The notes under the pieces: model-generated
Seen by the model: the letters and a program-made list of their open reading frames with translations, nothing else
What the model was told of the DNA's origin: nothing
Databases searched by the model: none
Shown: in pieces, positions 1 through 64,000 of the stretch
Layout of the letters: each line of letters begins with the position of its first letter
Position numbering within the stretch: the first letter of the stretch is position 1
Assembly (NCBI GenBank): GCA_947561395.2
Contig: OX387195.1
Coordinates: forward strand, 24,195,126 to 24,259,125
Direction: 5' to 3'
DNA: 64,000 bases
Origin: Buxus sempervirens
Lineage: Eukaryota > Streptophyta > Magnoliopsida > Buxales > Buxaceae
Translations under genes and position numbers: made by a program

Positions 1-249
1 ATTTTTGAATATGTTGATTTTTGGGTATGCTTGTGGGTTTTTGCGTTTCTAAAAGCTTCTAGTTTGTTTTCGGGTTTGATTTGTTCTTTTGTAATTTTGA
101 TGTTTCATTCTATTGTTCTGTTTAGCGGGGTTTGCAAAAATCCATGCTTCTCTTGGAAATTCGGAGGGGTTTCGGATTCATTGCTTCTGCAGATTCACGA
201 CTTCGAGAGGCCAAAGAAGAATAAAGACATCCAAAGTTGAATTATTTAG

Positions 250-394
250 GTAACGATGTTATCAAACACGTATTTTGTTTTGCTGCACTCGTTATGTTGT
301 GGTATTGGATTCAGAGAAGAAAAAAAAAAGGAAGTTTATTTTTTTAAAATTTTAAATTTTCCTTTTTAATTTACCGTTGCTGTTTTGCTAGGCA
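250..394 (+). other. probable 5'UTR intron of the MUSTANG gene
   Basis: A good donor (TTAG|GTAACG, GT at 250-251) is followed by a T-rich tract and a TTTTGCTAG|GCAG acceptor zone at 390-394. The coding start follows 67 nt later. A leader intron is a reasonable reading, but whether the acceptor is 391 or 394 cannot be decided. The stretch 1-249 would then be 5'UTR or promoter; no coding sense is seen in it. Confidence 0.4.
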
Positions 395-460
395 GGCTTG
401 CTTTGATTCAATTCAGAAGGCTGGATTTTTGGCCCTCCGGGCATTGTACTCATTATTTTA

Positions 461-2764
461 ATGGCTAACCACGAACTGATTCTTGGGCAAAACCACAGTT
501 TAGTACTTGGGCAGAACCAGCAATCAGCACTGGGGCATAACCATAATATGGGAATGGGACAGAATCATGATTTGGAATTGGGACATGTTCATGACCATGA
601 TTTGGGTTTGGGAGAGACCCATGACGATGAACTGGGATTAGGACATGCCCATGACCATGAGTTAGCTCTGGGTCAGAATGAAGGCCATGAGTTGGCTCTA
701 CAGCAGACTCACGATCATAATCATGAAGACAAGAAAGTATTAGTCCTACGAGAAAGTCATGAACCCAACACTGGCCCTGAGCATACACATGTTAGTGAGA
801 ATGTTCATGAATTGGCACTTGTTGCTCATAACCATGATCTGAGCTTGTCAGAGAATCATGAAATGGATGTTGTTGACAACCATGAACTTCATCAGAACTT
901 GGAACTAGCAGTGGACCAGAACCATGAGATGAGTGTTCAACATGCCCAGGATATTGATTTTCAGGATACCCAGATAGTGGTTTCAACTCCTATTGTTCAG
1001 ACACGTACACTCGTTCCAACTCCTGACTACCAGTTGATGGTGGGCCAAGAGTTTGCAGATGTTAAGAGTTGTCGGAGGGCATTAAGAGATGCAGCCATTG
1101 CGCTTCACTTTGAAATACAGACAGTAAAGTCTGACAAGACTCGTTTCACTGCTAAATGTGCAAGTGAGGGATGCCCATGGCGTGTCCATGCTGCAAAGCT
1201 TCCAGGTGTTCCAACTTTCACAATCAGGACCATCCATGATCAGCACAATTGTGGAGGAATCACCCATCTTGGCCATCAGCAAGCCTCGGTCCAGTGGGTT
1301 GCAAACTCTGTGGAACATCGGCTGAGGGAAAACCCATTCTACAAGCCAAAAGAAATACTGGAGGAGATACACCGTGTTCATGGGATCACCTTGTCATACA
1401 AGCAAGCCTGGCGAGGAAAGGAACGAATCATGGCTGCAGTGCGTGGGTCATTTGAGGAAGGGTATCGCCTCCTTCCACAGTACTGTGAACAAGTTAAGCG
1501 TACGAACCCAGGAAGTATTGCATCTGTTTATGGAAATCCAATAGACAACTGCTTCCAGCGTCTCTTTATCTCATTTCAAGCTTCAATTTACGGGTTTGTG
1601 AATGCTTGCAGACCTCTTCTTGGTCTGGATAGAACTCTTCTGAAGAGCAAGTACCTTGGGACATTGCTTTTTGCCACTGGTTTTGATGGAGATGGTGCTC
1701 TGTTTCCCTTAGCCTTTGGTGTTGTTGATGAGGAAAATGATGATAATTGGATGTGGTTCCTGTCTGAGTTGCATAACCTGCTTGAGATTAATACAGAGAA
1801 TATGCCAAGGCTTACGATCTTATCGGATAGGCAGAAAGGAATTGTAGATGGAGTGGAAGCAAACTTCCCAACTGCTTTCCATGGTTTCTGCATGCGTCAC
1901 CTGAGTGACAGCTTTAGAAAGGAATTCAATAATACGATGCTTGTCAACCTTCTTTGGGAAGCTGCTCATGCTCTCACAGTTATTGAGTTTGAAGGGAAAG
2001 TACTTGAGATTGAAGAGATATCACTAGATGCTGCTTATTGGATTCGACGTATTCCACCTCGTTTATGGGCTACGGCTTACTTTGAGGGGACACGTTTTGG
2101 GCATCTTACAGCTAACATTGTTGAATCGTTAAATTCATGGATACTTGAAGCTTCTGGGCTTCCAATAATTCAAATGATGGAATGCATCCGTAGGCAGTTA
2201 ATGACTTGGTTCAATGAACGACGTGAAACAAGTATGCAGTGGACAAGTATACTTGTGCCCTCTGCAGAGAGGCGTGTATCAGAGGCTCTTGACCGTGCAC
2301 GCTCTTATCAGGTGCTTCGTGCAAATGAAGCTGAATTTGAAGTTATATCCCATGAAGGAACAAATATCGTGGATATCCGCAATCGTTGCTGTCTTTGTCG
2401 TGGCTGGCAGCTCTATGGGTTGCCTTGTGCTCATGCTGTGGCTGCACTTCTCTCTTGCAGACAGAATGTTCATCGATTTACAGAGAGCTGTTTCACTGTA
2501 GCAACTTATCGTAAGACATATTCTCAGACTATACACCCAGTTCCAGATAAAAGCCTATGGAAGGAGCTATCTGAAGGAGCTCAGAATGGAGGCAACGAAG
2601 CTGCTGAAATTGTCATAAACCCACCCAAGTCACTTCGCCCACCGGGACGGCCAAGAAAGAAAAGAGTACGTGCAGAAGATCATGGCCGTGCAAAGCGAGT
2701 TGTACACTGTAGTCGTTGCAAACAGACGGGGCACTTCAGAACAACATGTTCAGCACCTATATAA
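461..2764 (+). CDS. MUG1: MUSTANG-family domesticated Mutator transposase
   Basis: Intronless 767-residue ORF. Residues 1-150 are a degenerate 9-11 residue repeat rich in His, Asp, Glu and Leu (NHDLELG/HDHELALG type). About 190-265 is the MuDR N-terminal DNA-binding domain with its Cys/His residues (CASEGCPW, HNCGG). About 373-475 is the MULE transposase core, with Asp390 (GLDRT) and Asp456 (SDRQKGI) at conserved acidic positions. About 642-660 is a SWIM finger (CLC...CAH), and 750-763 is a C-terminal CCHC knuckle (CX2CX4HX4C). MUSTANG genes are immobile transposases retained as host genes, thought to act as nuclear DNA-binding regulators. I see no terminal inverted repeats around the gene, and the ORF is intact, which fits domestication rather than an active MULE. 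The His-rich N-terminus and the position next to FLK both point to the orthologue of Arabidopsis AT3G04605; those matches are from memory. The ATG at 461 is the first in frame. Confidence 0.9.
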   Translation: MANHELILGQNHSLVLGQNQQSALGHNHNMGMGQNHDLELGHVHDHDLGLGETHDDELGLGHAHDHELALGQNEGHELALQQTHDHNHEDKKVLVLRESHEPNTGPEHTHVSENVHELALVAHNHDLSLSENHEMDVVDNHELHQNLELAVDQNHEMSVQHAQDIDFQDTQIVVSTPIVQTRTLVPTPDYQLMVGQEFADVKSCRRALRDAAIALHFEIQTVKSDKTRFTAKCASEGCPWRVHAAKLPGVPTFTIRTIHDQHNCGGITHLGHQQASVQWVANSVEHRLRENPFYKPKEILEEIHRVHGITLSYKQAWRGKERIMAAVRGSFEEGYRLLPQYCEQVKRTNPGSIASVYGNPIDNCFQRLFISFQASIYGFVNACRPLLGLDRTLLKSKYLGTLLFATGFDGDGALFPLAFGVVDEENDDNWMWFLSELHNLLEINTENMPRLTILSDRQKGIVDGVEANFPTAFHGFCMRHLSDSFRKEFNNTMLVNLLWEAAHALTVIEFEGKVLEIEEISLDAAYWIRRIPPRLWATAYFEGTRFGHLTANIVESLNSWILEASGLPIIQMMECIRRQLMTWFNERRETSMQWTSILVPSAERRVSEALDRARSYQVLRANEAEFEVISHEGTNIVDIRNRCCLCRGWQLYGLPCAHAVAALLSCRQNVHRFTESCFTVATYRKTYSQTIHPVPDKSLWKELSEGAQNGGNEAAEIVINPPKSLRPPGRPRKKRVRAEDHGRAKRVVHCSRCKQTGHFRTTCSAPI

Positions 2765-4740
2765 GCTATGCTGTTGAAAACCCTTCCACTGCAATCAAAT
2801 TGGGTTATTTCTAGTGTCCTGTATAAAGAAAACTGGGGTTTGTTTATTTTAGATTAAGCAGCTATTAGTTTTTTTTCTGCAAACCAACACTATATTTCTT
2901 TTCTGACGTTTGTATGGTTCATGGTTCATCATCTGTCCTCCATGATGGGAGTTATCTTAATAATGCAATATTGTTGAGAATTTAGTTCACTTTTTCATCT
3001 TTCAGGAGGTGGTATAGAATCTGATAACTAAATGTTTTCTTTTTTTCTTGTTCTTAATTTGGCGCTATAAATCATGCAACTTGCTGCAGCTTACCACGAC
3101 TTCTAGGTTTGCTCAACTAACTGTTCTGTGATTTTATATATTTTTCAGTCACAGGACATGAACTATTTCATTACTTCTGCACATATTTCAAAGCACTGGA
3201 TGATTCAAATATTACCACATGATTGTGCAGAAAAAACTGTAATGTTAAATCAGTGTCATTGTATGCTCACATCAAGGGGACTATCATCTTATGCCATACC
3301 AAAGGACAGAATTCCCATCGCAGGCTTGCAACTTTAGATTACATTTAATGGTTTCATCATCAGTTCTCATGACCTTCTCATTTTTTTTTTGTCTTGTCTA
3401 TGATCTTGATTGTATTATTCAAGAGCTAATATTTCTATAAACTGCATTCCTTTTTTAAAAATTCTTCCATGGTCTATGGATATGAATTATAGGATGAGTT
3501 ATTTTTCGAGACTTCCAAAATTGCTTATAGCTCTGTTTTGGAAACAATTAGAACCTAGTTGTGGTGATAGACCTAAGCTTTTGGTATTTTTGTGCAAAGT
3601 GGCTGTGCTTATGTTGTCATTGTCGTAGTTTAAGGATCTTACCATCACATCAATTGATGGTACTTGTGGTGTTGAACCAAATACGATGAGTCAAAAATTG
3701 TATAATTAAAAAATTGAATCAAGGTATAGGCTTTTCTCAGTTTGAGGATCTTACTATGATTGAGAGGTCATGTATCTGTTATCTATCCTATTGCTGATAA
3801 CAATCTAAAGGATACCTTCTGTTCTCTTCTTGTCGACTATACACTTGTCATTCTTTTCAAGCTTAAATCTGATTTCTAGGTGACCTGAGAAAATTTTAAT
3901 TTGTTGTTTTAGAGTTCACTTTCTGGAAGTGTATATCTGGTGAAAATGTTTGGTTTATGTTTGATTTTGCTTTTTGCTTACTGCCTCTGATTTTTCTTTT
4001 CTGTTATATACTTAATTGCTTGAGTTGGGATTTCATGATTTCTACAGTTTGTCTGCATTATAGAATTTGTTTCAAGTTACTGAGTCTAACAGGTTGTATT
4101 TGTTGTGCTGACCTTTGTTTTGCTTCATACTTGCTATTTTAAGTTACATATCTGTTAATTTTCAATTGGACATGTACATGATTTCTTCCTTTTAATCCTC
4201 CTGGACATTGGTCAATTAGATCATTTGGAAACTTTTTTTAATGTATAATCAGTTTGAGTTGATATGGCAGCTTAACCCTTACAAGAAAAACTTGATTTTG
4301 ATAAAGAATAATCTCATTGGTACCAGCAAACATTCCCCCACTATTCCTTATTTCCAAAGTACTACTATTCTATTACTAGTATTACAATCTTTCCATCTCA
4401 AGGAACTTGTACATGCAGTGTGACCTTTCAGGTGTCTCTGTTCTGTTTTGTTTCTAGCCCTATCTCCTATAGGAGTTGTGTGCACCTCATATTGCAGGTT
4501 TCTCTTTCTCATGCTGGGGTACTATTTTATCTTCTGTTAATCTTCCTGTGATTTTGTATTGACTTGCCTGCTAGGGGGTCAAAACAGCAGCAGTTATTAA
4601 TTCTATTCGTGATCAGGTGGTCCTATGCAGATCTATTCATTATCAGGTGATAGGTAATTCTTTTCCCTATTTATTATTCTTCTGTCTTGATACTTATCTC
4701 CTTGTTCCATCTCCTTTTTTCATTAATCTATCTCGGCGGG
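2765..4740. other. 3' flank between convergent MUSTANG and FLK genes
   Basis: About 2 kb with no supported coding sequence. The first few hundred bases are presumably MUSTANG 3'UTR. The remainder is T-rich, with scattered stop codons in all frames and short ORFs lacking splice or domain support. No repeat family was recognised. Confidence 0.5.
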
Positions 4741-4770
4741 ATGATTACCCAATCTCATCAATTTAAACCA

Positions 4771-4800
4771 CGGCATGGTTTAAAGGGTAGAACCATGCCG
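4771..4800. repeat. perfect 10-bp inverted repeat between convergent genes
   Basis: Arms CGGCATGGTT (4771-4780) and AACCATGCCG (4791-4800) enclose a 10-nt loop. The hairpin sits at the distal edge of the probable FLK 3'UTR and could fold in RNA from either strand. Its role is unknown. Confidence 0.6.
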
Positions 4801-5236
4801 GAAACCATTTAGCCTGTTATTCTCATATGTTATTCACAGCAGTAACATGGTGTACAATTCACCTTTTACACTGACTGACCGCATATATGGGTACTCCAGT
4901 GTGGAATAACATAGTTTTGGCTGAAGTTTAACATCTTGAAACTGACCGAATCTATCACCAAAGACAATTAAAGTAACATGAAAGCGATTAGAAACGACAG
5001 ATCAAGAGAAAATCTCTAAAAGGGAGCTATGTGGTACATGAAATAAGAGTAAATGAAATGAGAGGAACAGAAGGAATCCATCCCGTGGCTTAACAAACTT
5101 GCTGAAGAAATCTCTGACAGTGAACCCAACAACAAAAACACAACATTAGGCAACAATGCTACTGTCATCCCTAAAACTGTCTAGACTAAACTGGTACGGT
5201 CTTACCACAATTATGACCAATTAATTGGGGTTTTCC
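4801..5236 (-). other. probable FLK 3'UTR
   Basis: This lies immediately downstream of the FLK stop codon on the minus strand. A degenerate copy of this same sequence joined to the last FLK codons occurs at about 25.7-25.9 kb, which supports it being part of the transcribed or duplicated unit. The exact poly(A) site was not determined. Confidence 0.5.
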
Positions 5237-8200
5237 TTAATACCCATAACCCATCCCATAGTTACCCGACCCATAGTTACCCGTCCCATAGACTGAAGCA
5301 TAACTCCCAGCAGGTTGGCCTGCATGACCAGCGTTGGATCCAGGAGATGCATACATGGAACCATGAGCTTGAAAGGGTTTATACCCCTGGTCTGTGGACC
5401 CAACCACCGGGTTCTGCATCGGGCGTGCTGCTTCAGCCATGAAATTCTGCAATGAGGAAAAAGGGAGCATCAGCTTTGCAAATTCAATGATATTTGAAGT
5501 AAGATGTGAAAACAGGATGTCAGCTAAGGGACAACAGCAATAATGGCAATAAGGCTTGTGATTTGAAAAATGCGTTTGATATCCAGAGACAACTTTTGGA
5601 TTGAGGATAGAGTGAAAGCCTTACACCGGCAATACACAAAAGGGAGGTAGGAAGAAAAAAAACAAAACAAACAAACATGTCAAGGGAAATGAAAAGTGCC
5701 TCTATCAACTGCTGAGCTGTTTGAACTTGTGAAGCGGTTCCATTGATCTCAACAGTCATTTCGCCTGGTACACCCTTTGTCTCCTGTATCATGATTGTTG
5801 CCCCACTGGCCCGCCTGATATAGCTTATAGTCGCACCAGCAGTTCCAATAACAGCATCAGCAAAAGAAAGTGGAATTTGCATGTGCTGCGTGATCTGAAA
5901 ATAATGAAATCCACCACACAATGTTATTATGCTCGTGTGAGTCCATGATAGAGGGAGAGTCTCAAAATATACAAGCTTATGAAGGTATTGATGAACTTAT
6001 ATTTAGCATGTTTTTATTCTATTACCACCTCTTACAATCAACTTGCTTGTGGGCAATTCAGGTTGGTTTATAAATTGATAAAACAGTTTTAAAACAAAAG
6101 GTCTGGTAGTGGAGACAAATTTTTTCCCCAAAAACTGGTTCAGAACTGCAGTTAATAAATGTCGACACAGAAATGCTGAGGAGCAAGTTTTATCAGCAGA
6201 ATAACTAAGTATGTGCATCAGGGAATATACCTGTGTCACCATTGATTGTGGCAGCTGTGCATTTGTTGATGAAGGAGCTCCCATCTGTGAATCTCTTCCA
6301 TAAACAGACACACCTTGGTGAGGCTGTCTGTCTAAGGGAGGTAGGTTAGCTGGTGGATAATAGTCATCATGTTGCCATGGAGGTGGCATGTACTGAGGAT
6401 TAGGCCCAAAACCAGGACCACCACCAGCATTTCGTGGAAAAACATGAGCAGGGCCCCAGGATTGGTGAGGCGACATGTTTTGCTCCATTTGGAACTTCGG
6501 CATTTGCATCTGATAGGAAGATTTTGAAAATTCACCAACATATAAATCTTTCATCCTAATATGATTTTTGCATGAAACTTAGGGATCCGGAAAAAGTTAA
6601 CAGTGCCATACTAAGTATGAATTGGAAAGTTTAGGCTTACATGCATTTCAAATACTCCTATGATACTGTGATCAACCAAGAACTTCCTGAGATGAGATGC
6701 AATAAGCTCAACTGCTTTGTGCACACCTGTTGGTATCCCTTGTATTTCAACAATTCTATCGTCTTGGAGGGCAAAAGCTGGTAGGTCTTCTGCAGCAAAT
6801 ATTTCAATGATGATGGTGAGTAAAGAAAATATGATGCCATCCATCAACAAAAACAATTATAACTGAACATAAATGGGTTGTATAGCTTTCTGCAACCAAA
6901 TGAAAATCCTAGAACAAAATGCATAGGCAAAGATGGGCATAACGCCTATCTTGTCAAAACTCAAAAGTTCCTAATATGAAGCTATGACACTATATGGTCC
7001 ATGATTGCAGCAGAGGAGTTAAAAAAACATATAGGAGTGTTTCCCGTTTTGCAGATAACAACTAAAATTTGGCTCCTGTTTCCAAGTTACATGACTGAAA
7101 ATTAGATCATAGCTCAGAAAAATTAAAAAAATATATATTTATTTTAATTTTATAGATTCTGGAAGCACCATGACAAGTAATGGGGCGCCATCAATGACAG
7201 AGAAGACAAATTAAAACTAAGGAGGAAGAAGAAAAAAAAAAGAACCCTACATAGAAATGTTTTCTCCATACAACGGTGTATCTGAAAATATTGAATATAG
7301 TTTTAAGAAGATTAAGAGTACCCGATCCAAGAACTCGTACAACACAACTAGAAGCTTCTTGAATAGATTTTATAGTGGCTCCCTGCTTGCCAATCAAACT
7401 TCCACCTTGTGCCGCTGCCACTAGTAGTCGTGTTGAGACCACGCTGCCAGCACCTGGTGGAGCATGAGCAGAATCACCATCTAAACCATCAACAATGCGT
7501 TGATGAACTCTCAGTAGACCATCCACAGCAGGAGGAAGAGAGGCATCTGGTTCTTCCTTCGCTGAAACCATTACCTTTTAAAATAAAACAGGAAATAAAA
7601 AATTCAGCAGCAATACTCAGTACCTTTTCTAACAAAAAAGGTAATAATAACCAGACAACTACTTCCATTGTACATAAAGCAAACATATGTCGTTAATCAT
7701 TTTTTCCCTCTTATATAAAGACTTAAACAGAGAATATAAATATAATTTTAGCTTATAGTGATAATATATAACTAAACAATGAACATGACAAAACTGTCTG
7801 ATATATCATACCGACTTGCTGTACTCCATTCCTGGAATAAGATGCATGCAAGAAAAAAAAAGTGCTGATAAACAGCAAAATTATTAGAGCTACATATCAT
7901 TAACTGTGTTTTAATATTTTTATCATTTATGCATCATTTGGTTTAACTATGGCCAAATGATTAGTTATCATACGCTTAAGCTAACTACTTTTCTAAAGGT
8001 AATTAGGAATATTAAATTAGGGAAATGAAAAATGGATCTCTACAAACACACTTTCAACAAAAGTTGGCTTGCTGACTGATACTAGAAAAAAAATGCTGCA
8101 AGAAGGCAATGATCCGAGCAATGGGAAAGCATGGCCTGTCTAACTTCCAAGCAATCCATGGCAACCCCCGCAAGAACAAACGCAGCTTTATGATTCTAAA

Positions 8201-11200
8201 CTTCCTTTCTCTTTTTCTCTACACACCTCCTCCGAATTCACTAAATGATACTCGGGCCTCATCCCAACCTCTCCAAAGGAAATCTCTTTGAATCTGCCCC
8301 AAAACTTTAGCTACCAAAGCTGGAATAAGCAAGGTGGAGAGAAGATATGTGGGTAAATTAGACAAGGAAGTTTTAATCAAAGTCAGCTTACCACCTTTTC
8401 ACAATAAATTACTTTTCCATGAGGCCAATTTGTTGTATATTCAAGTAATCACTGGCTCTCGAACTGCTTTTGACTTACCAGAGCTTCAATAAGAATGCCA
8501 AGGTATGTCGTTGGGAGAGATCCAAGGTAACACCACAACACATCACACAAATCTAACACTTTTGAGCAATCTCCCACATTGAAAATCTTGCTTTTTCGAA
8601 GATTTATTTTCAAGCTAGATACCGCCTCAAAACAAGTGGGAACTAATCTTTCCATGAGGATTTGGGCAAGCTGTGGCAGAGTTTTAAGTGTCGGTCGAAA
8701 CCGAGAAGTATCGACTCAATATGTATGGTTTTAAACCTTCTGTGCTTTGCAAAAGAGCATAGAATAATCCACAAAGAGTAGGTGCAAGATTGACAGCCCT
8801 ACGGTTCTTAAGTTTAATCCTTCTAATAGCCCTAGAGATGTTGCTCGTTCCACTAACATGCTGAAATCTTCTATCAAAATGACAATCAGGAGGGGAGAAA
8901 GGGGATCTCCCTGCCTCAATCCTCTAGATGATCCAAAGAAACCCACTGCAGTACTATTAACAAGGATTGAGAAAGAAAAGGGATATCCCTTTGCTCATTA
9001 GACAAAGTATTAAATTCCAGCCCATCTGACAGAGGATGAAGTACCTTTTTCTCAAAAAGGTCTGAGTAGAATCCACAGTGGCCTATTGATGTCCTCCTCC
9101 TCTAGACGTGGCTTACCATCTACCGCCCGCATGTCAATATGATTTCTTCTCCCTATAGCCGTAGCTTGTTTCTGGAATAAACTTGTGTTCTTATCCCCCA
9201 ACTTGAGCCATCAAGCACGGGAGTTTTACCTGCAGCTAATCTCCAACATCAGCGCAGTCTTTTTATAGTACAACCTCAATCTCTCCCTCTCAAGCCATTC
9301 CTTGGTTTGCAGATTCCCATCTTCTTCCATCTGGTCCAACACTTTGATCTTAGATAATAATTCAACCAATTTCTCATCTACTCTTCCAAACACCTCTCTA
9401 TTTCATTCCTCAATTTTCAATTTCAAAGCATGCGATTTTCTACAGCACACACACAAATGAGAACCTTGGAACTCCAGTTCCTTCCACCATTCCCCAACGA
9501 AGCTGACAAAAGAAGTATCCTCTGGCCACATATTCTTGAATCCAAAAGGTGAAGCTTTTCAAAATTCATTTTCACACGATAGTAGGATTGGCAAGTGATC
9601 AGATATGGATCTAGGCCATACCAAAGCACCAAATTTTGGGAATTTATCTTCCTACTTCATAGACACAAAAATCAATCTAGTTTAGAAAGAGCCAAAGACT
9701 ACTGATTTTTTTACCATGTGTACTTAGCCCCTAACAACAGAAAATCCAGCAAAGCATACTGGTCTATGAATGTCGAGAACTCCTTCATAGCCAACGATGT
9801 ATATTTGCATCCAATCTGAACAAAGGGAAATATAATAACATTGAAATCTCCTCCTATACATCTTCCACCACTCCCTCTTCATGTTTCCAATGCGTCACAT
9901 ATTTTCTAAGATTTGGAATTATCATTTGGACCATAAAACATGCTTTACAATACTGGAACCGGGGATTGGACCAATGGTGCCCACTCCCGATACAAACTGT
10001 ACTGGACCGGTCAGGCCAGCGGCCCAGGGTGATCTAGGAACTTTAAAAAAAATTCCCACAATGTTTTGAGTTTTTCCCTTCAAGGCTAAGGAGAGGGATT
10101 GAAGGTGTCGCTTCACCGAATGCTGGCCACTGAAGAGATCAAAGAAGATGTTGCTTTGCCATGGTTTTGCAGAAGCCAAAAAAAGACTTGAACAAGAAAG
10201 ACTTCAGGCCTATCCTGGCCTCTCTAATAGCTATTTCTGTCTTCGATACTAGGGCTTTTCGAAGATTTGAAATTGGTAGAGGGATGGCAAAAGAAGGGGT
10301 AGGAGGGAAGAAGAAAGGGGAAGGAATGGGTGAAAAGGGAGAGGGGACGGTACATATGAACCATCCGAGTCAACTCCATTTACTATGAATCATTGTAAAT
10401 GTTTTTTTTTCTTTTGAATCGCTAATCAAGAGATACATATTATAGATCAACTGGAACAAAAAAAAGAACATGATTTGAAGTACACAAATTGTGTACCTAG
10501 GATAAAGAGGCTGAAGATCCATCCAAGAAAAGAGCATGATTTGAAGTACACAAATTGTGTACCTAGGATAAAGAGGCTGAAGATCCATCCCAAACCAAGA
10601 AAAAAGTTATAACCCTCTACCTACCCCCCTCCCAAGTCTTCTTTTTCCAGACATTCTCAATTCCTCTCTAAATTCTTGAAGGTTCTGCGGTTCATTTCTC
10701 CCCAAAACATTTACAATGATGATAGATATCCTAGAATCATTTTAAATGTTAAAATAGTGTTATAATGATACTTACAAACTCTATGACAATGTCAGCTTTA
10801 TTAATATCATGAGGAAATTGTTCTTAAAATTTAATGTGATAATAAAATAAAAGATAATTTTTTGAATTAGTTGCACCTCAGAATGCAGCTGATATACAAG
10901 TTGATAAATCAAATTAATGAATACATCATAAAAATAAAGTTTCAATAAATATATATTATGAATGTTTTAAGCAACTAAAACTCTATTTTAGCCCATGAAA
11001 GAATACTTTGCCCCTATCAAAGTAGGATTATCCTTTCAAAATTCTATACAACCATAATTACCAGTACATTACAATGAAAGATCTTACAGATAAGAACAAA
11101 CTTATACATATTGAATAAAATTTAATAATTGGCAATAATGTTTTTTTTCTTAGTTTAGTTCTAAATGTAGTATTGAAGTCATGTTAGTTCTATTTATTAT

Positions 11201-12680
11201 AAGTTTTGTTAGAGGATTTAACCTTGTGTGGCAAGACATCAATCAACCAAGTTCTGAATTTACCAGATAGAATGCAGAGCTTCCTGGTACAGCTGATCAT
11301 ACAATGTCAGTGTTTAATCAGATCCAACTCTCAGCACATGCTGATCCCTGCAATCTGGATCTTTGCTCTTCTAATTTGGACTGACTTTGGTGATTGATTT
11401 GTTGCCTTAGGTTTGTGGATCAAACCTGCAAATATTCATTTTGGTCATTGTAATGAAAAAAATTATTCCTATTAATGTTTGGTTACATTTTTATTTCCAT
11501 TCCTGTTCCTTACGTGCTTATACTTTTCAAAAACTAATGCATTTTAGTGCCAAATTACTTTTTATTAGAGCATAACGCTTGTATTTATATGAGTTGTGAC
11601 CAACATTGTTTTGCCCGTTTATTGTTTATGTGCTACAACTAACACTATAAGTTTTTTTTTAATCTATAATTCACAATTAAGAAGATATGAATTGTAATCC
11701 CTCAGAAACAGATAATAGCTAGAAAATGGAACACAATGGACATGCACACCACAATTGGTGTTGCAAAAAAAGAGGCATCATGGTCCCTCCACTGGCAGAT
11801 AAAGGGGTTTCGAACAACCAAATAGCTCCTACTAGAAAAAGATGGGGCAGAAAAAAGAATAAAAAAACAAAAGAAAAGATAAAGAAGAAGTTAATAAGAA
11901 ATTGAAAATGATGAAGACATTGATTGCATGATCATATTGAAGGATGAAACATAATATTTTGGTACTCACTATGTTATCAGAACACGAAAATAATCCAAAA
12001 TACAGTGAAGACCTGTAAATTAGAGATAGAAATGAAGGAAAATGTCAATTTCCGCCAGCCATCAAACATGATGTGCCAAAGGAAAAAGTAGATGAATAAC
12101 ACAAAATGCTCCTTACAGTGTCTTCCAAATAGCTATACTCAAAAGCAGTAACTTTGAATAAAAAAAATCAAAAAAAAATTTTTTTTTTTGTAAGATGTAA
12201 CAGAACAGAAGTTAAATTCAAAAGTGGCAAAATTAAGTAAAAACACTCGAATAAATTTTCCCAGGTTAATATGTCTCAATTAAATGAGAGGCTCATAAAA
12301 GCAGTCACTGAATATCAATGAGACCTCAAGTAATAAATCGTTCATAAATTTCCCAAAATAAAGTTAGAAGTCTCAATTAAAATAGGGAGAAAACTTACAG
12401 CTCTTTCCGAGGTCCCAGGAGGACCATCAAGAATCTTTATGCGAGCCCTTGTTTCCTCACAAATTTTTTTGATGAATTCTCCTTTACGGCCAATAATACC
12501 ACCAACTTTGTGTGCAGGAACCAGCATACGAAATACACTCTCTCCAGGCCACCCAGGCCACTTCTTTTCACCACCACCAAATCCTGAATCATCAACAATT
12601 CCTTGTGTTTGCTGAAGTGGAGCATTCTCAGGCACATCAGCAATGTCATGTTCACCTAAATTTCCCCCAAGCTCAGCCAT
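5237..12680 (-). CDS. FLK: FLK-type triple KH-domain RNA-binding protein
   Basis: Coding exons on the minus strand are 12399-12680, 7322-7574, 6641-6789, 6231-6509, 5700-5894 and 5237-5446, with phases that join cleanly to 455 residues. KH1 spans about 47-110 with the GXXG loop GRKG (64-67). KH2 spans about 141-228 with GKQG (156-159). KH3 spans about 322-386 with GTAG (338-341). A Pro/Tyr/Gln-rich linker (229-321) separates KH2 and KH3, and the tail is Gly/Tyr-rich, ending GYGY. This architecture matches Arabidopsis FLK, a nuclear RNA-binding protein of the autonomous flowering pathway that lowers FLC expression. Arabidopsis FLK is longer at the N-terminus, from memory. The intron at 5447-5699 has a GC rather than GT donor. 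Intron 7575-12398 (4.8 kb) holds a dead LINE and short tandem repeats. The ATG at 12680 is the first in frame after a TTCAG acceptor at 12692. PEPPER/HEN4-like paralogues are the alternative, but the C-terminus fits FLK best. Confidence 0.93.
8110..9905 (-). mobile_element. decayed L1-type LINE in FLK intron
   Basis: Minus-strand translation, across several frames, reads through an APE-type endonuclease and a reverse transcriptase. Endonuclease motifs are GGDFNV (about 9835-9853) and SISDHLPIL (about 9595-9610). The RT block [12 protein letters not shown] lies in 8731-8946, followed by a mutated catalytic box (FVDY in place of FADD). The conserved [10 protein letters not shown]...[10 protein letters not shown] block lies in 8449-8655, and a GGKLTLIK-like stretch near 8360-8390. 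Frameshifts and stops show it is long dead. The 5' end is truncated near 9.9 kb. It lies in the same orientation as FLK. Confidence 0.85.
10469..10594. repeat. 66-bp tandem duplication
   Basis: Two near-identical 66-bp units start at 10469 and 10535, each carrying the imperfect palindrome GTACACAAATTGTGTAC. They lie inside the large FLK intron, between the LINE and AT-rich DNA. Confidence 0.85.
10600..12398. other. AT-rich remainder of FLK intron
   Basis: Intron sequence between the tandem repeat and FLK coding exon 1. It is mostly AT-rich with homopolymer runs. No conserved protein, RNA or repeat family was recognised. Confidence 0.5.
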
Positions 12681-12831
12681 AACGTGTAATGCTGAACAGC
12701 AAAAGCCATTAAACTAATCAATCATGCTTGAAAAACTAACTTATTATAATATATATATAGATATAACCCATGCTATTATCATGACCCGTTCCCATCTAAA
12801 TTAGTCCTGTCTGATAACAACCAAAAAATTC

Positions 12832-13073
12832 TGTTCAGAAAATGAAGCAAGTTAAAGTACACCAAGCAGTAATCAAATCCATCACAGCCAATAAACATCA
12901 TCATGAAGGAAAGAAGACAAAAAGCAAAAAGAGTGCAAATCCTTTGTTGGCTTGTTCAGAAAATGAAGCAAGTTAAAGGGCACCAAGCATTAATCAAATC
13001 CCTCATAGCCAATAAACATCATCATGAAGGAAAGAAGATAAACAGCAAAAAGAGTGCAAATCCTTTGTTGGCT
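12832..13073. repeat. 121-bp tandem duplication in FLK leader intron
   Basis: Two copies with a 121-bp offset share long stretches, including GTTCAGAAAATGAAGCAAGT and AAAAAGAGTGCAAATCC, with scattered substitutions. The copies abut and lie about 150 bp upstream of the first FLK coding exon, in the intron of the 5' leader. Confidence 0.85.
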
Positions 13074-13139
13074 TGTTGCTTAAAAAGAAGTTTAATTAAC
13101 TGATTTCAGAAGGGCAACCTCAGCAGAGAGAGATAGAGA

Positions 13140-13141
<2 letters not shown>

Positions 13142-13176
<35 letters not shown>
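13142..13176. repeat. 35-nt poly(G) tract
   Basis: An uninterrupted run of 35 G follows a short GA-rich segment. On the FLK transcript strand it is poly(C). Runs this long are rare in plant DNA and prone to slippage, so the real length may differ from the assembly. Confidence 0.9.
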
Positions 13177-13177
<1 letters not shown>

Positions 13178-13651
13178 AGCTTTTGCTTTGCTTCTTAAAA
13201 GGAAGACCATTCCTTGCTTCTGTTACAGCAGCCCCATCTGTAAGAACCATCTCAAACAATATAACAGAATCCAAGACGCCAAATATTCCTATCTTCTGGA
13301 TGATTTTTTCTCTAACTGATGTTGAGTCAATAGGACCACAGAGATGACAGAAATTTAAAGTTTGGTATTGATATAATCACAAGATGCTTTACCAAATCAG
13401 ATCCACGTCCACTAAGCTTTAGGAGCAGGTATGGAACTAAAGAATCTAGCCCTACTAGGTTGTCAATTGTCATTGTTAAAGTATAAACACAACATCATTT
13501 GAAAACTAGAACAATATTGATAAGAAAAAAAAAACAGAATTATACAAAAAAATTACATGTCACAACTCAATCAGTGCAGTCAAAGCATCGAGGAAGCTAA
13601 GAAAGATCAATTCTGCTCTTACTAATATCTAAGAAGAACTCTTGCTCTCTC

Positions 13652-13870
13652 TTTTTTTTTTTAATGAAAGGTACTGTTATTATAAGAAATACAACAGAAC
13701 AGGCACTACTGAAAACTCCAGCTAAAAACAAGACTCATCACAACCAATACTACCATAACTACAAAAAAACAAAGAAGCACCACAAAATGACAGCCTTGGA
13801 GGAGGTTGAAAGAGGTATTCAAACCATCGTCCAAGGACATGAACAGGCAAGAAAAAGTCTTGCTCTTACT
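13652..13870 (-). mobile_element. possible 5'-truncated retroposon
   Basis: A T11 run at 13652-13662, read on the minus strand, looks like the poly(A) end of a retroposed fragment (...AGTACCTTTCATTAAAA). The upstream body has no recognised coding motif and no target duplication was found, so this is weak. Confidence 0.25.
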
Positions 13871-16099
13871 AATGTCTAAGAAAACCACTTCTAACACATG
13901 GGTAATAACTCTAGTTGCCTTAGCAAACAAATACAAATCTCAGCCCAAAAAAATATAATAAATGGGACCATGCAAGATCAGATCTTGTAAATTTCAAAGA
14001 CAGCCTAATATGATTTTGAAAACACTGCTATCTAGAAAGAGAAAAACAATTTAAAACAAAAGTACATATCTAAGGTACAAGATATCTTCTAGACCAGCTT
14101 TGGCCATGTGCAAAGTTATTTGAAGGATGGATGAGTCCCATTGTGAAGGATGACCAATCTCTTATCTTTTAATATATTATCAATCTCCTATTAAGTGATG
14201 ATCCACTCAATGTGTTTAATCCTATTAACTGTTGTCTGATTGTCAAAACAAACCTTCTTAAAACATGTAATTTTCAAGATCATCACTTGAAGAAATCATA
14301 TGACAAGCTGCATAGGCCACACCCCTATACTCTCCTTCCTGTACTGGATTTTCCCACCTTAATTTGCTGCTTACTCTACCAAGTAACCATATTTCCACCC
14401 ACAAATTACATGAAATTATTCACAATACCCACCTGGAAAAAAAAACTCCAACTTGTAATGTCAAAAATCAATCATCCATACAATATATTTCACTCACATA
14501 GAGAACTATAAACTTGGCCTAGCCAACCTGAAGCCCGCCCAAACCAAACCTAATAAGAATCCAGTTGGGCTGAGTCCAATAGGGTTTTGATTCGTAGCTT
14601 TAGACCTGAGACAGAAATCAGGTAATGGTCAGGTGGATGTTGTCCATACCAAAATAGTCCATCCTGGAATGACTGAGTTAAAATATATCGCAAATGTATA
14701 TAATAGAACATGTAGTTCTAATATCAGAGACATTAGATGGGTATTTCATCTTAAAGCTCATATCGCATTAACATTATGACAGTTTATACTTGAAAAAGTA
14801 TTTGTGTTGGTTCAGTGATTTTGGATAGAGTTTGGGCCATATTATTTTAGATTGGGAAAAGCTCCAACTGATTAGAGCCTCACCCAACCTGCTCTATCTT
14901 AAGCATTTCCACATCATCTCACAAACTTTATGGGCCATGGACCATAAATCTCCCCCCTGCCCTGAATTTACCCAGCAAATGTTGCTTCTTACTCCTCTTT
15001 AGATACCATATTCTACACACAAGTGTACACATACTGGAACTTGATTTTCAGTGTGATCAATGAACATCACAATTGGCATCTGAGAAGTCACAGGGCCCAC
15101 AGAGAAGTTGTTTTTTACCTACAAGTACACATCAAGTATCTTCAAATCATGAACACTGAGTAACAGAAGTCCAGAGCATTCTTGACAACAAGCTTTTTAT
15201 CTGCTAGTCCCACACCCAAAACTATTGATATGTGAAAATGGTAAAATCAATAGAAAGAACAAGAAGTAACTGTACATAGATTTATGTGGTTCAGTGTTGT
15301 GCCTACATCCATAAGAGAAAGGAAAGTTTTACGCTATTATTAAAAGAAATTTGGGTTGCAACTTATATTTCCAATCCCCAATTACAACAATTGAATGGTA
15401 TATTAAGAAAAATTCCCAAAATACCAACTAGCACAAACCCATGAGTCCTGTGATAAGTATATTTCAAAGAGAAAAAGGATTATAATTGTTTAATCATACA
15501 TGACGAAATCAGTCCAAGGCATATGTTAGACTTTTATAATGTCACCATGTTTCTTTGATGAAAATTCAAGACAAGGCCATTCATCGGTTTACTCATGCTC
15601 CTCAATCATAAACTCAACATTGTATGAAACAGACATTGAAAATCAATAATTAAAAAACAAGAGAAAGATGACAAATAATAAATTTTAGACTTGGGCAGAT
15701 CAACCCAATCAAACCAATAAGTTTGCAAATGCATCCCTGAGGGCCAATCTAGCTTCTTGTAGATCTAAAGACATATAAGTATGATTTAAGATTCTTTCTA
15801 CAATTAGGATTAAGGAATTCAACCTTAATATTGTTTCCCGAAGGCTTTTGAGGCTACGCCTTTGTAAGGAGACTCCGCACAAAATTTTCATATGTGTTTA
15901 ACACTAAAAACACTTTTTTTTTATATTTTCTCCCTCGTGCCCTTCTCCTTAGTCACGTACAAGTGTGCGTCTGTGTGCCAGTAGACACCGTCAAGTCTAG
16001 TGTTGCCTTGAGTTTGGTACATTAATTGGCATTATTCTAATAATGCTGTCCACCAGCTTGATCAAGACATTCAGAGCAAAAGTCCGTTATTACTGATCA

Positions 16100-16551
16100 A
16101 TTTCACTGCATTTAATAGATGTATGTGGATGGAGCCTCTACGGAAGATTGGTGTTGCATGGGTACTCTCAAAGAATCTAATGGAAATTTCTTTTCCTTGG
16201 CAAGAAGGGAAAGAGGATGTATCAAACTGCCTTCCATTGGAATTTATGGCTTTTATGGAGAGCAAGAAATAGACACATATTTGAGGATGAACACAGTAGT
16301 GCCTTCACCGCCATTAAGGGCATTATAACAGAGTTTCTGATTGGGTAACATCCAAGACTAACTTTAAACTCATATGGAAGAGTGACGTAGTTAGGGCATG
16401 GGCAACAGTAGCTAAGGATGTGTAAAAGGGCAAGGGGTGGGGTGAAACTTCAGTCTTGCTGTTCTCACTCGTCACTTGTGGATGAATTATACATTATTTT
16501 CCTCTTCTTTTCAATAAATTTTCCTTTCATGAGTTTAAAAAAAAAAAAAAA
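16100..16551 (+). mobile_element. 5'-truncated LINE 3' end with poly(A)
   Basis: Codons from 16238 to the stop at 16346-16348 encode a tail (WLLWRARNRHIFEDE...) typical of the C-terminus of plant L1 polyproteins. A short 3'UTR and a 15-nt A run (16537-16551) follow. It lies in the FLK leader intron, opposite in orientation to FLK. Confidence 0.6.
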
Positions 16552-17366
16552 GATTCCACAGCATTCACTGCAAAGAAAATTGGTTGGTACAAACCGATAT
16601 GGTTAACAACATATAGTTGTATTGCATCATCCATTTTACATCATATAAACACAATCACAACAACATTAATGAACACGTAGACAACATGAATGAACAAACA
16701 CAACATGTACCAGGCATTAGTTCAATAAACAAAGGAAAGAAGCATCATGAATATGTATCAAGCTCAGCTAATACATCCAGATCCCATTATTGAGTCACTA
16801 AAAGTTAACAAAAAACAAACTAAAAAAATCGAACCAAATATGATATGTTATCGGGAAAAAAAGGGAGAAGAACTTATCCAGCATTGAAAAATCAAAACGT
16901 ACGAAGCTATTATTAGAATAAAATAACAATAATTCCAAGGTGAAAGAAAAATAATGACACATAATAAGCGAAATGGGAGAATCCAGTAAACAAGAGAAAC
17001 ATTAATTGCGGTGAATCAATTTAAAATCCAGATGCAAAAAACTCTAAATCCGAAATTCACTAATTTCAAACTTCTCCAAAGTTGCAAATATCACTCTTAC
17101 CGTCTTTTTCCAGAGCGAGAAAACAAGAATAACCCTAATAAAAATTACACGTAATGTTGCCTGGGAAAGCCGGCAATTGAAGCAGTAGAGCGGCAGGGAA
17201 AACGAACATAAAGATAGAGAGAGAGAGACAGCGAGAGCCAGAAGGAGTAGAGAAAACGAGAAAGAGATAATAAAAACAAATAGCAAAAAAGAACAAGATC
17301 AAATAATGAACGAAGTGTATAACTGAAACCCTAGAAAGATAGACCAACAGGACCGTTTATACTTAC

Positions 17367-17480
17367 AGAAACGATGAAGAACTCCTCGATAGAGCAACGA
17401 TGGCGAACGCAGGCTTGTGTTTGTGTAGGGAATCTGATACCCGGAGAACATGATACCTACCAGAGCCCTTACATATAGAT
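17367..17480 (-). promoter_or_regulatory. probable FLK 5'UTR exon and promoter
   Basis: On the minus strand, GTTTCT|GTAAGTATA is an excellent donor (GT at 17365-17366). It would pair with the TTCAG acceptor at 12692-12693, 11 nt upstream of the FLK start codon. A CTATATG TATA-like box lies near 17472. This gives a short leader exon and a 4,675-bp leader intron (12692-17366). Cap-site data are absent, so this is an inference. Confidence 0.5.
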
Positions 17481-17741
17481 CTAAACAAGCCTTTCGAGGT
17501 CGCTTGATGTGTAACGTTAGGATTGGCTATAGTTGGGGCTCTGATCCAATCAAATGAAAACATGTCATAAGAGTACAAGATTATGGAAAATGGATATCCG
17601 GATAGTAATATCTCTTTTTGCTAACCAGTAACCAATTATCTAAAGGGCTCTATAGTACTCGGATCGGTAAATTTTTTTTTCTTCTGAAAATATCCTCATA
17701 ATGTCATTTTATTTTATATATTTGTGTCGATAATGTCATAA

Positions 17742-18064
17742 TGTAACACTCCGGACCCATACCTAACAAAATATTGTTTACTCTGGGGCCCTCACAGATT
17801 TGTTCTCAAGGTATAACACGAGAAAACTTCCTAGTGATCACCCATCCTAGTACTGCTCTCACCCGAACACGCTTAATTTCAAGGTTTCAAAGGGATTTAG
17901 TCTCGTGTTATACCTTAAAAGGCCTCTTGCTTACTAAAGGATCTTAAGATTACTTATAGCATCTTCAAGCGTTGTGAGATCCCAACCATATGCACATCCT
18001 TGCTTGGTAGCTCGTCAATAAGTCTACTCCTTCACCCTTCCACTCAAACAGTCAGGATGTCACA
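17742..18064 (-). mobile_element. Cassandra TRIM solo LTR carrying 5S rRNA sequence
   Basis: A 323-bp unit with TGT...ACA ends is flanked by a perfect 5-bp target duplication CATAA (17737-17741 and 18065-18069). Inside, on the minus strand, is a diverged 5S rRNA internal-promoter region, including AAGCGTG...GTACTAGGATGGGTGA (about 17840-17875). LTRs with embedded 5S rRNA are the hallmark of Cassandra terminal-repeat retrotransposons in miniature. Only one LTR is present, so it is a solo LTR left by recombination. It is not a functional 5S gene. Confidence 0.88.
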
Positions 18065-18563
18065 CATAATGTCATTTTATTTTATTATAATGAGCTTAAT
18101 TTACATGCCACCTTTCAAATTCAAATAATTTTTTTACCAAGTGCTAACCTAGCATTCTCAATATTAACATATTGCATAATTCCAAATTTAAGAAATACAA
18201 AAAAAAATTAGACAACTGTTAATGTATGCAACAAAACGTCATACATGTCATTGGGAATTATTCAAATTAAAGTATTATATATTCGATTGGCCTCAAATGG
18301 ATAGTCTAAGTTATTCAAATTATCCTTCCCAATATGATATTATAAGACCTTATGGTATGGTATGCCTAGGGATGAAAACGGCTTAGTTAAGACTAATAAA
18401 CCAAACCCATTACATGTATATAGATATTTAAGTTAGACCATCAACTAGCTAAGGATGGTTTGGTTTTGGTTTCCATTATGGCCGTCCTTGCGCCTAACTT
18501 ATGATATGAAAAGCTTAAAAAAAAAAAAAAAGTAGAGGAGGAAGAGAGGACATGGGTAATTAA

Positions 18564-19107
18564 GGGTTTTTTATATTTATTTAGTTACATTATGATGTAT
18601 TTGCAGCTATATCCTTTTGTTATTTGTATTTATATCCCTCTATTTAACATAATTATTGCAGATGTACCCTTAACATTAAATTCTATTAATTTTTATTTTT
18701 TTATTAAATGACTCAAATAACCTTCTAAAAGACAAGAAAAAAATTTAAATAGCCAAGTTACTCTATGGCTAGGCTGCATTTCAATGAATAATTATCAATT
18801 AAGCGACTTAACATCAATAAGTGAAAATATATATTCAATAATATAATAATACAAGGATATATTCATTAATATAATAATACAAGGATGTAAATGAAAATAT
18901 AAGAAGATAAATGCAAAATATTTTTATCTTATTAGAAGGTTACTTTAGTCATTAAATAAAAATAAACAACAAAAGTTAATGGACTTTAACACTAAAGATG
19001 TGATTATAATATAAAATAGAGGGATATAAATATAAATATAAATATTAAAAGCAAGAGGATATAAATGCAGATATAATATAATATAAGGATATAGATGCAA
19101 AAAGCCC
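18564..19107. mobile_element. 544-bp AT-rich foldback MITE
   Basis: The ends GGGTTTTTT and AAAAAGCCC form an inverted pair, and the two halves are imperfect inverted copies over about 200 bp (for example TATATCCCTCTATTT against AAATAGAGGGATATA). A direct ATTAA flanks both ends (18559-18563 and 19108-19112) as a target duplication. A half-length relative lies at about 47.88-48.17 kb. Confidence 0.75.
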
Positions 19108-19116
19108 ATTAAGTTA

Positions 19117-19804
19117 GGGAAAATTAAGTTTTAGTTGTACTTTATAAAATAATTAAAATTTAGTCAGAACTTTGGGTTACTTTTAGGGGTGCAACTCGGT
19201 CCGGTTAAAATCGAACCCGAACCGACCCAAACTGACTTCGGTTCGGTTTCCGTCCAAAAATCCCTAAACCGAACTAGGTCGGTTCGGTTTCGGGTTTCAT
19301 GTTCGATAAACCGAACCGAACCGAATTTATATATATATTATAAGATTATATATATATTATAATATATAATCTATGTTTTATATATATATATAATATAATA
19401 TATGTTAAACTTTTTAAAGTTTATATTTAAACTTAAATGATATTACAAAAAAAACCTTTATTTGAGATAAAAATATATTGGTCCAAACCGAACCGAACCG
19501 AACCGAACCGAACCGAATAGTTTTCATGTAGTTCGGTTCGGTTCGGTTTGGGTTTCGGTTTTTTCATATATTTTCGGTTCGGTTTTCGGTTTAGTTGGTT
19601 CGGTTTTCAATTCGGTTCGGTTCGGTTCGGTTCAAGTATACATATTTTCGGTTTGGTCTTTGGGTTGACATCAACCCGGACCGAACCGAAACGAGTTGCA
19701 CCCCTACTTACTTTTGTTAAAGATTTCCTAAAAGCTGAAATGCATAACATTGATGACTTGATTTTAATTATTTTCAAAACATATCACTAGCAATTAATTT
19801 TTCC
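19117..19804. mobile_element. foldback MITE split by a hAT insertion
   Basis: The flanks of the hAT element at 19184-19706 are the two ends of another element: GGGAAAATTAAG at 19117 and CAATTAATTTTTCC ending at 19804. The left part closely resembles the left arm of the foldback element at 29.93-30.36 kb (TTTAGTCAG block), so the two are one family. The hAT insertion therefore happened later. Confidence 0.6.
19184..19706. mobile_element. non-autonomous hAT element with AACCG-rich arms
   Basis: Perfect inverted ends TAGGGGTGCAACTCG and CGAGTTGCACCCCTA are flanked by an 8-bp duplication with one mismatch (GTTACTTT at 19176-19183, CTTACTTT at 19707-19714). The end sequence and 8-bp duplication are typical of hAT elements. 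The arms are dense in GGTTC/GAACC units (CCGAACCGAACCGAACC), around an AT-rich core. It encodes no protein. Confidence 0.85.
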
Positions 19805-20159
19805 TTGATATTATATATTTTGACCTAAATGCCCTCCTTCTTCAACATTTCGACGTCTGTCTTCTCCCCTTTGCCCCTGCAAATCTCTCAGTCTTCCCCC
19901 TCTCCGATTCTTTCATTATCGCCTTCCTAGATTACCCGCCAGATTCAAAATTCGGTTGCTTCCCTCGAACTTCAACTCCTGCGTCTGATTGTTTGAATTT
20001 TTCCTGTCTCGAGACCCTAGTCAAGGTTACGAAATTTCTTCTTTTTCTCGAGAAGATTTGCTTCGGGTTTGGTTGCTTTCGAGGTTCTTTGTTTTTTCCT
20101 TTTTTTTCTCTTGGAAAGAGGGGTGAAGTTAGGTTTCTTGGTACAAGAGTCCCGTTCCT

Positions 20160-20206
20160 GACAGGTTGTATTGATCACTACCAAAAAAAAAGACAGGTTG
20201 TATTGA
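20160..20206 (+). repeat. micro-retroinsertion in Alba leader
   Basis: A 15-bp direct repeat (GACAGGTTGTATTGA at 20160-20174 and 20192-20206) flanks a 17-nt insert, TCACTACC plus nine A. This has the form of a minimal target-primed reverse-transcription product: target duplication, a few template bases and a poly(A) tail. It lies just upstream of the Alba start codon and duplicates the probable leader acceptor (CTGACAG). Confidence 0.75.
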
Positions 20207-20270
20207 CTTTATGGCGTCTGAATCTCCCATTGATAAGACATCAGCAGCCAGCTCCAAATCTGAGAAGCAA

Positions 20271-20318
20271 CGTATTCACGTCGCTTTTACAAAAAAAAAA
20301 AACACGTATTCACGTCGC
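20271..20318 (+). repeat. micro-retroinsertion breaking Alba exon 1
   Basis: CGTATTCACGTCGC occurs at 20271-20284 and 20305-20318, flanking a 20-nt insert made of TTTTAC, an A-run and CA. The net gain is 34 bp, which is not a multiple of three. Removing exactly those 34 bp in thought puts the ATG frame and the Alba frame in register, so this is the lesion. Confidence 0.8.
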
Positions 20319-20447
20319 CAATAAGTCAAAACTTTATTATGTGTGCCTCGCAGACGTAATCTCTTAACATTGCACATTTTTTTTTTTACATTTTTATTTG
20401 TGAATTTCTTGCGCTTGTTCTTGATTTGAAAATTTTTGAATAACTTA

Positions 20448-21217
20448 GGCTGCGTTTGCCATTGTTTTTTGCTTTTTCCTTTTTGGTTTATTTAAGCAAA
20501 ATCATGCTTCTCGAAACAATAAGCATGTTTAGTTATTACTTGTTTTTGTTTCTCATGATGAAGCAAAATTTTTGTACTTCTCATTTTTTATTTTTTGCTT
20601 CTTGTTACTAATCTAATACCAACAGCCTACTCTCACCACCATTGCCACTCACTACCATTACCAACCACCGCTATAAAATTACCCACCACCATCATTTACA
20701 CTTCGGCTGCCACCACTTCCATCAACTACCATCCATCCTTACTTCCCAACATGGGCACCACTACTAACACCACAGATCCACCCATCATTACACCTCATCC
20801 ACCATCACTAGTACCATTTATCATCCACTACCACTATCACCATAATCCACCACCACAACCCATCATCCCCATCATTACAATTACCAACAACATTTCCACC
20901 ATCACCCACCACCATCTACCTGTAGCACCAACACCGGCCTACCACCTCTATAGCCCCACCACGACTATCACCACACCCATCACCCCCACTACAAGCCACC
21001 CTTACCATAATAGTATATTTTGTCATAATATTAGCCAAGATGCAATTTTATTCTTTTGATAATATCAAACATGCTTTTTTTGTGTTTTTCAGCAGAAGTA
21101 AATGTGAACCAAAAGGTTTTGCTTCATAAGAAGATCTTCATAGAAGCAAAAGCAATCTAATTGCTTTTCTTGTTTTTTGAAGCAATAAGCAAAAAGCAAT
21201 GCCTAACGCATGCAACC
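20448..21217. mobile_element. PIF/Harbinger-like MITE with CCA-rich core
   Basis: A 770-bp element is flanked by TTA on both sides (20445-20447 and 21218-21220). Inverted ends start GGCTGCGTTTG and, from the other side, GGTTGCATGCG, followed by GCATTG...TTTTTTGCTT in both. The TTA duplication and end sequence fit Tourist/PIF-Harbinger elements. The core (about 20620-21010) is a G-poor run of CAC/CAT/ACC triplets that creates a 154-codon open frame rich in Thr, Pro and Ile; this is not a gene. It sits in Alba intron 1. Confidence 0.75.
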
Positions 21218-21885
21218 TTAGGATGTATTTTTAAGGTGTTTGTTGTTTCTTTTGTAGAAATACCTCACAAAGTACGGTGAGGTCGAGCTCTTTGAGGTCG
21301 GAAATAGTAATTTTGTTTGTTTCTTGCTATGTTTATTATCTGTATAATTTTTCATCCATTCTTACAATGCATTTGATTGCAGACATAAGCAAAGCAGTGG
21401 CCCTAGCAGAAACACTAAAGAGAGGCGGACTATTTGTTCAAAAGAGTAAGTTCTCATCATCTAAATGCTATCAGATTATATATGGAGCTTCCTTCTAAAT
21501 GTTTGTATTTTTTGGAAAATTGAACAGTGATTCGGACATCTACGGTAGATGTCACAGACGAGAGTAGACGCCCTTCCACAAGAGCTACGGTAAGTTTAGC
21601 TGTACATTCTTGTTTCCTGAGATTTTGATTTTTAAGCAGTTTGTTGCAACTTATTAAACAGTACAGGCTTCCCTTTTTATTATCAACACTCTGAAACTTT
21701 TCCCTTTTTATTAAAATACTCTAGCAAAGTGTGAGATGAACATGTTCCCGAATGATGACAATTAAACCATTCTAATTCCATTGATAAGGCAGGTGGAAGA
21801 AGAGTTCATAATAATTTTAACTGGGGCTGTTTTAGAAGCGCCCGAAGAAGGCCATCAGAGGATCATAGACTACTTGCTTAGCATT

Positions 21886-22041
21886 TACCAAACGGGTTTC
21901 TTGTCACATGTTTTCAAAATCTCAAAAAAAATTGATTGTTATCAAATGGGTTTCTTGTCACTTGTTTTCAAAAACCTAAAAACAGTTGTAACTGTTTTTA
22001 GTTTTCAAATTGTTTTAAAAAAAACGTTACCAAACGGCCTC
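21886..22041. mobile_element. MITE-like repeat at Alba 3' end
   Basis: A segment of about 54 bp (ACCAAACGGGTTTCTTGTCA...) occurs twice in tandem, then reaches an end reading GTTACCAAACGGCC. That end is typical of plant MITEs starting GGCCGTTTGGTAAC. It overlaps the last Alba exon, so part of the predicted C-terminus is probably repeat-derived. Confidence 0.5.
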
Positions 22042-22044
22042 TAA

Positions 22045-23598
22045 GATGTTCTTAGTTGCGGATGTTACATCGTCAACTTGGGACTCCATTGATTTATATA
22101 TATATAATTAAATATTAATGGATTGGCTGGAGGTGAGGGACATGGAGTTCAAAAGGACTAGGACATCTAAAAACCCCCAATTAGACATGAAGAATTGATT
22201 AATTTCAGTTAAGTTTAATGTTGGATAACTGTAAATAATTATTTTTCATTTCTTTTGTGGTTAAGAACACACACTTCAACTTTGAATTTTGTTTTGGCAT
22301 GAACACCTTTTCTCATTTGAATGCCTTATACTTGTCGTAGTGTGGCCGTGACCGTAAGACATAAGTTGTAAGTCACGATACCTAAATACTACGTACACAT
22401 ATATAAGCACCAGTGTTACGTTATTCGGAAGGAGAGTTTTTGTTTTTCAAAACAAAAGAAAAAACAAATCTACAGTATATAATATATAAAGGGAACTGAA
22501 AAGATTGGAACCTAACATTCTATGCCTAAAATGCCCCACAGTCTTCAAGGTTTAATGTACTGGGACCGGAGTAGACCGATCTGGGTACAAACCAGATCGG
22601 ACTGGTCGTATTGGCCAATCTGAAAAAAAAAATGCAAAAAACACTCATTTTAGATGAACTTTTATTTTTTAAATTAAGACATTTTTTTTCTATATATTTT
22701 AATTGAAATTTATATTTTGTCACCTTTGAAATTTCTACTTTACCCCTCCTAACTCATTGAATTTTTATATTTCATGAGATGTGCTAATTGAAATTTCTAT
22801 TTTGCCCCCAAAGATTTGGAGTCTTGGTTTCACCACTGGCACGGTATTCTACTAACCCCTTGTGTTTGCCCAACGCCCATTGCAGAACTCATCTGATCTG
22901 ACCATTAAGGCATTAAGTTGATCATTCTCATTACTGCAATCGTCATTTGTCATAAGAAGTGAACTCAGATACCACATCTTCACTGTGAGTTTCCTCTCAT
23001 CAACGTATTCTGGAGTCATTTAATAACTGATTAATCTCGTTGAGTGCTCTGTGGCTTGAAGAGGGCCTCCCTGAACCTTAGTCATCTACCCCGATTGATG
23101 AGTGAAACATATCGATGCTATCGACTAATTGTGCGGTGGGATCCGTCGAAGATATAGATCAAAAACTTAGTTCTCTCTCTCTCTTTCAGTTTCAAACTCT
23201 CTCTCCCTCTCTCTCTTTCTTTCCCTTTTTTTAATTGTGGCGACATGAGGAAGACGCAGACTTGTTTTGCTTATCCAACAACAGCCCTGCAAAATCGAGA
23301 ATTTCTAGAGTTCGTGGGCAAGGATGTTACTAGCCTTCTGGAAACGGAACGGGTTTTGAAGATAAAGAAACAAAAAACTTACCCATTAATCTCCCACTTG
23401 GTGAGATGTTAGGCGGGCACCCCTTCAAGGTGCAACGGAGGCCGCCACTCTGGCCCATGGGCCTCATTTATCACCCATTGACCCGATCCAGATAATTATG
23501 TTGATTTACTGTTCCAGCTTTTTCTTATCACGACTCCCTCTTCCCTTTTCTTCTTATTTATCCGATGTGAGATTGTAACATTTCTCATGGGTCCTTGG
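22045..23598. other. spacer without a supported gene
   Basis: Mixed AT-rich and CT-rich sequence. A CT tract near 23170-23220 precedes a 54-codon ORF from 23245, but this has no recognised domain. A short inverted motif around GACCGGAGTAGACC (about 22560-22610) resembles the sequence near 9.96-10.02 kb. Nothing firm can be annotated. Confidence 0.4.
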
Positions 23599-24238
23599 AA
23601 GGGATGCTAACTGGGCCATGCCGGCCCGGGCACGACATGGCCCACTTTTTTGACACTTTTACCCCTAATAGCTATATAACAGCCATATTATGAGGTATTG
23701 TTGTAATTGACTTTAAATGATCTTTTCCACCCTTCCAACTGCCAAATAATAGTCATATTGGATGGTAGAGGTGGTAAAAAGCCACTTTTGGTTTTCTATA
23801 AATAGGCTTATTCCTTCCCACTCCAAACCACACATCTTCTACAATCTCTCTAGCCTATCAAGAAATAGTTACATTTGTCAAAATTGTTCAAGCATCAATA
23901 GTTACATTTGTGCAAGTGAATATGTATTATTTGCAAAGTTGTACTTGTACTTAAATAATTTATTTATTTATTTTTTTTAGAAAAATCTATTCCAATATAT
24001 GTAAGACAATTTTGTGAATAATAAACAGATTTTTCAGAATTTTTTTGTGATTTTTTATTATTTTTTCTAATTTTCCTTGGTTTTTTTTTTCAAAAATGCA
24101 ATTTTTATACCCAAGCCCAGCGGCGGCCCGCCGTGCCTGGGTATATTGAAAACGAGCCTGCGCATGCCGCGGCCCGCCAGGCATGTGGCACGCCCAACCC
24201 ACGCTAAACAGCCTGGGCCGACCCGTTTAGCAACCCTA
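23599..24238. mobile_element. 640-bp non-autonomous hAT element
   Basis: Left end AAGGGATGCTAACTGGGCC and right end GGCCGACCCGTTTAGCAACC-CTA form imperfect inverted repeats. They are flanked by an 8-bp duplication with one mismatch (GTCCTTGG at 23591-23598, GTCCTCGG at 24239-24246). Subterminal regions are GGCCC-rich. A TATAAATA box and leader-like sequence near 23800 suggest it derives from the 5' end of an autonomous hAT, but no transposase remains. Confidence 0.85.
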
Positions 24239-24326
24239 GTCCTCGGTATATATATATAGAAAGAAAGAAAGCACAACTCGACTCACAACCCTCTTCACGT
24301 GTTTACTCGCTTGGGATTCCAATTAA

Positions 24327-25167
24327 ATCTATATCTATATAAACTATATATAATGCAAAGCGCCCCTTGCGAAGCGTGCCAAACTAATTTATCTTTTTTC
24401 GTAAAATAACCCACCAATGTCGTTTTGTCCTACTTAGTTACATAGGTGATTCTATCTTTTCCCTTTTTCACTTTCCAAAAGAGATCCTTTAATAATTCCC
24501 TATTCCTTATCTTTACTACTATAAAAAGTATATGAATCCCCTTAATTTAATATTCTTTTAGAATATTGATTAAAATATTTTTTTTTTTAAAATATTTTAA
24601 TTTTATTCAATTAGAATTCTTTTAGACAAGTATAACTACTTTTGAATTAAATTTTCTAGAATAATGGCTATATACAAAATTATTGTTATTATCAATAATG
24701 TAGGTTCATACTATTTAATAAAAAATCTTTTAGATAAATATAATTAAGGTTTATTAGGATTTTATTTGACTCATGCAAATAACAAAAAAGTTAATTTTTA
24801 AATTAAATATAATATTTGAAATTCTTTTAGATAAAGTACACGTAGTTTTTGAATAAAATATTTTAGAATAATGAATAGATATACGAAATCATTGTTATTG
24901 ATAATTTAGGTTTTATTATTTAATAAGTCTTTTAGATAAGTATAATTAAGGTTTATATAATTTAGTAGGATTTTATTAATTGTAATTTAATCCTAGAAAT
25001 TTATATAATCAAGGTTTATCTAGAACTTTATTAGGTTCACATGGCAATAAAAAAAACGAAAATGTTACTTTTGAAATGAAATTAAATAAAGATTTTAGAA
25101 GAAAGTATTTTAGGTATGCGAAAATGAAACATTTTAGATAGTTCGTGCTTTTAATAGTAGTATAGAT
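24327..25167. mobile_element. candidate non-autonomous element with ATCTATA/TATAGAT ends
   Basis: The region opens ATCTATATCTAT...GCAAAGCGCCCC and closes GTGCTTTTAATAGTAGTATAGAT. An internal block is duplicated with a 205-bp offset (about 24615 and 24820). The opening block recurs at 31.63-31.68 kb (AGCGTGCC-AAACTAAT). The family is not certain; the ends recall Helitron-type or MITE sequences. Confidence 0.4.
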
Positions 25168-25684
25168 TTTTATGTCTAATATCTTTATTTTTATCTTTTA
25201 TTTAATATCTTTATCAAACGATTATCCCTAACTAAACCTACATCAAAATAAAATTGCAATAAACAAAAACAAGATAAATGTAAAAAAAAATCTTAGTAAA
25301 AAGAAATATTGGTAAAAAAATGTTTGAAGTAAGATAAAACAAAAACAAGTAGACGTTATTTAAAAAAAATATCTTTCTAAGAAAATAGGAAAGGAATCCT
25401 GGAAATAAGGAAAAACGACGTGATAAAGATAAAGATATAGGAACAATATATATTGCATAAGAAAAAAAATATAGGAAAGAAAGATATAGGAAACATGGAA
25501 AAAGAAATATGAAAAAATAATAAAGAAAATATGATTTTTAACAATAAAGATATAAGAACAATATTGGGATAAGCCTTAAGTAGGTAATACTGCTATATTT
25601 ATTTGATAATAAAAGCTATTACATAGTTTAGTAATATGTTATTTTAAAAAAAGCCGTACTTAGCATGGATCCTACATTTCTTGC

Positions 25685-25884
25685 AGAACCATATCGATTC
25701 AATCGGAAACCATTTAGCCTGTTATTTCTCATATGGTACTTACAGTAGTAACATATTTACAACATGAAGTTGGAGTAAATGAATGAGAGGAAGAAGTAAC
25801 AAACTTAGAGAAGAATACCACAGTTGTGACTAATTAATTGGGTTTTTACCAATAGTTTGACCAGTGTTGGATGCGGGAGATGCA
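25685..25884 (-). pseudogene. decayed duplicate of the FLK 3' end
   Basis: Aligns in the same orientation with 4790-5351. The 3'UTR block GGAAACCATTTAGCCTGTTA and the block around the FLK stop (ACTAATTAATTGGG) match with scattered changes. So do the last codons (GACCAGTGTTGGATGCGGGA against GACCAGCGTTGGATCCAGGA). Several internal deletions shorten about 560 bp to about 200 bp. The 12-mer ATGGCGAACGCA just beyond (about 25902-25913) also occurs in the FLK 5'UTR exon (near 17400), hinting at a processed copy that lost its middle. Confidence 0.8.
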
Positions 25885-26413
25885 ATAAGAAGAAGACCTA
25901 ATGGCGAACGCAAATGGGTCATATTCAAACTTTCGAATACAATACAATACAACCGATGGGCGAAAGGGTTCACCATAGATCATAATACGCAAGCGTCTCT
26001 TTTTTATAAAACTGATGGGCTCAGAAGAAACTCTTCCCAGCCGACGTGGGACTATTGCAATTTGTAAAGTTGCCGTGAAACATCACCAATGCACTGCTTA
26101 TGACAACGTTTTCTCAGCGAGCCCGTTTCTTCTTTCGGGTTCCTTGTGCAAATGCTTTTCCTCTGTCCAGAATTTAGTGGTACCTTGTTACGGAATCAAT
26201 ATCTATTGCAATGGAGACCGTTTCATTTGGAGTCGGTGGTTTTAGCGTGAAACGTGTGGATGGATGGCCCACACCCCAAAATGTATCCCAGCTGGTTGTT
26301 TCATTGAACCACCGGATTTTGGCTCTAGAAGAAATGCTCACATTGCGATGTTATGGTGCATTGGTTACGTTTCACTTTTTTCAAATGGGGCTCATGTGAA
26401 ACATTTACCCAAC

Positions 26414-26638
26414 GAAACATTTAGATACTGCACATGGCAACATCTAACTCCAATAGCAATGGTCAAAGCACAATAACATATACACAATGAAACATTTAGA
26501 TGCTGCATATGGCAAAATCTGACTCCAATAACAAGGATCAAAGCACAATAAAATGTACATAATGAAACATTTAGATGCTGCACATGGCAACATCCGACTC
26601 CAATAGCAAGGATCAAGGCACAATAACATTGTAGCTAG
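26414..26638. repeat. 75-bp tandem repeat, three copies
   Basis: Units start at 26414, 26489 and 26564 with the shared opening GAAACATTTAGAT. They are about 90 percent alike by eye. Because 75 is a multiple of three, long open frames appear on the minus strand, but they have no gene features. Confidence 0.9.
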
Positions 26639-26732
26639 TTACTAACCCAATAGGATGATTAGGAGCATAGAAATGTATTGCAGTAATGTGATTTTTAATG
26701 AAAAGTAAGATTGTAATCAACATAAGTGCCAA

Positions 26733-26765
<33 letters not shown>

Positions 26766-27707
26766 TCTCATACAAAGTAAAATCAACTTTGTTGCTTTGG
26801 AAGAATTTCAAACTTAAGGTGAGACTCTGTAAAACTGTTTCTCATTACCACTAAAAAATTTGGATTGTACCTTTATCATTTGTTACAGAATTATATCTTT
26901 AAAAATAAAAATATCGAAGATTACTTTACAATTAACTAATAAAGATATATCCTTTACTGGAATTTACTTTCTATATTTTTTTCCTTTTTGCAGGAGAAGT
27001 TTTTGCAAATCAAACCCTTCAAGTGTGACATGTTGCATTCAATTTTTGAATTTAAAGATAACAACTTAAATGTCATTAGTAAACTAATTGTACATAGTAA
27101 ACTCCATTATCAACAGTGGCTTCATTTATTTTTTTCACTTTTCTTTTGTCCACTTCCTTTTCTTCTTTGTTTAGTATGTACTACACAAGCTTTAACAAGC
27201 CAAGCTGTTTTTCCTTGTCATTTAAGCTTGGCATCACATTATTGGCTACACTTTCACTATGAAAGTTCACCACCCCATCTCCTTTTCTTCAAGTGGGAAG
27301 CAAAAAGAGATGCCCTTTCCCTGAGACTAGACACAATGTCAATAACCATAATTAAGTCAGACATATAAAGATCAAGTATGATTCACCAATCAAGTTTTAA
27401 CTTTAAACACCATTTACAAGTATCTATCCTTTGTCTTGTGTAAAACTACCCTTACTGCACTTTAATGGAAAAACGTGCATGGATTAGTAACAAAACATGG
27501 GGCAGTTAGCATATAGCTTTATTATGGGGCTGAAATTAAGCAATGACAAGGATCTCAACTTCTTCACCAAACTAGTTTTGTATTTCTCTGTTATGACCTA
27601 ACTTTTACTAAGCTTGTACGTCTTAACAAACCTTCACCCATTTGTGTGAAAATCATGTTAGTGGGGTGCTGTAGAAAGTGGGACTCCATGTCTATCTCAT
27701 GCTCAGG

Positions 27708-27714
27708 TATATAT
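27708..27714 (+). promoter_or_regulatory. candidate MIR166 TATA box
   Basis: TATATAT lies 123 bp upstream of the MIR166 hairpin, followed by a long CT-rich leader (27762-27818). That arrangement is usual for plant Pol II miRNA genes. The start site itself cannot be fixed from sequence. Confidence 0.4.
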
Positions 27715-27830
27715 GTATCCATGAAACCAAATGCTCTCCCCAAATCTAACAACTCTTTCCCTCTCTTATCTCTCTCTCTCTCCCTCTCTATCTCTCTCCC
27801 TTTCTCTCTCTCTCTCACAGCCATAACAAA

Positions 27831-27925
27831 GAGTTGAGGGGAATGTTGTCTGGTTTGAGATCATTTATGTGGAACTTCAAACATCATCTAAATGATTTCG
27901 GACCAGGCTTCATTCCCCCCAACTT
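27831..27925 (+). ncRNA. MIR166: MIR166 precursor hairpin
   Basis: The mature miR166 sequence lies on the 3' arm at 27898-27918 (begins TCGGACCAGGCTTCATTCCC). The star strand is on the 5' arm at 27840-27860 (begins GGAATGTTGTCTGG), and the two pair with a 2-nt 3' overhang. The usual TT/TT mismatch near the middle is present, and perfect pairing continues inward (TCATTT/AAATGA) and outward (GTTG/CAAC) around a short loop. miR166 directs cleavage of HD-ZIP III transcription-factor mRNAs and so sets leaf polarity, vascular pattern and meristem fate. The locus is intergenic, between the Alba and START genes, read on the plus strand. An ORF overlapping the hairpin is incidental. Confidence 0.97.
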
Positions 27926-28079
27926 GGGATTTCATTGGTACAGACAACCATCCAATAGTCCTTCCAGTTTGATCACCTCAAAAAGTAAGTTGCAATCTTT
28001 TTGCATCAACTCATCAGGTAGTTCACTAGTTCTTTCTTCCACATGCAGAAGTAGACAAGGAAGAACACTGTAAAGATCA

Positions 28080-29920
28080 ATGGTAAGGCAATCAAACACA
28101 ATCTGATTGTTCTATTTCGTTCAAACTGCTAATTTGTTGACAGAAAAAAAGGGATTGGTTAGTGTGAATATATATGACTAAAACACAATTATCCTTTACT
28201 TTTTCTGTTCCATCTTATTGGGTTTTTCTTTGGAAATCAAGTTGATTTTTACTGTATGAGCTTTGCTTGCAGAGAGGTCCAAAGAATATAATTTTGGAAG
28301 CTTTTGCTTTATAGTTAAAACAAGAGAGGTAGAATTTCCTTAAAGTACCCATTAAAGGGGAGCTTTGAATTTACCTTTCTTTACCTAATACTTCCATGAT
28401 CTCCATTTTCTACACCACACTTCAATACCATGTAAATCTCATCCACATTAGCAACTTGCAGCCTTTCAGATCTACCTGAGATTACATTGCATTGTACCAT
28501 TCCTCCCATGTCACTTATAATATTATTAATTCCAAATGTATCAATACATTGCATAGGAACATGCACATACATGACTTGAATTTTGATACCCATGTTCATT
28601 ACTGAATTTGTGATCATTGTGAAACTGATCCTGAAAGTTCGATTGGAAAATGCGGTTTAAGCTTGATGATTTACATATCATTGGAGGTGAGCTTATATTT
28701 AAGTTTGAAATAAATCATGTATAACAGTATAAGTCATAGCATCTAATTTTATAAAATCTGCATTGAAACTGATTTTGTGCTTTTTTGACTCTCCAACACA
28801 ATGTGGCAGATTTTCAGCACCAAGAATCCCTTTGTATGTCTTCCTAATCCTTTACCTGTGTAAGAATTGCAGGAGGGATGCTTCTTCTCTGCCCCTTTTT
28901 AAGAAGAACCATAAGCTCAAAGTAAATCATAAAAACATTAAAGTTTTATAACATCTCTCTCCCCCTCAAAGTGATAACTTGATTTTTCTAAAAAATTTTA
29001 TTGCTTTTTGACTTGAGTATTGAAGATTTACTAATAAGCATTCAACAACAGATACAAAAGTCTACTGAAAAGACATATTTTGGTGGGCATCACAATCACA
29101 AGAAGTTGTCCTTACCTAAAACATCCAAATCTTCTTTGATCAATTTGAAAATGTAAATCATAAAATAATGCAAATAATTGGTCACTCATCAAACATTGAT
29201 ATTCTCAAATGATTGAGCAAACAGCCCCTTGGCATACATGGGCTTAATGAAAACTTTTTCCTTAATTCATGGGTTTAATTAATAGACCTTCCTTATGTTG
29301 TGCCAAATGCGGATACTAGGTGGTTAGCTTTGTTTACTCTCATGAGGATCTCTTTGGCCCTCTCAACTTTTGACTAACACATATTCATGTAATCATTTTG
29401 TCAGTATTATCTAGACATTTTAGAATCCTTGATTGGAAGAAAAAAGTTATCACTATTCAAATCTAATTTTTATTGGGTAGCGAGAGAGAGAGAGAGAGAG
29501 TTCCTTTTTAGAAAAGTCTATCTCCAGCTTCTCATGTTTTCATTTCCCAACAAAAGTAGTCGTTGAAGTAGTGCTGCTGCTTTCCAAGTCTTCATATATA
29601 TCTAAAAGGAGATGAGCAGTCTGTATATGTCTCCTTGGTTGGTAGGCTTTTCATTCACTGATGACAAAGAAATTCGTCATCAACATATTAGTCAGCATTA
29701 ATCAAGATGTTATAAGCACACTTGAAAACTGGCCTGTGATCAAACAGGATTTAAAGATCAAGAGCAAAATCAGCAACAAACAATTACTATTTCTGATCAC
29801 AGTGAAGAAACCTAAGTTGTAAAACTTCAGATTATCCAATGGAGTGTTGCAGCAATTTATATATGTTCTACATTGATGATTCAAAGTCCATCTAAATGCT
29901 CTTGGACCATTCATGGTTTT
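28080..29920. other. spacer downstream of MIR166
   Basis: Presumably includes the 3' part of the pri-miRNA. Short GA repeats occur near 29480-29500. No coding region, structured RNA or recognised repeat was found. Confidence 0.4.
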
Positions 29921-29926
29921 TTTTAG

Positions 29927-30357
29927 AGAAAATTAATTTTTAGTGGTACTTTATCAAACTATTTAAGATTTAGTCAGTAAAGTTTTGAGTTTTAACTTTT
30001 AGTACACCTTTATCAACATAATTAATTTTTAATGCCATTTCACTATTCGCCCTTACATCACTTATCCAAATGATTTGTACAAGTCACTCATTCATGGTAC
30101 AAGTCATTTTATTAACTTGTACAAGCTAATTTATTGACTTGTACAAGTCTAAAATGGCTTGTACAAGTCAATTTATTGTTTGTACAAGTTTGGGAAATAA
30201 GTTGTATAAGGGTATTTTTGGAAAATTTTCTTTTGTAACATTTAAATGGCATTAAAATTTAATTATTTTGATAAAAGTGCATTAAAAGTTAAAACTTAAA
30301 ACTTTGCCGACTAAATCTTAAATAGTTTGATAAAATACCACTAAAAATTAATTTTCC
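29927..30357. mobile_element. foldback MITE with periodic TTGTACAAG palindromes
   Basis: Left arm (29927-30035) and right arm (30247-30357) are near-perfect reverse complements over about 110 nt (GAAAATTAATTTTTAGTGG... against ...CCACTAAAAATTAATTTTC). Between them six GTACAAG cores start at 30077, 30097, 30119, 30141, 30161 and 30182, most within CTTGTACAAG. The left arm resembles the MITE at 19117. Confidence 0.85.
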
Positions 30358-30689
30358 CTTTTTTTAACACATTATTGGGTGAAGAGATCCCTCCATCGGC
30401 CTCACACTAAAAACTCATGTATACCTGTGGCTGGATCTTTCTCACGTAGGGGATAACAATGGGATGGATTAATTGGGTGGCCCACCCAGCCCACCATAAC
30501 TATATTAGGCTTGGTAATGTATTAAATAATCAGATTTGGGTTTAGCCCAACATTGACCCGGCCCATTAGGGTGGATCATGGGTTGGACTTAGACAGACTT
30601 GGGCAAGTTGAACACTGACTACTGCAGTCATAAACACAGTCCAACCACCCTTCTAGCCATAACAAAATCTTATAACACTAATATAATCC

Positions 30690-31057
30690 AATGGTCATGC
30701 GGGTTACTCTCATGTGGTTTGGAGGGCTGGAGGTCCTAGGATCAAATCCCCCTGCATGTAGGGGTTAGTCCCAAAGACTAGACCCCCAGCTTGTAAGATT
30801 TATTGCATTTTCGTGTGTTGTGGTGACGGTCCAATCTCCCTAACTAAGGCGGAGATGATTGGTAGCTATGCCTCAATCCGAACATTCGGAGAGGAAGCCA
30901 CTATGGTCACGTAGGTCCAATCTCCCTAACTAAGGCGGGGATGATTGGTAGCTATGGCTCAATCCGAACATTTGGGGAGGAAGCCACTATGGTCACGTAC
31001 AGGGGTGTCGGCCACGCTAGCCCCCTTCCTCCCTTTCCAACTACCCAAAAAAAAAAA
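30690..31057 (+). mobile_element. SINE-like retroposon with poly(A) and internal 86-bp duplication
   Basis: A tRNA-like B-box (GGATCAAATCCCC near 30750) is followed by a body and an 11-nt A run (31047-31057). An 86-bp segment beginning GGTCCAATCTCCCTAACT is repeated in tandem (30828 and 30914). Flanking target duplications were not found, so the class is tentative. Confidence 0.5.
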
Positions 31058-31617
31058 TTTGTGTAAAACAAAGAGAGAAAGTGGGTTAGAGATTAGATCA
31101 ATGATTCTTGTTTATATATGGGTAATATAGGATAATAGTACGTAATAATATTTTAGACATTTGACGATATATAATATACTTAACCTTGGGCCAAGCTTCT
31201 ATACTTGGGAAGTCTGGCCCTTCAAATCTCAGCTTGCCTGGCCGAAATTTAACCTATGACTAAGTCCATCCAATAATATCATTGGCATAGCTTCTTGGAT
31301 TGGCCCACCCAAGTGCCCATGGACAATCCTAGATAAAATTGAGAAATAGAAGATTTCTCTATGCATTTTAATAATCTAGGATACTTAGAATTTCTCCATA
31401 GTAAAGTTCAGAGATTTCAGTATTCTCTTAATGATTACGTACTTGTGAATTATGTAACAGGTTTAGGTATGTAACATGCCACCCCTTTTTTTATATAAAC
31501 AAAATTTCCTAAGCTTTTGGATTTTCTTATTAGTTTTCTTAAAATAAATGGATGGAGAAGTTGAATAAAGTTTTATGTGAAAGAAAATTTTATGCCTAAA
31601 ATACATTTAACTCCCAA

Positions 31618-31740
31618 CGTCAAGCTATCTATACTATATATAAAACGAATAGCCCTTGGTAAGCGTGCCAAAACTAATAAACTTTTCCCCCAAAACAAAG
31701 CTTCCTAGGGAGTTATTTGTTTTATATCTATATATATAGA
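31618..31740. repeat. relative of the element end at 24.33 kb
   Basis: TCTATACTATATATAAAAC followed by GTAAGCGTGCCAAAACTAAT parallels 24345-24390. The other end of this copy was not located. Confidence 0.45.
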
Positions 31741-32390
31741 TATAGATTTCTATAAGGGTAAATTTTGTCTTTTTATTTATTTACTTTAAAAAAAGACCCT
31801 TTAACAAATTTCAAGCCTTAAATATCTTAAACTCTTCTTAATTACATACGTGCAATACTACACGTGCAACCGGCTACTATAAAGAAATGCTTGGAAACCA
31901 TGTCATCGAAAAATATAATATCATACAAATCATTTTCTTGTATTCAAGTGCGGGCGAGAAAACTTAAAAAACCTAGAATGGTCCGTCTAATATTTACGAG
32001 TATACCCTTGAATTTGATCAACTTAGCTCTCTAGAAATCTTAAATCTAAGGGTAAATTTCACTTATGCCCTTCACATATTTGACATTTGCAGTTAAACCA
32101 CTTGTATTTCTTGAATTCCTCTGCACCCCTTGTTAGCTACTTTAACCTTCCTTTCACACACTAAAGAAAATAGGATTTGTAAGATTACAAGCTTAGCTTC
32201 TATCATCTCTCACCTTTATCTTGAACTTCATTTGAGGATCAGAAATTCCTCTCAGATCTTCCATCAGTCTCTTGTATCATATGATGAAACAAAAAAACTA
32301 AGATGAGTTCTCATTTTCCAGCCATAACCACAAAATTACATAAAAAAACACAAAAAAAGGGAATGAAATTGTCTGTAACTTTTTCCTGCA

Positions 32391-32510
32391 ACGTCCGTGA
32401 GATGTTGTCATGTGGAGCTTCTCATGATTTGTATTATTCATTGTTTTGTGTAGAGTCCACTTGAAAAAATACAAGCCGTAAGATGCTCCACATGGCTGTA
32501 TCTCACGACC
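32391..32510. repeat. 120-nt imperfect hairpin upstream of START gene
   Basis: The 5' arm CGTGAGAT-GTTGT-CATGTGGAGC pairs with 3' arm GCTCCACATG-GCTGT-ATCTCACG, leaving a 5-nt internal loop. Further pairing (TTGTATT/AATACAA) lies nearer the loop and GCA-type pairing outside. It could be an unknown miRNA-type precursor or an old MITE. It matches no miRNA family I can name. Confidence 0.5.
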
Positions 32511-33088
32511 ACTGCCGTGACTACTGCAATATAACAATGTAGCAGAAGTCAACGCAAAAAAAAAAAAAAAAAAAAGGAAAAAGCTGATGAAAAAGAATAT
32601 ATCCGGTCAAAAAATAAAAAACTTGACTCACGTCGTGAATTTTCACGGGGCATTGATGAAAGGGAGGTCTGTGCAAGATTATACAAAGCTTTAGGGGTGG
32701 GTGGAAATTTAGAAAAACTTGAGATCTGATTAAAATTATCAGATATGTGAGGGATGTAAATGAAATTTACCCTAAACATTAAACATAAACGGATAGATAA
32801 AAAGATAAGAAGACCCTAAAAATGCTGCGATTATCCAAACACGTCAACCGGACCTTCGTTCAACGGTTCGAACGGCTTCCACGTTACAACACTTCCCGGT
32901 TTAAACAAAAAGAAACAGCCGTGGTTCTCCCTCTCTTTCTACCTCTTCGGGGGTCTCCGATTGAAAGTCGAACCTCTTCGATTCGTCGTTTCTCTTCGAA
33001 CTTCTCTCCTTCATCACAGATCTAGATTCCAAGATTTCTTCAGCTTCAATTGTTTAGGGTTTTTGCCGTTTCACTCACAGAGGACAAA

Positions 33089-36000
33089 ATGGAGGAAATT
33101 TACGGCGATTTCATGGGCTTCATGAAGAAGCCGGCGATTATCGAAACATTAGTCGACATTTTGCTCTGTGCAGTTCCGATTTGGGTAGCGGTGATGATCG
33201 GATTGGTGATCGGATGGTCATGGAGGCCTCGTTGGACGGGGCTCCTCTATCTTGGCCTTCGTAGCAAGTTTCGGTTCCTTTGGACGGCGCCGCCGGGTTT
33301 TGGGGCTCGACGGCTTTGGTTGGCTTTCACGGCGCTTTCTGCTTTCTCGGTTGCTCGGAAGCTTTGGTCGAATTTCAAAGGGAAAGGGGCAGGATCGGTA
33401 GGTTCGGATCCTGCTGTTTCGGCGGAGTCGGCTCGGTCGGAAGAGCGGGACGGCGTTGTTGAGTGAGTTTTTGTGTTTCCTTGGTCCATTGATGAATTTA
33501 TTGTTCCGAATTTTTGAATATATTATCTTTATCCAGGGTGATTTAGGGGTTGGCGTTAAAATTATTTGCTGACATTGCATAGAATATGGTTGTCATGATG
33601 TGAGGTTGAGGATGCCGAGGATGCCTTCAGTTTCTTTTGAATTTTTCTTACATGGATCTATAATTAACTGCAGTTTGAACCCTTTAGATACTATCTTTGA
33701 GACTTTTTGCTGAACTGGTTCTTGTAAACAATACTGCATTGGGGGTTCACAATGTCATTCTTGTGGACTATGGTGAAATTCTTGCATTGATTTTGCAATG
33801 ACCACTTTGGTGTAAGATTTGTTACTCAAAATCTAAGATAAAATTGAGCACATAACGTGAACACAAGTAGTTAACTGCAATTTTTTTCCCATTAGATTTA
33901 ATCAAGGAATGCTAGTCAACATGCTTCTTTATTTGGACACTACTTTAGGTTATAATGTCATCATGAACCCTTTTCATTGAAATTCATATCCTACAATTTA
34001 GGGGTCAAAAAGATCCGGCATCTAGACGTATACCGATATTTGAAACTTATACTCATGTTCATGTAACGTAGCTTGTCCATGTTGAATTCATTTATATGAG
34101 ACAGTTTCCTGTCAGGTCTTTCCTTTAATCGTAGGTACTTGAAGGCTTGGGGCCAGATTGAATGACCATTAGCCGTGTTTGAGTTTCACTAATGTCATCA
34201 TGGATGGGAGGAAATTATCTTTCAAACTCCTGAAAACATAACTACCTGTCCCAAGAGTTATGTCGCAAGAGTTCATGGTTTTGGGGATGGATAAATTTTT
34301 GTTTTTTTAATTTTGGATTTTGTCCCAAAAATCTATCATCTCCATCACTCCCATCTTTTCTGCAGCTTAATCAGTGGAGCTTCTGATAAAGATCAGGATA
34401 TTGTAACAGAGAAGGATTTGGAACACCTATTGCAACTTCTAGAAGGGAAGGTTGGTGAAATGGCATGGCAAAGTTTGATGGAACGCTCCACACCGAGCAT
34501 GGCATATCAAGCTTGGCGACATGATCCTGAGGTATGCTTCTGGACTTGTTTCTGCATCATCTTTATATGTCATCCTTCATGTCATGTGTGGTTTTTGCAT
34601 TCTATTTTATGATGTACAAAACTTAGTTTTTGTTTCTTTTGGACCAACCATTTATTTTGCTACCTCAATTTATTTAAGTGAATATCACCAGTACATAAGA
34701 TGGGATTCAGTTTGATTGTAAAAAAGGAAATTACACAAGCTTACACTTTCCAGTGTTACCCACCATTTTTTATATATAAAAAGTTGTCTGTTTGATGTAC
34801 TTATTCATCAATAATCAATATAACTCAAAGAATGTGCAGGAATCAAGCAAGCATTAAATACTTTAATCTTCCTACTTTTCATATCATAATTTGTGGACAA
34901 CCTGAGTTAGTATAATTCCGTACCTTGTCTCTCAGACAGGACCGACAATATATCGTAGTAGAACTGTTTTTGAGGATGCAACTCCAGATGTGGTTAGAGA
35001 TTTCTTCTGGGACGATGAGTTTCGGCCTAAATGGGATCGAATGCTTACACATTTCAAGATATTGGAAGAATTCCCCCATACAGGGATGATGATTGTCCAC
35101 TGGATAAAAAAGGTCTGTTGAACAGATACAATGCAAAATTTTCTTTCTTTCTTTTTGGTGTTTCTTAGTAGAAAACAAAATTCAGATATTCATCTATGAT
35201 ATCATTTGTTTGTCCTACGTTCTCGTTCTAACAATATTTTCATTGATTCTTGATTTGTTTCTGCAATTTTCAGTTTCCCTTTTTCTGTAGTGATCGAGAA
35301 TACATTATTGGTCGGCGAATTTGGGAGTCTAAAAGGATATATTATTGTGTGACAAAGGTTGTTACTTTTACATTTTTTTTAAGATACTCTTATCTTATGT
35401 TTTGTTTCGGCATCTTGTCCCTTTTTTGTGTTTTAATTTGTGTATGCTGTTTTTTTTCTGTTGATGTTCTTTTCCCTTTCAACAACTTGTATTGCTTTTT
35501 TTTTCTTGGTCAGTATTTCTACTTTTCCACATGATCATGATGTATGGGATATCTATTTTGTTTCTCGGTAAATAATCTTCTTGAGTTGTGCATGTTTTAT
35601 TTTATTTAAAACCAGCATATGCACAAACATATGTACATAGGATGCCCTCTGTATGTGCAGCTTTATTTTCTGGAGCTTGGCACTTTTGGGGCCACAAGGA
35701 GAACCATTTTTTATGGTGGGCCTTTTCAGAAGAAGTAGCTTAAGTGAATGCTTTTTCTGTGATGACAAGCCCAATAACGGTTGATAATACCAAGCACTAA
35801 TGCAACAATAAATCACAATTTTTGGAATCGTTTAAGGTAAACTCTGATTATATTTGAAAACTTCACCTCAACTGGATTTTTAGATGCTGCAACATACTGG
35901 CAACATGTTGCTATGCAGTTTGGGACTTGAAACAATGGTGGATGTTACTCTAGTGACTTACTGCACCATATGAAATGGTTTATAAAACATTTCGTTATTT

Positions 36001-39000
36001 TGGAAACATTTAGGGAGCATCTCTCCCTACCATTTTTCTCCCAGAAACCACTCTTCTCCCACCATGTATCTTTCTCATGGGTTTGTTTCATCCCCATCTT
36101 CCATTCAAGTTCTAGAGGTTTATCAAGTTGTCGAAATTTTGTTTTAGAGATAAACACTTATTATTAATTTTTTGTTTTTTTTAATTTTGAAGAAATTAAT
36201 ACGAGGACACCCTGACCTATCGATGGGCTCATTCTTTTAATTTTTCTCGAAAATATTTAGTTATTTTAATTCAAATAACTAAATATTTTCGATTTTTATA
36301 AGAGCATTACTTCAATCATCTCTCAACTGTCTTGTGTTTTATATAAAACACATTGTCTTGTGTTTTATATTAATTAATTAGCCATAAATTATTATACAAT
36401 TAAATTCTAATTTATTTTAAGAGAGGAATAGGAGAATTTTTTAACGATGCTTCTAGTCTTATAAGGGCATTACTTCAATCATCTCTCAACTGTCTTCTTT
36501 GTTGGGCTTCAAGTACAGATTCTTGTAGAGGTTTAGACAATCAGGAAGACAGTCAGGAGTTTCTGTCGTGTGAAAACTTCCTTCTTTTGTAGTTGCTGTT
36601 TCTGTTTCTGTTATTGTACACTTTTCGTGTAACTGTTTTCTGAAACCTTTTGATTTGATTTAATATATTTCCATTTTTATTGATAAAAAAATTAAATTTC
36701 TAATGATTAAGAAAATTAAGAAAGTACTAAAAGGTCAAAGAAATTTGAGTATATTTAATGTCCACTTACTCATCAATGTAAGTGGCCATTAACCAACTAG
36801 TAAGTTAAATTTTAGCTTATAAAATAATGAAAAATATTAAAAATAGAAAAATTGCAGAAAATCATATAAATATTATATTATGCTAGCAAAAAGATTACCT
36901 GCTCATCCATTAAGTGGGTACTAATTTAATATGTTACTAATTTTCGGGTTATTAAGTAATCAAAAAATTGAAATTGTTAAATATTATTGGGATTATGTTA
37001 TTAACTTATGCATTTTGTTTTTGCAAATTTAAATTTAAATTTTTTGGGATACACAATTTCAGGAAAGAGAAAATACATTGGTTCTAATCATGGGTTCCTG
37101 GACTTTTCTTCTTCTTTTTTCCTTTTTTGGTCATTGTTGGGGTTCCTGTAACTGTTTTCTGAAACCTTTTGATTTGATTTAATATATTTCCATTTTTATT
37201 GATAAAAAAATTAAATTTCTAATGATTAAGAAAATTAAGAAAGTACTAAAAGGTCAAAGAAATTTGAGTATATTTAATGTCCACTTACTCATCAATGTAA
37301 GTGGCCATTAACCAACTAGTAAGTTAAATTTTAGCTTATAAAATAATGAAAAATATTAAAAATAGAAAAATTGCAGAAAATCATATAAATATTATATTAT
37401 GCTAGCAAAAAGATTACCTGCTCATCCATTAAGTGGGTACTAATTTAATATGTTACTAATTTTCGGGTTATTAAGTAATCAAAAAATTGAAATTGTTAAA
37501 TATTATTGGGATTATGTTATTAACTTATGCATTTTGTTTTTGCAAATTTAAATTTAAATTTTTTGGGATACACAATTTCAGGAAAGAGAAAATACATTGG
37601 TTCTAATCATGGGTTCCTGGACTTTTCTTCTTCTTTTTTCCTTTTTTGCTGTTCTATTTTTTTTTCTTTTCTTTCGTTATTTATGTTTTTTTGGTTCTCT
37701 TTGTCCTGTCTTGTTTCCACTTCTTGTGGTTCTTGTTCAATAATACATTCAATTAATCATTAAAAAAAAATAACTTTCTGATTTGGAGACCCATAATAGG
37801 ACTGTATGATTTTTTACCGATCAAAAAGATAGGACTGTATTATTTTTGACAAATTGAGATGGTGGAAAAGGATTTATGATGTCAACCTCAATTCCTAGGG
37901 ATGAGGCATTGTGTTCTGTTTGTTTCTTTAATATAGTTGTTTTATTATGTAATAATAGTCTTATTAGCAGTAATAGCTGTTACTTCGTCAATGAACAATG
38001 CTATTTCTAGGCTCTTTGCTGCTGGCTGGACCACTTTCCTTCTGTGCCAATTCAAGCCTATCAAAAGAAGCGTTAGGGATTCCATTTTATTGTGGTGTGC
38101 TATGTGGGTTATGACCCTTCCTGAATTTTCTGGGTGTCTCATTCCTCACATTTTGCTGCATTGGCCTATGGCTGAGGAGTCTTAATGGGTTATACATGGT
38201 CTGTCCGGAAGTCTACTGATTGTTGTTGTGTGATCTCCTTCAATTTGCATATGAGTAGAATACCTTTTCAGTTAGAGAGGGATGGGGAGATTAGTCAGGA
38301 AGTTGGTTTGTAGTCTAGTGGTTCTGTTTCATCAGTTTTTGGGCTTTGTTGTTGTCTGTGTTTTTGGTTCTCTTTTGTATGAGTCCTTGTGTTATCTTCT
38401 CTATATTAATATCAATCTAATCTATGTGATTTCCATAAAAATATAAATAAATAAGTGTCTTCGAAAAGCATTTTTTTTTTCAAAATTCAAAAATTTTGAA
38501 TTACTTTCATGTCATATTCTAGATCTTCCCTTATTACTGAGTACCTTCCACTTGCATATATAAGCTCACACCTACATTGATGTTGTCACTTGTCTTGGGC
38601 ATTCCATACCATCTCAGGCTACTATTTTTTTTTCGTGGTTATCTTCTACTAAGGCTACTTTTATACTCTCTAGGATCTATGCAATTCATACTGTGAGAAC
38701 ACGGCCCATGGGGGTCGGTTCGGATCAATAGAGTCGCTACCATCCATGGTTCAATTTCGGGTGTGGATGGGCACCAAGAAAAATTAATTAATCTCATGGG
38801 AGTTTCAAATTTGATTCAACCAGATTTCTGGGTTAGGGGGTTCAATTAAGTGGTTGGGAAGGTGTTAGGCACCCAACCACCCCTAGTTCAATGAACCAGT
38901 TACCTTATCTAGATTTCACCCTAAAAAGAAATTATTTATTTACAATTTTAAATATTTACAAATATTAACGAAAGTTCCTAAGTGTGTTAAATTTGATACA

Positions 39001-42000
39001 AGTGAAATATTTCTAAAAAAGATCTTTACAAATTTCTAAAAAAGGGTTCTAAAAGAGGAAGGTTTCTAAACTTCTAATGGTTTCTAAATTTATTAATATA
39101 CAAATCCTAAAAAGGAAATATTTCTAAAGTTCTTAGATTTTATACAAAAAAATTATTTCTAAAATTTTACGAATTCTTAAATATTAACAAGGAAAGTTTT
39201 TAAATTTACTAAAAAGGAAAGTTTCTAATTTTCTAAATGAGGAAAGTTTCTAAATGTTTCTATGAATCTAAAAAAAAGAAATTTCTAATTTTGATAAGTT
39301 TCATACAAGGTAATTATTTCTAAATTTTTTAAAAGAAAAGTTTCTAATTTTCTAAAACAAGGGAATTTTCTAAATGTTTCTATAAACCTAAAAGGGAAAT
39401 TTCTAATTTTGTTAAGTTTCATACAAGGTAAATATTTCTAAAATTCTAAAATTTATATATATGCAAAATTCCTAAATTTTAAATACCTAACAAAATATTA
39501 AACTTAAATTTCCTATAATACAAAATTCTGATTTTTCCTTTTACTCTTTTTTTCTTATTTGTTTTTTTTTTTTTTGTTTATTAAAGAACTAAACACTACT
39601 ATAATTGTGACGATATCCCTGGAGTAAATAAACACGAATATTATAACTAAAGAACAACATAATCGATCACTTCCATTTTGTAGAAAAGATTAGAATTTAT
39701 TCACCAATTTGAAGTATATTAAAAAAAATTTCAGAAAGTATTACAATTACAGCACACTGATGAACACACGGCTAACAGCACAAAAACTGAATAACTAGCT
39801 CTCTCCAACCCCAGAATCATTTCAGCCGAGGAATTTAGCAAACATGTTATAATTAACCAGAGGAATACCATAAGGGATTTACGGCACTTACCTATGAGCT
39901 TGTCTGGCTAGAATAATAGCAGAAGGAAGCTAAAACTGCGACAAGGTGGGCTGGGATAGAAGGATGCAACGACAAGATACTTACACAGTGCTGCAGATGT
40001 TTGCGGTTAGGGCCGCGACAGTGAGCGAGAGAGATTGAGAGCGAGAGAGCAGGCGAGAGAGGGGTTTCGTTGCTGAATCTCTCCCACAGATGAGAGTTTT
40101 CTTTTTCCTCTCGATAAAGAGTCTCCTCCTCAACAGAAGGTGATAGTAAGAGAGCTGGGTGAAAGGGGGTTGACGCGGGGGGGGAGTTGCGAGAGAGAGA
40201 AAGTGAGCGAGCGATCGAGAGAGAAAGCTGAGCCCTTTTCTTTTTTTTTTTCATCCTCTCGACAGGAGCTAATCGTCCCTTTTTAAAGGGACGAGTTGCC
40301 ATATTTGATCAAGAGAGGAATGGGAACTTTCTATTCTTTCAGAAAGTCTTATTAAGAGAGGAAGAATTGAGAATCCCCTAGGAATTTTCTGGTTTGATTG
40401 ACTGTCCAAACGGTTGATCGCGAGTTTCTAAATTGAAAAAATTTCCTTTCTGATTCGAAAACCCTTCTCTTTTTCTTCCAATCTTCTTTTCTAAAACGTG
40501 GGAATCATTTCTAGATGATTCCCACTGATTTTGGGTTGCAAAATGGCAACCCACGAATGAAAACAGCAAGTTTTCGTTCGTGGAATAATTGGGGCAGACT
40601 TTTGTAAATTTAAAGAATTTAAATCCTCTCTTGTTATTTTAAGAAGTTCAGAGTTAAAAATTAATTTTTAAATTTTCCCTCTTCCCCTGTTTTCCAGATT
40701 TTATCTCAACAAGTTCCTTTTTCTGTTTTGCAAATTAAACCCCCAAAATTGGGGTTCTGACACATACCTAATCTTGGATTCACGGGAAAATTCATGCTTT
40801 GACAGAGAGAGAGAGAGCATGGATTCTTCTTGATGAAGTCATGCTTTACTTAAAAAATTCTAATCACCAAAGCTACAAACATAAATGTCTCGAAAAGTGA
40901 AAAGCAACAAATGAAAAGTATAACATTACCATGATTATCATTTCCTTATACACACACACACACACATATATGTATTAAGTGTGTGTGTGTGTGGGTTTGT
41001 GTCTCTGTATGTATATATCTAAGCATTCATTAGATGCTGCGGATTCTAGGGAATTCTTGAAACTGATGCCACTCAAGGGAAGTTTTCTTGAATATGATGT
41101 CATGTTTATGTTCTATTAGGAATCAAAAATGTCATATGCCTTCTGCAACACTAGTATTTCATTAAATATTTTGATATCTATAATCATAGTATGGAAATTT
41201 GATGTTTGGTTTATTCTTTCCATTAAAATTTTTCTAAACTTCATGGAAGCTTTTCTATTCATATTTATCTATTTTACACATCCCAGTCATAAGATGTATG
41301 TCCTGGCAAGTTTGATGGGAAGTAAAACCTTCCTGGGAGGTTTACAGGGTTTGAAAGTTGTGCCGTATGGGAAACTAAGTTGTAAAAAGTGAAGCTGAAA
41401 TTTTGGCTGCTTGGTATGGTAGCTCAGAGTTTTAACAAAAACTTGGGCAAGAGCTTGTAGGGACTGAAGGATCACACTTTTTACATGCATGTGCTTTGCA
41501 CGTGGGAGGTTTCTAAATAAATGAATATAGGAGCAGGTTTCTAAATAAACGAATATAAGAGCAGGTTTCTAAATAAACGAATATAAGAGCAATGGTTATC
41601 TAAATAGACTTTAGTGAACAAGACATTCAAAACGTGTGATTATCCAACAAAGAAGCACGGTTAGCTTTGTTTGTCTTTATCAATAGAGGCTTTATTCATC
41701 TTATTAATAGATGTTAGGGAGTTCGAATATTACTGAAATATAAGTGTTTTGAATCAATAGATGTTATCGAAAATAACTTTGAATTATATCAGTAATTATT
41801 GCTTTAAAAAAATATTGTCTTTTGTCCTTTATATAGTTTTGTTGATATAAATAATTTATGTTATTTTTCTTCAATAAAATATCCTTTTGAGAATTTATAT
41901 GTAGCATCACAGTTTCTTGTAATACTTTTAAAGGATATTAGTGAAATTTGGGGAATCATAAGCTTTATTCATCTTTATCAATACAGATGCAACAGTTGGT

Positions 42001-45000
42001 TTTATTCATCTTATTAATAGTTCTTAAGGAATTTGAGTCTTATATAAAAATATGTTTTTCGAATCAATAGACTTTATTGAAAATAACTTTAAATTATATT
42101 AGTGATTATTGCAATAAAAAATATTGTCTTTTGATCTTTTTATTTTGGTGGATAAAAGTAGTATCCTTTTGAGAATTTACATATCTCAGCATCACAAGGA
42201 TTTTCTTGTAATACCTATAAAGAATATTATTGAAATTTTATTGTTTATAAACTTTGCATATCATATTTTACAAGATAAAATCTTCATCTTCTGTAAAATT
42301 CTGATGAATTTCATGAGAGTGTTAAATTAATAGAGAGATTAAGGTGAAGTTTTCAAATAATTCTATTGGAAATAATCAAACGATAAATTTATAATAACAT
42401 TAAAATAATTAAAAATAAAGATATAAAAAAACGGAATAAAAAGAAGTGAAAGAATTTTAGCATAAAGAGAAAATGGTTGACAGATAACGTATAAAGATGC
42501 TATCTCATATTGAAAAAAAAAGTTAGAGAATTTTTTTTATAAGAAAAAAAAATTAGAGATTTAAGGGATTTGAATCTCTATTTTTTCTTTTTTCTTTTTT
42601 TCAATATGAGATGGCGTCTTTTTACTTTTAAAAACAAAGAAATCCAAACACAGGTAAAGTGTATACCAAATTACATGCACAATTAAAGTCTAGAGAAAGT
42701 CTATCAAGTTTCATGAAAATTTAATGACACAACAGATGACGTGGGAGTTAAAATGATTAATAAAGGACCTCTGGGGAACATAAAACGAATTAAAATTTCT
42801 TTAATGTTTTTTAATACATATTTTTTTGTATCACAAATCACAAAGTTTCATTTGAAGGGACATATTGTTTGGAATAAGGCGTCTCGTCAAAGAATAAGAT
42901 AATGTATTTATCTAAAAATTTCTTATATATTAATGGATTACATGTCAATATTAGATATATATGAGAATTTTATTATTCCATTTTAATTTTCTATTATAAA
43001 ATTCTATTATGGCTCCCATTTATATTATATTTTTAAATATAATTTAATGGCTTATATCAAATAGAATTCGTATATATTAGAATCATGTGAATAGATAATT
43101 ATTATAAAGAGATCAACCATTGTAGAAAGAGATAATTATTGTTATTTTTTAATAAAGACATAATCACTTCTTTAAATAATATACAAATCGATAGTTATCC
43201 AAAATCAAATGACACTATTAAATATTAAGTTAAAAAATATGTTGCCATCCAATTTTGATTCTTATATTTAAGTATCCTAGTATGGTTGCTATTATATTCA
43301 TTCCTTTTAAGTCTCCCATTGTATAGATTAGTTTCTTTTAAGTCTCCGATTATGGGTCCTATTCGGTCTCCTATTATGGCTCTTGATACTATAAGTAACT
43401 AAATTATTTTATTATATTATAAAAACGGGTGTTTATATTTGTTTGTTATGTTTACTTAGTTTCCTATTATATTATATTTCTATAATATAATTTAGTGGCT
43501 TATCTCAAATAAAATACGTATATATTGGAATTATAGGAATAGATTATAGATTATAATTATATAGAGATCATCCATCGTAGAAAGAGTTTTTTTTTTTTTG
43601 AATAATAATATTGTGTTTTTAGTGTTTAATATACTATTCCAAAATTGAAATATAGTTATCTATATTTTATTAATAAATTATAGATATCTATACTAACAAA
43701 AAATCAATTGACACTATTAAATATTAAGTTTATTTGTTTTTAAGACCTTTTCATTTGTGTTTTCTAAATATATTGGAATAATTATTTCCAGAATAGGGAA
43801 TTCTGGAAATCCTTGAACCAAAAATAGTTAGTTAAGAGTAGTATCTAACATCTACATGATATCTTGCATAAGCAATATATTCTGTTTATCACAAATATGG
43901 AAAACAAACCAATCGCAAAAAACAATAAATACACTCATTTATGTCAAGCTAGGATAGGAAATTCTGCAAATCAATTGATAAATAATGGACGATAAAGAAA
44001 CTATTCTGGAGTATCTTCTTTGATGTGTAAAACAAATAAATATGGAAAACACAAGATTCACAAACAAATATCTATTGTAATGCAATTGACGTATAACCAA
44101 TAGCAATAAATAAATATATTATGGGTATCACAAATATGGAAAGCAAACAATTCGAAAAGAAATAAAAAACACACTTATTCATGCCACGTCAAGATACTTG
44201 TGAGTGAAATCGTTTAATGATGGAAAGTAGTGAAACTAAGCTAGATGATCTTCTACGCTCTATCAAATTTTAGACTGATTAGCCCTCTTTGTCTGATTCT
44301 AAGTGAGATTCTCATCCATGGATTCACTTTGTGATTTAAGTCATCAATGCAATGAATTTTGACGTTTAACAGAGAGTATGTATTCCGATAACAATCTGGA
44401 GTTGGAAAGGAGATAATGGTTGGAAGAAAAGGAGGGCGATGGTACAATGCTTGGAGTAGATGGTTGCGAAGGTGGTTTCAAAAGGGACGTCAGAGGAAAT
44501 ATGGATAAGGTGGGGGATATGTTGGGAAAAGCAAAAATGGACAAACAATAAGGAGCTTCGTGCTTTTTCTAGTAGTAAAGATAAAGATTGGCAAGAGTTT
44601 TGCATTTCAGTAAGGGGTAGATTTCAACGGCATGGATGGTGACTCTTTGGGGGGTCGTGGGCATAGTGATATCTCGTTTTAGATTTTGATTTTGAAATTT
44701 CATGTCTTTGAAATAGAAAATTTTCATAGGAAACTTCACTTTGCATTATTCCCCTTTCAGGTTATGTATAAATTTTGAAGGTAAAAGAAATATTGATGTG
44801 AGGAACACATTTCCTCTGGTGCCAGAATCCGGTGGTTCCATGATACCACCGGATGGGATTTGTGTTGGGGGTGTGGGGCCCCCTCCTGACACAGGCATCA
44901 ATTCGTTCGTTTCATGCTGGCACCACTGAGTCTCACCAGATGAAACGGTCTCTGATGTGAGGGTCATTTTGGTGTTCGAGAAAGAAGGTTTTTGCGTAAT

Positions 45001-46373
45001 TGAAAACATGGGAAGGATTTCGGAGGGGCACATGACTGACAAAGTAGATACACATAAACAGTTAAGTTTGATTGCTGCAACTTTCCAAGGCAGCTGTTTG
45101 TTCGTACTCACCTTCATTAGTAGTCTGGTCTCAGTCCATGATTGGCAAGTCTTTCTGGAAGGTGAATTATATAATTGAACATTTGTAATGAAGAGTAAGC
45201 ACAGGGAATCTTCAGATGTCTGGCATTTAAGGAGATTCGAGGGAGATCCAAGATTTAACATGAGAAATGAATTTTTCAGTTAACGGAGTATGTTCCTGGA
45301 ACCAGGGAGATGCCCCAGTATGGATAGACACTGGAGGTATATGATGGTGTTCATTGTGATGCTATGCTGGAATTGGTTTCTGATAGGGATGGAATGGAAT
45401 TGATGAAGATCACATCAATTTATCAAATTTTCATTTTATTGCTGCATTTATACTTTTGCATGAGTGAATGTTATAGGTGGCAAAAGTTATCCCACTGCTT
45501 AACAGATATTCATCTTTATGGTGACTATTCTGCTATTTATCCTTTCTGCTCCATTTTTCAAAGTAGTGATAAAAATGTTAGCTTTAAGTTGTTACTCCTT
45601 ACACATATTTGATGTGATCTTTCAGTCCTCGTGTATATTAATCTCATTTTTCGTAAGAAAATTCATGATTCGAAGATATGATTCCGTCCAATAGTTTGTT
45701 AAAGTATGCTTCACAATATATGAATATGGCCAAAGAATTCTAATTGTCAGACTATAATACATGCAGAGTGTACCATACCCAAGTTTACCCAAGCATGACA
45801 AGCCAAGGCGTGTAGAGCTTTATTTCTCAAGCTGGATGATCAAGGCTGGTGAGTTTTGTCTGGGTCAGTTGATACTTTCACCAATATCTACTTATTAATT
45901 AAAATCCATATATTGTGCATTTGATCAATGCAGTTGAATCCCAAAAGGGGGATGGACAGTTATCTGCATGTGAGGTGATCCTCTTACATTATGAAGACAT
46001 GGGGATCCCTAAGGATGTAGCAAAGTTGGGCGTCCGACACGGGATGTGGGGAACTGTCAAGAAATTACAATCTGGATTGAGAGCATATCAGCTTGCAAGG
46101 AGGACAGAGGCAGAATTGTCTAGGAGCGCACTGATGGCAAGGAATGTCACAAGGACTCCTACCAATTGCCACAGAGATTCTTCAGGGCCAGTATCAAGTG
46201 AAGAAGAACAAAGCCAAGCTGTCGAGTTGCAAATACAGGCAGATAATGGAATTGACTGGAAATGGATAGTTTTAGGTGGAACTGTGGCTGTGGTATGTGG
46301 ACTGCAAGTTGGTGCAGTTGGAAAGGCCTTATTATTTGGAGTTGGAGCTGCACGAAGGCTCGGGCGTAGGTGA
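33089..46373 (+). CDS. START-domain lipid-binding membrane protein
   Basis: Exons 33089-33462, 34366-34531, 34936-35112, 35274-35357, 45767-45848 and 45934-46373 join in phase to 440 residues, all with GT-AG introns. A hydrophobic segment near residues 16-46 (TLVDILLCAVPIWVAVMIGL) and another near 404-430 (WIVLGGTVAVVCGLQVGAVG) suggest membrane anchoring at both ends. The central START/Bet v1-like fold (about 145-350) includes EDATPDVVRDFFWDDEFRPKWD and the EYIIGRRIWESKRIYYCVTK strand pair. It resembles the plant AT3G23080/AT4G14500 group of unknown ligand, placed in the polyketide cyclase/lipid transport superfamily. The ATG at 33089 is the first in frame; an upstream TTG is not a start. Intron 4 (35358-45766) is 10.4 kb and transposon-filled, against introns of 85-903 bp elsewhere in the gene. 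Confidence 0.92.
36248..36291. repeat. perfect 19-bp inverted repeat
   Basis: Arms 36248-36266 and 36273-36291 (CGAAAATATTTAGTTATTT and its complement) have a 6-nt loop. A second perfect palindrome, GTGTTTTATATAAAACAC, lies at 36334-36351. A 30-bp direct repeat (GCATTACTTCAATCATCTCT...) occurs at about 36304 and 36465, suggesting a small duplicated element here. Confidence 0.8.
36628..37648. repeat. 502-bp perfect tandem duplication
   Basis: Copy 1 (36628-37129) and copy 2 (37147-37648) read identically by eye over 502 bp, with a 17-bp spacer. Both carry a LINE-like 3' end motif (TTTTTATTGATAAAAAAATT). The identity implies a very recent duplication or an assembly artefact. It lies in START intron 4. 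Confidence 0.9.
37649..37770 (+). mobile_element. retroposon 3' end with A-tail
   Basis: T-rich 3'UTR-like sequence ending TTCAATTAATCATT followed by nine A (ending about 37770) is typical of truncated plant LINE insertions. No coding remnant was recognised. Confidence 0.35.
38692..40762. mobile_element. 2,071-bp solo LTR in START intron 4
   Basis: The unit begins TGTGAGAAC and ends GTTCTGACA (TG...CA with near-inverted termini). It is flanked by a perfect 5-bp target duplication CATAC (38687-38691 and 40763-40767). On the minus strand the start TGTCAGAACCCC is typical of large plant LTRs. A CT/GA-rich leader-like zone near 40000-40250 suggests minus orientation. There is no internal gag/pol, so it is a solo LTR. 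A 136-codon minus ORF (39892-40302) inside is low-complexity Ser/Leu/Arg and not a gene. Confidence 0.85.
40951..40993. repeat. (AC)n/(GT)n microsatellite hairpin
   Basis: An (AC)8-9 run is followed after about 14 nt by (GT)7-8, so the two can pair as a stem-loop around ATATATGTATTAA. Confidence 0.8.
41508..41591. repeat. 28-bp minisatellite, three units
   Basis: Three 28-bp units begin GGTTTCTAAATAAAC; units 2 and 3 are identical and unit 1 differs at two positions. Confidence 0.9.
41675..42200. repeat. diverged tandem duplication in START intron 4
   Basis: Blocks near 41690-41825 and 42000-42130 share TTATTCATCTTATTAATAG, GAATCAATAGA and AATATTGTCTTTTG in the same order, with many substitutions. 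This is an old duplication of about 300-bp period. Confidence 0.7.
42493..42622. repeat. 130-bp foldback
   Basis: The arms AAAGATGCTATCTCATATTG (from 42493) and CAATATGAGATGGCGTCTTT (ending near 42620) pair with two mismatches. The interior is A/T-rich. It is a small MITE or hairpin. Confidence 0.75.
43000..43600. repeat. old direct duplication, AT-rich
   Basis: The segments around 43045-43125 and 43495-43585 share CGTATATATT, GAATAGAT and GATCA-CCAT-GTAGAAAGAG in order. It is part of the repeat fill of START intron 4. Confidence 0.55.
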
Positions 46374-49100
46374 GAGCTGTCGGGGAACTTGTGTAGAGGT
46401 GAGGTTACTTTGCCAGAGCTGCTCAGAGACTTGGGCGGGAGGTGAAGCTGCTTTTAACTTGATTCAAAGGTAATGGCTCTTAATACTTGTTATGAAAGGT
46501 GGACGATGCATCAGTTTTTATAGTTGCAAAAACCAACCTATAAAAGATTTGATTCTTTGGGTTCTCTCCCTCTCTTTCTTTCTGAGCTGCTAGAAGCCTA
46601 GAAGTAAGGAAAACAGAGGACATATTTGGAGAATCATTTTCCCACGTGTACTTGTTAATGGCCTTTTATATTATGTATTTAATATCATTTTTTTTCTTTT
46701 AAAAGGTGGGTACTTCCCCCCCTTATGTATTAAATTATTTTTTATTTTTATGTTCATCCCCTTTATATTTAATCCTCTTTTGGATAATTTATGTATAATA
46801 AAAAATTTCATGTTCTAACAAGAAGATCTTGAAATCAAACATTAGAATTTGAGTAAAAATGTAAATAACTATATTAATGAGATTCTGAACCGATATTTGG
46901 TTTTTTATTATACCCTTTTGAAAATTTAAAAGATTTTAATTTTCCCAAACTAGCTATTATGCTTAATTGAGTATGTTTATTTCTTTAAAACGACTTATAA
47001 AATTTAAAAGACTATTATATCCCTTGAATTATTACTAACAACGAATTTATATGCACATCCAGTATGCACATACATCCAATAGTGGATGGGGAAAGATATA
47101 GTAAAATAGTACATGGATTGCACTTTGAGCTTGAAAAAAATGTGTTGTAGAGCTATTTTCACTTAAAATGGTGGGCAAAAAAACCTGTCTTGTCAGACGA
47201 TTTATGCTGAAAGCCAACTCCTTGCATTTATCTCCGACAATTCGAAGGCTGTGGTTGATGGGTTTGTCTCCATGGATATACACCTCGAAAGAGACATTCT
47301 TTCTTAGTTGGAAATGATAAGGAGATTAAAGGGGCTTGAGATGAGGGCCTCCGGATGATTCTACACCCAACAATGTAGATATTTTATCTATCAAAATCTC
47401 ATTTATTAATTTGATTGAGTTAAATTGCCAAGTCTTGGGCACACCCTTCAAGTTCTTGAGTGTCGGTGGTATTAGATCGAGTGTTCAAGATTGGGCCAAA
47501 ACATAAGCATTTATTTGAAAGAGATGTCAGATATGACACTATGAAATATAGATTGATCAAGATGCATTGAGATGCAAATTGAAGACTTTATGGTGGGGTT
47601 GAAATAGACCTTTGTTCCAAATTGGTTGTTAAAAAAGGAAGACTTTTTCTGTTGCCTTTTTTCATTTTTTGCTTGGCTTTATCCACTATGTGCCTTTTCA
47701 TATGGTTAGGTTTTGGCATTAGGTGTTTTTAAATCATTTACACCAACTCCAAAGACTTTTTTCAACTTTATCTGATCCTTTGATTCTTGCTCTTCTTTGC
47801 TTTACGTCTTGTGCTATTGCTAACTTCTTTTGGCTTATGGTATTGGAACTTGGATTTAGGAAGAAACAAAAAATTGAATAATTATCAGTTGGGTAAATTT
47901 ATAGTAGTAACTTGGGGTATATTTGCAACAAATATAATAGTACAAGGATAAAAGCATAAAGGTAATATAGGTGTTAAACGCAAATATTTTTTTGTTCATC
48001 AAAGATTACTTTAGACATTTAATAAAAATAAGCAATAAAAGTTAACAGGTTTAACATCAGGGATACGACTATAATGATTACGGTGAATAGAAGGACATAA
48101 ATATAAATACCAAAAACAAAAAAATATAAATGCAGATATATTATAATGTAGAGGTACAGATGCAAAAAAGAAAAACCCTCCTCATACTCACAAAAAGAAA
48201 TTATTAACCGTCAGTGCTCCACGTCCTAGCAACATCTATCGTGAGGTGTAAGGACAAATGGGAAAAGGATTTCAACATAAATATATGGAGAATTTTAGAC
48301 ATATAAAGCACATCCCCTTAAGGTTTAGACATTTCCTGTAGCATCTCTTCAAGTGTAAGGGCAAATCCACATCCAAGCAGCATCTCCTTGTGGTTTTACT
48401 TTTTAGACAAGCCCAATTTACTATTTGAAGATTTGTTATGTGCAACAGTCTTCCTATTTGATCAATAAAATTTTAAATATGTTGATGAGGCGGCAAGAGA
48501 TAAAACATATTTAATAATGTTGCCCTCTTTATTTTAGTTATTATTTAAATTTAAATACCAAGATTACGCTTTAGCAGGTTCGTTCAATGTTTATAACATT
48601 TGTTAAAAAAAAAAAAATCCAATTCACATCTGACCAGAGGGTATTTTTGGTACTCAAGGTATAAATAAAACTCTAAACACTAAATAGGAGGCCATTGCTA
48701 AATATGAAAAAATCTCAAGATGATAAACTAGCGTTTTAGAAATCTAATCTTAGGGGAGAAACGAGGATTCTTGGAGACCTCAGCTGGGTGAACTATAAAT
48801 ATCCCCTAGAAAGATGACGTCATCACGTATCAAACCCTAGTGAATCTGCTTTACATGTTGGGGAGACATGAGCATGAGTGGGGGGGCCATGCGATCCCAA
48901 AATCAAATTTTTAGTGTTTCATAGTTAAACTTAAACTCCCCATGAAAACATTTAATAACGAGGCTTTACGCTGTTAAACATCATGTTAGAATCCTAAAAA
49001 TATATTTTAAACCATAACTTCAGATAGAACTTTGGTGTTATTTTAATTCCTAAATCCTCAAAGTACAACTTTCCCATGCTGACATGAGTAATATTTTAAT
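46374..49100. other. spacer between START and TZP genes
   Basis: Begins with START 3'UTR. The segment at about 47880-48170 is a half-length relative of the MITE at 18564-19107 (TTTAATAAAAATAAGCAATA, AAATGCAGATATA). The remainder is AT-rich without coding support. Confidence 0.55.
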
Positions 49101-49141
49101 ATGAAATGAAATCTGAATGTAGCTACTGGATGGAAAGCGCC

Positions 49142-49147
49142 CACGTG
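49142..49147 (+). promoter_or_regulatory. G-box upstream of TZP
   Basis: CACGTG within CCACGTGG lies shortly before a CT-repeat leader (about 49233-49256) that looks like the TZP transcription start region. G-boxes are bound by light-signalling bHLH/bZIP factors, which would suit a light-response gene, but function is inferred. Confidence 0.4.
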
Positions 49148-49249
49148 GCAGCTGCTTGACTTCCAACAGCGACCGCCATGGCTGCTATTATGGTTGCAAA
49201 GAATATGGCGTTCCCTTGTTGAACTGTCACTGTCACTCACTCTCTCTCT

Positions 49250-49416
49250 CTCTCTAGCGAACAGGGTATCTTTAATTTCGCGCTTTGCTTTGCAATTCTG
49301 CTTTAGTTCATTGAGGAACTATGTGGAAGAGAAGGAATTAATATCACAAGACCTGTGTAGAAGGAGAAAGAAAAGAGGCAAAAAGATGGAAACTCAATGG
49401 ATTTGAGGAATTGGAG
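49250..49416 (+). other. probable TZP 5'UTR exon
   Basis: Transcript-like leader ending GGAG|GTATTT at 49416, with further possible donors near 49562 and 49630 and an exon-like segment at 49866-49916. It would splice to the CCTGTAG acceptor about 30 nt before the TZP ATG (53052), giving a leader intron of about 3.6 kb. The intron body (49.4-53.0 kb) shows no other gene. Confidence 0.35.
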
Positions 49417-52400
49417 GTATTTAGGAATCCGAGGATCACGTTTTTGATTAATGGGTATATTTTTCTGTGATGGGTTTTGCTTTACCATTCGTTTGGTATT
49501 TGAATTTCCTGCCCTTGCTTTGTGTTTCAGTCTCTATCCAATTCTTAAAAGAACCGAGGAGGTAAATTTTGCGTTTGGGTGGATGTTGATAGTGCTGGCT
49601 CTGAATTTGTTGTCAAGAGCTCCCTCCCAGGTAGAAAATTCCCTCTCTTTTTTTGGCTCCAATTTATTCAACTTTTCATGGGAAAAGTGATTTTTATATC
49701 TTTGTTTTGCGGGTAAATGTCTGAAGGCATCCCAGGATTTAAAGGTTTATGTTCAGAACATATCTTGTCCCGACTATATTATTCTGAAATTCTCTACTTA
49801 ATATCCATTTAATTATTGCATAATTGATTTTTGTATGTGTTTGTTTTTTTTTTCCTTCTTTTCAGAGGGAGCTTCAAAGATTTTCTAAAACTGATCTTCA
49901 AGCTTTTTCCAAATCAGTATTGCAAGTTGATAATCAATACCAGGCGACTCAATTTTTGTAAATTAACAAATATCTTTTGAATGGATAAAAGTTTGTGTGA
50001 CAGTCAAATCAAACGAAAAGGCATAACATTATAAATTTTCATTGAATTCAGTATGAGTCTTGAATGGTTACTGAACTTTCTGGAGATTTTCCTTGATTGC
50101 TTTAAAATTTCATGATAGTGAGTGAGGATTAGGTATAATATTTACAGGTTTACTAAGCAACATGCAGGACTTCTGGTTCCTTTTGTCATTAATGGAATGT
50201 TCTGGGCAGATAGATATACCTATAGACTGGTATAATGAGTGATTGTTACTATGCACTGTCATTTTCTGTGACACCCAGATCTATCACCACACCATGTTGG
50301 AGGACTTAACCTATGTGTGGCTAAAAATATGGATCAGACACTTCATATCCATATCCATTTCTCCTCTTCTTTTCCTTCTTTTGTGGGATCCTTGTTAATT
50401 TGGACATGTCTCCAGATTGTGGAACATGAACTCAATGGTAAGGGAGTAATAGAAAATATTTTTTCCTTGTAGATTTTAGTAAGTTGCTACATGTGGACTT
50501 CCATATTTGCCAAGTTTCATTTTCCAATTGCTTCTTTAATGATTAATTATTAACTCATTGGATATTACAATGGAATGTACGTATAACTAGCTTTGTTTAC
50601 TTGAACAGCGTAATTTTATTCTTTAATGGTTGATGTGTCCAGTGTATGTACTTGATTTAGAGAGTGTCTTAACCAAACCAGATATCCCAAGGATACGGGG
50701 ATTGGATGGATTTAACACTTAAAATAGTGTCAAACTACAATTATTTAACATGCAGTTTGACAGATATGACCATCTTAGCTAATTTAGCATGTCACTCAAT
50801 GTTTGTTATTTACATAGATTGTGTGCTGTAAATTATTGGCAGTTCTAGTTGTTAAAGAAATATCAAAACAGATATTATTGAATAGCAAATAGTTCTTCCA
50901 TAAAGCAATCAAGAATAAAAAATAGAATCAGCTGATCACCAGTGCACTTATTCGCATGGGTGATCACATCACTAAAGATGACATAGATGAAGTTATGTTA
51001 ATATGCAAATGTCCTTTGGTGGGATTTAAAATGAAGGATTGTGGAGAAGTTAAACAATTCCTTGATTTATCCAGCGAAAGATGTGGTTAGGTTGCTTTTT
51101 GTGCTTGAAAAGTACAGTACAAACTGATATAGCATGTCTGGGATCAATATCTGCAAGCTAATCCCAACTTCTATGGTAGCAGATAAAAAGTTATGTTTTG
51201 GTGAGCTATTGTAGGGTACAAACATGCAATAAAAAAAATTTATAGAAGATACACCATCTGGATCTTGTGTGGAGAACTATTCATTAGGCTATTAGAGTTA
51301 TAAAATTTTCAAAGTTCAGGGTAGTCTTGTTTGAATGATTTGATGTATTTTGCAACACTTAAATAACACAGTCGATGTGGAGATTTTCTGTGGAAATGGG
51401 TTCATAAGTAGGTAGTTAGGTTTTATTAAAATGGATTATGCAGAACTATCAATTTATACTTCACCACTGCCTGTTCGTGTTAATTTTGTGATTTGAAGCA
51501 ATTCCCTGTTTGCACGAGAGGCATAATGTGAGTGGCATAAATACAAAACAGCAAATATCAAGCGACTGTTTTCTTGAGTCAAATTGACACAATGACTCAT
51601 GATTCAACCGATGGAGACTTACATGAGGGAAGGAATTTTCCTCATACCAGCCTACAAGAATGGTATCCCTACACTGCTTAACAAGAACCAATATGCCACA
51701 TCCACACACAAGACAATCCTTGTATGAATCAGAAAATTCAGATAATACTAAGCACCAACTCAACAATTTTTTCCAATTCATGGCTTTACGAATAATTATA
51801 CTGGTTTCTTTTTCTACTCTTAAAGACATCCTATTTCTCTCCTTTCACTGAGTTTCACAAGAGCTCTAACAAACAATTTGAATGGGATAACAGTCCATAA
51901 AGCATTTCATTTGGTGCTGCCAAGGTCTATATGGGTGAAGACAATCTACAAAGCGGGAAATGAACCAAAACAAAAAAACAAAAAAGACAAAAGGAAAAAC
52001 ACAAGAGAAAACAAAAAGCCTTACATAAGTTGGCCAAGGTCCAGAAGGTTTTCTATTACATTATTGAGAGAACTTTTGTGCCTTCAGAATAGAAAATTTT
52101 AATTTCCTCAAAATGTTTTCCATAAAAAAAACAGACAGAAAATTTCAACCTGAGGACAATTTGAATGCACTTCAATTTCATGGAAATTTCACTAGATCTT
52201 AGCATAAATTTAAACCTTGGGGACAAATACATAAATATCCACACCCCAACCCATACAACTCTTTAAGTCAAATTATGAGTTTAAATCATTTCTTATAGGC
52301 TCCATCTGTATCTGTTAGTCTTCATGTAGTCCCGTTAGATTCTTTAATTTGTTCATTCTTGAACCACTTTATGATGAACACCTCTCTAGATGTCCATTTT

Positions 52401-53051
52401 TTACCTACCCAAACCATCATACTGTACTTCCCTTTATCTTATATCCTGATAGGGCTACTACTAGACACTTCCAGTTAGGTTTGTTCTTCACCTTATCTTT
52501 CCTAGTTTTCCATTTATCCACTCTAACATCATTATTGGACTATTCCGATTAAACGAGCATGGTGTTTCTATGTTTCCTTATGCCTCTTCCATACATCATA
52601 GCAGGCCTAATATCTATTTAGCAAAGCACAGATTGTTGATAAGGGAGCATTTTATGTGCTATATTCAATTGATATTGTGGATTTCAATCAAAACATATTA
52701 GTTCCAACAAATTTCACTATAGTACTTTTTTCTTATTGTTTATAATCTAATTGGAGAACTTATGAAATGAGAATTATTCTTCACCACATGGTATTAGAGC
52801 CATATCAATGGCTTTTGAAAAGAACCACATGAGATACTACTTCAAAATAGGCTTCAGTTTTCCAGAAGGTGCTAGGATAGAATGTCGTCTCCCAGTTTTT
52901 CTAATTGATTGAAATTTGAATATTGTTGCTCTTGTTTTTTGCATGTTGCTATTGTAACTCAACTTATTTCTTAAGATAACTTTTAGGTGACCATAGAATC
53001 TGGTATTTATGTTGCCTGTAGGCGGAGCTTATGTGTTGAGACTTGAGAGTC

Positions 53052-56000
53052 ATGGAAGGGACTGCCCCAGATTCTGTTGGAATTCCTGGATTTCCTACTG
53101 ACAAAACTATCCATTCGAAGATAAACAGTGACAATAACAATGAGGAAGAATTGATGGGATTGGGATTTGCTTTGGGTTCTGATAGTCAATGCACTCAAAG
53201 AGGGTTGACTGATGATTCAGGTGCAGGTGCAAATGCAAGTTCAAGGGCCGACATGACATTTGTGGCTCTCAACCCATTATCCGAACTAGTGTGGTCTCCC
53301 CATAAAGGTCTGGGCCTTAAATGCACTGATTGCAGCTTAACTGAGAAAAAGCCTTTGCTTCTTTGGGGCACAGAATCAGAAAATATGGTTCTTTCACCAC
53401 TACAGAGCATTAGAGACTGGGGGACTAACAATGAAAAAACCTTGGCTGAAGACAATTTCTCTTCTTCCCAGAAGGCATTTCATTTAGAGAGTGATGCTTC
53501 TGAGAGATTTACTTTGGCCAATGCTCCTAGAAGCACTACAGGCATCATGCCAGTCTGTGGTATAGATCATGAACAATATATAGGTAACTATGATTCTTTC
53601 AACAGATATCAAATTGCTTATATTGTGAAATTAGAATTATGAATAGAATAGAACTATCAGGTTCCCTTGTTTAGATTGATTAGAAGTTCCATTCCAGTGT
53701 TTTTCTTTACTTCTAGTATTTCTTGAAGCAATTTACCCAAGAGGTTATGGAATTCTAATTCTGACTTGTTTTGACAGGGACAAGTTACATGGCAGAGTTG
53801 AATACTGCAGCTGAGGCATCTGTACTTGATATTATTCAAAAGGAAGAGGATGATCTGGACAAGAAAGAAAAATATGATCAAGCTAATAATCAAATAATTG
53901 CTGTTTCTGAGACTAAAGACAATGCTAGTCCAATTCTGGACGAAGTTTTTAGACAAGGTATGTCAATAAATGCAGTCTTTATGTCTTCATAACAAATTAT
54001 ATCTCACTGAAGTGCTGGGTTCATGCAGATCCTAAAAAGGGGGGAGTAGATGATGCTTTATTATCTAAAATGGATGAACCTGGACCTTGTATTGGACAAA
54101 TACCAGATTCTGTGAACGTCAACGGAGTAATAAGCTCCAATCCTTTTGGTAGACAGAGAGATGACAGAAGTGGTAATCAGACAGGAGTCTTGGAAATGAC
54201 ACTTTCCTCTGAAGTTTCTACATTTGAGCAATTTAAAGCTCACAATGCTCCTCTGCCAACTTTAGCATCCCCTGTCAACATAAATGAGGGATTAGTTTCA
54301 GTTCTGGAAAGAGACAGCACATGCAAAATAAATACAACTGTTTCTACCAGTGTTCTTCCTATGGTAAATCCCGCAGGGGTTGAAAATGATCTGCTAACTC
54401 TGAAGGCAGGAAGTTCATGTGCTGAGGTTTCAATTAATATAGCAACAATACCTGGTGATGAAATTGAACATACACACCAGCAGGATGAGAAGGAACTTCC
54501 AGATGACAAGCCTGCTCCAGTTGAAGCTTCTCCAAAGAACAGCAGAAGCTTTGAACATATACCTCAGCAGAATGAAAATGAACTTCCAAAAAATGATCCC
54601 GATCCACTTGAAGCTTCTCCAAATAACAGCATAAATCACCTGAATCAAGAAGAAGAAATAGAGAGGAGTTCGTCTGATGGAGAAATGGATGGGAAGATTT
54701 CAAAAGAGAAGGATGATAGCCATGAGAGTGTCGAAAGTTGCAACAGTACAGGGATGCTTTCAGGAGGAAAGAGACAGTGGGGCTTTGAAGAGCAACATAT
54801 TATTGAGAATAGAAGGGTCAAGAAGAAAATCCAAGACAGTTCCTGCTCTGGTTCTTTGATTGGACAAGATAGCTCATTTCTCAATTGGATATCAAACATG
54901 TTGAAAGGATTACCTAAACCCAATCAAGATGCAAGACCTTGCACTGCTCTTGCTGTCACATATCATGGAAATGAAATTGATGCCCAGAAACTTATGATGT
55001 CAAGCAATAAAAACAAGGATTCTGGATGTGGAAACATGGGATTCAAAACTATGTTCAAGTCTTTATATTCCCCAAACATGACACAGCTGGAAATGAGAAC
55101 TTGGGATGTTGACCATCAAATAGGAGAGGAAAAAAAGGAGCTAGTTCCCAAGATGCATGATATTAATAGTCCCCCAATAAGCTCCCAAGAAGATCATAAA
55201 ACTCAACCAAACATCTCTTCTGCAAATTTTCTTCTTCATCAGGCACATCAAAAGATCCATGCCACTGAGAACAACATTTCATGCAAAATAGCATGCGGCA
55301 CTGAGAAATGTAGAGTGAGCTCATCCAATTCATTCAGTCAATACAAGACCAACAATGTTGAGAAGACCAGTTCTGGCCCTCCATCAGAAAAACTAGATTG
55401 CAATGTTGGTGTTACTGATCTCAACACACGTTCAAGTTCTGCCATCAGCACAAAAGGTCCTCTAGGTAGCTTGTGGATAACACGGTTTTCTCCGAAAGTA
55501 CCTAGATCTTTATCAAATGTACCTCAATGCAGCAAGGGTACAGATGCAGCTTCTAAGAATTCCCCTGATTGTGGGAGGTCTATTCCTCTTTCCCAGAACT
55601 GTTCAGATTTTTCACATGATCATAGATATGTCGAGGAGGTCAGGGACCCTACAAGAAAAGACCCTACGAATTCCGTGGGGAAGAAATTTCAGAGAAGTGA
55701 AGCTAGTAGTAAGGCTTATTTTGGTTTGAAATTAATTAAGGGACATTCTCATCAAAAGCACAAATGTAAAGTAAATCCCATCCTACCTTTCCAAAGGTTT
55801 AAAAGTTCGGAGGCAATGGCTTCTGTCTTGGCAAGGAGATTGGATGCTCTCAGACACATAGTAACGTCAACTGTGACAGATTCAACTCATGCAACCACAA
55901 TTTGTTTCTTTTGCGGGATAAATGGTCACAATATACAAGAGTGCGCAGATATAACTGAAACTGAACTTGAAGATCTTCTGAGAAATATCACTTCATATTC

Positions 56001-59000
56001 TGGGGCAGAAGAATCACCCTGCATGTGCATTCGATGCTTTCAGCTTAATCATTGGGCTATTGCTTGCCCAAATGCAACCATGAGAAGATCAGAGAATGAT
56101 AGTGTCTCATTAGTTAATCACACTGAGTTCAGAAAGATATGTGGCAAACGAGGAAATGATATTTCTACCAATAAGGAAGAAAGAAGATTTAAGCTATTAG
56201 AATATAAGGGTAAGCAATGCCAACTTTCATGTGCACATGCAGATTGTGATGGAAAAAACATGGGGTTGGATAACAAGCTCCTTTTTCATCAAAAAATGAA
56301 AGGAAAAGTGGCTGTTGATGGTAGGAAATCAAATTCCGAGCCACTAAAGAAATATGTTGCCTCAAGCTTTCTTGAAGTTAATTCTAGTCAGATAGCACCA
56401 ATATGCAAGGTTGTCAATGGGAAGATTCCGGCTGTACCAAAAGGAATCTTTGAGGCTATAAGGAGACTGCGTCTGTCTCGCACAGATATCCTCAAGTAAG
56501 AAGAGAATCTTTTACTTGCATTAGGAATACTACATGTTAATCATTGTTTTCTAAATACTTCTCTTTGCATACATCTTATTTTGTTCAATAACACGACATG
56601 TGAATTTTGATAAAGTAGTTATGAACCATCCATATAGACAAGTAGTTTATTGGGTTATATTACATTTCATAGTATTTAGTTCCAGATCAAGGTAGTCAAA
56701 CCATGAATCAAATAAAAAATTGTGAAGGGATGCTTAGAATTAAATCATAAATTTTCATAGCAATTTTAGTATAAAAGATGGATCTTGCAGTTTAGGTTTG
56801 GGAATTTCTTTTAAGGAAAGGGTTTTCTATTGTTAAAATAAGTAAGCTAAGTTTTTTTAATACATGCATAATCATTTTAGAGTACTAGATTCTGTTTAAA
56901 TAAGGATTAAATGATAAGCAAGAATTTTTATTTTCAAGTAAAAAAGTTAAGTCAGCATTCTTTCTAGTGTCATACGAAGTCATATTTATTGAATCATCCG
57001 AACTGTATTATTGAACATTGAATTTGACACAGTCAAATCGTTTAAATCCTACGAGCCATATTATTAAATATTGAATATAAAGATGAAGCATATGATTGTA
57101 CTATTCAAGCATGAATCAATTTTTTCATACAAGTTGAATTGACCTGGGTCAAATCATATTATCGAACCAACAAAGGAATTGTACAATTTTAATGGCAGAG
57201 TTTCAGATTATTATTAAGATTGTATCTTCCTCTTCATTAACTGTTTGTTCCTGGATCTGTCCAAAGACATTAAAAAAGTAAATGGAAACTAGGCAAACCC
57301 TTAATGAGGTATCTCTCAAGCCAGGAGATACTAAAATAGATGCATATTTTATCATCACTGTGCAAGAGTTCACATTTTAGGTACTTTCCATGACCGAATT
57401 TCCCTTAACTGGTAGCTTATAAATAGTTCATTCCCAACGCATAAAAATTTAAAAAGTCTGTATGCACTTCTATCATATTGTCAATTAATTCATTAGTTCC
57501 AATGTGTCAACACATTTCACTACCAGACAGTGGTTTCGTGAGAGAGGAATTATTATCCCATAATGTATTGTTTATGAGAGATATTTGAAATGTAAGGCAC
57601 ACAAGCCGTTTGAATGTATCCAGTTAGAGCACCAGCATCTTCAACTCATTCATATCTCTCTACCTTCCCCCAGACCTTCAGCCAGACAAGCTCACTCCTC
57701 ACTGGCTGTGCAATTGATCTTCTTTGAAGTTGGGAAACTGTATTAATCAACTCTCTTTATTTTATCCCCTATTAGGGATACTTCCTTACTCTCTTGAAGA
57801 AACATATTCTAATCTTTTGTTGGATAAAACTCATGTCACATGTAGAATAAATTTAGATTTGGAAAAAGAAAGGAAGGAGCCCAAGAGCTATCGGGTAGAG
57901 ACATGGAGCCCATGAGATATTTAGGTAGAGACATGACAGCAATGAAATCTTCTGGTGCTTAGTTTACAGTTAAAAGAATCAACCAAATTCAGCCCCATAA
58001 AACTGATGGAGGATTGATTGATGGAACACCTACGCAGCCAATGCCAACCTAAGTATTTTGTAGGCCAAAAATAAACTGAACTAAACCATCTTTTATTTTT
58101 CTCTGTTATAGAGTCAAAAGACTGATGAAGTGGCACTAGAAAGATAAGAATGCTAACCACAAAGCTCAAAAACTACATAAGTTACTTCTGGAGGAGAAAG
58201 TTTCATGCTTGAGTTTTGTTTCTACATGCACTCTCTAGCTCCTCTTTAGTATTTGGTGATATTTTTTTGTGTTTGCATGGGTAGTTTCCTCTTTTTCTAG
58301 GAAGAGTCTTCTTGGGGCTTTGGCTTTTTTCTTTTCTTGAGTTTGCTGTTTTTCTTTTTTCTCCTTGTATCTCTCATCCTTTTTCAATAAAATTTCATCA
58401 CTTATCAAAAGAAAAAGAAAAAAATTCACTTTCTAAAATCAATTCTATTGGTGCAAGTTATTTGTGATTGATCAATTTTTATGTTATATGGCCTCAGATG
58501 GATGAAATCCCCTATTCCACTCATTTTTCTTGAGGGTTTTTTCCTACGGGTTCGGTTTGGAAAGTGGGAAGAAGGACTAGGAGGCACAGGCTATTATGTG
58601 GCTGTCATTGATGGTAATTTGACTTTATCATTTCTATCTCCGTAAGAAGATTGTTTGAACCAAGACAGTACTGTTGTGAATCATTTTGTTAGAAATTTAT
58701 GGTGTACTTCTTAGTTACATATGGAGGGAATGCTCTCGATGTGCATCTATAGATCTACTGTTTTTATGGCTGACTTTTTAACCTTTTATTCCTCTTATAT
58801 CTGTTCTGACTCTCTAGGGGCGCCAATGGAAAAAACAACTGAAAGCTCCAGAAATCCACTAAATGTGGATATAGGGGGTCTCAAATACTTGGTTGAAAAT
58901 CAATACATTTCTAACCATGACTTTGATGAGGTATATCTGACAGAATGTTTACAACTTTTCTTTCCAGCTATTTGATTTCCAATTCCATATATATTTAGGC

Positions 59001-60601
59001 TTTTATTTTGTAGTTGTCGCATATTACATCATCTCTGTTGCATGTTCTGAGCAGCATAGACTAAATTATTTTTGAAAATAAGTGGAAAGTAAAAAATAAA
59101 AAATAAAATAAAATCACTTGATTTTGGGACAGTTTGATGACTATTAGAGTGTCATCTTTCTTATAGCTTTCTTCCACCATTAATGGACTTGTTTGATGCC
59201 CTTAACAAAGTGACTAAGAAATGCTTTTATGTCGCAACTCTATCTTGCAAAGCAACTTGTTTTACGATTTAGTAGAAATGACTTTGTTTTGTAGGTTTCA
59301 GGCTCTCAACAATTTTCAACCATCTTATATGCGTGTGAGCTCCCACTTGTTTAGAATTCTATTAAATAAAGTTCATTACTCTATCATGTTTCAGACTCAA
59401 TGATGTAGAACTGACATGAAAAGATATCTGTAATTATCTTCATCTTTAATGGAATTCGGTATCTTATCCAGAGAAATAATGAGATAATTTGCTAGTGATG
59501 GGGATGACATTGATGGTGTTGGTTGTATCTTTAACACCATCAAAATAGGAGATGGTGTTGATATGAATGCTGATGATGGTGGTTAGTGGTGGCAACAATT
59601 GTGTTGGTGGCAATTGTGATATAGGTGTTGCTACCATCAAAGGTGCTGGTCATGTCTTAGGACCTGGGAATGCAGGTGCCAAACAGTGAATGTACCAGCA
59701 ATGGTGGTTGTAATTCATTCTTTGGAGGTCAAAGGCCAAGCTAGTGGTTGTAGCTATGACAATATCATAATGGTATATCTATATCATTGTTATAAGTGAA
59801 AATAATATCATAGGCGGTAATAGGGGTGACGCCATCAATAAAAATATTATCGGTTATACAACAGGATTTGTGCTGGAAGTAATGGCCATGACATAAATTA
59901 TCATATTGATGGTGTCACTGTAAGAGGAGATGCTGCTGCCATATATAGTGATTGTAATGGCAAATAGTGGTGATGACTTCAATATAATCAGAAGAAAATA
60001 AAATGATCATATAGAGTCAATTTAATCTTGAATTTCTGGAAAATGTGATACAAAGTATTGAATTGTGTAACTTTTCCAAAATATTACCTTCTATTCTGGA
60101 AAATGACCTTTATGTTAATTAAAAACAATTGAAGCTTACATTTTCCTCTTTCTCACCAACCCTTATGGTAACATACCACTTGCCATGTTGATTAGAACCA
60201 AAGTCAACCTTTGGATGCAGTGAGTGTCTGCCTTGCATAATGTTTTGTCTGGAGTCTAGACTGCTTATTTCCCTTTGTCCTGCCTTTTTTTCACAATCAT
60301 TGCTATCCTTGTACCATGCAACAAGAAGCATTAGTTGATGGCATAGCTGTAATATACTCTGGATGTCAATTATTCATAAAGCAGTGCTATCAGAAACAGT
60401 TGTCCTTGAGGCCTTGTGCGTCCAACCTGTTTGGCAACCAATGGCTCTGCTCTTGATACCAATATACTGTTCTAAGGAGTTACTGTTGGTGTTTTACAGG
60501 ATGAGCTTATGGCATGGTGGTTTTCAAGTGGTCGTGGCAAGCCACAATCCATGGAAGACCTGCAAATAAAACTTGAAGAGAGAAAAAGATTAGGCCTTTA
60601 G
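53052..60601 (+). CDS. TZP: TZP-like tandem zinc-knuckle/PLUS3 protein
   Basis: Exons 53052-53583, 53778-53957, 54029-56495, 58498-58613, 58818-58930 and 60500-60601 join in phase to 1169 residues. The N-terminus has GLGFALGSDSQC and the Ser/Gly/Ala-rich SGAGANASSRADMTFVALNP. A 29-residue repeat occurs twice at 384-441. A basic segment, SLWITRFSPKVP, lies near 717. Two CCHC knuckles sit at 863-876 (C863, C866, H871, C876) and 904-917 (C904, C907, H912, C917). The motif RRLRLSRTDILKW leads into a PLUS3 domain over 1060-1169 (FLRVRFGKWEEGLGGTGYYV). This order is that of Arabidopsis TZP (AT5G43630), a nuclear, phyB-associated regulator of light-dependent growth and photoperiodic flowering. Arabidopsis TZP is shorter, from memory about 830 residues. 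The ATG at 53052 follows an in-frame TTG that is not a start. Confidence 0.92.
58165..58431 (+). mobile_element. LINE-like 3' end in TZP intron 3
   Basis: T-rich sequence ending CAATAAAATTTCATCACTTA followed by an A-rich tail (AAAAGAAAAAGAAAAAA, to about 58424) has the form of a truncated plant LINE 3'UTR. It ends about 70 bp before the exon 4 acceptor. Confidence 0.5.
59487..59960. repeat. GGT/GAT triplet-rich tract in TZP intron 5
   Basis: About 470 bp is dominated by GGTG, GATG and TGGT triplets with few C (for example GATGGTGGTTAGTGGTGGCA). Its composition is the complement of the CCA-rich core of the MITE at 20448-21217. No terminal repeats were found here. Confidence 0.6.
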
Positions 60602-61711
60602 TACAAAAGGTTTATCTTAAAATGTCTTCTTGATTTTGATGATTACCAGTTTAGCCAATGTGGCTCAAGTAAAAGTAAACGTGGAAATGTTACCAAGAAA
60701 GAATTGCTAGAGTTTCTGTAAATAGAATTTTGGAGAATTCTGCCATGGGTAAACCATTTCTTTATGTTCGATAAAAAAATGACAAACAAACTCCCAACAT
60801 TACTTCTATTGTTTTTCAAACACAGATAACCTTCCTTAAGCCAGTACTACTAACATTGAATGTTGCTATTAGTAAAATAGTAGTTATTAATGTAACATAT
60901 TAGAAAAGTTATAGAACATTGTTCTTACATATAGGCCTAAATGGATTAGAGCCAAAAAGAAGGAAATAATAGTAAAATTTCAACAACTTTTACTTAAAAG
61001 CAGGTTTATCAATGTTTTACTGACCCAGCTTCAGCCATCATGGTTACAAATATTACCATGGGCAGTTTGCTCTCCTGGGAGACTATTTGTTGAGCAGATA
61101 ATTGAGCATGGCAAGGAACATCCACTTCCAGTGCCATTGGTTCTGCAAAGCTGCAGAAGACAGGACCAATAACTGGAAAATACTGGGAACAGATTGAAGA
61201 ACAGGAATACTAACATGGGCAGGATTCTAATGATCAGCAAGGAGTTTTTATTTATGTATTTGTTAACTTGTGTCTTATCCCTTTCAGACATTCATGATTC
61301 CTCTGTAAGCTGTAATGAAGAGGCATCAGGTCTGACAAAGGTTCTTATCTCTTAATTGATATAGAAAATAATTTTTTCTGTGAGATAAATGAGCCACTAG
61401 GGGTTTTATTGGTAAACCATAAAGATGCTACTGATAGGAAGATCTGTATGAATACAGTTGCAGTTCAAACCCCACAACAGACACTAATGCATGGCCAAGA
61501 CACAGTCAACTAATTGGAAATGCTATGCTATGCTATGCCACATTACATCAATGCTTGAAGCCGCACCTAAACTATGCCAAATTTGTCTACTCATTGCTCT
61601 CCAATATTCTATCTCTTTTGCATGGGATGAACCCAATCCTAATTTTTAAACAAAATCAGAGGAGGAATCAAATCCTAATGTTTGTGAAGCTTTGTTGTTC
61701 TTCTTGTACAG

Positions 61712-61888
61712 GATGAATACAATGCTACTGGCAAGAGAAGTAAAAGTAGCAGCACCAGCAAACTAGTACATGTTCAAATTATGAGACAAATTATCAGGTT
61801 ACATGAAGTAAGGAAGATGGAGAGATGGAGACAAAGAAGTGGTACATCCACAAGAAAATGGCTGCTTAAGACAAGCCATCAATCTTAA
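61712..61888 (+). other. possible additional exon, low confidence
   Basis: A strong acceptor (TTCTTCTTGTACAG) opens a 58-codon frame (DEYNATGKRSKSSSTS...) ending TAA. A possible preceding exon follows CCCTTTCAG at about 61287. No family match is recognised and the TZP reading frame already stops at 60601, so this could be chance or a separate short transcript. Confidence 0.2.
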
Positions 61889-64000
61889 ATGAGAATGCAG
61901 ACTTCATGTACAAACTTTCCATGCACATCCTTAGCATGTTGAATGAACCTTACATGCTACTGAATACACTTCATATGCAAACTTTACACACACCTGAACC
62001 CAATTTTCAGGCCTGGATTGATTTGCAAAGGCATTCTTTAGATCACCTTAAAGGGTACTACATACTCCACCAACAAGAACCATAAGACTGCCATTCAGAA
62101 AGTAAAAACATCAAAAACCTCCAACAAAAGAAAAATGCAGTTACAAACTTATTATTCCCCACATATAAATTCACCAGATCTAGATATCTAATTTACCGAA
62201 GATCTTTTTTACCAAAAACTAGGTAATACGAGCTGCATTTAAACTTACAGAAATTAAACACGGAATCTGCAACCTCAGCAATACCACCATGTAGATCAGA
62301 ATCAGTCAATAGAAAACTAAAAAACATTGTGTCAGTCATTTTCAGTCTGCAATGCTGAAGCTGCATTTGGATATAATGAGAATACGGGGGATCTGCATGC
62401 ATTCGGATTCCTGGAGATGGAAAAAAAACATGGGACTCACCCCTTCTATGGGAAAAGATGAGAGCAAAACACCTCATTTTATTTCTTGCTGAGATGCGAA
62501 AGCATGTAGTGAAGAGCACAGGGCCCATTTCTTAGCTTCTAATCTTTTTTTTTTCAGTTTCCACATTTTCTCAACATCCAAATGCAACTTTAGTCATTAT
62601 TTTCACTTAAAGCTCATAAGGGACTGTTGCAATAAGGCACTGACAGGCAACATTCATATCAACCGAGACCAAGGAATTTTGTACATGCACGGGTACCAAA
62701 GGATGAAAAAATAATTATATTGGAAGCAAAAAAAAAAAAAAAATTTTTTTTTTAAATGAGCCTTAAAATGTACCAAATCCTAGGTATCTATGACAGATCC
62801 ACCAAGCACCAACTTTATTTGGCTCGCATAACGCACTGAATGAAGCATATGTTTTCTGGATATTTTTTGCTTCATTCATTCACAGGGAAACAAATGAAAC
62901 CAGAGACGTATAGCATAAACATGAACAAAATAATCCCGGATCAAACGGAATGAGGTTAGAATCTTTAGATCCAATGCATGACATGGCCACATTTCTACTC
63001 TATAAACAAACTTTTATTTTATTATATTATATTCTCCTGCAGAATAGACCTATTTGACCCATATCGAATCCCTCCCAAAGAAAAAGGAAATAAATCCTTC
63101 TCCATAAGAAGGGGAAATATTGCCCCAATGATACATACTAGAAAGCACCACTAAATACATCAGAAAGGAAAATACAACCACCTATACATCAAAGCTTTCT
63201 TGGTATCATTAAAAATACTCAGGCAACACATTAAACCAACTGAACTGCTGAATTATGTCTTTGGAGCGCAAATACAGTCTCCTCAAACCCATAAAAAGTC
63301 TTTCTATTTCTTTATTTCCAAAATCTCCAACAAATCAACAAGGGATGAAGCTCCACAAATTAAGTAAATGTGCCTGCTGACTACCCACAGGAAGTGCAGT
63401 GAACAAGATATGTTGCACCAAAACACAATATAAAGATTTATCTAGAAAGTTCAGAACATCATCATAGAGGCCAGAGAAATCTAGCATAACTCTCTCTTTC
63501 TCTCTCAAGACCATGAGTCTTTCCCAAAGGGATAGACAAATGATGGTTAAAGTAGTATCCGGACAAGATTTTTAACGTCTCAATGTCTGCATATCAAGTA
63601 AGATTATAAGAAAACAAGAAATAAAGTTGTGAAAAAACAGATGGTTTCATTCAAAGAAAGAGCCCCAAATTAATGGGAATGGTAGTTCAATTATTCTTAG
63701 ACAAGAATCATGTCATTATAAATGCCTTTGCATCCCAAATAGGATTATTAGAAAACATTATAATAATGTTGGGGAGATAGAGATGATTCAATTTGAGGAA
63801 TTCTTAACGGGAGAGCATACTTATAGGTGGGAATCTTATTACCATGTTGGAGAAGAGAGTGAAGGGAATGATAAAAAATATGAAGGATGGGGCCTTAAAC
63901 TGAGACATAAGCTATGAGAAGTAACCCTTGAATATGCAATGACTTACAATGTTATATTTCCAAATACTTATCTTCCAAAAGAGCCTCAAAATATAGTAAA
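61889..64000. other. right-end region without recognised gene
   Basis: AT-rich, with an A17/T9 block near 62730 and short ORFs lacking domains or splice support. It may be the 3' flank of a gene beyond the window. Confidence 0.4.

Follow-up and report, generated by a model that had tools for sequence, protein, structure and literature searches.

The window, a stretch of 64,000 nucleotides (64 kb) of Buxus sempervirens DNA that was analysed as a whole, carries on its forward strand an Alba-type gene (20211-22044) composed of five exons and four introns, all of them with GT/AG borders. Two short units, each consisting of an exact repeat around an insert with an A-run, lie at the beginning of this gene, insertion 1 in the 5' leader and insertion 2 within the first exon. 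The features of the locus are the following.

19848..20064, + strand: leader stretch of 217 bp, 86% identical to the leader of an upstream MuDR-type gene (L006)
20160..20174, + strand: insertion 1, 5' copy of the target duplication, GACAGGTTGTATTGA, 15-nt exact repeat
20175..20191, + strand: insertion 1, body, T + CACTACC + A9, in the 5' leader
20192..20206, + strand: insertion 1, 3' copy of the target duplication, GACAGGTTGTATTGA, 15-nt exact repeat
20211..20355, + strand: Alba exon 1, with the ATG in one frame and the Alba core in the other
20270..20284, + strand: insertion 2, 5' copy of the target duplication, ACGTATTCACGTCGC, 15-nt exact repeat
20285..20303, + strand: insertion 2, body, TTTTAC + A12 + C, 19 nt, A-rich
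20304..20318, + strand: insertion 2, 3' copy of the target duplication, ACGTATTCACGTCGC, 15-nt exact repeat
21258..21306, + strand: Alba exon 2, AG/GT borders
21383..21445, + strand: Alba exon 3, AG/GT borders
21528..21589, + strand: Alba exon 4, AG/GT borders
21793..22044, + strand: Alba exon 5, to the Alba-frame stop codon at 22042

An earlier note on this DNA had placed the ATG and the Alba core in different frames of exon 1 and had considered the introns and later exons to be intact, and the gene model agrees with both statements: as assembled, the frame that opens with the ATG at 20211 meets a stop at 20322, whereas the frame of the Alba core stays open across all five exons and the four introns have regular borders. 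The disruption had been attributed to a single 34-bp poly(A)-bearing insertion with a target duplication. This description stands for insertion 2 as assembled, a unit of 34 bp within exon 1 which consequently closes the ATG frame after 37 residues, with the refinement that the repeat comprises 15 nt (the 14 previously recognized plus a leading A) and the insert 19 nt. What had been missed is the second unit, located 110 bp upstream in the leader and belonging to a genome-wide class, in which a spacer of 17 nt, TCACTACC-A9, separates the repeat copies. Because the units are 110 bp apart and have different duplications, they are regarded as two separate events.

The leader itself is related to that of the next gene, some 20 kb further upstream, whose product carries a MuDR-type DNA-binding domain (matching segment, L006:1501-1717), so that a promoter/leader segment is common to two unrelated genes. 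When the alignment was followed on towards insertion 1, no such repeat with an A-run was seen in the related upstream leader. This sequence may therefore represent the empty site of insertion 1, a reading that is suggestive only, since the leader match at the insertion 1 junction is weak.

The Alba-type copy and its relatives

The spliced Alba frame passes the Pfam model PF01918 (Alba) with 28.7 bits against a cut-off of 25, and its core matches the structures of Alba1 (PDB 9mcd, E 3.7e-14) and At2g34160 (PDB 1vm0, E 2.5e-11). Compared with these Alba1-type proteins the core is alike, but the window copy is diverged, its C-terminus is different and its exon 1 is frameshifted as assembled; the matches to Alba1 structures cover only the first 77-78 of the 124 residues searched. 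Besides, a genome search for relatives, in which the query was the Alba1 peptide and not the window protein, returned 13 Alba1-type exon-sized matches (E 7.4e-5 to 0.57), including three other loci at C11 39.14 Mb (three matches), C15 33.0 Mb (three matches) and C21 9.14 Mb (four matches); one of the pieces on C15 holds an internal stop. Given this divergence and the matches at three other loci, the suggestion of a notable loss of a conserved Alba gene found no support, and the loss is in itself of little importance. Insertion 2 looks like the event that disables an apparently redundant Alba1-type copy in this assembly, which would imply loss of function in the plant; if the plant itself carries the disruption, a redundant paralogue has probably been lost.

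It is conceivable, although rather doubtful, that the gene is functional, either because the assembly contains one A too many, because the length of the poly(A) is polymorphic, or because translation begins at a non-ATG start. Errors are frequent in homopolymers such as A12, and the length of poly(A) tracts varies between individuals. The run in insertion 2 could be mis-assembled or variable, and a 33-bp unit would be in frame, a caveat already raised in the earlier note that still stands. In addition, the splice sites of the five exons are clean, and the Alba frame is open from 19798 and contains near-cognate codons, for example CTG at 20158, 20218 and 20260. Against this possibility stand the broken frame as assembled, the divergence of the copy together with the restriction of the structural matches to its first part, and the lack of an upstream ATG in the Alba frame, none occurring between exon 1 and the stop at 19795.

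A genome-wide class of heptamer-A(n) units

The word found in insertion 1 recurs throughout the genome. Exact matches to CAYTACC-A8 occur at 1,263 places, while the reversed pattern yields 56 and the scramble TAYCACC-A8 yields 120. DAYTACC-A8 occurs at 1,452 places against 207 reversed, and in the list of its places TATTACC and GACTACC stand out. After subtraction of the controls (120 for CAYTACC and 207 to 360 for DAYTACC), we estimate that somewhat over two thousand NAYTACC-A(8+) places are present, a total that includes a few CACTA-like ends. The sample of CAYTACC-A8 places that was read comprised the first 40 of the 1,263 listed, all of them on C1 and two of them (L037 and L038) sharing flanks; CATTACC was present in 25 and CACTACC in 15. 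Exact abutting duplications of 11-19 nt were found in 22 of the 40; permuting the flanks 200 times gave 0.6 on average and never more than 5. When mismatches were allowed, 28 of the 40 scored at least 9 (the permutation baseline covers the exact test only), and all of these except L035, L039 and L079 end at most two nucleotides from the heptamer (25 of 28). By eye, nine of the remaining twelve (L037, L041, L044, L045, L064, L069, L070, L076 and L081) have a diverged, nested or imperfect repeat, and three (L036, L051 and L067) have no clear duplication. Among the DAYTACC places read, two of four passed the abutting test (L102 and L103), L103 being a TATTACC place with an exact duplication. Insertion 1 is thus a member of an abundant class of micro-retroinsertions.

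The A-runs in the 40 places range from 8 to 22 with a median of 11, the minimum of 8 being imposed by the search pattern. At the nick site, a purine (R) occupies position +1 in 18 of 23 cases and A position +2 in 16 of 23, preferences that are confounded with the A-run. A minority of the 23 have extra nucleotides at the 5' junction (L042, L047, L068 and L083, as well as the T of insertion 1) or between the A-run and the repeat (L038, L049, L068, L074 and L083), like the C of insertion 2. The word of insertion 2, TTTTAC (or CTTTTAC), differs from the class heptamer, and CTTTTAC-A9 is not in excess genome-wide (37 places against 48 reversed); for this reason, insertion 2 is tied to the NAYTACC class by its anatomy only. 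Among the heptamer places listed on C1, a gap extends from 29.0 to 35.4 Mb around the LINE block described below.

The word CTTTTCC-A9, which is itself in excess (157 places against 44 reversed), served as a control. Fourteen of the 157 were read, picked from the listed places with some near LINE blocks omitted, and none of the 14 passed the abutting test; in eight, the upstream sequence recurs at another place of this set, a behaviour known from the ends of longer repeats. One control, L086, has an 11-nt repeat 14 nt off the A-run, and in two related controls (L090 and L093) longer direct repeats lie at a distance of 4-8 nt from the A-run and resemble a tandem array.

In the class, the 5' limit of the inserts is sharp on the long side. 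In a search of the 300 nt upstream of each of the 40 heptamers, 26 places had an exact match of at least 11 nt, and 22 of these 26 repeats stop at -3 to +2 nt relative to the heptamer, including 15 that stop exactly at it; therefore, bodies longer than about 7 nt are rare. The remaining four end 4, 6, 28 and 73 nt off the heptamer. The third is L041, a nested double unit. The fourth is L044, in which an exact repeat of 17 nt lies 73 nt upstream of the heptamer; it possibly reflects a longer insert, of about 80 nt, or else an insertion into a local repeat. As the heptamer forms part of the search pattern, bodies shorter than it fall outside the sample, and a fixed length is not proved; the DAYTACC excess together with L066, L080, L082 and L102, in which the initial CA or GA may equally belong to the target, suggests that bodies of 5-6 nt exist.

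The orientation of the A-runs was evaluated in a scan of 274 kb, made up of the 64-kb window, the 10 kb that precede it and 20 pieces of 10 kb taken at random (of 120 drawn). The scan looked for exact repeats of 11 nt or more with 6-80 nt between the copies, and for A-runs of at least 7. Short-spaced exact repeats numbered 248, window included. The A-run was at the 3' side of the insert in four cases and at the 5' side in none, two of the four being the units that prompted the scan; in the 210 kb outside the window the count was two against none, the pair consisting of L021 (CATTACC-A8) and L026 (TCTTTTCC-A12). A chance repeat is disfavoured by this polarity control. Looser scans, whose lists contained many low-complexity hits, were inspected by eye and pointed to L027 (CTCATC, A-rich), L018 (pure A) and L029 (CATTAGCCC-A11, with a diverged repeat). 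On the forward strand of L029, at about 8150-8700, there is also a 513-bp insert with an 18-nt duplication that ends in TTCACATC-A16, like an ordinary longer retrocopy, and the CTCATC-A(n) end of the L027 micro-insert resembles the end of this insert.

The polarity and the recurrence of the heptamer also bear on whether the units could be tandem duplications with filler that arose in the repair of staggered double-strand breaks (patch-mediated repair or end-joining), their A-runs having grown later by slippage. Spaced short repeats of many kinds do exist, as the 248 in the scan illustrate, and published work has dealt with small duplications at breaks. Nevertheless, A-runs on one side only are not expected of filler DNA, and a heptamer that recurs at more than a thousand places, with exact duplications in over half of those read, disfavours this origin for insertion 1 in particular, which makes break repair an unlikely explanation overall.

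Paired units are a further property of the class, with 19 places at which 8-38 nt lie between A6 stretches, compared to none for the reversed pattern. At L035, one target repeat is present three times with two units between the copies. At C1:20889696, CACTACC and GACTACC are separated by a 14-nt spacer; since these words differ by one letter, slippage plus mutation is kept as an option and may account for the pair. Direct dimers of the form CATTACC-A(n)-CATTACC-A(n), with no target repeat between them, were observed at C3:58398303 and C4:3157185.

Mechanism and relation to known systems

We consider it very probable that both units of the window are micro-retroinsertions that arose through target-primed reverse transcription (TPRT), with LINE enzymes working in trans as the most likely agents, insertion 1 being a member of the NAYTACC-A(n) class. 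Two of the features expected of TPRT are present, namely a target duplication in the range of about 7-20 nt (15 nt in both window units) and a 3' A-tail with consistent polarity. In this mechanism, reverse transcription would be primed at a nick in the target, on the oligo(A) of an RNA; the copy would extend about 5-8 nt past the A-run and end there, and filling-in of the staggered target would give a duplication of about 11-19 nt. Insertion 2 would have arisen in the same way from a different RNA end. Two models may account for the limit. In one, the enzyme would be halted some seven nucleotides above the poly(A) tail, by a structure or a modified base; in the other, the source RNA would be primed internally, on an A-tract that lies about seven nucleotides from its own 5' end. 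Internal priming is mildly favoured by the shortness of the A-runs and by the extra nucleotides at some 5' junctions.

The class shares with 5'-truncated retroinsertions of the LINE/L1 type, including SINEs and processed pseudogenes, the A-run at one end, duplications of 11-19 nt, the polarity and the presence of units close to older ones. In contrast to the broad spread of truncation points in L1-type insertions, its bodies of about 5-8 nt have a sharp upper limit, with one possible longer copy (L044) in 40. Thus, the class works like TPRT and is not filed with ordinary truncated LINE or SINE copies. Plant SINEs are likewise non-autonomous, dispersed, A-tailed and present in high copy number, but a 7-nt body cannot hold a pol III promoter or a tRNA-, 5S- or 7SL-like body. 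Whether the class constitutes a distinct non-autonomous retroposon, with a whole body of about seven nucleotides (NAYTACC) plus oligo(A), around two thousand recognizable copies, a tendency to insert beside itself and perhaps internal priming near the 5' end of its source RNA, is in our view an evenly balanced question. In the open-licence literature, available in part, no description of such elements or heptamers was found, an absence that is only weakly supported.

Derivation of insertion 1 and its relatives from the ends of CACTA-type (En/Spm) DNA transposons is highly improbable. One CACTA-like family has termini here that read CACTACC-A(n): L051, L067 and L098 carry CACTACC-A15/A16 followed by a common body, with L099 being similar (CACTAC-A10). 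Nonetheless, CATTACC is the commoner word among the places read, an exact duplication accompanies TATTACC as well, and the micro-inserts have no body between repeats of 11-19 nt. CACTA transposons have CACTA terminal inverted repeats at both ends and a 3-bp target duplication; insertion 1 has a 15-nt duplication with only 17 nt between the copies. A CACTA parent was rejected, and the DNA-transposon-like family to which L051 and L067 led is treated as no more than a confounder.

Ordinary repeat annotation misses insertions as short as about 30 bp, and a single class of them has more than a thousand matching places. Through this class, poly(A) microsatellites arise that carry target duplications from the outset, and a unit built alike breaks a reading frame in the window. 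If a distinct retroposon class is indeed present, it would represent a LINE-driven mutator, adding A-tracts to genes and shifting their reading frames. Moreover, the limit of about seven nucleotides raises a question for LINE reverse transcription in trans, that is, what halts the enzyme or where it starts.

The genome is rich in candidate LINEs with a zf-RVT domain (11,362 at first look, of which 150 were scored). Among the readable LINE 3' ends, obtained at six of 12 loci, TTCC-A(n) was found in five and TTCCAC-A(n) in one, and LINE tails were rejected as the source, none of the six being NAYTACC-A(n). Many of the 150 scored matches lie in one block per chromosome, as if centromeric, including C1 30.3-30.8, C3 30.2-31.0, C4 36.6-37.4, C6 29.5-30.6 and C8 29.1-29.9 Mb, among others, while the rest are scattered; some of the matches in blocks have open frames of more than 1,200 aa. 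Within the 64-kb window, ARAGORN detected no tRNA, and the Rfam search returned one match, MIR166, away from the units, and no source RNA. The MIR166 precursor is located at 27833-27923 (+) with an Rfam score of 80.7 bits; together with the Alba1-type exons and the zf-RVT LINEs, it points to a land plant. The window also contains, at about 36700-37650, an exact direct repeat of 437 nt with 82 nt between its copies, the second of which starts near an A-run at 37203.
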